Shown: positions 1-64,000 of the stretch, in pieces
Layout of the letters: every line of letters begins with the position of its first letter
Position numbering within the stretch: the stretch's first letter is position 1
DNA from: Phaeodactylum tricornutum CCAP 1055/1
Taxonomy: Eukaryota; Bacillariophyta; Bacillariophyceae; Surirellales; Neidiaceae
Direction of reading: 5' to 3'
Assembly: GCF_000150955.2 (NCBI RefSeq)
Contig: NC_011669.1
Coordinates: forward strand, 1,432,993 to 1,496,992
Length of the DNA: 64,000 bases
Made by a program: the position numbers and the translations under genes
The notes under the pieces: model-generated
Databases searched by the model: none
Told to the model about the DNA's origin: nothing
What the model saw: the letters and a program-made list of their open reading frames with translations, nothing else

Positions 1-3000
1 CGCAATGACTTTCCCATCACTTCGTCCAGTGAAAATCTCGATTCCGGCTCGTGTACGAGTCGCAGCCTTTGCGCGACGGGAACGACGGGATGCGGCTGAG
101 CCGAGAGATGAGCTCGAGCACTCGGCATTGATTTTCGAAGCACTTTGTCCAGTGCGTAATATGTCTGCGCTGTTCTTTCGTCCGTCCGAGTCCAGTACGG
201 CAACGCACATTGCAAAAGGTAGCGGTACGTTTTACCGTCGCTGCCTATCATTCCAATTCGTCGGACGAGTTGATCGTTGCGACAAATAACTTTGACGAAG
301 GGCTCGAACCTTGCCAGTTTCGGGTGTAGCTCAGGGCTTGGTCTTGTGTCGGTCCAACAAGTTGTGTTCGGCATGTAGAGTCCCGGGATCTCGATGTGCG
401 CAGACCCTCCCCCGTAGTCACTGCCTACTCCTTCCCTCGTTGCACAAATCGAGACAGCTTTGGCTGCAGCTAACGCTGCCTTTTTTGCAGCTGCAGCGGA
501 TGATGTTGTTGATGTCAGGAGATTTCCTTCATCGGCAGCAGAACCAGTTTTACAATCATTGGCGATTTGGGAAGTATAGCGAGAATCACAGGACCCTGGC
601 CAGAGATCTGGTGCGTCACCGATACAATACATCGCCAGTGATGGCGAGGACGTGATCAATGGAATAGACCGAGGCGTTGACATAACGTGACTTTCCACCT
701 TTGCCTTCCAGCTCTTTATCAGCAAAAGGATTTCGATAAGCTCCATAGGTGGTGGTGATGAATCGCTTTCTACCGTTTCGCTCGAAGAGACGTGAAAGTC
801 ATCTTCAAACGATTTCCTGTGCTGTGATTTAAATTCCGCGGTTTTTATAGATCGTGTATCCTTGCGGTCTGAGGATGAATCCGAGTGACGAAAGTACTTG
901 ACCGCAATCCTTCCCAATGTTTTCCAAACAGATGCAGTCACTGTTTCTTCGTCCTTTGTCCCGATTGTGGCGGTCTGCGTCTCGGCTCGTTCGAGTAAAG
1001 CTACGATAGTTGCAAGAAATTCCTCCTCGTGAGAAGGTCGAAATTTCATCAGGAGTTCCTCCAGTATAGCCTCCAACGAACTCCAAAGAGAGGTATGAGC
1101 GCGCCTCAGCTGAGACACCATCTCCTCGGAGTAGGAAGCAGAACCGTTGTGTTGTCCGGGCTCGGTGGATGACGAACTTTTTGTTCGCTCAACATCACGT
1201 CGTTCCAGGAAGAATGCTCTCAACGGATAGTATGCAGCTTGAGGATACGATTTCAAAACGCGAGAGAAAATTGTTCTAATTGCACGGCCCTCTGGCCGAT
1301 ATAGACAAGTGAAAAGCTGTGGAAGCCACGGCAGCCAAACCCACGGGGGCAGCCGAGCTGCTCGATTCTCAAACGTCGAGCATAAAACACCTGGTGTTCC
1401 GCCATCTTTGGTGAGCATCCAAATGCATTTCGCAAGATGAATGCGCGTCCATTCATTTGTGTCGAGCTGGATACTCTCGAGATAGCAACCCATCGCTTGT
1501 GCAAGGTACTGCGCTACCCGCTTGGACGAATCAGTACCCACTTCTTTGCTGCCTTCGTGCCCACCCTTTGACGTTGATAGATCCACCTGTTTTTCAGCAA
1601 CTGCACCCAGCATTGAACACAAGCCACCCCAGCTTTCCCAAGCCCGAGCATGAGTTGGAGAGATTTGAAGTGCGTGACAGAAAGCTTGATTTGCTTTTGA
1701 CCTGAACCCCAAAGATGCAAGAAAAGATGCCTTGAGCCTGAAGATCTCACTTTTTTGCGGCTGGTCAAAAAAAGAGAGATTCGTAGTATTTATAAGGTTC
1801 AGTCCGCCGTGTCTCTCAGCGTCCGATCCTGGGTTGTAGTAAGCAAGAATCTGCTCCCGCAACTTTAAAAATGCATCGGACACATTCATTGCACGTTCAT
1901 CGACAGTTTTATTCAAAGTGAGTAGAGAAACATCTCGCATTCCGTGTTTGCGGGCGGTTTTCGCCATTCGGATAGCGGTCCAGGGCCTATCGTGAAGTGT
2001 CGCCAATGTATTGGGCTCGCTCCAGTGGAAATTGGATGTTATGGCGCTAAACATGTGCGCTCTCCAAGAGAAAACTTCATCCCACGATGCAATAGGATCG
2101 AAGTCATTTGGCAGACGGTGTCTCCAGGCATTCAAGAGGTTCTTGAGATCTGGTAGCGTTTTCTCGGAGGAGTGGGTGCTCGTCTCAACCATAATTTGCC
2201 CCGATTCTCTAATCTCTACCAGCCGATGAAAAAAGTGCAACAAGGACGTGTGTGAAGTGCTCCCACTACTTAGTAGAGGAAGTAGCTGCCATTTGTGCAA
2301 ACAGAGTTGCGCTGTTTGTGCATGTAGATTTTCCACCTCGCTGAGTTTTCCATCTGCGACGGCCAACAGAGTCTCGCTGATTTTGACAAGAGGGTCTCCA
2401 CTTTCAACAGCTGCAAGAAGCGATGTGGAAGTGCAAAGTGAACGAACTGTGTTCCAGTCTTGGACTTTCCACGCACATTCTAGCCTCAACCGTAGGCTTC
2501 CAGCAGAGTTGGCAAACTCTGAAACGATGTCAAGCTGGCACAGTTCCCTTTGCAGCCCAATCCAATGCTCCTCCCAAAGATCCATTTCAAAATCGGTTGG
2601 TACGTGCTTAAACTCCCTCCCTCCAGCACTGTCTACCAAGCCTTCGTACTGTTTGGCTGCCTCAGAAACCATACCGTAGACATTTAAGCCTATTGCAATA
2701 GCTGTTTCGGGTAAGGTGCACGCTTCTTTGGCAAGTGTCAAGCACAGCGCGTCTTCGCCAAGCCGCCTGTAGCAGTGGCCCATTGCATCCAAGCTGAGTA
2801 GACCTTTAGGAGTCGACCCTAGCAACGAGAAGTGCTTCTCCAACAGGCTGATACTTTCAAACCAACAGTTGTAGTTTTCGGCTAGAGAAACCAAAAGGTA
2901 AGGTTCTAGCACGGGAGCCGGAGCCAAAGCCGCCACGCCACTCAAAAACGACCGAACAGCGTTGGAACAGCGACGTTCGGCGCCAGGGGTGAAAGTTGCA

Positions 3001-6000
3001 GCCTTCAGAAACTGGGCGTGAAAAGGACGCGAGAGAAGAAACTCCATTCCAGTCGAAATACGAAGCCGTATAGCGTCGCTTGGGATGATATCCCAAATAG
3101 CAGGGAGAAGCCACTCAAATAGTTTTTGACACGTTGTTGTATCCCCATGGGCAAGAACTCGCAGACCATTTAGACAGTGGTAGTCTTTCGTCGACAAACA
3201 GGATATCAAGCAGTCGACGTAAAAGACAGTCCAATAGCGTGATGCCAGACCTTCGATATCGCTGTTTAAGAGCCTCCAAAAGACGTCGACAACGGATCGA
3301 TTCATAGCTGCTGCCCCTCTGCTCGACAGCTCGGAAGGAAAACCGCAAACATAAGAAGTGATAAGACGGATTCTTACATCCTCTTGAGCATGTAAGAGAC
3401 ATGCAACCATACATCTACCAATGACCAAACCTTCGCCATCCTTCAACTTGCCCTCAACGCCAAAACATACCCTCTGGACGAAGTAAGCCACGAGATCGGC
3501 CAGTGGTTGGGAGGTCAAGTCGTCTGACAGACCGTTGGAATCGAATGAAGCAATTTTCCAGAGAAAACTGTTCCGCTCTTTCGAAGTCAGAGGCCCTCCA
3601 GAGTCGTCTGAGAGGAGCCACTTTCCTATTACTCTAGTGGCCACCATCAGTAGTTGTACGTTGTCACTGGAATCGAGGATACTACTCAAAATCTGGAACA
3701 AGTTTTTCCGACTCTGCGTAAAAGTGAATGCAACGTCGCTTCGTTCAAAAATTCCTAGAGTGACTACCAACGATCGAACTGCATCATCTCTTTCTGAATT
3801 TTCCCTTTCTCCCTTTGTTTTTCCTCCTCCCAGAATACGCGATTGGTCTCCGTAAAACTGATCACAGGTCTCCTCCAAAATACCTTTAGTTGGAGTGTGG
3901 TGCAGGACGCCTGGGGTATTGGTCGGTGGACCACTTGAGCCCCCCTGACGTTGCTTTGCTGCCGCTTCCAATACATGGGTTTTTGTCAGAACTGCCAAGA
4001 GGTTAAGAAGGACGTTCGTGAGTCTTCTTAGACCGCTATCGCTTTGTCTACACAGCTCTGATGCTAGCTCTAGTCCGAAGCGATAAAACTCGGCCAAAGC
4101 AATCTTGGTAGCATCATCTTTCTCTTTGTCCTTGCTGCTGCGACCATGCACCTGGCGGCTCGCCTCTGGCTGTTTACCCGGCGATCGCTTTTTTTGCGTA
4201 TCTGTAGACTCTATGATTATCTGCTCAACACACAATATCACGATGGAAGTCAGCTTTGTAGAAGAACAAGACGCATGCGTGAAGAAAAGCAGCTTCTTTC
4301 GAAGAGGCTCGTAAGTTTTCGCATGAGAGAAGGCCGACAAAACAAGTTTCTCCACCAACACTTCATTGGCCGTGAAAAATTCATGTAGACCGGATTCAAG
4401 CATCAAAACGAATAGATCCAAGGACGCTAGCACAGGTCCGCTGTCTCCAAGATTTTTTTCCATAACTTTCTCGAAGGGTTGCTTCCGTATATCGACGCCT
4501 TTCTGTTTCAAGACCTTCACCAGTAGACAAGAAAGCCGCTCGTCAAAGGATGGTAAACCGGCATCAAACTTAGCCGTCCTGCCGTCTGGTTTTTCTTCGG
4601 ATGAAACGATTTTCAGGCGTACAAGAAAGTTTCCCACTACGTCCATCTGTTCGTGACTTATGAGTGGCAAGGACTCGGCGACATTGCTATTCCACTCCCA
4701 AAGAAGATCGACCATATCAATGGTTAGTGGTCTGTTCTCAGCTGAAGAATTGGGAGGTAGTCCAAGGCGACTCAAGCAATTAATCATCTGGCCAATAAAT
4801 CGAATTCTAAATGGCCTGAAAACATCCGGACTTCTGACGATCATGGTACAAATATGTGCGAGCTGGGGAGTAGAACTGTTATCTTCAAACAGCAGGTGAC
4901 TAGCCTGGTCTATAGCTCGTCTCATATCATCTTCGTCCAGTCGCTTGGGCAATACTGGGATCAGCAAATCAATTGCCCTTCTGATAAGATCCTTCCCATC
5001 TTGCTGGTGTGATCGAAGTAGAGCAGAGTAGATTTGATTGACAATCTTCTTCGGAGTCTCGAACGACTCGACGAGCCGACAAATTAAAACGTACGCCCAT
5101 CCCTTGCAGGAAGCATCTTCATTTTTTATAAGAGCCCAACAAAATCGAACGACATCTTTTCGGAAGGGTTCGATGGCCGACTTTGTTTGCTCAACTATCA
5201 AGTCCAAAAGACGAAGAAGCTCAACCTTCAGTCTTTCGCCGCAAGCGAATGGAGCGCCTTGAGAGAACAAAACCTCTTTTGTAAACCTCTCAACTATCGT
5301 TGAGTCGACTAGTCTAAGACTGGAGTCCCGAGACTCTTCTTTGTGAGTGGCCAAAATCATCGGGTACAGTAGAAAGTGTATGCTGAGTACCTTAATCTCT
5401 TCGTTTTTTTCACGCGAAACAAGGTCGAAAAATCGTTCGAGTACACGTTTCTTCTGTTCGGCTGTCAGGACGTTGGACACCATTTCCTCGAGGTATCGAC
5501 TTATGAAGGTAAGATCAACTCCTGAAGGTTGAATGTATACGCGGACTAACTCAAAAAGGATATCCAGATCCTCATTCGGGAATGATTTGGCATAGCTGAG
5601 CAAGAACGAAGCAAGCATCTTGGATTCATCGTGAAATCGTGGTGACAAAGATTCTTCGTGTTGAAGGCGTAAAGCACGCCCCTTGCTGCGCCAAAGCCAT
5701 CGAAAGGCTCTTACAATGTCATTATGATCTTTTACGTATGAAATATCGTTTGCCATGAGTGATTCCACGATTCGGAAGCCCTGGAACTGTAGCTCAAGTG
5801 CCTCCGTACTCATCATTCGTGCAGATGTACCTCCAGGGTTCTGGGACGCTGTACTGTGTTGACCAATTCCATGCAAAGCAAGGGATATCCTACTTCCAGA
5901 AGCGGGAGAAGTCCTCTCGGATCGCATAATTGCAAGAGGGGTCTCAAAGCATACATTGAGGATCATTACAGAGCATTGCTTATTCGACAAGTAGCTCCGA

Positions 6001-9000
6001 AGATCAGTGCTACCATCCACATTGATGAGCCAATGAAATAGCTCACTATATATCGGAGTTCGCAAGCGCTGGAAAAAGAAGCTAACCGTAAATCCCGGAT
6101 GCTTGTTCAGATAACGTACAAGGGGTCCGCGGTACGGTGATTCGACGTATCTGGCCTTAAAGGCAGGTAGTGTGGCATCTAATTTCATGCATGTTTTGAC
6201 CAATGGTTCAACAAAATTAGATGCATGGGGTAGAAGTGCAAAGATATCAACTATTGCAGCAGCAACATGTGGCTCTTGGCCCTCACTCCAAATATTCGAG
6301 GACATAATATTTCCAGGATCAGTCCATTTCTGTAGATGGTCTAACAGCTTCTCACCAAGTGTTTTGTTAAACCACGAGCTGAGCAGAGATAATAATCGAG
6401 AAAGACCGCGAAGAAGGGGAATCGACAAACGTTTGAAGTCTCGCAGGTTGAGAAGTACCGGACGAATGCATGTTTGAATAAGGTCTTTCGATAGGCATGA
6501 GTGCCCTCGAGACTGTTCCACCTCAGCCGTTTTCGGAATACGCGCATCCCGCAGAGCAACATAGGCGGCTTGCGCAGCCCTATCAGGCTGGGAAACAAGC
6601 GACCGGAAGAGTAGGCTAACAGCATGCGACCGTATCTTTCCTACGTTGACCGCAAGGAAAAAGATAAGTTAATGTTGCTTTTGCACATCCAAGAAATTTT
6701 ACGGTCGTGAGATCTTCAATACTACTGACCTATTGGCGTTGACTTATCCGCATTGAAGAATGCGTCTGCGTAGCTCACGATTACCGCGTGAAATAATTTT
6801 ATCGCAGAAACTCTGAGTTGCACACCCATCGGAAGCTCAGCCGGGACCACCAATGTCATGCCGTCAACATTCAGAATGCATTCGCGACGACAGAATAGTG
6901 CCGAGGCATGTGTCGGATTGCCAATGTTCAATCTTTCACTAGAAACGCCGGCAAATCCATTTTTATCCACCACAGAATCAGCCCAACTTGGGTCTTGCAT
7001 ATCGCCTTCAGGAACAGAAGTCATCTTCAAGAGCTCCGACAGAAACCCTAGGAAATGCTGGTCGTCAAGAGGGAGAACACCAGGAAACAGCTTGACGACA
7101 GATGCCAAACCCTCGATCGCACCAACCTGGTAAGGAAGGGGCAATAGCTTCATTGATTTAGATAGTACGGCTCGTCGAATAAATGTCGGGTGTTCCGCCT
7201 CGTCCCTCTGGTCGTTTCCTTCACGCCAGTGCGGCACGATGTATAAAGATGTTATAAATCGTGCCACGAATCTGAATGGAAGAGGTGAAAATTAACAGAG
7301 AATTGAGGCATTGGCTTGTCGAAGCTTACGTCTACCTTTGCAAGACAAAATCCACACAACAAATGGTGAGAATGTTTTCCAGTCCGCTCACCTTACAGCG
7401 TGCTGAGCTGATATCAATTCGCGAATCATGACTCGGAAAACCTCCTTCGATGGTCTTGTCAATCGCGTTTTTTCCTCGCTGCCCTTTTTTCTGGTACTCG
7501 GAATCTCAGTGGAATCTGACGGTGCTTCTGTCGTTTGTGAAAGGTTGTCGGACTTAACAATCTGGTCGATCGCATCATCATCTCCCAAAGTAACAACACT
7601 ATCACGCGTGTATTGCAGAATTCTGTTATCGTCGTCAGATAGGATATCCCACATCAGCCCTTGTTGAAGTATTTGTGCTCTGTTCAGCTTGCCGTAAACG
7701 CCTTCACAAATGCGAACAAAGAACTCTACAGCCTTGATTGAAGCAGTGCTGAGCTCCCGAGGAACACTTTTCACTGATATAATTGCTGCATTTATGAGAG
7801 TTAATTCGTGCTCGAGTGCCCATTCATGACCCAGCTCGGTTACCAAAAATAACAAAATAAGCTGAGCACCGCGTTGACGGCTCCAGGTTGCTGAACAGCA
7901 GGTCCCACACAACCGTCTGACTAGATGCTCTACAAATGTCACAACGTCTGAATTTTCCAAACTCCTCTCGCTTTTCAAAAAATATGTTGAAATCTCAATC
8001 GCAATCGTATTTGTCCCCAAAATAGGTTCAGAGAGGAAGTCAGCCAGGGCGTCACTCAAATCGGCAGGAGGCAGCTTTCCAACAGCGCCAATTAGGAGAT
8101 TTTGGGATTCTTGCTTGGTACTATCAATCATGCGAGCAAACATGAGAGCCAGCGCGACAAGTCTACCGGGAGTTACATTTTCGTCATAAGATTCGAAGCT
8201 GGAAAGAAGATCTCGAGCTTTTGCAGCATCTTTTTGCTCATGCTGTTTTCGAGAGGTTTCGAGCACTCCCAACGCTGTCTTAATGATTGAGAGACAAGCG
8301 TGGGCCTGAGAACGTCGTGTCTCATTGCTCACGCCTTTTGAGTATGCTTCGAAATCCACATTTTCCAAATGTGTTGACCACAATACTTCATATTCTCCCC
8401 ATGGAATCACAGTTTGTTTGAGAGCTGTAGGCTCATCTTCTACGCATATCTTGAGCTCAACAAACTCTTGTGAAGTAGCAATAGTCTTAAGCATTTCGAT
8501 ACAGCGGTCAAGAGGAAGCGCAATTGTAGTTGTAGTTTTGAGAGGTTTAACGGAATTCTCGTCTCCAACGATCCACGAACAGTCGACCTCTACGGCTTCT
8601 GTATTAAAGTTGGATGTATTTGTCAAGTGAAGCGGTTCACGTAAGAAATGACGATTCTTACCGCCCAGCTTCCCCAACAATCGCAGGGTTAGCAGGCCGT
8701 AAGGATAGGGCGCTGGGCGCAAGTGACGAGACAACGACCGCATAATAGCAGAGAGCAAAGGAATGTCTTTTGACATCTCGGGGTACAAGAACAATGGATT
8801 CAAATTATCGACCCAAAATTCAAGTGTTCGCAGTCTGCAAGCAGTATACACACCAATTGATAGTGAGAGATAAGCGAGGCAAGCAATCGTCTTGATTTCC
8901 GGTATTTGCTTACCCTAAATTTACCAGATCTCCAGAATTTGAATCAAGAGCTGGAATAATTACCCTCACCAGTAGATTCATGTGAGGAAGGAGAGAGGAT

Positions 9001-11690
9001 AGTCTTGCAGGTATCGTCAGGCAAAGTTCCATGGCGGTGCGTCGTAGCATGGTATCATCTGCAGTGCATATGACCCTATACAAACCATTTAGAACCGTAG
9101 GAATTAAAGGCAACAGCTCCTTGTAAGACTCTTCAAACTTGCCCGCTGAAATCGATCGGAATATGTATCGGAGCAGAATACAGTAGTTGTCTGGCCATAG
9201 TTCCGAGGTTTCTAAGGAGGACCGTAAACATTCCGAGACGACAAAACGCAAATATCGACGAATGGTAGATTCGTTCTCTGGATATGGAGCCAAGGACTTC
9301 AGAGCACGCTCGAAGAGTTGTAAGTACGTGGAACTTCGCTGGCGCTGATGTTTCTCACTGTCTCGGGGATTCTGAGAAATCTCGCGCAACTGCTCCAGTA
9401 CAACGTCCTTGCCATTCTCGGCTTGTCCACAGGATGGCTTAAGAAACACAATATTGTTTCGATGAGGCAAAGCTAGATCGTCAAGTCGTTCAACAAGGTA
9501 ACACGTCAACATGCTACAGAATTCGTAACTCGTCCCCGCATTTACAGCAAGAAGATGCCGGGGCACGATCATCACGAGTGGATCTTCTACAATAGCGTCC
9601 ACTAGAAGGTTGAGACGGCGGCCAATCGTCCGCCGAAAGTTGTAACCATCCAAGGCTGCAAATGTTGCGGCGAAGTACGTTAATGTATCACGGTGATGAT
9701 CTGCCAAGGTCTTTTCACCCCCCACTCGGCTCTGCCCCGTACTGGTCATTTTCAGCAGTTTGAGTGCAGGCAACGACGCAATAATGTAACGATCAAGAAT
9801 GGCCACTTCCGTATGGGTCAGCTTGTGATAGGCAGACGACACTTCTTCATTTGAACCAGGTGGCGGTACCAAGGTTTCTCGCACTTTTTCTTTGTCCCGT
9901 TGATTTCGATAATTACTTAAGAAAAACACAATGTTTTTGTTTCCCACAATGATTGCCCGAATCATACTCTGCAAATCGCGGACTGAATCATGACATGAGG
10001 TGGTCTGTACGGTAGGTGACACAATTTCTCCCCTTTTAAGTTCTGCCCTTTGCACTTCTGGATAGTACTCGTTTAAAGCAGTCAACTTCTCCGTCAAAGT
10101 GTTCAAAATCCGCACCAACAAGTCCCGTCCCAGTTGCGGATTTAGATCCGTGTTGTGATAAATAACATCTCCCAAATTCAGCAAAGTACGCACTGCTAAG
10201 TACTGCGTGGGCATGGGACATGTCGATCCTTCATCGTGCAGCACTCGAGAAAACAAGCTGACCACCTTGCTCATTTGTAGCATCGTCAAGGAGCTGCGAA
10301 CATTCAGTACAAGTTCTGACACAGTTTGGTAACCCAACGGGCGCAAGCTTGCTTGGTCGGCTGATCGGTAGTGTGAACCCAACAGAAGACGTTCGTCCAT
10401 TAATACATCGGCGTGTCGAAAAAATCCCTTCCGAAAGTCGCTACTCAGCAAATGACGCGTAGCGACCAAAAGTTCTTTGCGCGTACTAGTGGATTCGCGG
10501 GGGCATGATTTGATCAGAGCGACAACGTGTGAGGCGAGACGATCTTCATACGGTTTGAGTTCGGCTTGGAACGACCGGAGTAGAAAGGTCAGAAACGACA
10601 GCGTTTTGGCCTGTGCAGCGGCAAGTTCACGGACGCGCGTGTGGTAGGAACGTTTGACTGGGCTGTCCGTAGACGCTATTTCGGGCGGAGTAATGGAGGA
10701 CAAGCTCGGAGAACGTATGGCCAAGGCTTCCATCATGACAACGATCAAGGCGGCAATGTTGGTTTTGAGAAATTTTGGATACAATTGTAACATGAGCATA
10801 ACAATCAGGGGACATTCGGTAAGGACACGAAAGGAAAGGTTGGAACGCACGGGCAGCCGTGCTTCCGGGCTGTTCGGATGGCCAGGGATGGCGCTTCCCA
10901 AAGAGTCTACTGAAGCGGACCCAGAGGGTACTGACGATGCTGGTGTTGAAGATTTTACTTCCGGACCGGTAGCTGGAACTTCTATGTCCTGCATAGTAAG
11001 GTCGCCATCTTGGTCTTTTTCTTCGACTGGTTCGGCAGCTGCAATAGTGGCGGTAGTTGCTGTCGTCGTCGGCGTGGCAGTTGAGGTTATCGGCGTGGAA
11101 ATTATAGTCGTTGTCGCTGTTTTACTGGTCTCAGTCGCCTTGAAATTCAAATGCTCCCAGGCAAAGTTATGCTGTACTGCCCGGGGCAAGGCCCTATAGG
11201 TTGAAACCACAAAATCTAGAAACGGCTGAACATAATCTTGTGGTAGCGATCGGTAGGTTTTGTACAGGTCAAAGATGATCCGTAAACTGAGCAGCGCATT
11301 GGCCTCGTAGTCACGATTCAGAACCTCAAGGGCAATGGCGACCAAATGGGGAGCGTGAGGGCGTAAGACTTCGTTCGAAGGAAACTTGCTCACGGCGTCC
11401 AATATCGCGTGACGCAACTTATGCTCCACACTATTCGTATCTCTATTGGGCTTGGTTCGCTGCGTGAGAATCGACGAAAAGGCGGGCGAGAGGGCCGACA
11501 GGAGTAGAGGGTACTCGGTAGAATGAGCAACCTCAACATTGTCCCGTAATTCTTTGGCAGCCTGCCAGGCCACGTTCAGATCCGGATCCAGCAGGCGTTG
11601 CTGGACAGGTTCCCAGTTCATACTACCCGCTGGCGCTGAACTGCTACTGCTCGCGTTGGTATTTGCTGAGTAATCAGGTTCAGAAGCCAT
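1..11690 (-). CDS. TRRAP/TRA1: Tra1/TRRAP-family giant adaptor protein, partial (C-terminal end outside window)
   Basis: This is the PIKK-family pseudokinase scaffold of SAGA and NuA4/TIP60 histone acetyltransferase complexes, which contacts activators in the nucleus. The exons read 11690-8914, 8834-7392, 7271-6730 and 6640 to beyond position 1. Introns are 79, 120 and 83 nt, GT-AG, and the phases match. The start is ATG (ASEPDYSAN), with a revcomp TATAAATA about 94 bp upstream. About 3,800 residues are present. A long HEAT-type solenoid comes first. A FAT region around 1500-2900 includes LINTTNLSFFDQPQKSEIF and LPPWVWLPWLPQLFTCLYRP, close to known Tra1 FAT sequence. The start of the pseudokinase lobe follows (HPKLARFEPFVKVI, then RRIGMIGSDGKTYRYLLQ). 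An Ala-rich linker lies near 450-560 just before it, and a Thr/Ala-rich insert near 10960-11140. The last reading frame stays open to the window edge. I traced exon 4 by eye rather than base by base, so a small intron there is possible. Confidence 0.9.
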
Positions 11691-12015
11691 GGTCTACACC
11701 CAATCGATGTTTCAACGAACTGGGGGCCGGGAGACAATTTTGGTTTTGGCTGCTCACTCGAGCAATGTCGGAGCATGGTAGCATATTTATAGAGCGACAA
11801 GTTTAGCTGATTCAGGATTTATCGAATGATTCGGCGGGAGCCTCAGAATCTTCCATCATTGGTTGACTGACTGCCTTGTCTAGTGTCATACAGACACGAC
11901 AATTATAGATAAGCCTCAACCTTTGTTGACTGAATGTATTTTCGAAATGCCTGATAGTGAAAACGGTTTTACGTGACAAATAGGGTCCATTGTTGAATAT
12001 TGTTGGTCATCCACC
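11691..12015. promoter_or_regulatory. Divergent intergenic region between Tra1 and the TTL-desulfurase fusion
   Basis: The 325 bp holds no gene. On the minus strand a TATAAATA sequence (11784-11791) sits about 94 bp upstream of the Tra1 ATG, which is a plausible TATA element. No clear element was seen on the other side. Confidence 0.4.
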
Positions 12016-14778
12016 ATGGCAGTCCCACACGACGCTTCGGAAGCCCAAGAATCCTCCGAAACTTTGTCAACAACAACAACAACAGCAACAGCTTCGGACG
12101 TGATCTACTTTTCGGCGACGGGAAGCGCGGCTCACAAACGTTTGATTCCTTTAGTACCAGCCAGCTGGATCGATGTAAGTCCCTACGCACCGGACGGACC
12201 CTCGCCGTCCATCCGCGATCGCTGCCGGTCGAGACCGTCCATGTTGGTCTGTTGGGAAAATTCTCCACGGAATGCAACCAAACCATATCGAGACAATTTA
12301 CAATGCTACTCGCACTTGCCCAACGGTACGGCGATTCTCGATTGCAAGTGGGTGTTGTCCAGACTTTTGGGTAATGCTCGTCCTCCGGACCCACCAAGAC
12401 TGTCCCAGAAGCAGCACCAGGAGGAGGAGGAGAAGAATCAGAATATCGACCTGGCAATACTAGAAACCCACTGTTTTCGGTCTGCTTCCGGCTTTGAAGA
12501 TTTCGCCCGAAAGGTTCACCTCAAGCGACCGTCCAACTCAACCAGTGCACGGATGCAACGGCATTCATTTCGAGACTTGTACCCATCAGTACCTGCGATG
12601 ACGAGTGTAGCGCTCCTACCTCCTTCTTGCTCAAACCCTAACTTGTGGGTTGTCAAGGATGCATCAGCCAACGGCGCTGGTGGCGTTTGGGTGGTGGGGG
12701 CGGCCAATGCCGAGTCATTCGCCAGAGATGGACCCCTGATCGACACCCACCGTTATGTGGCACAACGTTATGTTTGGCCACCAGTTTTGTTCCAAGGCCG
12801 CAAATGTCACGTCCGCGTCTACGCCCTAATCACCGCTGACGGGAAAGCATACGTTCACCACCGAGCTTTTCTCCACGTGGCCAACGAACTGTTTTCAACC
12901 ACCGCGTACGAAAACAACGGCGAGACAGCCTTCGAAGATGCCGTGCATATCACCAACTGTTGCGCCAACAGTCACAATCCGGAGAAGTTCGCCGGGGAAA
13001 TATGTGCAAGTTTCTTGGCATCAGAATGGGAGACCTTGCCTTGCGGACAGGGAGTGGTCCCCTTAGCGGACTACTTTTCCTCGGTCCGTGCCTCGGTAGC
13101 AGCTCTGGCATTACGGACCGCACCTTATTTACAAGGCGGTGTTGGGAATCACGGATTCGAGTATATGGGCTTGGATTTTCTCCTCTCTCATAGTACAAGC
13201 GACGATGGCAATGCCAACGATCGTCCTCTGGCCTATTTGCTCGAAGTGAACGCCCCTCCCTCGCAAGACACTGCGACTGGGCTACCCCACGCGGAAGACT
13301 TGCATGATGAGGTTCTTCGAGATTTGCTTTCGCTCTGGATTATTCCTTACGTGACTCATGTTCCGTCAGTTCCTGGAGGATGGCAATGCGTGTACGAAAC
13401 TCCCTTGTCATTTGAGGAAAAGGACGCGCCCACACCGTCGGAAGCCGCCATCCTCAACAAAATTCGTTGGGCCTTGTACGAGCGCAAATTACTTGCTCAG
13501 GAAGAACAGTTTAATTCCAATTTGGCTTCGGACGATTTTATTTCCCGGGCTCGACAGTGCTTTCCCTATTTTGCCAACACTTCAACCGTATATTTCGAAA
13601 ACGCCGGTGGCACCCAAGTTCCCCAGCCGGTTATTGCTCACGTGTCGGCTAGTCTTCGACACCGAAATCGGGCTACCTCAGGTGCAAAATGCAAGGAAGT
13701 AGCCAGGCAGACTCTGGGCACGATACTCGGCGCCGGCTCCAAGTACGACGTCTTCCTCGGTAGCAACGCAACCTCTTTATTACAATCGCTGGCGACTTAT
13801 TTCGTGCATACCAAAACCCTCCAGGCCGGAGACGAAATTGTTATTAGTACGGAGAATCATCGGGCGAATATCCAGCCATGGGTTGACGTGGCCATCATGA
13901 TAGGTGTGACGGTAAAATGGTGGACAGCGGTCGGTACACAACAAAACTCGAGCGATGGTCGATCATCGCGTCACATTCGCGACCTTTTGTCAGAGCGTAC
14001 AAAAATTGTGGCTGTGCCTCATGCCTCCAATGTGTTGGGAGAATTGAGAGATGTGCGTCGATTGGCTCGGATAGTTCGCAGCACCACGACAAAATATGAT
14101 CGTATTCACATCGTAGTGGACGGAGTGGCTGCCGTCCCCCACATTTTCGCAGGACTTTCAGATCTCGACATCGACTGGTATGTAGTATCCTGTCACAAAC
14201 TATTCGGACCGCATTTAGGAGCCCTATGTGGCCGAAGAGAGACTTGCGTAGCACATCAGTCGTTGGATACAATGCAACGCTGCCTCGAAAGTGGCACCAC
14301 GTCATACGAAGCTTGTGCTGGTATTCAGGGTTTGGGTGAGTACTTTTCACATATATCGGGATACAGCTTGGATACCGCCGCGGGGCCGCCAGCATTAACC
14401 GAGAGTTTGGTCCGGCGAGCATACGATCAGATACAAGCAGTCGAGCAACCCCTATCACGCTTGCTCCTTCATGCCGTAGCCCAGTGGTCCAAGGTGCGCT
14501 TGGTGACTGGAGATCATGGTACCGGAACGGTATTACGTCTACCACTAGTAGCCATTCTCCACCAGACGATTTGCAGTAGTGACATTGTGCACGCTTGTGC
14601 CGAGGCGAAGATCTCATGCCGTAACGGTTCGTTCTTGTGCAGTGAGCAGCTAAAAAACGAATTTAGCTTGCAAAATCCAATTGAAGGCCTTGTCCGGTTT
14701 TCTTTGGCGCACTACAACATTGAAAGCGAGGTTAAGCGTTTAATCAAGGTTTTGGAATCTATTCCTGGATGGCTTTAG
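12016..14778 (+). CDS. Fusion protein: TTL-like ATP-grasp ligase domain plus class V aminotransferase (cysteine-desulfurase-like)
   Basis: A single uninterrupted frame of 920 residues. The N-terminal half resembles tubulin-tyrosine-ligase family ATP-grasp enzymes: VVKDASANGAGGVWV around residue 211 (nucleotide loop), then FQGRKCHVRVYALI, and YLLEVNAPPSQDT near 406, which carries the metal-binding E/N pair. The C-terminal half (about 510-920) resembles the VC1184-type class V aminotransferases: VYFENAGGTQVPQ near 524, ENHRANIQPW near 614, the PLP-phosphate region VVDGVAAVPH near 700 and the Schiff-base lysine K728 in SCHKLFGPHLG. It ends with VRFSLAHYN. Near the end ISCRNGSFLCSEQL stands where desulfurases carry a mobile cysteine loop. 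The family chemistry would be ATP-dependent ligation to a peptide end and PLP-dependent desulfuration or beta-elimination. The substrate of either half is unknown. No targeting signal is evident. Another ATP-grasp peptide ligase activity in place of tubulin ligation remains possible. Confidence 0.85.
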   Translation: MAVPHDASEAQESSETLSTTTTTATASDVIYFSATGSAAHKRLIPLVPASWIDVSPYAPDGPSPSIRDRCRSRPSMLVCWENSPRNATKPYRDNLQCYSHLPNGTAILDCKWVLSRLLGNARPPDPPRLSQKQHQEEEEKNQNIDLAILETHCFRSASGFEDFARKVHLKRPSNSTSARMQRHSFRDLYPSVPAMTSVALLPPSCSNPNLWVVKDASANGAGGVWVVGAANAESFARDGPLIDTHRYVAQRYVWPPVLFQGRKCHVRVYALITADGKAYVHHRAFLHVANELFSTTAYENNGETAFEDAVHITNCCANSHNPEKFAGEICASFLASEWETLPCGQGVVPLADYFSSVRASVAALALRTAPYLQGGVGNHGFEYMGLDFLLSHSTSDDGNANDRPLAYLLEVNAPPSQDTATGLPHAEDLHDEVLRDLLSLWIIPYVTHVPSVPGGWQCVYETPLSFEEKDAPTPSEAAILNKIRWALYERKLLAQEEQFNSNLASDDFISRARQCFPYFANTSTVYFENAGGTQVPQPVIAHVSASLRHRNRATSGAKCKEVARQTLGTILGAGSKYDVFLGSNATSLLQSLATYFVHTKTLQAGDEIVISTENHRANIQPWVDVAIMIGVTVKWWTAVGTQQNSSDGRSSRHIRDLLSERTKIVAVPHASNVLGELRDVRRLARIVRSTTTKYDRIHIVVDGVAAVPHIFAGLSDLDIDWYVVSCHKLFGPHLGALCGRRETCVAHQSLDTMQRCLESGTTSYEACAGIQGLGEYFSHISGYSLDTAAGPPALTESLVRRAYDQIQAVEQPLSRLLLHAVAQWSKVRLVTGDHGTGTVLRLPLVAILHQTICSSDIVHACAEAKISCRNGSFLCSEQLKNEFSLQNPIEGLVRFSLAHYNIESEVKRLIKVLESIPGWL

Positions 14779-14795
14779 CTCGCCTACAAACTATT

Positions 14796-17612
14796 TTAAT
14801 CCAGAACTTTTATAATTACGAAATGATTTCCACTTTCCACCCCGCTTCCACTTAGCTGTGCGTTTGGAACTTCGGATACAAGCTGTTCCATCTCTCCCTC
14901 TCTGTACATGTGGCAATAGCGCTTAAAGACGACCAAGCCTTTGCGCTCGTCAAAGTCGGCGTTGAATGCTTCCGAGTAGACCTGTGCCGTACTTGTACTC
15001 GACGTACTTTTCATGCTTGTAGACGTAGCGGTAGGTCCTGCCTTGCTGACGGGATTTGTATTCTTTTCAGCCTCACTGAGTTGAAGATACTTCGGTTGTG
15101 CATTGAATGGAACAAAAACATCATTCGTTGCGAACTTGCGTCGACTTCCTTGCTCTTGTTCCATGGCCCAGGCTTGAATATTAATCAAACCACCGGGTTT
15201 GACAATACGCACCAGCTCGGCAATGCAGCGTACTCTTCGTTCCCTAGTAGATAGATGGTGCATTACCGCAATACAAATGGCAGCGTCGCAACTGTTGTCT
15301 CGAAATGGCACACTCATACAGTCGGCAACCATTATGGCTGGTCGTCTGCTCAAGTGTTTACGTAGTTTGCCTACGCGCCGAGTCTCCGGGACTTCGTCTT
15401 CTTCGTCAGCTGCTTTTAAAGCCGTCCGTAGCAAGGGAAAGCTGATGTCGGTACCAATCACGTACGAGCCCGCTTCCCAAATGGCGGGGAAGTACTTCCC
15501 GTCTCCGCAACCGACATCAGCCACGACTGACCCCGGAGGAAGTTGCTGTAAAAACTGCGTCGCCCCTGGCCACAGCACACCTCGTCGCCCGCGAGTGTGA
15601 TGCCACTGTGTTGCGACGGCGTTGTATACCGCGTGCACATGATCTCGCTCGCACGCTGGAGTCACCAGTATATCGAGTTGATCCTCATTTTTGCGGTCGC
15701 AACACCAAGTGGGCGGAAACCTTCGCGTTTCCACCAAAGGCATCGGTTTGCCTTGCAGATCCAAGGCACTTCGTACAGTCAAGCTTACGCGCAAGCTTCG
15801 AGGTATTACGACGCCGTTATGGGTATCCGTCATACGATTGACAATCATGTGTTCCCATTCGTACCTGGCTGGCCCTGCCATGAGTACAAGTGATCGGGGT
15901 GGCAGATACACGTACTTTTTTACCGGCTCGGTATTTTCATCGACCACTTTGCGGAATTCCATAACAACGCCCGCATTAAGAGAAACGCTAATAAGTCCAT
16001 CACTAAAGGCGGACTTTGTGTCTACGTGTGAGCCAATGCCCTCACCGGGAAGATATTGATTTACGGTAAGTTGATTCAGAGTGGGAAACCGGCATTGCCT
16101 TTCGCCCGTTTCAAACTGCGTTTGTCGGGTGCGTTCTATCACTCCAGCTAGCACATCCCAACCCCGGCCATCTCGAATAGAGGAGGCAACATATTCCTCT
16201 AGAGATGCGCTACTACCGGGTTGGACTCTATCAGAAACTGCAGGAAGAGCGGGGCACTGCCCCGAGCGGGAAGTGCGATTCCGTAGTACATCGGCCGTCT
16301 GATAGTCAAACACATACCCGTAGTGCTGGACACGGCGCTTTACTATGCCGCCCGTTGGAGTGACTTGTAAAGGCGCCCAGGGAGCGTGAGGTCCCGTCAA
16401 GGTAGCTAGGAGCACGTCTTGCTCTATTTCGGTCACAAAGTCAGGCAGTATCACCAAGCCAGGTACCGTTACGTGATCCGTAATAGATGTACATTCACTG
16501 CGGGCCGGTTCTCCTCGTCCCACCTCGGCGCCTTCTCGATAAGCTTGAGCGCGTATGAGGGAACGATCCGTGACACCGGCGTAGTCAACAAAGAGCTTTC
16601 CACTGTTTACACTAGTGCTCGTAACAGTTTCAGCTGAACCAAGGCTGTCAACATGCTGCCACGTAACGATTTGATCTTGCAGTGCCTGTACGACGGCTTG
16701 GGCGTCGAGCGCCGACCGCATACCCACGTAACAATACTGCGTCAGCTTCTTGGCTGAGACAAAAACTTCAATGCCGTTCCCAGAGGTGTCGTATTGGTTC
16801 AACACCGAGCGGATTGCTTCGACCATCAAATGTGCGTCGTTCCAACCTATTGTAGACGTAGACAAAGGAGTTGATGGCTGCGCTGTGCTTTTCGTACCCT
16901 CATTTTCGATCAAATTGCTAAGGAAGACAAACCGGGTAGCATTCCGCTGCAATTCCAGTTCGTTCACATCCTCACCTGGTCGCGGAATGAACCGACGAAA
17001 CTTGGGTGGACTAGTTCGGTCCCATGATGACATAGGCAACGGTGTGGTTGTAACAGACGTCAGCTGAAATGGTCGGGATGTAAACGTTGCGTGGTGGTTG
17101 CGGTGGACGCTGCTGACACTGATGTTGTTGTCGGAGGGAGTACTCGGCTCGTTGGCGAACAAAGCTGCGGGCGAAATGTTGGCTGCTTTCCAGGCCATGA
17201 GGACACTAATCGCCGCGAGAGGTGACTCGTAGGTGAGGCGAACCTTGGTAAAGGGAGGCTGAGCGTCCAGTACTTGAACATGTTGGACGGCATAGGGGAT
17301 GGGGATCGACAGCGAGTTCTCGGGAAGTGTTCGTTTCGACAATATCAGCGTCAATGCTCTTTCCAAAGTTTCAACAGTCCAAAATTCACTCTTCTCCTCA
17401 TCACTTGTGTCACCAGTAAAAGGCTTCAACTTTTTCGGAGCGAGCGCTCCCTGAAGTTGTAGGTAGCCATGTCGTTCGGTGGGCCGTGGTTCGTGGGGCA
17501 GAATAGAGCGGAAAGAGGCCACGCCAGACATTCGTGTCAACAGAGCTTCGAGCAACAAAGCAACATTTATAGTCGACAGCCAGAGTGTAGCGAATGACGC
17601 TGCCGGTTTCAA
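14796..17612 (-). CDS. ALKBH8: ALKBH8-type tRNA wobble-uridine hydroxylase/methyltransferase
   Basis: A bifunctional tRNA modification enzyme of 938 residues, intronless. An RRM-like segment lies at about 230-350 (RFVFLSNLIEN to KLFVDYAGVTD). An AlkB Fe(II)/2-oxoglutarate dioxygenase follows, with HYGYVFDYQT, the HxD iron ligands in GSHVDTKSAF near 526, and RSLRVSLTVR near the end of the domain. The C-terminal Trm9-like SAM methyltransferase has VADVGCGDGKYF near 694, then ICIAVMHHLSTRERRV and INIQAWAMEQEQ. In characterised orthologues the methyltransferase (with TRM112) makes mcm5U at the tRNA wobble position and the AlkB domain hydroxylates it. The first about 30 residues are hydrophobic, which is odd for a cytosolic enzyme, so a downstream ATG or an organellar form is possible. 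It is tail-to-tail with the preceding gene, with only 17 bp between the stops. Confidence 0.92.
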   Translation of the reverse strand: MKPAASFATLWLSTINVALLLEALLTRMSGVASFRSILPHEPRPTERHGYLQLQGALAPKKLKPFTGDTSDEEKSEFWTVETLERALTLILSKRTLPENSLSIPIPYAVQHVQVLDAQPPFTKVRLTYESPLAAISVLMAWKAANISPAALFANEPSTPSDNNISVSSVHRNHHATFTSRPFQLTSVTTTPLPMSSWDRTSPPKFRRFIPRPGEDVNELELQRNATRFVFLSNLIENEGTKSTAQPSTPLSTSTIGWNDAHLMVEAIRSVLNQYDTSGNGIEVFVSAKKLTQYCYVGMRSALDAQAVVQALQDQIVTWQHVDSLGSAETVTSTSVNSGKLFVDYAGVTDRSLIRAQAYREGAEVGRGEPARSECTSITDHVTVPGLVILPDFVTEIEQDVLLATLTGPHAPWAPLQVTPTGGIVKRRVQHYGYVFDYQTADVLRNRTSRSGQCPALPAVSDRVQPGSSASLEEYVASSIRDGRGWDVLAGVIERTRQTQFETGERQCRFPTLNQLTVNQYLPGEGIGSHVDTKSAFSDGLISVSLNAGVVMEFRKVVDENTEPVKKYVYLPPRSLVLMAGPARYEWEHMIVNRMTDTHNGVVIPRSLRVSLTVRSALDLQGKPMPLVETRRFPPTWCCDRKNEDQLDILVTPACERDHVHAVYNAVATQWHHTRGRRGVLWPGATQFLQQLPPGSVVADVGCGDGKYFPAIWEAGSYVIGTDISFPLLRTALKAADEEDEVPETRRVGKLRKHLSRRPAIMVADCMSVPFRDNSCDAAICIAVMHHLSTRERRVRCIAELVRIVKPGGLINIQAWAMEQEQGSRRKFATNDVFVPFNAQPKYLQLSEAEKNTNPVSKAGPTATSTSMKSTSSTSTAQVYSEAFNADFDERKGLVVFKRYCHMYREGEMEQLVSEVPNAQLSGSGVESGNHFVIIKVLD

Positions 17613-18181
17613 AGTGTCAAAGGATCAAGGAAAAGTTGAGAGATCATTGACTGTGATCCTTTCGTGCACGAAACAATTCGATCGATCAAATATCGACGAG
17701 CTTCTCACAGGTTTTGGGGTCCTATTCACTGTCACGCCAAAAACTGTATAAACTAGGGTTATGACTCCATCGAGACAAGCCCTTGGTTTCCACGGTTTCC
17801 AAAAATGACACATTTCACTGTCACTCTCTTTGGCCGTGACCCTTACTTATGATGCCTGACTGTCAAACTTGACTCCGTGTGGAGTCGTATTCGATACCGA
17901 GCAGATGATTTCGGACTTCCGATTAAGGCCACTTGCTCCACTGCGACACCAGTCACAAGTGTCCGCGCGCGTGAGTGGATTCGTTGTCTTATGGAGGAGT
18001 TTGGACATCGTGGAAGGTTGGACCGAACAATAGCTGCCAAGTCGCCACGACATCCTTCTTTGCGAGCGTCGATCGTAACAAAGGCCTGCATCAGCCCAAG
18101 CGCACACTATAGGTGGGTCGCTCGCCTCCACCTATTGTCCTCTGTTGCCTTGATCGCTCCGTCCACAACACCAGTGACTCC
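17613..18181. promoter_or_regulatory. Divergent promoter region with repeated TCACTGTCA-type motifs
   Basis: 569 bp between the ALKBH8 start (-) and the start at 18182 (+). It carries TTGACTGTGATC near 17647, TTCACTGTCAC at 17725-17735 and again at 17814-17824, and TGACTGTCAAAC near 17857. The same word and its variants recur upstream of several other genes in the window. Confidence 0.4.
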
Positions 18182-19099
18182 ATGATACCTTCCAATGGCG
18201 GAGAAAGTAGCCGCAAAGGCAATAAACGGCCATTAGACGTCCCACCAAGTACCACTTCTCTCTACCATCCCAGCATTTACCGCTTCTATTGTCGGGGCGC
18301 CTATTTTGCCCATTCGAAAGACAAGGGTAGCCAAGGAACCTGTCGTGGAATTAAATCCAGACTAGAGCTACTTTCGGACATGGAAATGAGTACGCGCGCG
18401 GATGCGATAAAGAATTTTACCTACATGACGGATTACGAACTTGAAGACGGCAACGCGAACGATCTCAACGAACAAACGAAATCCATTCTGGTTTCTCCAG
18501 CTCTTGTATACCGAGAAGACAAAAACTCGAAAAACAGAGCAGAGCCACTCCCCGAAGAAGAGCTGATCAAACGACAGAGCTGGCATTGCTACGGATCGAC
18601 CGAAGTTGAGTATCTAGTTCTGAAAGATCCGGAGACAGGGTTACAAACGATTTCCGCGTTGGCACCGCGTACGGAGGGCTTGACAATTAGGAAAATCATA
18701 ACAGACGACGAATCTCTCACGAGCGTCGCCGTAGGTCCAATTAATGTTGTCATGCAAAGCAGCGGAATTGACACCAGTGACACCAACGACGACGAAGTCG
18801 AAAAAGGACATGACGTAAGTAGGTTCCCAGAAGAAGTCCCTGCGAAGCCTAGTTTTGTCAGCCTGGAAGCTGGTCAACAAGCCGTTACCAAGGTAGGCGA
18901 CTTTTCCCGACGAGCTGCTGCTCAGTGGGTTACCAATGCCTCTTGGTTGGCGGGTACGCTGCAAGACGAATTTCCACACCGTGTCTATTCCGCAGGTGAG
19001 AAGATTGCGGCTCAGCTGCCTCGAACGGTCGATCAAACCATTCAGTACATGGGAAAGATCATAGATCGATATTTCGGCGACGATGACGGGGGCGACTGA
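18182..19099 (+). CDS. Hypothetical protein, about 305 residues
   Basis: The family is not recognised. The start is the ATG at 18182 (MIPSNGGESS); an upstream in-frame ATG at 18113 would add 23 residues. The N-terminal third is polar with a short aromatic patch (YHPSIYRFYCRGAYF). The middle is acidic and contains SWHCYGSTEVEYLVLKDP, a possible beta-rich fold. The C-terminal segment is an amphipathic helical stretch ending in an acidic tail (YFGDDDGGD). No signal peptide, membrane span or catalytic motif is visible. Codon use and the coding frame look normal, so a real gene is likely. Confidence 0.65.
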   Translation: MIPSNGGESSRKGNKRPLDVPPSTTSLYHPSIYRFYCRGAYFAHSKDKGSQGTCRGIKSRLELLSDMEMSTRADAIKNFTYMTDYELEDGNANDLNEQTKSILVSPALVYREDKNSKNRAEPLPEEELIKRQSWHCYGSTEVEYLVLKDPETGLQTISALAPRTEGLTIRKIITDDESLTSVAVGPINVVMQSSGIDTSDTNDDEVEKGHDVSRFPEEVPAKPSFVSLEAGQQAVTKVGDFSRRAAAQWVTNASWLAGTLQDEFPHRVYSAGEKIAAQLPRTVDQTIQYMGKIIDRYFGDDDGGD

Positions 19100-19395
19100 C
19101 CGATCACCCGTTTTAACTGTTAGGTGTAGAAAACGAAAGCTCGAAAAGTGACGGGATTGTCATCAAAGAACCTTACTTACAGTTAATGTAAATCGAACGC
19201 AGTAACAACTCTAGCTAGTATTATAAGATATTAAAATTTCGGTTTTTTCAACGTAGATACTCTGGCGTATAAAACGCTTCCTTCCGAATAAAGTTAGGAT
19301 AAGTTATTGTCCGGGCGTTTCGACTAAGACTGCCTGTGCGTAACGGCGAAATGCCAATCAAGTAAATGTTCTCCGTAGCCGGATAAGATGAGCTT

Positions 19396-21198
19396 CTATT
19401 GAACATAGATTAAAATGAGGACGAAAAGTAGACTGAATTGACTGAACTCAGTCGCGACGATCGTAGGGGAAGCCGACGTCGTTGGGAAAGATAATACAAA
19501 CACGGGAGCAATGGTCGGAGATTCTGTAGTAGCTATCACTGATGTTGAGACAGTCGGATTCGTAGGAGAAATTGGTGCTGGAGTCCTCAGATTCTCCGAG
19601 TTGCAAGAATTGCTAGTGGTGTCGATAAGGCTTGAATCATCAAAGTTTTCATTGTTGGCCCAAAATACGACGCTATTCAAAAAGCACGGGATAGCAGCGG
19701 ATGAATGGGCGCCGGACGACTCACTAAAACCGAGCAGAGAGTTTGCCGCGAAATCTGGAAGGTTGCTAATTGGAATAATGTCATCGTCTGGACTGTGGCA
19801 AATCGTGACGGGATACGTGCTGGCCTCCAATACGCTCGTTAAATCTTGCTCTTGCAAACTTCGGCAGAGCAGGTCAGATTCGCCGACGACGGCACTGGTC
19901 TTGCATGGATCGCTTTCCCCGTTATCTAGCGCTTGTTCCATGGCAGCTGTCAACGCAGGAGATAGAATTGACAGCGGATCTTCAGGTGAATTTAAAGAGT
20001 TAAGTTCGGATCGTTCAGCGCCGCTGTGAACTAAGGCAACGACTTGTTCTCGAACGGTGGGATCCAACATATTTTGGGATGTTCCAAAGTTGGGAAGATC
20101 CCTGTAAGTTGAGGAGAAAGCGCTGCCAAGAAGAGAAATGTAATAGCGTTGCGAAAGTTGGAAAGAACCGTTTCGCACTTGTTCGAAGCTCGTAAGGACC
20201 TGCTCGGACGAGAGCCTAAACGGTGCGCCACCTGCCTGGAGGCTGACTATGTCAAATCCCAAACCAAACATGTCGTTTGCCAAAGAAGCAGCCGCGAACC
20301 CCCCTTCGCTGTATCCTACCAGCAATGCCTTGTCTGAGACTGCTGACTGACAATCCGAAAAATTCTTCACTACCAAACGCGATTCATACACGAGGGGGAG
20401 TGTTGCCGTCGCGTAGGCTTGGCGTACTAAATAAGCACGAAAAAGTCCTTCCGGTTCGCCTGTTTCGTTTCGCAAACGGCTTTCAGCATAGCCCATGTAG
20501 TCGGGCATTACTCCCACTGTGCCAGCCGTCGCTGTGAATATTAAGCTGACGGCAATTTCGGCATCTGGAGTAGCACCACTTGCATCTGCCGAGACATCGA
20601 CCCACTCGTTGCTAGGTACTTCCAACGTACTGGCACGCGTCCCGTGACACAAGATGTGCCAAAGACTCATACCTTGTTTAAGCACAACACTTTCGATAGT
20701 CGAAACCGTTTCTAGAGGTAGAAACAATAAACCTGAATGGGTCTGATTCCATCCATACGAAGTTGACGATTGGCCACATCCTTCCTCGTGATCGGCGCAG
20801 GAACTGCACACTTTGCGTACCTGAACACCATAGGTAATCGAAGGCACCAATAGGAAATCAATGGCTGCCAAAGTATTACTATCTGCTCGGCCTGCCAAGG
20901 CGTTACGAGCCACGGTGACCACGTCATCCTTGGTTAAGGTCGCGAGAATATCTCCACAAGCTGGCGATTCCTGCAAGGTTCTGTCTGCTCGGAGGATGCG
21001 TTCTTTTCGATTTGTTTCGGACTGTTCCCAGAGTGAGGCAATCGCTCCTAGTAGTTCCGGACTATTGGCTAATTTCCTCCTCCCCGAACTAGCAGCGGTC
21101 GGAGTAGCTCGGACCGATCCTACACAATCATGCCCCGCAAGACCCAAGAGCAATGCCCGAGCAAAACACCGCGTGATGTTAATTCGAACCCGCTCCAT
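19396..21198 (-). CDS. Secreted or GPI-type alpha/beta hydrolase (lipase/esterase-like)
   Basis: 600 residues, intronless. The N-terminus has a cleavable-signal look (hydrophobic ALLLGLAG, then small residues). The alpha/beta-hydrolase nucleophile elbow is GYSEGG in ALLVGYSEGGFAAASLAND. An acidic residue candidate lies in TICHSPDDDIIPISN and a His candidate in SSGAHSSAAIPCF, giving a plausible Ser-Asp-His triad. GVMPDYMGYAESR resembles the core of fungal secretory lipases. The tail is Ser/Thr/Pro-rich and ends in a hydrophobic run (FSLLFVLILIYVQ), which suggests GPI anchoring. It probably acts on esters at the cell surface or in the secretory system; the substrate is unknown. Confidence 0.75.
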   Translation of the reverse strand: MERVRINITRCFARALLLGLAGHDCVGSVRATPTAASSGRRKLANSPELLGAIASLWEQSETNRKERILRADRTLQESPACGDILATLTKDDVVTVARNALAGRADSNTLAAIDFLLVPSITYGVQVRKVCSSCADHEEGCGQSSTSYGWNQTHSGLLFLPLETVSTIESVVLKQGMSLWHILCHGTRASTLEVPSNEWVDVSADASGATPDAEIAVSLIFTATAGTVGVMPDYMGYAESRLRNETGEPEGLFRAYLVRQAYATATLPLVYESRLVVKNFSDCQSAVSDKALLVGYSEGGFAAASLANDMFGLGFDIVSLQAGGAPFRLSSEQVLTSFEQVRNGSFQLSQRYYISLLGSAFSSTYRDLPNFGTSQNMLDPTVREQVVALVHSGAERSELNSLNSPEDPLSILSPALTAAMEQALDNGESDPCKTSAVVGESDLLCRSLQEQDLTSVLEASTYPVTICHSPDDDIIPISNLPDFAANSLLGFSESSGAHSSAAIPCFLNSVVFWANNENFDDSSLIDTTSNSCNSENLRTPAPISPTNPTVSTSVIATTESPTIAPVFVLSFPTTSASPTIVATEFSQFSLLFVLILIYVQ

Positions 21199-22114
21199 GG
21201 CGAAGTACTCGTTGTTGGCAAGAAACGACGCGAAATACCCGATCCAAACTGTGATATTGATTACAGTCAGCGAAATTGATCGGATACGAGATCAGGTGAG
21301 AACGGCCTGAATTTCTGGTTCGGAAGTAGCCTTTGTTGTTCCAGCGGAGACCAAGATCGATAACGTTCCTTTCGGAAGCACAAGAAAAAATTGCCTGGTG
21401 GAAGGCAAATTGTAAGGCTAGTTTCTTGAGCCGATACGCAAAAAGACTTGTGATAAAGCTTGGTTACAAAAAGTGGAATAACGGGAGAAATCTGGGAAGT
21501 CTATGATGTTTTGTGCGTTTTTGTAAGATCCGGCTACTCACTCGCGACGTCCAACGTAAGTGCGAAGGTCATCCGTCGCGTGCCATTTGGTTTACACGTT
21601 ATTTACCGCACTTCTCTTTCGGATTTTTCGTCATTGCCAAGGGTTGAATATTCGTTCCTACCTACTATTATACTTAGGAGCCTCTCGTTCCAGCGTCCTT
21701 TCCATTTATTGATTCGTAAACTACAATTTTAGGTTTCTTGGGTGGGTTTTGACCAAAGCTACAGTTGAATTATTGACTGTGATCGCTTTTCCAGTAACGG
21801 ATGACTTTGTATTGACTCTAGCTAGCTCGAGTGACAGTGACCGACCCACCCTACATCAAAAGACGGATGTGACGAAAGCATTGTTCCAGTCCCGCGTCAT
21901 CACGTGCATCGTCGCACGGTGTTTTTACAGTGTCACAACAACACGTCGTCCTTCAAGTTCGGATCAGGTCTCTGTGACGAGTCCACGACCCCCATCCTTT
22001 CTTTCGCTGACTCTCACGTTCTCGTTTGTGCATCGTTTTGTCTCAGAAAAGCATCGGCAGCCACATAAAACTAGAGTATTTCTGCCAACATACACTACAC
22101 CTCGCAATCCAAAC
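21199..22114. promoter_or_regulatory. Divergent intergenic region, about 0.9 kb
   Basis: No supported gene. Near the downstream gene it contains TTGACTGTGATC (21773-21784), GTGACAGTGAC (21831-21841) and TTTACAGTGTCAC (near 21924-21936), variants of the recurring promoter word. Confidence 0.35.
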
Positions 22115-22566
22115 ATGTCATTCAACAAGCTCCTTAGCAAAGTACTGGTACCGCATCTGGAACGCGATTTGTCCCGATCTATCGGTGCCGAGATGACCAA
22201 GGCCAGCGCCATGGTCGACAATCTTCTCGCTCCCACTGCCTACGCCTATTTACCCAAGGCCGGACGCGCCCACGGTGGCGGCGCCTTTTCCAGCACACAC
22301 GTTCGCCAAGTTGGCGCATCACAGGACAAAATCAAGGTATACTACCCACTCCAACGGCAAGGGCTGTTTCGGGACTAAGGTTGCTCCTGCCGCGATCTTG
22401 TAAACAGATCGATGCACCGTCTTTCCGATGCGTAGGTTCGGACGAGAATTCGTTCCTGCCGTATGTCTCGCAGCGAACAAAAAATATCACGCGGGGTGAA
22501 AAAGATTCGTTCATGCTAGAAAAGCTAGCGGATTTTGTAGAGATTAAAAGTAAACCGAGTTCATAG
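22115..22566 (+). CDS. Small hypothetical protein, probably two exons
   Basis: The ATG at 22115 opens a frame with MSFNKLLSKVLVPHLERD and a Gly-rich patch (AHGGGAFSS). If unspliced it ends at 22378 (87 residues). A clean GT-AG intron can be drawn at 22337-22407 (71 nt, phase 0, like its neighbours). It would join a second open frame (IDAPSFRCVGSDENS onward) ending at 22566, for 126 residues. No family is recognised. The amphipathic N-terminus could be a mitochondrial presequence, but this is weak. Confidence 0.45.
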
Positions 22567-22764
22567 TCAGTTGCGGAAGAGAAGTCGGATCTACATGAAT
22601 ATTCTATATAGAGTGACGACTGTCCTCGCAAATACTTGTAGATTTTAATAGAACGATGGAACCGGACATGCTCCCTACCGCAGACGTGAGTAAGGTTCCG
22701 GTGGTAGCAAACACACGTTCTGCTTTTCACGCATTCGTCTCGTGTTGTGTGTTGGAACTCGTCG

Positions 22765-24081
22765 TTAAAGTTCGTCACCGGTCCCTACTAGCGAAGGCTT
22801 GGGGACGGCGTCGCCAACACCCGTCAACTCCAACGAAGCCGTATGGCACCAAGTCACACCGACAATCAGTCCGCACAGGATCACGTACATGTCGGCACGC
22901 AAATGGACCCAAGCACCGTACAGCTTAACGCCCGTTGGAAAGCTCTTGAAAATAAAGCCCGAAACAAAGCCCTTGACCATACCAAGGACGTCCTTGGTCT
23001 GGTTCTGTCCCTCTAGCTGTTGACTGGCGTCAGGTAGGCCGGCGCCCAGAATTTGGTGCGCTACAATTTGACGGATAAAGAGGGCAATCAACATGAGAAT
23101 AGGCGGGGTTTCCAGTAAGGACTTGATTGTGTCGACAATGTAGTAAAAAATACGTTGGGGCAGGTAGTAAAAGATGCTCAAGTTGACGCGGTGCGCTTTG
23201 ATGGCGAGACGACCTAGGAAACTGAGCAACCCGGGACCTTCGGTGAGTCGATCAAGGTCGACGCCAAACAAAGGATCCAAGTTTTCGGTCGCATCAGCCC
23301 CATTGTTTTCGTCAATTTGATAAAATTCGTCCTCTTCCTCCGCCGTTGCCGCTAGACTCTCTGACGCAGATACTTTGGCATCCAAAGGCTTCAATGATGG
23401 TTTACCCGCATGCTCCGACTTTGCGAACCGCCGTAGTACACGCAACCCTTCCCGTGGAGCCAAGGTAGTGTGCACTTCAATGTTGGCAGGGTGGTAATCG
23501 ACTTCCGCCTGTTGCAGCCCCACTTCGAGACCCGCGAAGAATAACAAGAGAACCGTCAGGGCATGCATTAAGATAGGCAGTTTCGACACCTTGATCTTGG
23601 GGGGAAGCTTGACCGTTTCTAGCTTCACGGTGCCGTTGGCGCCGTCCGTTCGCGACTCTTTCTGTTTGCGTTCCTGTAGCATGCGGCGACGCATTTTGGC
23701 AACACCAACGTACTTAATCTTGGATTCGTCATCTTCCACGTCTGTTGTCTCGTTTGGAGTGTCATCGATGGGTAGGGACGCGGGGGTTTCGTCTACCGGA
23801 ACGGGTTGTGCGCTGTCCTTATCTGCGAGTGGGACGGGTTCAGTGGGGGCCTCGGGGAGAGCCGGCGCGTCCGTCGACGGGGCCTTCTTCTGGAACCGCC
23901 GTCTACGCGCTGCTGCCATTTTGGATCCGGCCGAGGCCTTGGCCCTTGCGGCTTCCTCTTCCTCCTCGGCGGTGGGGACACCGTTGACGACGTCCATGCG
24001 ATTGTTGGCGGCGTCGAGAATCCGCTGCCGACGGGCCTGGGCGTCCCGACGAGCCTGTAACGCCATTTCTGCTTCCGACAT
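22765..24081 (-). CDS. Three-span membrane protein with a GET2/CAMLG-like N-terminal motif
   Basis: 438 residues, intronless. Residues 9-33 fit the Get3-binding motif of Get2/CAMLG: a basic run (ARRQRIL), then a spaced NRMDVVNG. In those families this sits at the cytosolic N-terminus of an ER receptor that accepts tail-anchored proteins from the Get3 ATPase. A long charged linker follows. Three hydrophobic spans come next: LPILMHALTVLLLFFAGL near 175, ILMLIALFIRQIVAHQIL near 345 and MYVILCGLIVGVTW near 405. N-in cytosolic topology with C-terminal spans matches Get2/CAMLG. The loop between spans one and two is longer than usual, and sequence beyond the motif is not clearly similar, so the assignment is tentative. 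An ER membrane protein with an unrelated basic N-terminus is the alternative. Confidence 0.6.
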   Translation of the reverse strand: MSEAEMALQARRDAQARRQRILDAANNRMDVVNGVPTAEEEEEAARAKASAGSKMAAARRRRFQKKAPSTDAPALPEAPTEPVPLADKDSAQPVPVDETPASLPIDDTPNETTDVEDDESKIKYVGVAKMRRRMLQERKQKESRTDGANGTVKLETVKLPPKIKVSKLPILMHALTVLLLFFAGLEVGLQQAEVDYHPANIEVHTTLAPREGLRVLRRFAKSEHAGKPSLKPLDAKVSASESLAATAEEEDEFYQIDENNGADATENLDPLFGVDLDRLTEGPGLLSFLGRLAIKAHRVNLSIFYYLPQRIFYYIVDTIKSLLETPPILMLIALFIRQIVAHQILGAGLPDASQQLEGQNQTKDVLGMVKGFVSGFIFKSFPTGVKLYGAWVHLRADMYVILCGLIVGVTWCHTASLELTGVGDAVPKPSLVGTGDEL

Positions 24082-25072
24082 GGGTAAATTGATGCAAAGC
24101 GACTAGTGGAATTTGTTGGTTTGTATTAGCCTTTGTCGTTGTTGCTTGGATCAAGAGCCGGCGGTCGGATCGGATCGAGTGGAATAGAGTCTTCGCAAAA
24201 ATAGAATTGACTGTAACTGTATGGAATCGTACCACAAGACCGTCAGTGCGAGACCACCGCAAAATATTCGTAGATAGCAGGATACAATATATACGTACAT
24301 AGGACGGACAACATAACATCGTCTGTGAGTAACTTACTGTTAGTCTCCTTGTGTTGAAACTAGGATCGATGAGCTCACAGTCAATACATGCATGTATTGG
24401 GTACAGAAACACATACATAAACACACAACACGCCAACAAAACCATAGCTGCATACGGCTTGTCAAATCGGCGACGAGAGCAGCGTATATATTGTTTCTTA
24501 CGTTTCCGTTAGCAGCGATTTCGAGGCCGGATCGATTCTGGTTGCGGTAATGGTGATTAGAATAGCGTTCAAACCCTATCAAGTTCGCCGTCAGAAAGGA
24601 GCGAAATGCCGTCCAACTCGTTTTTTATTATTGTCCACTGGCACGTCGTGCTCAACCGTGAACCTCACACAGACGAGGATCCGACTAGAGAAACGGACGT
24701 GCTACAGTGTTTTATTTTGCAGTTGGCTCGTTTTCGAACCGCAAACCGCTAAAATAAGTTTTTGAGTTAAGCGGTTGCTCTCTACCGCGTATACCTGCCG
24801 CCTCTCAGTTTCTATGGTCACGATTTTTCTCCCCGAAAGGTGCGCAGGTTTGGCTTCTGCCAGTTCCCCTCAGCGATTGAGGTGCTTCGGGCCGCATATT
24901 TGCTGGCGTGGGAATGTTTCCACGCCGAGACAAGCGTGATCCTGTGTCTATATACATCACCCCATCGTGGAAAGGCTCACCTTTCAGAGACCTTCTGGTA
25001 TCATAAAATTCAATCGCTAGCGTGCTCAAGCCATTTAAAAACCTGTTTCTATTTCTCCGTCGTATCAAAAAC
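24082..25072. other. Divergent intergenic region, about 1 kb, no gene seen
   Basis: Short frames on both strands overlap each other and show no family resemblance. TTGACTGTAACTGT near 24208 is a variant of the recurring promoter word. Confidence 0.3.
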
Positions 25073-25810
25073 ATGTTCACTGGTTCTATTTCGGTCCTCG
25101 CTCTTTTCTTGGCCGTTGCTACTGTTGCCGATGCCTCTCGCCAGGGAATTCTGCGCATCCGGACCACGGGCCACAGCCAACGAAATCTTGCCAAGGGACG
25201 AACAGCAACTTCTCTCGACAACGTTTTGGATGCGGAACGGTAAGGAACCATACTTCCTGTACTTGACTCTCGTTTACTGTACGGAAGGATTTCGTTGGCC
25301 GGCTCTAACCTCGATTGTATTTCGCATTCGAACAGCGCGCTGCAGGAAATGTTTGCGTACCCTCAACTGAGCATGGGTGATTTCAGTATGGCGCCTCTAA
25401 GTATGGTCATGTCTCTGAGTATGCCGGGGCTTGCAATCCCGTTTACGACTCCAGCTCCATCGGCACAGAATTCGGTGGTGTCACAGGAAGAGATGCCAGT
25501 GCCAAGTCCGTCACCGGGAATTTTCGTGGCCACCCCCACGACGGCACCCTCCGTCTTTCCTTCATCTGCTAGCACCAATACGGGCGACACGAACGCGGTG
25601 GAGACCAATGCGAACGACGCGCGTTCGGAAGACTCTTCCGGCCTTTCCAAGGGCGGGCGAACCGCCACCATTGTAATTTTGGTAGCCGCAGCGGCCATGG
25701 CCGCGGGCTTTCTGGCGTACCGCCGGCAGAAGGGCTCATCCGCATCCGGCGCCTCCGTTACCAGTAGCTTATTGAGTGGAGGTGTCAACGACGTTGCTCC
25801 CGCGGTATAA
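25073..25810 (+). CDS. Secretory single-pass membrane protein, two exons
   Basis: Exons are 25073-25239 and 25336-25810; the intron is 96 nt, GT-AG. The product is about 213 residues. It starts with a signal peptide (MFTGSISVLALFLAVATVADA). A Met/Ser/Pro-rich segment follows, with spaced SMAPLSMVMSLSMPG repeats, then a Ser/Thr/Pro-rich stalk. One membrane span (TIVILVAAAAMAAGFLAY) is followed by a short basic cytosolic tail. No enzyme domain is visible. The layout is that of a small type I surface protein, possibly wall- or matrix-linked; the function is unknown. Confidence 0.7.
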
Positions 25811-26418
25811 GAACGGTGTCTACGACCGCGAGTTGCATTCCCTGTCCATCGAGGGACCGTAAATCTTACATTAGTAACTGTCAATAGCTGTCTCGTGTTT
25901 TGCCATTTTACAGTATAGTATAACAGTAAACGGTTTGCCTGACGAATTTCCTCGGTATGGTACTGTGAGTTGTCCATTCTGATTTTGTTGTCCCAGACGA
26001 CTCAAGCAACCTAACTTATGGGACAATTCATCGACACATCGACTGGATATATCTACATACACACTGACACTTACCATCCAAAACTAAAATTATAATTGTT
26101 TCTGTAGATAGCTTACATTATATAGGTAGTACGGAGATGTCACGGAAATTGTGTCACTGCGTACACACCGCTTTTTGTACGGGCACACGTGTCGTACTAC
26201 TACAGAGGTCGAGAACTCTCGGATAGAGCGCGTCTTTGTGTCCCACCGCCGCGCCGGCGCGGGAGTGCCAAACCCCGGCGCGCACCCAAGCCGGGAGCCT
26301 TCGTGTGGCCGATTCTCCGTTCCACAATGACAGGCCGTGTCGGTGGTGGTATATTTCAAGGTCAGTCGCGACACGTGCCGCCATTGAAAAAACCCAACAA
26401 CAATAACCATCGGATCCT
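25811..26418. other. Intergenic region upstream of MCM4
   Basis: Contains the 3' flank of the surface-protein gene and the MCM4 promoter. A GC-rich stretch covers about 26240-26320. No gene is supported. Confidence 0.3.
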
Positions 26419-29148
26419 ATGAGTGACAATGAGAGTGCACCTATGGACACCACCAACCCAGGGGGGTCCGTAGGGGAGGACGCTGGACGAGTGGATGCTC
26501 CACTGACGAGTGCTTCCTGGACGACACCGTCGCGACGTCCGCGTCCCACCGCCGACGACGATGAGGATTCCCTCGTCGTCCCCGCGACTCCCGCTGCCAT
26601 GGCGTTTGCGGGAGAAGGTGATAATCACCTTCCAGAAACACCCCTGACTCCCTTGGCACTCGACGACGAAAGTACGGCGGAGACTGTGGCAGTGATGCCA
26701 CCGCAACGGGACGATCCTTCGGTGGCTCCACTGGACGACGATGGTTTGTTGGGACAGGAAACGGCACACATTCGGGGAACGGACGTGCACGTTCCTACGG
26801 CGGCAGCGACCTTTACCAGCTTTCTCCGTAGCTTTCAATCGTTACAGATCTCCCAACGTGTGCAGGAGCGAGCCGCGAGGGTAGAGGCCGACGACGACGA
26901 TTCCGTTGGGGACGAAGTGGACGTCGACGGGGACGATCCGCCACCGTTGTACCGTACGCGACTCGAATCGCTCCTCACTCGCGGTGTCACCCAGGGATCG
27001 ACTACCACCAGTCTCGATATTGATGCCATGCATCTGTACTACCACAACGCAGCCTGTCAGCGACTCTATCATCAGATTGTGGCCTATCCGATGGAGCTGG
27101 TCCCCCTCATGGACTTGTGCGTCCAGCGCGAACTAGAGCACCTCGCCAACACGCTACCCGACGTTGTGGATCCGGACACTCTGCCGCGGGCGCAGGTTCG
27201 ACCTTTCAACCTCAAGCTCGTCTCCAACCTGCGGTGTCTCGATCCCGTCGCTATGGATACGCTCCTTTCCGTCAAGGGCATGATTGTGCGCTCGTCGCCC
27301 ATCATTCCGGATCTCAAAATTGCCCACTTTGGTTGTTGCGTCTGCGGACATGTTGTACAGGTAGCCATTGATCGCGGCAAGATTGCCGAACCTACCGCAC
27401 GCTGTCCCCAGTGCAACACCGCCGCATCCTACCAGCTGGTACACAATCGCTGCGTCTTTGCCGACAAGCAGCTCGTGCGGTTGCAGGAAACGCCCGACGA
27501 GGTGCCGGCCGGACAAACACCCGCATCCGTTACCTGCTTCAGTTTCGATGATCTCGTCGATGCCGTGCAACCCGGTGATAAGGTCGAAGTCACCGGTGTG
27601 CTCCGCGCCCAACCACTCCGCGTACACCCCAAAATATCCAAACTCAAGACCGTTTACAAAACGTACCTGGACGTCATTCATTTCCGGACCATTGCTGGTA
27701 TAGATAACGACCAGACCAAGCACGATTTGGCCGCCACGGCGGGACACCAGTCCAACCGTTCTCGGTGGTCCGACGATCGTGTCCGACAGCTACGAACGCT
27801 CGCCCGGGACCCACTAATATACGAAAAACTGACCGCCTCCCTCGCACCGTCCATCTGGGAACTCGACAACGTCAAGAAGGGCATTCTCTGTATGCTCTTT
27901 GGGGGCAACCACGTACGGGTCAAACAACAACAGCAACAGACCACGGAAGAACAAAATGCCCCCGACGCTTGGTTGGACGAGGAAGAGGAGGGTACCGGCG
28001 CTACCTCCAAACTCAACAAACGTGGTGACGTGAACATTCTGTTGTGCGGCGATCCCGGAACCTCCAAGTCCCAATTACTCTCCTACGTACATAAATTGAC
28101 CACCCGGGGGGTCTACACCTCTGGTAAGGGCTCTTCCGCGGTTGGTTTGACGGCGTCGGTCGTGCGCGATCCGGAAACCCGGGATTTGGTGCTCGAAAGC
28201 GGAGCACTCGTGCTTAGCGATCAGGGTATTTGTTGCATTGACGAATTTGACAAAATGACCGACACGACACGCAGTGTACTACACGAAGCCATGGAACAAC
28301 AGACGGTGTCGATCGCCAAGGCGGGAATCCTGGCCACGTTACACGCCCGGACCAGTGTACTGGCGTCCGCGAATCCCACGGAATCGCGGTACAATCCCAA
28401 CCGCTCGGTGGTGGACAACATTCAGTTACCACCCACGCTTTTGTCACGGTTTGATTTGATCTATTTGATTCTGGATAGTCCAAACATGGAACAGGACCGT
28501 CGACTGGCCCAGCACTTGGTCGGACTGTACTACGAGACTCCCAACGTTGTCCAACCTCCGTTGGACCAGGCTTTATTACGTGACTACATTGCGTACGCTC
28601 GCGACAACATCCACCCCGAAATTTCCGACGAGGCCGCCGACGAGTTGGTATCGAGTTATTTGACCATGAGGAATCCGCCCGGTGGTGGGGCCGCGGCAGC
28701 AGGTACCCGCACCATTTCCGCCACACCCCGGCAACTCGAGTCGCTGATTCGGCTTTCCGAAGGCCTTGCCAAAATGCGCTACAGTAGTATCGTGTCCCGG
28801 GCCGATACGTTGGAAGCGGTACGACTCATGAAGGTCGCGACACAAGCGGCGGCCACGGATCCGCGAACGGGACGTATCGACATGGACATGATTACGACGG
28901 GAAAGTCGTCGGCCGATCGACAACTCGAAGAACAAATTACCTTGACGCTACAAGAACTGTTCGCGGAACGTCGGGGGACCCGCATGGCGGTTCGTGATGT
29001 CACCAAGCAGCTCGCGGAAATCACCAACGCAACGATTCCGCATGACGAAGTAGTCAAAGCCCTGCGTCAAATGGAAGCGGACGGCGTGATCCAGTACCAA
29101 GAGAGGGCGCAAACTATTTTTGTTCGTACCGGAATTGTGCGATCGTGA
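26419..29148 (+). CDS. MCM4: DNA replication licensing helicase subunit MCM4
   Basis: 909 residues, intronless; a subunit of the hexameric MCM2-7 replicative helicase. The N-terminal about 150 residues are acidic and disordered, with SP/TP sites (WTTPSRRPRP, PETPLTPL) of the sort CDK and DDK act on. VRPFNLKLVSNLRCLDP opens the core. The zinc finger is CCVCGHVV to CPQC near 305-335. DKQLVRLQETPDEVPAGQTP is highly characteristic of MCM4. The AAA+ module has Walker A GDPGTSKSQLL near 544, Walker B CCIDEFDKM, and the arginine-finger motif LLSRFDLIYLILD near 674. A C-terminal winged-helix region completes it. It is convergent with the mitochondrial Hsp70 gene. Confidence 0.95.
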   Translation: MSDNESAPMDTTNPGGSVGEDAGRVDAPLTSASWTTPSRRPRPTADDDEDSLVVPATPAAMAFAGEGDNHLPETPLTPLALDDESTAETVAVMPPQRDDPSVAPLDDDGLLGQETAHIRGTDVHVPTAAATFTSFLRSFQSLQISQRVQERAARVEADDDDSVGDEVDVDGDDPPPLYRTRLESLLTRGVTQGSTTTSLDIDAMHLYYHNAACQRLYHQIVAYPMELVPLMDLCVQRELEHLANTLPDVVDPDTLPRAQVRPFNLKLVSNLRCLDPVAMDTLLSVKGMIVRSSPIIPDLKIAHFGCCVCGHVVQVAIDRGKIAEPTARCPQCNTAASYQLVHNRCVFADKQLVRLQETPDEVPAGQTPASVTCFSFDDLVDAVQPGDKVEVTGVLRAQPLRVHPKISKLKTVYKTYLDVIHFRTIAGIDNDQTKHDLAATAGHQSNRSRWSDDRVRQLRTLARDPLIYEKLTASLAPSIWELDNVKKGILCMLFGGNHVRVKQQQQQTTEEQNAPDAWLDEEEEGTGATSKLNKRGDVNILLCGDPGTSKSQLLSYVHKLTTRGVYTSGKGSSAVGLTASVVRDPETRDLVLESGALVLSDQGICCIDEFDKMTDTTRSVLHEAMEQQTVSIAKAGILATLHARTSVLASANPTESRYNPNRSVVDNIQLPPTLLSRFDLIYLILDSPNMEQDRRLAQHLVGLYYETPNVVQPPLDQALLRDYIAYARDNIHPEISDEAADELVSSYLTMRNPPGGGAAAAGTRTISATPRQLESLIRLSEGLAKMRYSSIVSRADTLEAVRLMKVATQAAATDPRTGRIDMDMITTGKSSADRQLEEQITLTLQELFAERRGTRMAVRDVTKQLAEITNATIPHDEVVKALRQMEADGVIQYQERAQTIFVRTGIVRS

Positions 29149-29340
29149 GGCATGCATTCTCTAGCAAAGGGTCGATACGCGTTATACTTCCGACAAGGAA
29201 GCGTTTTACATTTGCTGTTCACGGCGGTACCTAGTCAGGTCCGTATCAATCCACCCTGGTAGGCGACTAATTGTAATCAATGGCTAAACAGATTCTTCTC
29301 TAAGGAGTATGGGCTTTGCACAGCAAATCCGGGGGATTAT

Positions 29341-31574
<2,234 letters not shown>

Positions 31575-32382
31575 GATATCAGTAGTCTTTTTGGTCTGTC
31601 TAGTAAAACGAGAAGAAAGTGTGGAAAGGATCAACAGCAGACCATGTGACTTGGAGCACAACAGTTTGTTTCGTCGTTCCGAGATTTTGCGACCGAAGAG
31701 GAACAAGGCGAACAGGGAGGAAACTATTGGAGGGTGGGGAAGGATTCCACACTTGCGAAATCGACTACGACAGGAGTGCTGACAGGGAATGACGAAGCCT
31801 GGACGAGCGGCCACAAACGTGCATCTTGGACTGTATTTTTCGCGCCACGAGCTGCTTCCACGTCATAACCCACGAATAGTGAAAGTTCAGGCAGGTGCGG
31901 AATCCAGATTCCAAAATCTTTGTCGGCCAATTGGATCCGGTTCCCAAGGAATGGCCTGAGCTGGCATGGCATATATTTCATCGTGCTCGATAAAAATCGA
32001 AAGCTTTCGAATGAAAAAGGGGTGGGGCAAGCCTCGGTGATAGATCTGACGGGGAAACACTTTCATTGGAATACTATTTCTCTGTGACAAATGTATTATT
32101 TAACCTCATGCAAGGATATATACGTCATTTCACAGTATTTATGGAAACAGAAACGGAAGAAGTTGGAGATAGATTGTATCTGTCATTTTTACGCACGTTT
32201 GTACCAGATGCCACGCAGAAGGTCGAATCTCGAAGAGCCATGCTTTGAGCGTGAGCGCTCTCTCACGTAGCGCAAATTACCGGGCCACAGGAGTGGGATT
32301 GCCCAAAGCGTCCCTGTTGCCTCCCTTGGGTTTTCAGGATATCCAGGTGTATTATCCCGACCAAAAGGTCTCTGGTGCTACC
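31575..32382. promoter_or_regulatory. Divergent region between mtHsp70 and the GNAT gene
   Basis: GAAAGTTC at 31881-31888 is a minimal heat-shock-element pair (GAAnnTTC), about 307 bp upstream of the Hsp70 ATG. A near-palindromic TCGAAAGCTTTCGAA lies near 32000. From 32173 the frame of the GNAT gene is open but lacks an ATG. Confidence 0.3.
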
Positions 32383-34992
32383 ATGCCACCGTCCGCGGAA
32401 TCCCAAGAATCCATGCATGTCCACAAACCATTTTTCAATGAAAAATATGTTCCCGTCCCAGCGATCGATTTTAGCAAGAACGTCACGGCCGCGATCAATT
32501 ACGAAGTTTCGCTCGTGGACGAGTTCGTTGCTTCCCAGCGCAAGCGCCGAAGGCGTACCAACTCGACTACGACGGATGCAGAAGCCCTACCCTTGAATAC
32601 CAAAACATCCAACACCGAAAATAGTACCCCGAACGCCGATCGCGACCGCCATACCGTCAACAAAACCAACACTTTTGTACAAACCCCTCCTTCGAAAGAA
32701 ATCTTGAATGATTGCAAAAAGAGCAGATCGAAGGAACAGACGCGTCGTTCGGCGCGCGACAAAGGGAAACGTGAATTGACTCTTGCGCGCGTCCGTGTGC
32801 GCTACGATATGCAATTGGTTCCAGTCGTTCATCGCAACCGCAAATTTTTGCAGTCCTTTCCTGCCTGGTGGAAAACACCTGAACCGAAACTTGCTCGCCG
32901 TTTATCGTCTCGATTGACCACCGAAGCTACGGAAGCCGTGTCTTGCCGGCTTTGTCAAACCCCCACCGCATTGGCGACCAATACTCCCTTTTTGGAAAAC
33001 TCGTCCGTCATTTGGATTCCTTCCAAGCGTTCCGAATGGGAAGATACGGTTTCCGAGATGACGGCGGTGTGTACCTCAGGTGCTCTACGACGGCACGTCA
33101 TGACGCAAGGCCGTGCCTCGACTTCCAAACCATTTCATGCTCCACTCTCCCGTGACTACATTCGAGATCGTGTAGACATTGACGACCCTTTGTTGGGCTA
33201 CCAACTGCGACACAAAGAAGGTGGATGGCTACAAGGGTTTGTGATGTTTACGAACTTTACCACCTGGACGCATGGATTCCGTTGGGATTCTTTACACTCA
33301 AAGAGCGGAATCCCTGCTTTTTGCAATACTACCAACAGTGCATCTATGAATCCACAATTTGTAGATGCCGATGGCTCTCTTGCGTTGGAGCTGGAATCGA
33401 TGGAACGATCAGGCGATCCCTTGCGGGAAGGGATCGTTTTCCCCCAGCTTGCTGAAATTGGACTGGTTGGAGGTTTGGGATGTGGGGAGTATCTGTTGCG
33501 CATGGCTTTGGACCATATTAGGACGAAGGGACAGTACAAGTACGTCGTGTTACAAGCAACTGATTCATCTAAATCTTTCTACGAACGCTTCGGTTTTATC
33601 CGTGTTGGTGCCGTTTGCATGTACATGGGTCAGGACGCTTCGAAGCAGGCGGACAATGAGCTCGTAGGATACCGTCATTGGACGCATGCCAACGAATCCC
33701 AAACAAGCTTGCATTTGCACGGTGGCCCAAGCTATATGATGTGTTTGAAGTTACCGACCGGAATTACACAGTGTTGCTCCGGGTGTAGGCTCCCAAATAG
33801 TCTACAGAAACGCCCGTCATTTTTGGAAGCCATGCTGTCTTTGCAGGTCTTGCGGAAGCCCGCTATCACCTCACTTGGCGGATCTTCAACACTGACCACC
33901 ACAACACCGAAACTTTCCCGAAAGAACAGCGATTCTGCTTCTGCAGACGACGCCTCGCATAGCGAAGTCAAAAAGAATCTCGGACGCCGGCCAACCACTC
34001 CACATCATCGACGAAAGAGCAATACTCCTTCGAAGGAAGGTCCATCCTCAGTAACAAAACGATCATATGACTCCGATGCCCCATCCCAAGACCCTTCAAA
34101 AAAGAAACGCAAGGCCAACGGTACCACGGAGAAGATTTCTCGCGACCGTCTGCTTTCGGCTCCGAAAGGCGGAGTGTCACTGTCGTACGCACAGAAACAA
34201 TACCAAAGCGTTTGGTTGGCCGTTCCACCCACTGAACCAAAAGTAGGGCGCCCGCCCCCAAAGCCACGCTCACAGGGAACCGGAGCTTCGGATGGAGACA
34301 ACGCGAAGGCGAATCAAAATATTCTTGGTGCTGGCAGCAAGATTAAGTTCAAGATTGCGATTGTGGACGGCAAGGAGAGACTGTACCACTCCGTCCGTGG
34401 AATTGACGGTCGCTTTGTCCGGATTTATGCAGACGAGGGATCGTTTGCTTCAACTATCGCACCGAATCTGATGCCTCAAGCAGTCAAAGCTGCTGCGTCA
34501 AAACAGGAGATCAAATTCGAGCCTAAAGACGCCGAGCGTACGAAGACAAGTAACCCAAGGCCCAAACCAGTCGATACGCCTTTACCCCCTCCTTCTGTCC
34601 CGCTCATGCCGCATCCGTCTGGAAAACCACAACCGATCGAAAAATCTTCTTTAAAAAAGCAAAAAGTCCGCTCTTATCCGAGAAGTCGAGTTCATTACTT
34701 CAACCGTGTTGTAAAAGCCGTCAAGGCTGGTCCATCACCGACGTACTATTTTGTGTTGCATTACGATGAAGACCGCAAGTGGATTCGAATCGTTCCGATC
34801 GAACCTAAGGGGTCTCTGACGGGAAAATGCGAAGGCCGTGCTCGCTACCAAGCAGTGCTTGCAGACACAGATGAGAATCTTATCTCTGCCAGCATCAACG
34901 ATTTTCAGGTTGTTCCAGCCTCCATGATAATGAAAACTCCTCTTGTCTCTCAAGAAGCTTGGGATGTCAATGATCGGGACACGCCGGTGTAG
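32383..34992 (+). CDS. Large GNAT acetyltransferase-domain protein, probably nuclear
   Basis: 869 residues from the first in-frame ATG (32383). The frame is open without ATG from 32173, so an upstream exon may add residues. A basic, lysine-rich segment (QRKRRRRTN) follows the start. CRLCQTPTAL near residue 200 could be a small zinc site. A GNAT-type acetyl-CoA fold sits around 335-430: EIGLVGGLGCGEYLLRMAL, then YVVLQATDSSKSFYERFGF. The rest is a disordered basic region with an AT-hook-like GRPPPKPR. A C-terminal about 100-residue domain contains RSRVHYFNRVVKAVK and ends in a Tudor- or BAH-like beta-rich stretch. This suggests a chromatin acetyltransferase or reader, but neither substrate nor partner can be read from the sequence. 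Confidence 0.7.
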   Translation: MPPSAESQESMHVHKPFFNEKYVPVPAIDFSKNVTAAINYEVSLVDEFVASQRKRRRRTNSTTTDAEALPLNTKTSNTENSTPNADRDRHTVNKTNTFVQTPPSKEILNDCKKSRSKEQTRRSARDKGKRELTLARVRVRYDMQLVPVVHRNRKFLQSFPAWWKTPEPKLARRLSSRLTTEATEAVSCRLCQTPTALATNTPFLENSSVIWIPSKRSEWEDTVSEMTAVCTSGALRRHVMTQGRASTSKPFHAPLSRDYIRDRVDIDDPLLGYQLRHKEGGWLQGFVMFTNFTTWTHGFRWDSLHSKSGIPAFCNTTNSASMNPQFVDADGSLALELESMERSGDPLREGIVFPQLAEIGLVGGLGCGEYLLRMALDHIRTKGQYKYVVLQATDSSKSFYERFGFIRVGAVCMYMGQDASKQADNELVGYRHWTHANESQTSLHLHGGPSYMMCLKLPTGITQCCSGCRLPNSLQKRPSFLEAMLSLQVLRKPAITSLGGSSTLTTTTPKLSRKNSDSASADDASHSEVKKNLGRRPTTPHHRRKSNTPSKEGPSSVTKRSYDSDAPSQDPSKKKRKANGTTEKISRDRLLSAPKGGVSLSYAQKQYQSVWLAVPPTEPKVGRPPPKPRSQGTGASDGDNAKANQNILGAGSKIKFKIAIVDGKERLYHSVRGIDGRFVRIYADEGSFASTIAPNLMPQAVKAAASKQEIKFEPKDAERTKTSNPRPKPVDTPLPPPSVPLMPHPSGKPQPIEKSSLKKQKVRSYPRSRVHYFNRVVKAVKAGPSPTYYFVLHYDEDRKWIRIVPIEPKGSLTGKCEGRARYQAVLADTDENLISASINDFQVVPASMIMKTPLVSQEAWDVNDRDTPV

Positions 34993-35433
34993 TCTATGGT
35001 CTCAAAATCTAGTGCTGCTTTTTTCGGTTTAACAGCAAGTATGCTTTTCCTACTCCTTTACATCATATGATAAAACCTACGCGTACGATCTCAATAAGAA
35101 TGTACAAACGGATCCGTTAGTATCACATATTGCTCACTCGACTAATTGCATCAATGCGATCAATAATTACACACATCTGTTATGTACAATAGTCGAAAAG
35201 TCCAGTACCCACAGTAGCATTGGAATCCCGGGAGTTGTGAATTTGGGAGCGACCTGGAAGGAAAACGCAGTGGGGTCGCGAATTTGGGGGCGACATGTAA
35301 GCAATGCAAAAACGTACATCTAGCAGACGGAACATCAACTTCATCTGAGGATGCTCGACAACCATGAGGATCATAATTAGTTTCCCAACCCAACATTTAC
35401 ATTACCAGTACCGAAAAAGCCTGACGATCTAGA
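34993..35433. other. Intergenic region with a short direct repeat
   Basis: No gene is seen. GAATTTGGGAGCGAC (35239-35253) and GAATTTGGGGGCGAC (35280-35294) form a one-mismatch direct repeat, 41 bp start to start. Confidence 0.4.
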
Positions 35434-37143
35434 TTGAAACGCAGGATGATGACAGTCAGAGCGACAAAATTGATGATTTTGTTGTACTGGGCCTTGCTGG
35501 TAACGGTCTGTCGCTCCTTTGCCCCTCGGGATCAGTCATCCTGTGTTTGTTTGATGTCCGCGAAGTCAAGGACACTTTTGTCACAACGGAATCGGTCAAG
35601 ATCCTTCCTCGCGTCGTATGTCAAACCGACATCGGAAAGCGCAACATTCGCTAAGGTGAAAACTCTTTTGTATCCCAAAGTCGGAGATGTGGTCCGTTAC
35701 TACGATCTGGATGGAGGAAGGGTTCAAGGCGAGACGTTGATTGGCAAAGTATCTTTTATTCAAAAAGATCTTGGTTTAGAGAACAGCTGGACGATTGAGA
35801 TAAACGAGATGGAAAATCTTGGTGATGGATACTATGCAGACTATTCAGGTCGGAAACGACTTTCCAAAAAGTCCCTTAGAGACGTCACGGCAGTTGCGCC
35901 AGTCGCTGCCAGTTTTGTCCGGTCCGAAGGTGCCTACAAAATACCTCTATCCAAAGCAACTCGGTTACCGCTCGTACGTCAAGAAGCTTACGATATTGAT
36001 GGCTACGAAGGTCCATTTGCAGGAGAGAATGCTATAAACTTGTCTGTCGTGGCTCAAGATGGTATCGTTTACGCAGAATTAAAAGGGAAACTGCTGCGCT
36101 ATGTTGCTTTAACCGGCTTAGCCGGAATTTTGATTGCCGATTTGACGAAAGGAACGCAGGACGCGATCATCTACGGTGGTGGTGTGATTGCTAGCTTGCT
36201 GTATCTGGTCTTTTTGTCTCTGAAGACAGACACTATTGCCAAAGAAAATTCCAAGACTGGGAGCAATCTCTCAAATTTGCGTTTTCTCATGCCCATTGTC
36301 TTGGTTTCCATTATTGCGCTATATAACAAGAGTACAGGGGATGAAAACCCGATACAAGATGACAGCATGTTCTCTCTCGTTACTTCCGAACAATTTGCCG
36401 CTGCTATGTTAGGTTTCTTGTCCTACCGATTACCGCTGTTTGGCATTCAAATTCAAGATGCCTTTCAAAACATCAGCGGGGAAGCTGTTCTGCCTGGCAG
36501 TGCTGGTGTTGCCTTGCAATTAGTACGAAGTGAAGCGGCAAACGTGTCCGCCTTCAATAGCAGCCCGCTAAATACGGATGTCTTGCCAACAATCTTCTTG
36601 GTATCGGGACCTCAGGCAACGGGAAGATCGGAGCTTGTACGAAAATTAATAACTGCTGGAGACGGAAAATTCTTGGAACCACGCCGTGTAGATCGTACGA
36701 AAGATGGGGTCACCTTCGAACGTTTGCTACAGCGTGACGAATTCTTGTCGGTCGATCCGACCGGCCGCTATGGATTAACCAAAGATGGGATCCTCACTGC
36801 TGCCAAAGACGGGGGCCCGGATTCGGTAGTTGTAGTCGATGCGAATGTTGATGTAGCTAAGCAATTGACCAAGGTCGGCGGTCTCAGACTCGTTGGTGTT
36901 TGGGTTGGCTTAAGCAGCATGTCTGAGTTTGAATCGCGATTAGACAGCTTGATCAACGAAGGTGCAATTACCATACCCCAAGACGAAAGTAGAGAAAGCG
37001 TGCTTCGAGGAAGGATTCGGGATATCGTCCAAGAAATCGAATACGGAATATCATGTGGAGTTTTCGAGTTCACAATTTTGAATGAGAATGAAGACGATAG
37101 TATTAAGGAACTCCGAGAAGCAGCCATGTATTGTTTCAAATAG
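35434..37143 (+). CDS. Plastid-targeted membrane protein with a guanylate-kinase-like P-loop domain
   Basis: 569 residues, intronless. The leader is a signal peptide (LMILLYWALLVTVCR) followed by SFAP, the diatom plastid cleavage motif, then a basic Ser-rich transit region. A soluble SH3/KOW-like segment follows (PKVGDVVRYYDLDGGRV). Three or four membrane spans lie at about 215-340 (YVALTGLAGILIADL, IIYGGGVIASLLYLVFLSL, FLMPIVLVSIIALY). The C-terminal about 180 residues start with TIFLVSGPQATGRSELVRKL, a guanylate-kinase-type P-loop. They continue with VTFERLLQRDEFL, which resembles the lid and GMP-binding region, but the lysine of GxxGxGK[ST] is replaced by Arg. It may bind nucleotide without being a classical kinase. 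The role in the plastid membrane is unknown. Confidence 0.8.
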   Translation: MKRRMMTVRATKLMILLYWALLVTVCRSFAPRDQSSCVCLMSAKSRTLLSQRNRSRSFLASYVKPTSESATFAKVKTLLYPKVGDVVRYYDLDGGRVQGETLIGKVSFIQKDLGLENSWTIEINEMENLGDGYYADYSGRKRLSKKSLRDVTAVAPVAASFVRSEGAYKIPLSKATRLPLVRQEAYDIDGYEGPFAGENAINLSVVAQDGIVYAELKGKLLRYVALTGLAGILIADLTKGTQDAIIYGGGVIASLLYLVFLSLKTDTIAKENSKTGSNLSNLRFLMPIVLVSIIALYNKSTGDENPIQDDSMFSLVTSEQFAAAMLGFLSYRLPLFGIQIQDAFQNISGEAVLPGSAGVALQLVRSEAANVSAFNSSPLNTDVLPTIFLVSGPQATGRSELVRKLITAGDGKFLEPRRVDRTKDGVTFERLLQRDEFLSVDPTGRYGLTKDGILTAAKDGGPDSVVVVDANVDVAKQLTKVGGLRLVGVWVGLSSMSEFESRLDSLINEGAITIPQDESRESVLRGRIRDIVQEIEYGISCGVFEFTILNENEDDSIKELREAAMYCFK

Positions 37144-37238
37144 CAAGGGCACGGCCCCCATAACCTCACAAAAAATCGCTGTTGTCCACTGATACATACT
37201 ACCAACTTACTACGCCTTATGTGCACTTCCCCACTGAG

Positions 37239-39327
37239 TTAAAATATCATGATGCCCGCTTGGATTGGATTGGGAAAGGCTTTCTGCAATGCCCCTTCGT
37301 CCAATTTCTTTTCGTTGAAGAAATCTAATTCATCATCACGCAAAAGACACTTATCCAAAATTGACGAAACTTCTTTTTGTGCCGTGGGTCCACCCATACC
37401 GGGTCCGATCAAAACAACTTCCTGACGTCGGTCACCGACAGTTCCTGTACTGGCGCTCTGGTCGTCGTGGTTGGCATCGTCATAATCGGCCAAAATGGCA
37501 CGAATAGCTTCCTGCGGCCACTGCTCACGTGGTAGTGTTGCCCACCATTTGCCCAAGTTGGTTAATTCGAACGAAATACCAGCGTGACTCCAGTAGCGGG
37601 CAACTTCAAAGGAATCCGCACACCAAACAAACCCCTTACTTCGAAGAATTTTCTTCATTGCCGACTTCGCGGTGGCCGAAACAGCCAAATCCGGTTCGCC
37701 TGCTTCCAGTGGTGGTAGACCACGCGTTGCAGGAAGATTTCGCAGAAAGGAAAGCAAACGCGTAGGGTGGAAGGGACGGCGCGATGTGTAAACGTACGTT
37801 CCGATTCCGGCATGCGTGCCCACATCAACCCCATGCGAAGGGTCATCACAACTTGGGTCGTCACACGCGTGTGCGTGCGAATGTTCGTGGCTTTCAGTGC
37901 AGCCAGGATCGTTACAGACACTTTCGGCGACAGTATTTGCATGGGCCGGGTCGTCACAGCTTGGATCATCGCAAGCGTGAGTGTGCGAGTGTTCGTGGCT
38001 GTCGGTGCAACCAGGTTCTCCACATACGGTCATTTTGGCATGAGCAGGATCGTCACAGGCCGGATCGTCACAAGCGTGTGTATGCGAATGTTCATGACTA
38101 CTGTCGGTGCAGTCGGGCTTGGCGCAGTCCACTACGGCTACAACCTCGGAGTGCGAGGGATCTACACAATTCGGATCTTCGCAATCAGGATCGTGCGCCA
38201 TTTCTAACGCGGCATTGACCGCATCTTTATGGTCATCGATAATACCTGCTTCCGCTACTCCCATACCCTGAGCCACCCCCAAAATTTGTTGTAGAGAAAC
38301 TTTTCCGAACGCGGATTTGAGCAGAGTCGCCCGAGGATTTAAAGCTGTAACAATGTTTTCGATCTGTTTCATATCACGACTGCTCTCATCCACGAGATCG
38401 ACTTTGTTCAGGAGGACAATATCAGCAATTTCCGTTTGCGAAACGAGCAAATCGGCAACTGCGTTAGCCGATGCCCGATCTCCGGCCTCGATCGCCTCTA
38501 ACAAACCTGGAGGTAAGTCGTCATCTTCCATCCACTTACGATCAGCTTTGGCCTCATCCTCGTCGCGATAGTACAACTCGGGAGTGTCCTCTGGCGTGGC
38601 AACCTTGTCCGAGTTCAAGTTGGTCAAAAAGGAACTGCAATCTACCACCGTGACCATGGTATCGAGCTGTGCACGTTGCATCAAAGCTATGAAAAGATAA
38701 TGAAATTGCAATTAGAGCACGAACATTTCCGAAAGCCCGAGTATTTTACAAATCTTAACCATACGGAGACAGGTCACAAAACAACCCATTCCCCATCTTT
38801 GCTTGCTGGTTTCGTCATCCTCACTTACGCATATCGTACAGGACTGCTTCCTGGAATTTGGCCCGGACGCTGCGGGGATCCCCCACACCGCTCATTTCCA
38901 CGACGATGTGGTGGAAACTTTCGCCTTCTCCTCGTGTGTCGCTCAAGGTGACGAGTTCTTGCACACTGGCAAGCAACTCTTCCGATCGTGAGCAGCAGGC
39001 ACAGCCGTTTTGTAGTTCCACCATGCCCGAGGCCAAATTCTGATTGGCGACCAGTTTGCTGTCGATATTGACCGATGCGACGTCGTTGACCACGACAGCG
39101 ATACGCAAGCCCTCATTGTTCTCGAGCAAGTTCTGAAGAAGTGTGGTTTTACCCGAGCCCAGAAAACCGGCCAAAACTGTGATTGGGATGGGCTTGACAT
39201 CCTGGAGGCCCGCGTCCGGAGTGAGCGCCGCACTCGTCGGGTTGGCGACAGTGAAGGCGGATGTCAGTCGCAGTGCGCCAACAAAGAAGACTGCCGCAAT
39301 TGAGTAGAAATGCGATGCCTTTATCAT
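37239..39327 (-). CDS. Plastid-targeted CobW/COG0523 GTPase with three Cys/His/Asp repeat units
   Basis: Exons are 39327-38829 and 38686-37239; the intron is 136 nt. The product is about 648 residues. The start MIKASHFYSIAAVFFVGA leads to a signal peptide ending at LTSAF, a plastid-import motif. The G domain has GFLGSGKTTLLQNLL near 54-68, the CxCC metal site in NGCACCSRSEELL near 108, and NKVD in LLNKVDLVDESS. COG0523 proteins act as GTP-driven metal chaperones, commonly for zinc. Between the G domain and the CobW C-terminal domain (YTSRRPFHPTRL onward) lie three units of about 35 residues. Each has a CxxPxCT entry, a HEHSHTHA core and a CDDPxCDDPxH close. A shorter related unit (CEDPNCVDPSH) precedes them. 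These look like tandem metal-binding modules. The upstream region carries CRE elements. Confidence 0.9.
37838..38200 (-). repeat. Coding tandem repeats in the CobW protein
   Basis: Three units of about 35 residues plus a degenerate lead unit, read on the minus strand. The shared core is HEHSHTHACDDP followed by a second CDDP and H. Nucleotide identity between units is high but imperfect, so this is an older in-frame amplification and not a microsatellite. Confidence 0.85.
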
Positions 39328-39833
39328 CGTCGTAGTCCAACAAGCCACCGAGTAAGCACAAGCTTCAACAGTGCCAGTAAACAGTGTAGATATTCTGCTC
39401 ACTGTCAAAGTGATGGGCGGGGACGATATTGTCCGGACCGGAGAAAATTTGCGTGTCACTGTCAACAAAATCTCTTGCCGTTTTCGTTGGCTACTGCTAG
39501 CTATAGTAGAACTGACGTACAGCTCCTGTTGACGTCAGTTCTACGTCATCGTTGTCGTACTTCAACTCTTTCGTTGTTTACAATTATGCTTTTTTAGAGA
39601 GTCAATATCCAGTTCTGCCATGGCGGACAGAAACTACACCTACCTCTTGAGGAAGTGGCTGGCGTATGCAAAACAAAGTTATGGTGTGTCAAACGTTTAC
39701 AGGACCTTTGACCTCAGTTCAAATCTCATTGCAAGCAAAAACTAGGCCATCTAACCGCCACCTCTGCGTTGTCTTGCGTACGCACCAGACGCGGCCCACC
39801 GCCCCAACTTCGACAACCGAACCGGATGTGCCA
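39328..39833. promoter_or_regulatory. CobW promoter with CRE elements and TCACTGTCA motifs
   Basis: Between the CobW start and the stop of POP1. TGACGT lies at 39513-39518, the full palindrome TGACGTCA at 39530-39537 and ACGTCA at 39543-39548. CTCACTGTCAAAG (near 39398) and GTCACTGTCAAC (near 39454) are copies of the recurring promoter word. The TGACGT/ACGTCA pattern resembles the CO2/cAMP-responsive elements described upstream of the Phaeodactylum carbonic anhydrase gene ptca1. Confidence 0.6.
39506..39544. repeat. Perfect 13-bp inverted repeat holding CRE sites
   Basis: Arms GTAGAACTGACGT (39506-39518) and ACGTCAGTTCTAC (39532-39544) are exact reverse complements with a 13-nt spacer. Each arm ends in a CRE half-site, and the right arm shares its site with the complete TGACGTCA. 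It lies about 180-220 bp upstream of the CobW ATG. Confidence 0.9.
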
Positions 39834-41987
39834 TCAAAGCAGCAACGACAGTGTGCCAAACATTGTCAACTTTGCTGTCGAATGCTTTTCGTTGTAGGTG
39901 TTTGACCTAGCGACGCCAATTTCCAATTCAATACGTTTGGGCCCAACCCGCGGCGCTACAATTCTACCCGCGCAACTGTCGTGGGCGTGCTGCAAGGCTT
40001 CTAAAAGGCGCGCCGCACCAACCACCGCAATCCCGTGGTACCGCCCCCGACCAGACGAAAAGATGGCCGCCGTTACGACACCCAATGGTTCATTGACGGA
40101 ACCGTCCGTGGCGTACAAAAGTGTACCCGTGTCCAATTGTCCCTTTTCGTGCAAGCAAATATGAGCAAGAAGGACAGCCGGTAGCGACAAGGACAGCAAT
40201 AGTGTCTTGCAAAGGTTTCTATGCTGCGATACTTGATCCCGAGAAATGGGTGGCGCTTGAACGGGTAACGATGGATTGCCGGACTTGCGACGGCTCCGCC
40301 GAATGACAAGACTTTCTGCAGCTGCTCCACTATTTGACGCCTTGTCCCCGTTCCTATGGATATACCCTATTCCATTAATGGCTTGCTGAAAGGGTTGACC
40401 AAAGGAACCTCGCACTGTGACAACGGTGGTTTCATCCTCCGAGACTAACAATTGAAAGTCGGTAGGTAGTATCGTATTCCACGAGATCAACACCTGCTGA
40501 GACGTACGATCTGGTCGGATTCTTCCCAAGCCACCCTCGTAGTAAGCCCGTAAAATTTTCCATTCTGGCAGGGCTGCTTTCCAGTATGACATCCCGACTG
40601 AGGTGTCAGGATAGTCCCGGGGAAACAACGGCCGTGGAGGTTCGCATTCCAGCTCCAAGTGCGCTAGCTCCGTTACACCAATCGGACAGGCCATACCATG
40701 TAAAACTAAAGCGACCAGCAATTTCTGACCCAAACTAGGCTCGCACACAACATCCACACCGCAAGATCCAAAATTTCCATGGAAGTCAACTTGTACCGGA
40801 CGGCGTAAGATGAGCTTGACTTCTTGGCTGTTAGGGGTTTCGTGATTAGTAGCTGCTCTGCACTGGACGTGCGAGAGTTGGCAATCAATACCCGTTTCTA
40901 AATCAGCAATGATGGCGCCAATGTCCGTACTTCTTTTTTCGTCTTTTGCTATAGAAAGCATCGCCATTAGGAGACTTTCGAGGGCAGCCTTCCCACGCAG
41001 TCTTAACCACGATAGACCCCCGTGAACAAAGCAGAGTGGCCCAGTCAAAGTCGAAGGCTCCAGTATTTGTCGCAAAATGTGTAGCAGAGTTTGCTGAATG
41101 GAAGGGTGTAAAAAAAAGTAGATATAGCAGCTCTGTGTGTCGTCTTTTGCACTACCAAAAAGAGGTGAGGTGGAGCAAAGCCAAGCAACCGGGCCGATGC
41201 CTCCTTTAGGAAACGCACTTGGTTGATATGCAAACGCTTCAAGCAATTTTGTCTCGTCCAAAGCAAAGTCAGGAATTATGATCCGTATTTGGTCTATCAT
41301 ATCGGGGACAACCTCTGTCGCGATACGCAGCCAAACTGGTTGAGACGTCCAAGTGGCGTCATGCAGGATCGTTTTCCCCTCGCGAGCTAGCCGCAAGGCT
41401 GCCTTCGCGCCTCGGTTACTATGCAGCATGGGCACTTTCCAGCCCCACATAGATTCCATGTGAAATCGCTTCACGTGCCAAAGATGGGTTGGCATCCAGT
41501 TATCAGGACGATGATTGTTGCCATTCGATTCCTTGTCCTCTGTCGATGGTATACCCAATGCTCCCTTAGGAACCTTCCATTCTTCGTGAGAGGAGTGCAA
41601 ATGTTCCGTGTTGCGCCGTCGTTTACGGCGAGTTAGCTTTGGCTCTTCGATAATCGAATGTTCCGACTTCTTATCCTGCGCGTTGGCGTCTTGCTGTCCA
41701 GCTGGAAAACGATGATGCTTGCGGCCCAAATGGCTCGTGGCCCTTCGTCGCAAATGACGACGCGAAGTCTTACAACCTGTACTTTTCAATGATTCCACAT
41801 TACTGGGATCGGGAGTAGAAGCTCGCCGAAAGGTTTTCTCCCACAGATGGCGGAGCTCGGGCAAACGACGGGCTCCAAAACTGGCGACCGATACGGTCCC
41901 GGCTGTGTCGCAAAATTGGGGAAGATCTCTCACAGAGAGTCGCCGTTTCTTTTCGAGAGGCGGATCATTTGATCCTTTTGAATTCAT
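39834..41987 (-). CDS. POP1: Ribonuclease P/MRP protein subunit POP1
   Basis: 717 residues, intronless; the large protein subunit of nuclear RNase P and RNase MRP, needed for pre-tRNA and pre-rRNA cleavage. The N-terminal signature is SRRHLRRRATSHLGRKHHR near residues 75-93. Then come WMPTHLWHVKRFHM and WGWKVPMLHSNRG, typical of the Pop1 N-terminal domain. The POPLD-type region is LFPRDYPDTSVGMSYW, with LPEWKILRAYYEGGLGRIRPD after it. The stop lies 506 bp upstream of the CobW start. Confidence 0.92.
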   Translation of the reverse strand: MNSKGSNDPPLEKKRRLSVRDLPQFCDTAGTVSVASFGARRLPELRHLWEKTFRRASTPDPSNVESLKSTGCKTSRRHLRRRATSHLGRKHHRFPAGQQDANAQDKKSEHSIIEEPKLTRRKRRRNTEHLHSSHEEWKVPKGALGIPSTEDKESNGNNHRPDNWMPTHLWHVKRFHMESMWGWKVPMLHSNRGAKAALRLAREGKTILHDATWTSQPVWLRIATEVVPDMIDQIRIIIPDFALDETKLLEAFAYQPSAFPKGGIGPVAWLCSTSPLFGSAKDDTQSCYIYFFLHPSIQQTLLHILRQILEPSTLTGPLCFVHGGLSWLRLRGKAALESLLMAMLSIAKDEKRSTDIGAIIADLETGIDCQLSHVQCRAATNHETPNSQEVKLILRRPVQVDFHGNFGSCGVDVVCEPSLGQKLLVALVLHGMACPIGVTELAHLELECEPPRPLFPRDYPDTSVGMSYWKAALPEWKILRAYYEGGLGRIRPDRTSQQVLISWNTILPTDFQLLVSEDETTVVTVRGSFGQPFQQAINGIGYIHRNGDKASNSGAAAESLVIRRSRRKSGNPSLPVQAPPISRDQVSQHRNLCKTLLLSLSLPAVLLAHICLHEKGQLDTGTLLYATDGSVNEPLGVVTAAIFSSGRGRYHGIAVVGAARLLEALQHAHDSCAGRIVAPRVGPKRIELEIGVARSNTYNEKHSTAKLTMFGTLSLLL

Positions 41988-42303
41988 TGTGGCCGGTTGG
42001 GAGACAGATTGTATGGAATGTACAGGAGTTGTTCATGCGATCGCCATTGTCGATATAAAACTTGTTGGAGGTTTCTTGGCTGGAAACGGATCAGTGACTC
42101 ATTGGCTTTTTGGGATTGACGCGTAGTACGAGATTGGGTCGCTGTCCTTTCCGAAAAGGCCGTCCGGTCCCTCCACGTGTAGTGGTCAAGTCTCTCTGTC
42201 AACCACGGAGCGGGTCGAAAATCTTCCTCGACCTCATTCACTGTCATATCTCCCAGCCAAAAAAAAGCTTTTCAACAAGTGTCTTTCATCAAAAGCGATC
42301 ACC
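41988..42303. promoter_or_regulatory. Divergent promoter between POP1 and the thioredoxin-like gene
   Basis: 316 bp. TTCACTGTCAT at 42237-42247 lies about 60 bp upstream of the downstream ATG and matches the recurring promoter word. No other element was recognised. Confidence 0.35.
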
Positions 42304-42735
42304 ATGAAGACTACCATCATCGCCTCTTACCTGGCTCTTTTAGCCGCCATCTCGGTCGTAAATGCGTTTGTTCCTCAGTCTTCGGCGAATGTTTTCGGTC
42401 GCGGCTCGGCGCTGGGTGCCAAATACAACTCAATGGACGAAATCCTGGCGCTCTTCCCGGATGATAAGCCCGTCCTGATCAACTTTTACGACGCCGGTAC
42501 CGAAAACTCAATTAAGGACGACATTCTTCGAGCCAAAAATCTGCTGGAGGATCGGGCAAAGCTTGTTTCGATTAAGCAACAAGACTATCCGGAAATTGCG
42601 AAGCTTTGGGATGCCGATTCAAAGAGCCCCAGCATGATTCTGTTCAAGGACGGCAAGCCCGTGACCCGGCTTTACGAACAAACGCACTATCTTGAAATTG
42701 TGGCCCACATGGGGAAGTTCTGCGATGAATCATAA
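42304..42735 (+). CDS. Plastid-targeted thioredoxin-like protein without a CxxC centre
   Basis: 143 residues, intronless. A signal peptide (MKTTIIASYLALLAAISVV) ends at NAFVPQ, a plastid-type cleavage site. The mature part has the thioredoxin order: KPVLINFYDAGTENSIKDD stands where WCGPC would be, then LVSIKQQDYPEIAKLWDAD, and SPSMILFKDGKPV with a proline at the cis-Pro position. The redox cysteines are absent, so it cannot act as a classical disulfide reductase. A structural, chaperone-like or regulatory role is more likely. Nothing else in the window points to a partner. Confidence 0.85.
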   Translation: MKTTIIASYLALLAAISVVNAFVPQSSANVFGRGSALGAKYNSMDEILALFPDDKPVLINFYDAGTENSIKDDILRAKNLLEDRAKLVSIKQQDYPEIAKLWDADSKSPSMILFKDGKPVTRLYEQTHYLEIVAHMGKFCDES

Positions 42736-42895
42736 AAAACTTGGATTCCGGAAAACACACCCGCGTAGGATTTGGCCAGTGAAGTATTGTATCCGATGGG
42801 ACCACCTCAGCCGTTCCAGACCGTCCCAACGCTCAACACAATCCATTGGTAATCAGTAGGTAAATGAATTTAGAGGGTTCAAAGTATCTCACCAT

Positions 42896-44586
42896 CTAAA
42901 CTATGACGCGGTCGGAATCGTCTACTGAACTTTGCTCAGAGCGCCGCCTCCTCAAACTACTTGTGAACCGGAATTGCATTTGTCCCTCGTCAACGGCGAC
43001 CGTCCAAAAGACGCATAAGTTAAGGACTCCGCAAACCATCCATCCAAGTACGCCTACATTGAAGGCTGGTGTCCGACCACCCATTCTTTCAATCAGCATG
43101 GCCACAAAAACAGGTCCTAGCCCTCTCCCAAAGTCATCAAACGTATTGAACAGAGCGAATGCTTGGCCGCGAGATTGCGGGAGTGTCACATTTTGCAGGG
43201 TAGCCTTCACTATCGGTCCTGTCGATCCGCTCGTAATTCCGGCAAAAATAGACACACTCCCTATTTTCAAGAAGGAACTGGAGCTGTCCACGTCATTGAG
43301 CAGTACCCACAGCGGAAAGCATGCCGCGACAGCCATCGAACCCGCCAACAGCGCAGGATAGCGCTTGTCTCGACGATACAAGTACATTCCACCACCCCCT
43401 CCGAGAATGAGACCTAGAAAATTGCCGACCCCAAAAATCAAAATTGTAAGCGTGGCAAACTGAAAACGATTCTACAGTTAGTAACAAGATTCGAAACAGT
43501 TGAAGCGGATGCGGTTTGATACGGAAGACATACCTCTACACTCATCCCTCGATTCTCCGAGAGAAAATCATTCAGATACGAGTTGATGACACCCCAAGGC
43601 AAACAACCTGGAGCTCCTTGCATGAGCATTAGAACAAAAGTTGGAGTAGACAGCAGCGTCTTGAAAGTCATCCAATGTGCTTGCAAACCCTTTGTAGACG
43701 GATTCGTAGCACTGTCGTCGGTGCCCGGATTTACCTCGGAAAGCATCGTCTGCTCCGTGTCCGTTAGTTCAAAAGGCGTCATTTCTACGGATGAGGCGGT
43801 GTTGTCGTTTGCTTGTAGTATTCCAAGTTGCTGGCCTCGAACAGCTTCTTCCATGGACCCCCGTTCCGGATCGTCGACGGCCAGCAAGACTCCCGCAGCA
43901 CATAACAGCGCTGGGATGCTCACGACCAAAAATGGCAGCCGCCAACCAAAGGCTGGACCCAGAAACCCAGCAATGGCCTGTCCCAAGGATATCCCAAGTC
44001 CAGTGCCTATTCCGACGACAGCACTTACTGAATGTCTCTCATCGGCCGCGAACAAGTCACCCAGTACCGAATAAATCAAAGGCAAAGCTCCACCCAAGCT
44101 AAAACCCGTCACTGCTCTACACACGTAAAGTTGAGGATATGTGGTCGTCCAATACGTAGCCAAGCACGCCCCTTCTCCAATGCCCACGGTCCAGGCGAAA
44201 AGTTTTGGTCGATTGAACGAATCAGCCAAAGAGCCCACCACAAAAGAGGCTGGAGCCCCCAAGACAAAAAAAGCTAGTGCAATGTCTCCACCAAGCTTTT
44301 TATCACGCTGGAGCGCGTCAAAGCCAAAGTCGTCCGCTATGGCGCTCAAATTCGGGGACATAAGATTCTGATCGGCAAACAGTAGAACCGTACATACCGA
44401 AAAAAGGGCTACAGCGCGTCGTCGCTGCCTTTTGTTCCGGTAGCCACCCCTAAATACGTCGCTGCTATCCATTGAAGGACTATCGACGTCATCGGCAACG
44501 TCGCTTTCGTAAGTCGTCACTGGAGTGGGAGATACTACGTCATCGGGTTGGCCATGAAGGTGGAGATAAGAAGATAGCGGCAACAT
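42896..44586 (-). CDS. Major facilitator superfamily transporter, Spinster-like
   Basis: Exons are 44586-43534 and 43459-42896; the intron is 74 nt, phase 0. The product is about 538 residues. About 12 membrane spans fit an MFS fold. LLFADQNLMSPNLSAIADDFGF opens TM1. The loop-2 motif is VVGSLADSFNRPK and VCRAVTGFSLGGALPLIYSVLGD marks TM4. A long cytosolic loop holds DDPERGSMEEAV. FNTFDDFGRGLGP lies in the second half, and the C-terminus is basic. The overall look is closest to the sphingolipid/organic-anion Spinster group. Substrate and membrane are unknown, and no plastid leader is seen. Confidence 0.8.
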
Positions 44587-47109
44587 GACTTTTTGTCTCC
44601 GATCTTCTCCAAATTTTGTTGCTGTTGTGAAAACGACTTACATCAGCATTACCTCATGTCGAACTGAAACGGTTCTGTAACATTACTCTGCTACCTGTGA
44701 ATTACCGGTGATCTTTGGAGTCAACTTGGAGTCACGGAGATACCGGGTGATGTGACAATAAAAATGATCCTTGTGTTTATTCTATAAAATCATGCTTGTT
44801 TCACTGCTAGGTTGGGGCCTACAGGCAGGTTTTGCCTTGGTGTCCACCCTTTCATGCACCTCTCACCCCATATTAACAACTGACTGTCCAAAATATGGCA
44901 TTGCTAATTGCTAACTGAGCATATTTGAAGTGTGAAGAAATGTTGTTGCTGAATCCTTTTACTGTTAGGCATGTCTTTCAATTTGCTACTCTCATCTACC
45001 ATACAATAGCTGATTGGCACTCACTTGTGCGATTGCAGAGCTGTCCAGTACACCAACCTCAACTATTACAGCAAGTAGGGCCTTCATGCAGTCAGGCTCT
45101 TTGCTTCCTTCCCCCAAGTCAAGACGCTCACCACTTTATCCTTCTAGTATTTTGGCATGACATTTTGTTGTTGCTTGATGAGCAGATTCTGAGCTGAGTG
45201 TGGCTTTACAATGCTGCTGTCTATTGGGACAAGCCTGCTTCAATACTACACATGTATTTAAGTTGACTATGGCAAGAGACCTGGCAGTGCATGCCATATA
45301 CATCATCTGTCCAAACACAAAAGCCAATGGTTGTTTCTTCAATCCAAATACATTGGCATGGCTTAATGTAGATGCTGCATTGCTGGTCAAAACTAGCGTG
45401 ACCTAACATTATTAATGTGGCAAAAAATGGTTCATTCAATGGGAATTGCATCTTTTGCATAGGGGCTTCACACGTTTTGTTCAATTGCTTCATAGCTTAC
45501 GCGCAGAATGTTGCAATGTATGGACTTACCTTTTCCAATGTAATATATGTGGTAATATTGCTTTGGATACAATGGGGACATCTTGTGGTGGACTGTAGGT
45601 CTTATAGCACTTCACTTCACCAAATCATGCAGTGGTTCTTTCCTTATAAAAAAACTGAAGGTGTTTGGCTGGGGAAGGCACAGCACCACAACAACTCACG
45701 GACAAAGCCAAGACAATATGGTTTGCAAGAGGCTCTGTGCCAAAAAGCAAAAGGAAGGGATGTGCCAGACAAAGGCATTATTTTTTTTTAAGAACTGGGT
45801 ATTCAAGTGACTTTCGAATGAGCATTGTTGACCAACATAGGCTTGACAGTGTGGCCTTACAGTCAGTATATTGCATTTGCATTTGAACTTCCAGAATATG
45901 TAAAATACAGCTACAGTTTTGGCGACCTAGAATTTTGGAGCAACATCTGCAACTTTGGGTTGGCAAAGACAAGATTGGCTGTGAGCTCTTATCAGCGCAA
46001 ATACATCAAAAATTGACAAAAATGGTACATTACAAGCACCTCTAATCTTTTCCATGGTTCCTTCCATAGTTGCTTATTGTTTGTACCCTACAGTCTTTGA
46101 CAACAAGCAATACCAATGGTCTTGCCAACATTGCATTCTAGTGTTGGCTTGGTATATTGAGCAGCAATGGTATCACTCTGACGTAGTACCCCAATTAACA
46201 GTAATTTACGCCGAAATGTTTATGATCAGGATCTAACATTTATGCAGGAAGATCAAATGAGACATTTTATGTGCTTTCCAAACTTATGACCATTAGCAAT
46301 AAAACAGCAAATATTTGCATTAGTAGGCTACTCCTCACCACATACAGTTAGTAACTTACATTACATTGACTGTAAGCAACCCTGAATTTGGCCGGATTAG
46401 TGATTTTGGGGCCTTCCAGTTGCACGCTCTACCGGGTATCTCGTCGTACCATGGTGATTCAGATGCCAGCTGGACGACCGATGTCCGACCTATCGGTAAC
46501 CTATCAAAGTAGACTTGCGGGACGGTTTTACAGTTTATCCGCAAAATAAAAATTTGCAGATAGTTGACCAACAATTCATTTACACTTAAGTGCCTATATT
46601 TATTAAAGTTTCTTATCTTTCTTTTTTATTATTGGCCGGACAAATGGGTAATTTTTTATATGCTATTAACGTACCTTATTCATAGAACATATTTTTTGCT
46701 TCCGTACGACTGCTGCTTATTATAGAACTTTTTCTTTTTCATTATTTGAGTTCACCATTTATACCGAGCAATTTCGAAGCCCCAGTGTTCAGTCAGGGGA
46801 AGCTAAACTGCTCCTATTATTGTGCGTAATATTGCACACAACGAAGTGGGCGGAAAAGCCTCCTTCTGCAGCACCACGGAGAAACCACACACATAGAGCG
46901 TCCGTGCAGTCACAACGAGGTCATTTTCAATGCCAGGCAGTGCAGCCTCGTGTAGTAAACAACCCCGCACCATTTATAAGCACCCGAATCCGTCCAAGTT
47001 GCCGTCGCCCACGCGACCTACGTAGACTAAGGCGATTACTTTGTCTCAAGTCCGTACACTTCTGTTGACCGGAAGTATCAGCTACAGCACTCACCTGTTG
47101 ACACAAACT
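44587..47109. other. Gene-poor, partly AT-rich stretch of about 2.5 kb
   Basis: The longest gap in the window. Only short frames without family resemblance are present. Words such as TGTGGCYTTACA recur (near 45198 and 45848), and 46561-46740 is about 28% GC by hand count. TACAGTTAGTAA occurs near 46344 and also in the MFS intron (near 43475) and the transposon (near 50060). No terminal repeats or transposase could be found, so the origin is open. Confidence 0.4.
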
Positions 47110-48680
47110 ATGATAAGGGCCGTCTTCTCGTGCTCAGTTCTGTTTTTTGCGTCCCTTCCCGGTCTCGACGCTCAGAACCCTACCGCTGCGCCGTCGGCTC
47201 TACCGATCGGTTCTCCTACATCGCTTCCATCGATCGGAACAGTAACCGATGCGCCTGTAGTTTTTGCGGAGACCGATATACCTTCCCAGGAATCGGAGAA
47301 CGTAACCGATGAGACGCCTTCCGCAGCACCAAGTGATCCTCTAGACATAGAGATTCCTGCATGTTTCACCAATCTGACCATCCTGGATGATGTTTTGCTA
47401 CAGTTACCTTTGTTCGAGTTCAAAAAGCTGACTCTGTGTCCCAACACAATCTTCGATATTGGAAAAACGTCGGACGGCGTCTGCTGCATTGAAGGCCAAT
47501 TTCCTTTGCTGCCTGTTTCGAATACTTTAATTCAATGTGGCGAGGACGGAAGATCGGAAAACAACTGCATTTTTTCAGGAGGCGAGGTTCATGTTCTGTC
47601 GTCACCGCAGTTCGCAGGACCGACTGCTCTCAATGTTACCATAAAGGGAATGACTTTTCGAAACCCTCTACTCAGTAATGCCGTTCTGGCTTCTCGGGGT
47701 GACATCACGTTCGACGATTGCATTTTTGAGGTAAGCAACCGCGCACTTCTATTGAATTTCTCCAGAGTCATCTGTTGCCTTATCTAATTGCTTCCAATTG
47801 ACAGAATACTGCATCGTTGGGAGGATCGGTAGTTGCGCTTTATCAGCCGATCGATGACGAAGAAGCTCGCCGATTAGAAGAAGAAGAGCGTGGAGGAATT
47901 TTCCGATACATGGATCCTGAATTTCTGTCTAGGCGAATCCAAAAAACGCAAGCAAACATCAAGGAGAATTTTGCTAAAGTGAAAGCAGAAAACGAATTAC
48001 GGAAACTCCAAGGAACTAACTCGTCTATCGGTGTCCTAGAAAGACAATTTGTGACCGTAGAAAACTGCGTCTTCAGAGACAATTCACAAGGACCAATCTC
48101 TTCTGGATTCTTTCAAAGTACTGTTCTGAGTGCTTCCACTCCTTTCATCGAGATGACAATTAGAAACACCTTGTTCTACAATAATATTTTCGATGGCTCG
48201 AAACCTATGGCTGTAAGTGACCGAGTTCGTTTTACACTGGTGGCCGACGACCGCAGTACTCTGACTTGCATCGTTCCAATTACCCAGGCCTCCGGTGCAG
48301 TAGTTAAGACGGCCTCCTCGGCTCTTCGACTCGAAAATAATTGCTTCATCGCGAACTCATTTGTGGGCTTCGCACCTGTTCAAGCGTTCGAAAATACTAC
48401 TTTTGACGCATTTGACAACTTTGGCTCGTTCGATCCCGGCGTATCTTGCGAATTTATCGCATTTTCCGAAGGAATTCCTGTGTCCGATTCTCAAGTGGTA
48501 TGTACAGGATATGATTTGGACAGCTGTCTTCTCCCGGACGCACCAACATTGCCTCCAGGCGCTGACAGCATTACACCAACACCAGCGCCAACTCGAGCAG
48601 CAGCTGCAGGGACGCCATTCTCAGTACATTATTCGTTAAAGATGCTGGTGGTGCTACTGCCAGTTTTTTGGCTCATATAG
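47110..48680 (+). CDS. Secreted, GPI-type protein with beta-helix-like core
   Basis: Exons are 47110-47730 and 47805-48680; the intron is 74 nt, GT-AG. The product is about 498 residues. The start (MIRAVFSCSVLFFASLPGLDA) is a signal peptide, then a Pro/Ser/Thr-rich stalk. The body has repeated short beta-strand turns with N-glycosylation sites and paired Cys (CIFSGGEVHVLSSPQF, GDITFDDCIFENTASLGG, TVENCVFRDNSQG), typical of pectate-lyase-type right-handed helices. A charged, helix-rich insert interrupts this near residues 220-270 (EEARRLEEEERGG, then AKVKAENELRKLQ). A TPAP tail and a hydrophobic end (LKMLVVLLPVFWLI) suggest a GPI anchor. The function is unknown. Confidence 0.75.
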
Positions 48681-48835
48681 CCGACATTGAGTCTACGTAC
48701 CACTGTTGAAATATCAGTGGGCAACAAAGCTTTGGAACTTTTTGAGCACTGTGACGTTAAGGAATGTTGTTTTTGGTTGTGTTAGTGATGTTAATTGTAA
48801 GTAGTTTTCAGAGTAACTTTGAGTGTGCAAAGCGT

Positions 48836-49897
48836 CTATGTCTTTAGTTCCGTGGATACTGACTGGAGAATGAAAAACGTGTCGGGATAGCAGCATCCGA
48901 AAACAAAGCCAGACAAACCAACAATGTGCACCAGCATCAGAAGTATTCGATAGCCGTATAGACCCGAGGACGGCAAAAGGAAATCAAAGTGAGGCAATCC
49001 CATGGCGTTGCAAAACGAATGAGCGACAAAGACTGCTGCTATCGACGAAGTCCATAGAAAGACAAAGGAAGCGTACGCCCCGAACATAGATGTGTATGCA
49101 AACTGAAACATGGTCTGAACTATGATCGGTCGACACGATTCCCCAGCACGATACATTTGGAGTGCATGATGGGCGTGAGCCAGACCAAAGAATAAAGGGG
49201 CCAGTACCGGAATCCACCCTTGAGGCAAGGTCGTTGACCTCAACGCTGAAACCATACACGCTCGAAATGCGATTTCTTCCACCAAAGGTGCAACCACCAA
49301 ATTGCGGAGCACAATCCATCGGGCTGAGTCTGTAAGAGGAAAAACCAAATCAGAGACAGTGCGCTCTGCGAAAATCGTGTAGAATGTTTTGCAGTAATGT
49401 CCAAAGGAAACGCTAATGATTTTTTTTTGAAGCAGCGCATACACTCCGATCAAATTCCGTAGAATCGGTCCCGCGTATAGCACTGTCACATGGAGGAAAA
49501 CTCCCTTGACGCAAACCATTGAAAAGCTCATGCGTGGCGCTATATATCCTTCGATAGGATTTGATAAATCCAAGAAAATGCGACGGTAAGCAACCATGGA
49601 GCCAACGCAAACGAGAGAGGTGGCCAGTGATCTCCACCGGATTTGTCGTCCATCATTACGTTGCAAATTCCGGATTCGCAATGGAACCAAAATGTAGAGG
49701 GAAGCAACAAACGCTGCAGAAACTGTCAGACAGAACGTGGCAGCAAGAAAAATGGAAACTTCTCTCTGTGGATAAGCACCCCATAGCCACGCCAAGTTAC
49801 ATTGTAATGGCCAGCCCTTGCAGTCATTCATTTTTGCAGAGAGCAAACCAAAATTTGTGAAAAGGCCACGTCTTCTACAGAAATATGCCTTCCACAT
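48836..49897 (-). CDS. RCE1: CAAX prenyl protease 2 (RCE1-type)
   Basis: 353 residues from the first ATG; the ATG at 49831 is an alternative, giving about 331 residues. A multi-span ER membrane protease that removes the last three residues of prenylated CAAX proteins. LRNLVVAPLVEEIAFRACM holds the Glu-Glu-x-x-x-Arg catalytic motif. PLFFGLAHAHHALQMY provides the first His motif, then FQFAYTSMFGAYASF and VFVAHSFCNAMGLPH the second. All are diagnostic for the RCE1/CPBP family. The hydrophobic N-terminal spans agree. Confidence 0.9.
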   Translation of the reverse strand: MWKAYFCRRRGLFTNFGLLSAKMNDCKGWPLQCNLAWLWGAYPQREVSIFLAATFCLTVSAAFVASLYILVPLRIRNLQRNDGRQIRWRSLATSLVCVGSMVAYRRIFLDLSNPIEGYIAPRMSFSMVCVKGVFLHVTVLYAGPILRNLIGVYALLQKKIISVSFGHYCKTFYTIFAERTVSDLVFPLTDSARWIVLRNLVVAPLVEEIAFRACMVSALRSTTLPQGWIPVLAPLFFGLAHAHHALQMYRAGESCRPIIVQTMFQFAYTSMFGAYASFVFLWTSSIAAVFVAHSFCNAMGLPHFDFLLPSSGLYGYRILLMLVHIVGLSGFVFGCCYPDTFFILQSVSTELKT

Positions 49898-50042
49898 CTC
49901 AAGAAACGCCTCGCTTCCTCATACATGTGACGCCACTTCAGAGTTAGAGCTTACATTTATGCAGTTCGTTTCATTGGCTGCGAACAAGATTTAGCGATGT
50001 CTACCAGAAGTGTCTCAGATGGAAAAGTATGACAGTCTACTA

Positions 50043-50059
50043 CCGTAAAGGACGGAACT
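50043..50059 (+). repeat. Left terminal inverted repeat, 17 bp
   Basis: CCGTAAAGGACGGAACT, preceded by TA at 50041-50042. It matches the right repeat at 17 of 17 positions. Confidence 0.85.
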
Positions 50060-50260
50060 TACAGTTAGTAAAACCAAATGTACATCAATATCCGGGTGAA
50101 AATACAAAGTTGTGGCAATTCCGTCCGGGTTCTCTTTACATTTTTTCAAATTGTTCATCATTTGAGACTACATTCAAACAGTTGTTTGTCGACCATGACA
50201 GAGAAGAGTGTCTTCCATTAGATGAGGACAAGGCATTACTAGTCTAGATTGACTGACAAC

Positions 50261-50826
50261 ATGCCTTGTCGCAAGTACAGTAACCGAGAGAAGTTGGTAC
50301 TCCTTTCTAAAGTGCAGTCACTTGTGGAAGAGGGTTGTGAAAAGAGGAAAAAAGACCTCGGTTTGCAATGATCGCAAGTCCAACGGTGAGAGAAAAACGC
50401 GGAAGCACTTGAGAAAGCAAACCCAAAAGCATTTCTGTATGTGAAGGCCCAAATCATTCCTTGAACCATTCGAAGATGACCTTTTGATGTGGATTTTGGA
50501 GCTGCAACAGGAAGGGATTCCAATACTAACGACAAAAATCCGACGGAGCAAGAATTAAGGTTGTGAGGCGTTTTCTGCGTTCCCACAGGTACGTAATTCG
50601 CACAAGAACTCACGAATGCCAGAGAAACCCTGAAGAAATGAGAAATGCGGCTCGAGAATTTGTTACTGCATTTCGGCCTCGTCTCGTAACACCAGACAGG
50701 AACAAGCGGTTTGTTATCAATATGGACCAAACCCCACGGCTAAATTCTTCAATGCCGACAATTTCTACCACAACACCACTTGGATGGATTACCATGTTGC
50801 CAATGGTATTGGTATATGAAGTATAG
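50261..50826 (+). pseudogene. Pogo-family transposase relic
   Basis: A short N-terminal frame (MPCRKYSNREKLVLLSKVQ) resembles the helix-turn-helix start of pogo-type transposases. Later, in another frame, NKRFVINMDQTP matches the first catalytic Asp strand of DDE_1 transposases. The two pieces lie in different frames with stops between. Only about the first half of a roughly 500-residue transposase is represented; the second half of the catalytic domain is missing. Confidence 0.7.
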
Positions 50827-51143
50827 AACAACTCTTGCTTGAGAGTTTACAGTTTAAAGCTCAAGTGGGCATACAAAATGAGAAACGCATTTGCCTCAAC
50901 AAACGAGTTAAAACCGGCTAATTGTTCGCTATAATTCAAACCCTGAACCCTATTTTTGCATTTCAACATCAAAATCCGACTTTAAAATGAAAGTATACAT
51001 TGCAGTTTTATAGTAGTATTGGAACAATGGTATCGTTTTGAAGCTGCGAATGAGACGAATTCACGTGTGGGTTTAGTTTTATGACTGATTCTGATTTGGT
51101 GTGACTCGTAGCAAATGTACATGAATTTTTGGCAAAGATACAG

Positions 51144-51160
51144 AGTTCCGTCCTTTACGG
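51144..51160 (-). repeat. Right terminal inverted repeat, 17 bp
   Basis: Reverse complement of the left repeat, followed by TA at 51161-51162. It ends about 230 bp before the start of the next gene. Confidence 0.85.
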
Positions 51161-51388
51161 TATTTCTATCCGATTATGCGTAGACATTCGTGTGACACGG
51201 ATGTTAAGGAATGGGAAGTCTCGATCCTAAAGCTTGATGCCATTAGAAAGTGCTGCGAAAGCAAAAAAAACACACGCGCATTCACAGACCGAATCGCCTT
51301 CGGTGTTGCAACATACACATCATATGGTGGTGTCTCAGACAGGAGTACCAATAGAGCAGCCAGAGGCACATACATTCTCCGGTACTAA

Positions 51389-52085
51389 ATGGGCCGCCAA
51401 AGAACGAAAGGTTGTGCATCGAAGAAAGCATCTACTCAAGCGAGAGAGGATCTTATTTGGGTCGATCCAGAGCGTATCCGGTTTCAGCATTCGCGCATCC
51501 GCCCAGTATTCAGTGGCTGTGGACGGAGCGTGGTGGAAACTTTGGAGTTGATTCGGCGTGGAGATCTTTTACCATCCAATTTGCCACCCATTCAGGTAAT
51601 AGAATTTCTGGACCTCATCACTGTCGATCCTTTGGAACACTTGATCTGTTCGTGTCGCTCATGCTGTATCTGCTTCTGGGGTGCAGGTACTCGTAGGACC
51701 CGAATCTAGCGAAGGCCCATGGTATTTTTCGCTTAATAATCGGCGACTTTGGGTTTTGAAAAGATGCAGAGAAGAGGGACTGCTGGAAGACAATAGGATT
51801 CAGGTTCGTGTACGGCCACCGAAAAGCTTAGGTGAATTGTCCAGGTATACTCTTGAAAACTGTGCCGTTGAAGCAAAAATCATTGGGCGAGAAAAAAATA
51901 AGCCAGATCGGCATGAACAAGTCACGAAACATAACGAAGCAACGGTCCAGGACAAGGTGGACTGCTGCACAGCACAGTCGGATTCCGTTGATACCACGGA
52001 ACCCTTCGCTGCGGCAGATGTCGATTCTTCGGACGATAACAGCACATGCGAAGACTATATGAATCCTTTTAGCTCCTTATTGTAA
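51389..52085 (+). CDS. ParB/sulfiredoxin-fold protein of unknown function
   Basis: Exons are 51389-51595 and 51687-52085; the intron is 91 nt, phase 0. The product is 201 residues. WVDPERIRFQHSRIRPVFSG and LELIRRGDLLPSNLPPIQVL, then WYFSLNNRRLWVLKRCREEG, give the strand-helix order of ParB/sulfiredoxin nucleotide-binding folds. In sulfiredoxin the equivalent of SLNNRRLW is FGGCHR with the catalytic Cys; here no Cys is present, so a sulfiredoxin reaction is unlikely. The rest is an acidic, Ser-rich tail. An in-frame stop lies at 51386, just upstream of the chosen ATG. A transposon ends about 230 bp upstream, so the original 5' region may have been altered. Confidence 0.7.
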
Positions 52086-52514
52086 TCATGAAGACGAGTC
52101 GCCGTTCAACAATTTCTGACATTGAATACGATTTTCCGTCATGTTCACAGTCAGCGCTAACTGTAGGTAGCTGCAAGGTTCTCCTGCGACTAATTGTAAA
52201 ATCATTAATTCGGTAAACGTTTCATAGCCTCTGGTAGGAAACCGAATGAGAACGTATGATAGACATGGTGCAAGCAAACCAAACAAACCTCGACAAACTG
52301 CAACGATGCGTTGACTTTGCCTCTTCAGACGGCGTAACTCTACTACTCACAGTTAAGGCTCGATAGGGTGGGGGAAAATTAAAAACAGCCGGTATGTATC
52401 ACAAGAGTCGCAAACTTCCATATAAGAAGAAAAAGAAAATTTTGATGTTTCATTTGTTGCCGAAGTCTAACGGCAAAACAAGTGTACCAGAGGGATTCAC
52501 CGGTATAACCTACC
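52086..52514. other. Intergenic region, 429 bp
   Basis: No gene or clear regulatory element was recognised. Confidence 0.3.
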
Positions 52515-53776
52515 ATGGCTGAATCATCAGTGACTCGAAAAGGAAGTTCGTCCGAGCACCATGATGTCCATGATAGCGGAGTCAAACCTGTATCATCTAC
52601 ACGAGCCAGGATTTCAAGTACTACTACAAGCATCCAACCTGGTGACAGCACTCACCTCATTGACAATTCAAAGAATCATTATGTTCCAATCAAGCTCAAT
52701 TGTGGCGTCAAGCTATGTTGCAGTCCACGCGTACTCAGCCAATGCTCAGGGGTTCTATGTCAACTTGAGGCCGATTTGAAACAGTGCCTACAGATTCTCC
52801 CAAAAAGTACGCATGGTCTCATTCGACGGACCGTCATTTGGGTAAATGTTTCATACAACTACGGCCCAAGGGAACATCCTATCCCTCTTAACCATCTCAC
52901 AGCTCATCATCATGAAGGCTGGCTCCTGTGGTAGGCTTATTTCCAGGGACGTTGAACTGATGCTAGGTGTTTGCTCACTCTGTCTTTCTCTATTGCGGCT
53001 TTAGGGCACGCGACAGTCCAGCTAAAGTTCTCGGCATCGAAATATACAGTGTCTTTGATTATTTAAAAATGAGGCTTCACTGGAATGGATCGGGCCTATT
53101 GCTTCACGAATTTTGCCATTTGATTCACCAGCAAGTCCTCCCCAACGGGCTTTTCAACAAAACAGTCGACACAGCGTACCAACGTGCCGACCGCTCCGGG
53201 CTATACGAGCGAGTCCTCCGACGCGACTGGGCAGGAAAAGATATCGATTATGACCTATCGTACGCCATGATTGACCATAAAGAATTCTTTGCAGAGATGT
53301 CGGTGACGTATTTGTGCAACTCCTACAAGGAGCTCGACAACGAAAGCATGTTGGAAATGGAACGATGCTGTCCACCAATCAGAGAGCCCAACGTCTATAC
53401 TAGGATCCAGCAAAACGATCGAAAAGCTGGAAAAAAGCAACCCAGCCGACTTCTACAAAGTTCTGATATTGGAATTTACGAGGAGTCATTGGACCCGCTA
53501 TTTCCAGTAGCTTTCGTGAGGAAATGGTTTCGATGCGAACTAGCTGCGCCTCCACACTGCAATAAATTCTACCCCTTCACTCGGGGTCAACTATTCAATC
53601 ACGACAGGTTAACTCATCATATTTTGAAAGGGCTCTGGGAGCAGATCTCTCTCTGGAAAGATCCATCAGGGCCACCGTGCTCGGAGCCTTTGCAATGTTG
53701 GTGTCCTCTCCGAAGGAAAGGAAGAAAACCAATTCTGATCATGTCAAACGATCATTTTGATACTGTAGATTTGTAA
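52515..53776 (+). CDS. Zincin-like metallopeptidase-domain protein
   Basis: Exons are 52515-52930 and 53005-53776; the intron is 74 nt, GT-AG. The product is about 395 residues. The splice restores a continuous block running from HHHEGWLLWARDSPAK to IEIYSVFDYLKMRLHWNG. HEFCH in GLLLHEFCHLIHQQ is the zinc-binding HExxH motif, and DHKEFFAEMSVTY about 60 residues on supplies a Glu that could be the third ligand (gluzincin pattern). No signal peptide or pro-region is seen, so it is probably cytosolic. The N-terminal about 60 residues are Ser/Thr-rich and disordered. The substrate is unknown. The family recalls metallopeptidases of the anthrax-lethal-factor-like fold, but this link is weak. Confidence 0.75.
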
Positions 53777-53810
53777 AACCACAATGTTTCTATTAATATT
53801 TATAGCCGCG

Positions 53811-55223
53811 CTACTTATTTTCTTTCCAATCTTCGCGAAAGAAAACAACTTGCTCGTCATCCAAGGTGTCATCGTGCCTGACCACACTGTACCAATCTGG
53901 CGTTGTCTCCGATTGGAGTCGATAGTCATACACGAGTTCTTCGTTAGACACATCTCTTTTTGACAACAGACACAATCCGTGCATAACGACTTCCTCCGCT
54001 TCAAAAACACGACTCCGCCAACTTGGAAGTCTGGCGTAAGTATTTGGGAGATATCGAAAAAGATCGTTTTCGGCCATGTTCATTCGTTCCGTAAAATTGA
54101 GCATTGTCGATTGAACGTTCGGTTGTGTCTTGGATGGAGGATGGTTCGCCATGTGTCCTATTGCCCAAGGGTTCATGGAGCCCTCCCGTGTAAGGACAGT
54201 GACAGGGGATTGTCTCGAATCGACAACGTAGTCGTCAAATCGAAGAGAAACGTGACAGTCATCCTCTCCGGCGAAGTGTTCAATGACGTCCGGAGCGCTC
54301 GTGAGCAAATGCTCTTTGGGCCAAACGTCTCCTGGCTGAAAAGCAAGGATTGAACCTGCAAGGGCATTCCCGTCCACAAAGGCGCCGCGTCCCGCCCCAG
54401 GAATCAAGCTCCGGAACGAGACTACTGAGAAACCGAGCTCCTCCCGTATGAGGGCTGATCGGCACATATTAAGCGACTGATATTGCCTGATTTGCGTCAG
54501 GCCATTATGACTGAGGTTGGCTCCAAGTTCCAAACCAAAGGCGTCCGAATCCGAGCTACAAGTTGAAGCAAAAGTCGCAGCGCCGTGGAAGTTTAGTAGA
54601 CACTCAAGTGCACCTTGTTTCCGCTTTAAGAAAGCCAGTTCTCTTTCTTGTTTTGTTCCCGGCTGGAGTAACGTTTTCTCTTTGTCTCTAAAAGTCTTTT
54701 TGTATTCTTTTTGTAGTATTTTCACGTATCGTTCCCAATCCAGGTCGTCCAATCTATTGGAAAGAGCCTTTCCATCATCTTGGTCGTCTGACTTATCTTC
54801 TAGATCGATGGCCAATATGTGATCCACTTTTGCAAACGTCTGAAAGATGTCTATCACTTGTGGATGGAGAGTATCTTGTAACGCCTTTCGCAAGATTACA
54901 TTGCTCATGCCCACGACATCTTCGGCTTCCAGTTGCGACACGGCAATGTCGTGATGATTATCGTCGGAATCGTCGGGAAAGTCAATGCGGGCCTGGCGGT
55001 ATCGGCTGGCTAGTAAGGCCAGGTAGATATACCTCCGTTCTAGCAGTTTTTTGGGATTGATATGGTCGTCTCCAGTCAGTATGTCAGCGACGGCGGTTTT
55101 CACACGGCGGAACCACGAAAAAGATCTCGAAAAGGAACCGGAAGATTCCGAGAGTTTTGCTGATATAGTGCGTGCATCAGGACGCAGACGTTTTCGAGCA
55201 AGCCACAATGCTTTACTCCTCAT
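53811..55223 (-). CDS. SET-domain protein, SETD9-like
   Basis: The frame starts upstream at 55361, but the ATG at 55223 (MRSKALWLARKRL) is more likely; it gives about 470 residues. The N-terminal half is helical and charged. A SET core occupies the C-terminal half: SLIPGAGRGAFVDGNALAGS near the GxG turn, then MNPWAIGHMANHPP, where SET proteins usually have NHxxxPN, and NEELVYDYRLQ at the end. The layout matches SETD9 (GKGIF, then NPLAVGQYVNN, then GEELF..Y). SETD9 is poorly characterised, so a lysine methyltransferase role is only inferred. The usual NHS/C of active SET enzymes is changed here to NHPP. Confidence 0.75.
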   Translation of the reverse strand: MRSKALWLARKRLRPDARTISAKLSESSGSFSRSFSWFRRVKTAVADILTGDDHINPKKLLERRYIYLALLASRYRQARIDFPDDSDDNHHDIAVSQLEAEDVVGMSNVILRKALQDTLHPQVIDIFQTFAKVDHILAIDLEDKSDDQDDGKALSNRLDDLDWERYVKILQKEYKKTFRDKEKTLLQPGTKQERELAFLKRKQGALECLLNFHGAATFASTCSSDSDAFGLELGANLSHNGLTQIRQYQSLNMCRSALIREELGFSVVSFRSLIPGAGRGAFVDGNALAGSILAFQPGDVWPKEHLLTSAPDVIEHFAGEDDCHVSLRFDDYVVDSRQSPVTVLTREGSMNPWAIGHMANHPPSKTQPNVQSTMLNFTERMNMAENDLFRYLPNTYARLPSWRSRVFEAEEVVMHGLCLLSKRDVSNEELVYDYRLQSETTPDWYSVVRHDDTLDDEQVVFFREDWKENK

Positions 55224-55650
55224 TATAGTGTTTGGACAGGGCCAACCACCGAGGAAGTGTACGTACAATCCGCACTCGCGGCAATCGAAACTCGGCCTGC
55301 ACGTGCACGAGTTGATTGTAAGCAGGCAGGCAAGGCAGCCTGGAGAAAAAATGGAAACCATCAGAAATACGTGCGTGTCCGCCTTGTAGGTATTTCCTTC
55401 GAGATTTCTGTCACTATTATTGTGATTGGACAGAGAGTGACATATTTGCGTCGTTCGGATACAAGCAAATTAAATCGACATCCGCCTTACAGAATCAGCC
55501 TGTTCACAATCGCAATATGGATCCTCTCGATGAATAGGAGAAAGGTCCTGCTTTTCTCGGTAAGCTTCCCCACAAGCCATCCCTTCCCATCAACGCAATC
55601 AATTTCCTGGAAACCTACCGATATATCCACAGCTAGTAACGTCTCACCGA
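55224..55650. promoter_or_regulatory. Divergent region between the SET and acyl-CoA dehydrogenase genes
   Basis: 427 bp without a supported gene. TCTGTCACTATTATTGTGATTG near 55407 holds two ACTGTCA-like half-words in opposite orientation. Confidence 0.3.
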
Positions 55651-57075
55651 ATGAATTCCGCTTCACTAACATACTTGCGCCCGGACGTGGCGGCACTCAA
55701 GAAACGCATGGACGACTTTGTCGAACTGGAATGTATACCGGCGGAAGCGGAATATGAAGCTCATATGAAAGACCGGAACGGGGCGGATCGTTGGACGATG
55801 GAAGCGGTACCCCCTTGCATAAATCGGCTTAAGAATCGAGCAAGAGAATTAGGCTTGTGGAATTTGTTCGTCCCGCCCCATCTAATTTCCAGAATTCCGG
55901 AACGGGCACTCGCACCGGCAGTTGCTCTATCCTATCGCGAATACGGAATACTATGTGAGTCCTTGGGACGAGCTCCTACAGTTGCCCCCGAAGCGTGCAA
56001 TACAAGTGCACCCGATACGGGAAACATGGAAGTCTTTCTCGAGTTTGGAACGCCGGCACAAAAGACAACGTACTTGATTCCTCTCCTACAGGGCCAAATT
56101 CGGTCTGCCTTTCTCATGACGGAACCCGATGTAGCCAGTAGCGATCCGACAAATCTCGAGACCAAATTGACCAAGAAAATTAGCAACGGTACTGTGGAGT
56201 ACATTCTTACGGGTAGAAAATGGTGGAGTACGGGTGCCATGGATCCGCGTTGCAGGGTAGCCCTGGTCGTCGCAAAGATGGACTACTCAGACCCGTCGTG
56301 TCAAGCACAGCCGCAAACATCTAAACACGGAGCACATACCATTGTAGCGGTGCCCTTGCCCCATCCGCAAGTAATCATGCAACGACCCCTCACAGTATTT
56401 GGATACGATGATGCCCCACACGGACACGCCGAAGTTGTATTGAACGGGGTTCGACTGGACGAAAGCGACCTCATCTTCGGTGAAGGGAGTGGATTCCGCG
56501 TTTCTCAAGCGCGACTTGGTCCCGGTCGCATTCACCATTGCATGCGAGCTCTCGGCATTGGTAAGTAGACCTGTTCTACGTCGTTTCTTTTAAGCACGCC
56601 TTGCCGTGTCCTCACGATGTGTACATGTCTATGCTTTGTGCCGATTTCCGCAGCAACCAGGAGCTACGAACTCATGTTACAGCGTACCATGGAGCGCAAA
56701 ACGTTCGGAAAGTATTTGTGGGAGCACGGCGGCTGTCAAGATGCGATTGCAGATTCAGCGTCCGATCTAGAAGCCGCCCGACTACTCACTTTGTCTTGCG
56801 CCGCGGCGATGGATGATGTGGGCGTAAAAAACGCCCGCGACAAGATTGGTATCATCAAAGTGACCGTACCAGAACTGACCTACCGCGTTGTTGATCGTGC
56901 TATTCAGGTCTTCGGGGGAGCCGGGGTTCACGAGGATCTATTCTTGGCTCGCGCGTTGGCGGGCTTGCGGACCTTGCGAATTGCCGATGGACCGGATGCC
57001 GTGCATCGCCGCACAGTTGCCTTGATGGAGATTAAAAAGAGAGCACTCCGTGGCTCCCAACATAGTCGACTGTAA
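55651..57075 (+). CDS. Peroxisomal acyl-CoA dehydrogenase, ACAD10/11-like
   Basis: Exons are 55651-56560 and 56654-57075; the intron is 93 nt, GT-AG. The product is about 443 residues. FLMTEPDVASSDPTNLET holds the FAD-binding region of acyl-CoA dehydrogenases, followed by TGRKWWSTGAMDPRCR. GSGFRVSQARLGPGRIHHC and VFGGAGVHEDLFLARAL, then RIADGPDAVHRRTVA, complete the fold and fit the ACAD10/11/IBR3 branch. The protein ends in SRL, a peroxisomal targeting tripeptide. It probably oxidises long or modified acyl-CoAs in the peroxisome. Confidence 0.88.
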
Positions 57076-57436
57076 ATGTAGGCGTCACATTTTGTGCCCT
57101 GTTCTTCTTCTTCTTGATTTCTTTCGGTGAGCAACCTTCATCGATAGATGCGTTGCCCAGTTTGCTATTCTTCCGTAGTCTACAGGTTCCCTTACAATTT
57201 TGTTAGTCAGACTCCTCCGTCTGTCTGTCTTCCTCATCCATCGCGACCACAAAATTATGGCGGGAAACTGCGTCACGCCATTTGGCAGGTTGGTGAACGC
57301 ACGACGACATCGTCGAATGAATGTGTCACGACAACCGCACCAAGAATGGAGTACTGATACGCTACTAGCGAAGGGTTTCCTACAAAGACCACACCGTTCT
57401 CTGACAAAGAACACGGCGAAACGAGCAGCGTCTTGA
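57076..57436. other. Intergenic region upstream of histidinol dehydrogenase
   Basis: 361 bp. An open frame across 57200-57436 has no family resemblance and is treated as noncoding. The codon directly before the hisD ATG is an in-frame stop, so 57437 is the furthest possible start. Confidence 0.3.
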
Positions 57437-58849
57437 ATGCAACTGCTGTCTCTGCTTTCTTATCTGCCTATCATTGCCTTTGTCGATTTTGTTGATTCCT
57501 TTCCCATCATGACAGTCAACGGAAACGGTAAACACGTGTTGAATCGAGTAACCCCGGATCAAGTTGCCTTGGAGATCAAGGATCCGGTTGACCCGACGGC
57601 TCTGGAACAGGCCAAAGCAATTTTCGGTGAGCTACGTAACGAATCCGGGAAAGTAGTCGGCGAAAAGCTTTTGCAAGTTGCCAAGCGTCTCGGTGATATT
57701 CCCGAAGACGGCGCCAGTTATCTTGTTTCCAAAGAAGTCTGCAAGAAAGCTTTTGATGACTTGTCTGATCAGGACCGCACGGCTCTCACCAATATTCACG
57801 CTCGCGTTCTAGCCTTTGCAACGATGCAACGATCTAGCGTGGTGGATAAGGAAATGGACATTCCCGGCGGAAAGGCTGGACAAACTGTCCGTCCCTGTGG
57901 AGCGGCCGGCTGTTACGCTCCAGGCGGTCGCTACCCCTTACCTTCGTCCGTGATAATGACGGCCGTCACCGCCCGCGCAGCGGGATGCGAGACTGTTGTA
58001 TTGTCAAGTCCCAAGCCAGCACCTATTACTTTGGCGGCAGCCTATCTGTCGGGGGCCGATCACTTTTTGTGTGTCGGTGGGGCCCAGGCGATTGCTTCCA
58101 TGGCCTACGGCATTGTAGATAGCGATGTTCCACGATGTGACGTTATTTGTGGACCCGGGAACAAGTGGGTGACGGCAGCCAAGTCAATCGTTAACGGACA
58201 CTGTGGCATTGACATGCTGGCTGGCCCATCAGAGGTTCTGGTGATTTGTGACGACACGGCCAATCCGGAGATTGTCGCCGCCGATCTCATTGCGCAAGCG
58301 GAACACGACGTCGTCGCACGCGCGATTTTGCTGAGTACATCTGATGCTATCATTGAGCAAGTAGATGAAAATGTGTCTAAGCAGATTGAAGCATTGCCAG
58401 AGCCCAACCGATCGACGGCGCTGGAAGCGTTGAAGCAGAGCTTCGCGGTGAAGTGTGAGAGCCTCGAGCAGTGTATTGCGATCTCGGACGATATTGCACC
58501 GGAACACTTGGAAATCCAAACTCGAGATGCTATGAAAGTTGGAGAGGCCTGCAACAACTACGGTGGACTTTTCATTGGGGAACATGCTGCAGAAGTGCTC
58601 GGGGATTATGGTGCTGGTCCGAACCACACCCTTCCCACTGGTGGTACAGGGCGATATACAGGCGGACTAAGCGTCTTTAATTTTCTGAGAGTGCGGACCT
58701 GGATGCGAGTTGACAACGCTGCAGCTAGTCAAACTATGGTGAATGACAGTATCATAATGGCACGATTGGAAGGTTTAGAAGGGCACGCCCGTGCTGCAGA
58801 GACAAGAAGTGTGACACAAACACCAGCATTTAAGAAGCCCAGAATGTAG
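57437..58849 (+). CDS. HDH/HISD: Histidinol dehydrogenase
   Basis: 470 residues, intronless; the last two oxidation steps of histidine synthesis, NAD- and Zn-dependent. GPGNKWVTAAKSIV is the family signature. AQAEHD and DDIAPEHLEIQ hold the Zn- and substrate-binding Gln, His and Glu-His residues. The protein is monofunctional as in plants, unlike fungal HIS4. The first about 25 residues (MQLLSLLSYLPIIAFVDF) are a signal-like leader ending in DSFP, which suggests plastid import. The alternative ATG at 57509 would remove it. Confidence 0.92.
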   Translation: MQLLSLLSYLPIIAFVDFVDSFPIMTVNGNGKHVLNRVTPDQVALEIKDPVDPTALEQAKAIFGELRNESGKVVGEKLLQVAKRLGDIPEDGASYLVSKEVCKKAFDDLSDQDRTALTNIHARVLAFATMQRSSVVDKEMDIPGGKAGQTVRPCGAAGCYAPGGRYPLPSSVIMTAVTARAAGCETVVLSSPKPAPITLAAAYLSGADHFLCVGGAQAIASMAYGIVDSDVPRCDVICGPGNKWVTAAKSIVNGHCGIDMLAGPSEVLVICDDTANPEIVAADLIAQAEHDVVARAILLSTSDAIIEQVDENVSKQIEALPEPNRSTALEALKQSFAVKCESLEQCIAISDDIAPEHLEIQTRDAMKVGEACNNYGGLFIGEHAAEVLGDYGAGPNHTLPTGGTGRYTGGLSVFNFLRVRTWMRVDNAAASQTMVNDSIIMARLEGLEGHARAAETRSVTQTPAFKKPRM

Positions 58850-59736
58850 TGTGCAATAATCTACATTTAACATTATACAGGGAGCTCCGTGTTTTTGTGA
58901 TTGAGTGGTCTATGCATCAGATATGTAGAAGAACCCTTGCAATAACACAGTCCTTCATCGGCGCGACGTTCAACTCGAAACGTTGTCTCATTCTGGCCTT
59001 CCAATCGGACTAGGGGTCCGGCATCGGTATTCAAGGCTACAAGTTCGAGTTGCCTTGTATCACTGCGTGGCTTGTTTTGCTTTTCCATCTAAATTCAAAA
59101 TCAGAGTTGATCTGAGCGCAATTTTCGTTTCCCAATAGGGAAGTCAAGGTGCTGCTGCTCAAACCGCGGCTTTTCAAAGAGTCACGGGCTTGCCATGGAT
59201 AAGGTCGCACAGGTTCTCTGTCTTCCGAGGCTGACAGGCATCAGCCGTGCCCATCGAGCAAGATAAAAACCCGAAAGTGAACTTGGCCAAGAGCTGATTG
59301 GATTTATTCTAGATTGAGAGAAGGGCTAAAAATAGAAGGCAAAGGTAGCAGAGAATTTAAGTGGAGACTGTGGAGGGAGGGAAGGAAGAAGTATGTGATC
59401 GACGCGAAGGCATCGAGCCTTTCTATGCACAACTCGTTCAGTCGATGTAGATTGTGGTTAGATCTGTGAAAGATTATAAGGGATCAAAATTGAGATACTG
59501 CGCTGTTTACTGATAACACTTCATCAGACTTTTTCGAGCTGCCAGTGATGCATATATGAGCCGTCCGAAGCGGACGTAAGATCTTCTCACTAACGATGAA
59601 ACCATGAGTGGTATCGGTTTCTCCCTTTTTTACCTTAACTGTAAACTATATTGATTTACCGCAGAGCAAGAAATTTGAAGGCCGTCGGCGTCAACGCATT
59701 TGCGAAAATTATCAGCTTTGCTACTCTTCCTCTGCA
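58850..59736. other. Intergenic region, about 0.9 kb
   Basis: 3' flanks of two convergent genes. A minus-strand frame at 58873-59088 (71 residues, MEKQNKPRSDTRQLEL onward) is the only coding candidate, with no family and weak support. Confidence 0.35.
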
Positions 59737-62295
59737 CTAGGCCACCACACCTTCCCGTTTCCAGAATCCGGCATCAGGGTACATAGGGACAACATCGGGA
59801 ACCTTGAATGAGGCACCATCGAGCCACGGAAACTGAGCAGAACGAGACGTCTCGAACAAGGAAATTTTCTCATCTTTGGCGAGCGTCAACCCGATCTTAT
59901 CCAATCCGTTGACCAAGCAATCCTTTCGAAACTCATCAATTTCAAACGAAAACTCGTCACCATTGGCACAGACGACCTTTTGGTTGATCAAATCGACCGT
60001 GATCTCTGTTCCCGGAGTACCAGCATCCTCGAGCAGAAACTCCACTTGATCACGTGGAAGTGTCACTGGAAGCATACCATTGTTGAAGCAGTTGTTATAG
60101 AAAATGTCGGCAAAAGAAGTGCTGATAATGCAGCGAATTCCCATGTCGTTGATGGACCACGGAGCGTGTTCTCGACTTGATCCACATCCAAAGTTATCAC
60201 CAGCTATGAGAATCTTCGTGCTTTCGTATCCCTTCTTGTTCAAAATGAAGTCGTCACGAAGTTTTGCAACTTCTTCTCCAATCGTGGCAACTTCTTCAGC
60301 ATTTTCGTACCGAAGTTCAGCAAAAGCAGCAAATCCAAGACCGGAACGCTTAATAGTCTTGAGAAATTCCTTAGGAATGATCATATCGGTATCAATGTTC
60401 TGAATATCGAGAGGAGCCGCAACACCCGTCAGCGAGTTAAATTTGGGAAGGCCAGCACTATCGGCTGTGCCTTTGATTTCAGCATCTAGATTCTCGAGGT
60501 ATGGAGCCGGGGGCGAAATAACTGGACCAGGAGATACAAGCTCTTCGGTAGTAAAGACGCGACTCTTGGAGTTGGAAGCCAAACGAGGGTCGGCCGACGG
60601 ATCGCCAAGAAACGGGAATTTTCGAACGTCAGAAATAACTCCGCTAACAGCAGCAGCAGCGGCCATTCCAGGCGACATCAAGTGAGTCCTTCCGCCATTT
60701 CCTTGCCGGCCTTCGAAGTTGCGATTGGAAGTAGAAGCGCAGCGCTCTTGAGGTTTGAGTTTGTCTGGGTTCATGGCTAAACACATACTGCATCCAGGTT
60801 CACGCCAGTCAAAGCCGGCTTCGATGAGAATCTTGTCAAGACCTTCCTCTTCCGCTTGCTTTTTGACTAAACCAGATCCTGGAACGACCATGGCATCAAC
60901 GCCTTCGGCAACTTTGCGTCCCATGGCAATGGCTGCAACGTTACGAATATCCTCAATACGACCATTGGTACAAGAACCGATAAAAACCTTTTCAATCGGG
61001 ACACCCTCGAGAGGCTGACCTTCTTCAAGCCCAATGTATTGCAAGGATCGCTTGATAGCATTCTGTATAGAGGGTGGCAAAATGTGAGAGGAAGCCGGTC
61101 ATCGACCTTTTCAAAAGCCGCAGTGGTCTTACCTGCCGAGAAGCATCATGTCCTTCCGCCTGAATCATCGGAACATTTCCGGTAATGGGAGCAACGTCCT
61201 GCGGACTGGTGCCCCACGTAACGGTGGGAGCGATATCTTTCGAATCAATAACAATAGTTTTGTCGTAGACAGCACCTTCGTCAGACCGGATTGAGTCCCA
61301 ATATTTGACAGCCTTCTCCCATTCTTCGCCAGATGGGCACATCGGGCGTCCCTTTAAATATTCGTAGGTTGTATCGTCGGGAGCAATGATGCCAGCGCGC
61401 GCTCCAGCTTCAATGGCCATGTTTGAAATCGACATACGCGCCTCCATAGAGCAACTCTGAACAGCTGTACCTCCAAACTCTATGGTGTATCCAGTACCCC
61501 CGCCAGTTCCAATAACTCCAATGATATGAAGAATAATGTCCTTGGATGTGACACCGTCACCAAGCTCTCCGTCGACACGGATAAGCATGTTTTTCGTCTT
61601 GGTCTGTGCAAGAGTCTGTGGCAAAGAGTAGGCGAAACATGGATGAGAGCACAATAAGTGACGTAGATAAAGTCAGAGCACATGCAAAACTATCGTACCT
61701 GAGTAGCGAGAACGTGCTCTACTTCGCTGGTTCCAATTCCAAACGCTAAAGCACCGAATGCGCCGTGAGTTGCGGTATGCGAGTCTCCGCAAACAGTCAC
61801 ACACCCTGGTAAAGTAAATCCTTGTTCAGGACCAATAATATGAACTATTCCTTGCCGCTCGTCCGCAAAGGAGAAATATTTGAGACCAAAGTCCTTAATA
61901 TTCTGTTCAAGCGTCATAACTTGCGTACGACTCGCAGTCTCTTCAATAAAAGTAGCAACGTCAATGAGACCGGTACGATCGGCCGTAGGGACATTGTGGT
62001 CGACTGTGACCAACGTGCAGTCCGGGCGACGAACTCCACGTTTTGCTAAACGAAGGCCCTCAAAAGCCTGCGGAGACGTAACTTCATGCACCAAATGGCG
62101 GTCGACGTAGATTAGAAAAGAGCTACCATCGTCGTCGACCATATGATCATCCCAAATTTTGTCGTAAAGAGTTCGGGGCCCAGCCGCAAATAGACTCGAT
62201 GGAACCGGGCGGAATGCCGCATTCCGAGCATTGGGTACAAAGGCCACGGTATTCGCTAAAAGCAGGCAGAACGGTAACGATCCACTAAACCTCAT
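59737..62295 (-). CDS. LEU1/leuCD: Plastid-targeted 3-isopropylmalate dehydratase, fused large and small subunits
   Basis: Exons are 62295-61699, 61615-61133 and 61062-59737, introns 83 and 70 nt, all phase 0. The product is 801 residues. A single chain, as in fungal Leu1, isomerises 2- to 3-isopropylmalate in leucine synthesis. The leader [17 protein letters not shown] ends at [11 protein letters not shown], a plastid import signature. The large-subunit region has [28 protein letters not shown] and the 4Fe-4S cysteines in GCSMCLAMN. The small-subunit domain follows, with [12 protein letters not shown] and [18 protein letters not shown]. The chosen ATG lies 126 bp inside a longer frame and is favoured by the leader. 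Confidence 0.93.
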
Positions 62296-62709
62296 TGTGC
62301 TTATCTTCTCTTGTATGCTTGCAAATCCTCCGAAGAACAAATGTGTGTGATGTCTCTCTCGTGTTGCGGTTGGTCCTCTGCTTTGGAAGCGCCCGAGATC
62401 CAACGACTGGATAAATACCACTGTATACAGAGAAACTGCAACTACCTAATTGGTTGGGATGCGACGGACGGACGATTCAAACTTGTCAACCGCAGCCACG
62501 CAATAGACAACATTTGCGTTGGATCTTTCAAATACAAACGAGAGCAACTATGGTCGGTCAACCTACGGACCAAAACTAGGAGCACGCAGACAAGAGAAGC
62601 CATGACATCTATTATTGGAACGAGTCGAGCGAAGGTACATAAATTCCAAGGCTTTGCAACAAATACGCTAGCATTGCTGCACTTGTCACTGACAGAGCAA
62701 GGCAAAATT
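62296..62709. other. Intergenic region between the isopropylmalate isomerase and GGQ genes
   Basis: 414 bp; the promoter side of the isomerase and the 3' side of the GGQ gene. Frames here show no family resemblance. Confidence 0.3.
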
Positions 62710-64000
62710 TTAAACATTATCAGCCTCCTCGCGCTTTCGTTGCCGAGCTCTATTTCGTGCCTTGGTTTTGGACTTTTTGGAGGCAGCCTTCTGCTTCTCT
62801 AGATTACTTTTGCTTTGATTGCCATTCAAAAATTCGTCTAATTTGGCACGCAGCCGCTTCCTTGCGATCTTGCGGTTTTGTTGGAGAGACCGAGTATCTT
62901 GGCATTCCACACGCAGCTGAGTCGGTCCGTGCAGAAGCGCCACCTTGTTGGAAGTTTTGTTAGTCTTCTGGCCACCCGGACCAGATCCACGAACAAATGT
63001 CTCCGTCAAATCATCTTCATTGAGCTCGGGAAGTTCTCTCGCAGTATAAACTTTCTCCTTTTTGCCTTCGGCCGCCGTCAGCTCCATCGCAATCTCAGTC
63101 AAAATCATGGGACGGAGCTCGGAATCTGGAAGAAGCGCAACCAGCTCCGACAACATATCGAGAGCTTTATAGTCACTTGATGGAATAAGAGCAGGGTCTA
63201 AGCTTGTTGATGGCTTGTCCCGGGCGGTCTTGAAAAGATTAAGCGCCTTGTGCACGTATCGTTCCACTTCAATTTTGATCGACACCTTTGGGTCCGCTAT
63301 TTTAATTTGTAAAGAAGAAGAGAGGGCCTTTAGCGCTACAAAGCTTTCGGGTCCCAAGCAGCGTCGAATACGCTCCGAAACTTCGGCTTGTTGTTGTCTA
63401 TTCCATTCCTGTGCATCGTCTCTTTGGCGTTTCCATACTTCGTACTCTTTCATCACCTTCTCAATCCCCCCACTGCCAAATACGAGGTCAAGACGCTTTT
63501 CGCGGTCCCACACGACTTGTTCGCGGAACTTAATGGCAATAATGCGGTGCTCAGGTAGAGCATCTACTAAAGTCGTAGCTGTTCCTGAGATTGAATCGTT
63601 TGGCGCATCCATTCGAGACTCGATAATTGCATCGTCCACGCGATCGAAATGCAATATATAGAAGTCTGATGGCGACAGTAGATGGTCGTACTGCACTCGT
63701 CGGAGCACCTCAGATGCAGGTATCTTGGCTTGGGAATCCTCAAGTAGACAAGTTTTGTGCTTTTTACATTTGTCGGCAAAGAGACGTTCATACGCCGGAC
63801 TCCGGACGTCCTTCAGCTTTGACAGCCGCGCTTCTACTCCCCGCAATCCTCTTCCCAATAGGGAAGCTATTGAAGCAGTAGACTCTTGCCGATTTTCCCA
63901 CAATAGCTGATCCTGTTCCAGTGACCATTCTCGATAAAGGTTGGCCATTGGCTCCAAGGATCCAGGCGATCCATCTCTCCTTCGATCTGCATCTCCAACC
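62710..64000 (-). CDS. GGQ release-factor-type protein with SANT-like and MJ1316/DUF504 domains, partial 5' end
   Basis: At least 429 residues; the frame stays open to the window edge, so the start may lie outside. The first visible ATG in frame is at 63948. From the N-terminus: a SANT/Myb-like segment (REWSLEQDQLLWENRQE, then LGRGLRGVEARLSKL), and a DUF504/MJ1316 domain (VLRRVQYDHLLSPSDFYI, then LPEHRIIAIKFREQVVWDRE). A helical spacer follows, then the peptidyl-tRNA hydrolase motif GGQ (62968-62976) in RGSGPGGQKTNKTSNKVALL, and a basic tail (QQNRKIARKRLRAKLDEF, then KSKTKARNRARQRKREE). The GGQ module plus a basic C-terminus fits ribosome-rescue factors such as ICT1/ArfB and C12orf65. DUF504 has been predicted to recognise 2',3'-cyclic phosphate RNA ends. 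Together they suggest a factor linking damaged RNA ends to stalled-ribosome release; this is inference. Confidence 0.8.
   Translation of the reverse strand, partial: VGDADRRRDGSPGSLEPMANLYREWSLEQDQLLWENRQESTASIASLLGRGLRGVEARLSKLKDVRSPAYERLFADKCKKHKTCLLEDSQAKIPASEVLRRVQYDHLLSPSDFYILHFDRVDDAIIESRMDAPNDSISGTATTLVDALPEHRIIAIKFREQVVWDREKRLDLVFGSGGIEKVMKEYEVWKRQRDDAQEWNRQQQAEVSERIRRCLGPESFVALKALSSSLQIKIADPKVSIKIEVERYVHKALNLFKTARDKPSTSLDPALIPSSDYKALDMLSELVALLPDSELRPMILTEIAMELTAAEGKKEKVYTARELPELNEDDLTETFVRGSGPGGQKTNKTSNKVALLHGPTQLRVECQDTRSLQQNRKIARKRLRAKLDEFLNGNQSKSNLEKQKAASKKSKTKARNRARQRKREEADNV

Follow-up and report, generated by a model that had tools for sequence, protein, structure and literature searches.

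An MJ1316 domain joined to a C12orf65-like release factor domain in Phaeodactylum tricornutum: a candidate organellar ribosome-rescue factor

Proteins resembling C12orf65 which are fused with an MJ1316 domain were described in 2019 by Burroughs and Aravind (PMC6514570, section 2.5 and Figure 4C), and the passages on this fusion, which name no species, propose that peptide release is coupled to organellar RNA repair. The binding of 2',3'-cyclic RNA ends by MJ1316 is a prediction from the literature, cited in passages of the same paper. There the bacterial PrfH-RtcB system is also dealt with, in which a GGQ factor is tied to RNA repair, as is likewise proposed for the protein treated here. Human C12orf65 (MTRFR, mtRF-R) works with MTRES1 on the split mtLSU carrying peptidyl-tRNA, as stated in passages of a review (PMC8786322). 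The gene of Phaeodactylum tricornutum examined in the present analysis encodes a protein with the same pair of domains as the published fusion, and a like function is proposed for it. Both the fusion architecture and the main way of interpreting it are thus in print in the cited section of PMC6514570, at variance with the original prediction, which had known of no described system of this form. What is added by this analysis is a tested family placement and two observations on this genome: RtcB has no match in it, and only one C12orf65-like gene was found.

The gene lies on the minus strand at the end of the window, that is, the whole stretch of 64 kb that was analysed (C1:1432993-1496992, on contig C1 of 2,535,400 bases); the genome searched comprised 27,450,724 bases in 88 contigs. 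Within the window its frame is uninterrupted by stops from 63999 to 62710 (429 codons plus the stop) and it runs for a further 98 codons beyond the window end, yielding 527 open codons in total (L003:803-2386). With an E-value limit of 1, a Pfam hmmscan of the window protein gave two families, and each of them exceeds its curated cut-off. Residues 94-166 (63502-63720, minus strand) match MJ1316 (PF04457, formerly DUF504) with 42.7 bits against a cut-off of 26.3 and an E-value of 9.5e-11, and residues 325-421 (62737-63027, minus strand) match the RF-1 peptidyl-tRNA hydrolase domain (PF00472) with 77.6 bits against a cut-off of 35 and an E-value of 9.5e-22. The GGQ catalytic motif, residues 342-344 (62968-62976, minus strand), is intact. 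Searches of the whole genome with the two families recovered both domain positions of the fusion gene, and besides these two no further Pfam family was found in the 527-codon frame at E up to 10. A chance domain match was rejected, as both profiles score well above the cut-off. The original calls of a DUF504 domain and of an RF-type GGQ domain, joined in one frame, are thereby confirmed.

The possibility that an accidental open frame merges two neighbouring genes was examined with a codon-usage score for which 14 long frames from the window served as training set. All blocks from codon 97 to codon 527, and hence also those of the interdomain linker, scored 0.098-0.147, the bodies of the training frames reaching 0.063-0.151 when each was left out for its own scoring. 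In a 40-codon scan the frame outscored the five other frames in 20 of 25 windows; the five failing ones start at codons 1, 21, 41, 61, and 441, the last of these inside the RF domain. The coding signal running through the linker argues against two genes, as do the 527 codons free of stops and the independent publication of a fusion of this type (section 2.5 of PMC6514570). Two merged genes are therefore very improbable, even though the 5' end is not clear and the frame was judged from genomic sequence.

Five methionines at codons 37, 51, 61, 97, and 116 of the 527-codon frame are candidate starts, Met116 being encoded at 63946-63948 of the window (minus strand). Scans for the N-terminus and for splice sites near the 5' end settled no single start, and a 5' exon upstream is possible. 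Codons 37-96 score -0.061 and show no coding signal. The leader counted from Met51 lies in this part; it is basic, with seven lysines or arginines and one aspartate or glutamate in 45 residues, and resembles a mitochondrial presequence. After the candidate starts the highest 15-residue mean of hydropathy is 0.85, and no strongly hydrophobic signal-peptide core is found there. Lacking coding signal, the basic leader is at best a candidate targeting peptide, which counts against an organellar factor. That the factor serves the plastid or the cytosol instead of the mitochondria would be compatible with the unfixed start, the lack of coding signal in codons 37-96 and the possible 5' exon, and the genome holds at least one RF1 gene with a leader that looks plastid-type by eye. 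We regard it as improbable, since those C12orf65 relatives whose structures have been solved belong to mitochondria and no strongly hydrophobic core of a signal peptide is seen.

Upstream of the MJ1316 domain a helical region is predicted for residues 16-83 of the window protein (63751-63954, minus strand). AlphaFold2 modelled it as one long helix (16-65) and a second one (68-83) at low to fair confidence, block pLDDT being 46-82 in the model of the MJ1316 half and 48-87 in that of the whole window part. The original prediction had seen a SANT-like start here; codons 97-200 gave no Pfam match up to E 10, SANT/Myb included, so that this part of it found no profile support. Between the two domains lies a middle region without assigned family (residues 167-324; 63028-63501, minus strand), which is predicted and modelled as helical, with fair confidence in its first part only. 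Its best Pfam E-value, for a piece of it, was 0.086, and no match was above cut-off.

The release factor half was placed by comparison with PDB sequences, of which 59 matched up to E 10, closeness being taken by E-value. Human C12orf65 (7a5h_C, E 1.4e-24) was matched best, together with one of its homologs (2rsm, E 2.9e-20), followed by the weaker matches to RF2 (E 6.8e-10), PrfH (E 2.1e-6), and ICT1 (E 0.19). The NCBIfam cut-offs for RF1, RF2, PrfH, and ArfB were all missed. A codon-recognition domain is absent by Pfam (527-codon frame, E up to 10), and in an alignment with the other release factors of the genome, as well as in the structural model, the alpha-i insert is absent from the fusion gene, unlike the ICT1-type gene of the same genome. 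Absence of this insert is named as a feature of C12orf65 in a passage of PMC6514570. With human C12orf65 the protein shares the GGQ domain and a basic C-terminal helix (residues 391-429; 62713-62829, minus strand; 13 lysines or arginines and four aspartates or glutamates in 39 residues), and both are devoid of the codon-recognition domain and the alpha-i insert. The human chain of 166 residues aligns with residues 410-520 of the query only, in its C-terminal part; MJ1316 and the helical regions are additions in the protein studied here. By its sequence the release factor half is C12orf65/MTRFR-like and not ICT1-like; the original designation as ICT1/C12orf65-like, with a basic tail, stands for C12orf65 and for the tail and falls for ICT1.

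When the whole window part was modelled with AlphaFold2, blocks beginning with residue 331 reached a pLDDT of 88-96, except for the block of the GGQ loop with 69, and the C-terminal helix 372-428 is modelled at 90-96. Foldseek against the PDB returned the RF-domain fold, 36 of the matches having an E-value of 0.001 or lower. Of the 50 matches listed, the two C12orf65 entries show the highest identities (54% and 50%); by E-value they rank 15 and 18, with several RF1/RF2 entries above them, which is a point against the reading as a C12orf65-type factor.

Membership in two other rescue families was considered and rejected. With ICT1/ArfB the protein has in common that both are small GGQ rescue factors with a basic tail. 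It differs from them in the E-value of 0.19 to ICT1, in an ArfB score of 35 bits, far below the cut-off of 100, and in the missing insert; moreover, ICT1/ArfB is represented by another gene of this genome. The PrfH model scores the fusion gene with 47.5 bits, the cut-off being 166.65.

Searching the genome with the RF-1 family yielded five matches out of six scored candidates. By the best NCBIfam model the other four are an RF1 on contig C9 and an ArfB/ICT1 on C10, both over cut-off, and an RF1 on C28 and an RF2 on C14, both under cut-off. The fusion gene is the only C12orf65-like one among the five matches, a count in which genes split by introns may be missed. The RF1 gene on C9 (L005:718-1950) has a leader which by eye looks like a plastid signal/transit peptide.

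For the MJ1316 half two alignments point in different directions. In an alignment of six sequences, made of the window domain, four bacterial domains, and the second MJ1316 gene of this genome, nine columns are invariant, those of P.HR and VWDR among them, and the window domain conforms at all nine. In an alignment of 36 sequences, drawing on 35 of 80 bacterial MJ1316 loci (L063, L123, and L130 were left out), five columns are nearly invariant, and the window domain deviates at three of them, where tryptophan is replaced by tyrosine, isoleucine by leucine, and tryptophan by glutamate. The corresponding release factor alignment (A8) draws on 19 of 51 RF loci, the same three being left out. AlphaFold2 gave a block pLDDT of 81-96 over the MJ1316 domain, with one block at 66. 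A solved relative of MJ1316 was not found in the PDB by sequence with a two-sequence profile, and in Foldseek the model of the MJ1316 half had 161 matches with E-values up to 10, of which none reached 0.001. The prediction that MJ1316 recognises RNA ends reportedly goes back to a 2016 paper on RNA repair. A first scan of the genome-contig collection for MJ1316 gave no relative. The second MJ1316 gene of the genome is located at G000:C11:154233-154463 (L004:1611-2078, plus strand), in a frame of 155 codons where MJ1316 is the sole Pfam family to exceed its cut-off.

The altered columns would fit a protein in which MJ1316 is a generic anchor to RNA or ribosome which does not sense ends; the protein would then be a C12orf65 of the usual kind to which one module has been added. 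On split large subunits, for example, MJ1316 might replace the contact made by MTRES1, the partner with which human mtRF-R is paired on the split mtLSU in the passages cited from PMC8786322. The nine columns kept in the six-sequence alignment suggest on the other hand that a specific function has been retained, and most of the bacterial MJ1316 loci examined link the domain to RNA-end enzymes. We consider a mere anchor possible but on the unlikely side.

The bacterial context of MJ1316 is best seen in a plasmid of Calothrix brevissima (AP018209.1, L018:2495-5228), where one protein, annotated as RNA 2',3'-cyclic phosphodiesterase, contains MJ1316 together with EEP (endonuclease/exonuclease/phosphatase), 2H phosphoesterase, and poly(A) polymerase domains. 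It is likely an RNA-end repair machine on a conjugative plasmid. Bacterial multidomain proteins of this kind share the conserved MJ1316 residues with the window domain and differ from it in the partners, which are phosphatase, 2H, and poly(A) polymerase domains there and a release factor here. Eighty bacterial MJ1316 loci were collected, the best 80 of 342, one being the query record itself; as they were chosen by their match to a bacterial query, they do not represent the MJ1316 family evenly. The MJ1316 reading frame also matches the Calothrix 2H domain in 70, the EEP domain in 69, and the poly(A) polymerase domain in 67 of these 80 loci. In the loci examined MJ1316 thus mostly sits with RNA-end enzymes, which supports a link of the fusion protein to RNA ends. 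An RF domain was found in none of the 80 at E up to 1, the same profile finding 51 of 51 RF loci as a positive control. There is therefore no bacterial parallel for the fusion in this set, which counts against that link.

Which enzymes might take over a broken RNA was approached through the repair families of the genome. RtcB had no match here and matched nine of 14 control genomes. A partnership like that of PrfH with RtcB therefore looks unlikely, and the repair partner of the fusion protein is probably not RtcB; the lack of an RtcB match is also a point against the coupling of rescue to repair, and it would suit a protein in which MJ1316 only anchors. AKAP7-type 2H was also without match (two of 14 controls matched), which does not favour a hand-over to repair. 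KptA/Tpt1 has one match in the genome, the RtcA family two, and the 2H phosphoesterase family 2_5_RNA_ligase2 three. The Trl1-type ligase domains PF08302, PF09511, and PF08303 matched neither this genome nor any of the 14 controls, hence this result is uninformative.

The leading reading of the protein is that it rescues ribosomes and has a link to damaged RNA, the sensing of ends by MJ1316 being a prediction. In its fuller form, to which we give an even chance, the protein would be an organellar, probably mitochondrial, rescue factor of the C12orf65/MTRFR type whose N-terminal MJ1316 domain serves recruitment to cut RNA or hand-over to repair. Its kinship with C12orf65 suggests that it frees peptides stalled on organellar ribosomes. 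The factor would act where tRNA or mRNA is damaged or missing and has brought these ribosomes to a halt. Its GGQ loop would hydrolyse the peptidyl-tRNA, and the basic tail may help to anchor it on the ribosome, as in its relatives. MJ1316 would recruit it to ribosomes whose RNAs end in a 2',3'-cyclic phosphate made by a ribonuclease, or alternatively would hand the broken RNA to repair enzymes. Independent authors came to the same reading in the cited section of PMC6514570.

A more specific version, which we put forward tentatively and hold to be rather unlikely, has a damage-gated organellar factor. On ribosomes that are stalled or split, its MJ1316 domain would bind the 2',3'-cyclic end of a tRNA or mRNA cut by a nuclease and so license hydrolysis by GGQ; the broken RNA would then go to RtcB-independent healing with 2H phosphoesterase, a ligase, and Tpt1. 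If so, rescue and repair would form one chain in a lineage devoid of RtcB. The literature searched yielded no experiment on whether rescue in organelles is coupled to the detection of cut RNA or to its repair. The fusion gene offers a concrete test case for the published idea that rescue and repair are coupled, and the missing RtcB match narrows which repair route is to be considered. Phaeodactylum tricornutum is a laboratory diatom that can be transformed.

A viral source of the fusion gene was looked for and found no support. Pattern scans of viral contigs with the MJ1316 alignments, the RF part, and the whole window protein, which reach close relatives, gave no confirmed relative. In tblastn searches of phages (45 records) and plasmids (82 records) the window protein had partial matches only, none covering 80% of the query; among the 15 matches listed for each set coverage was at most 21%, and most of the annotated ones are prfA or prfB. 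The upstream neighbour of the fusion gene, beyond the window end, is a frame of 428 codons (L003:2890-4176, minus strand) with a long tandem repeat rich in alanine, glutamate, and lysine. Downstream, at 59737-62445 of the window (minus strand), three frames by eye contain parts of the large and small subunits of 3-isopropylmalate dehydratase.
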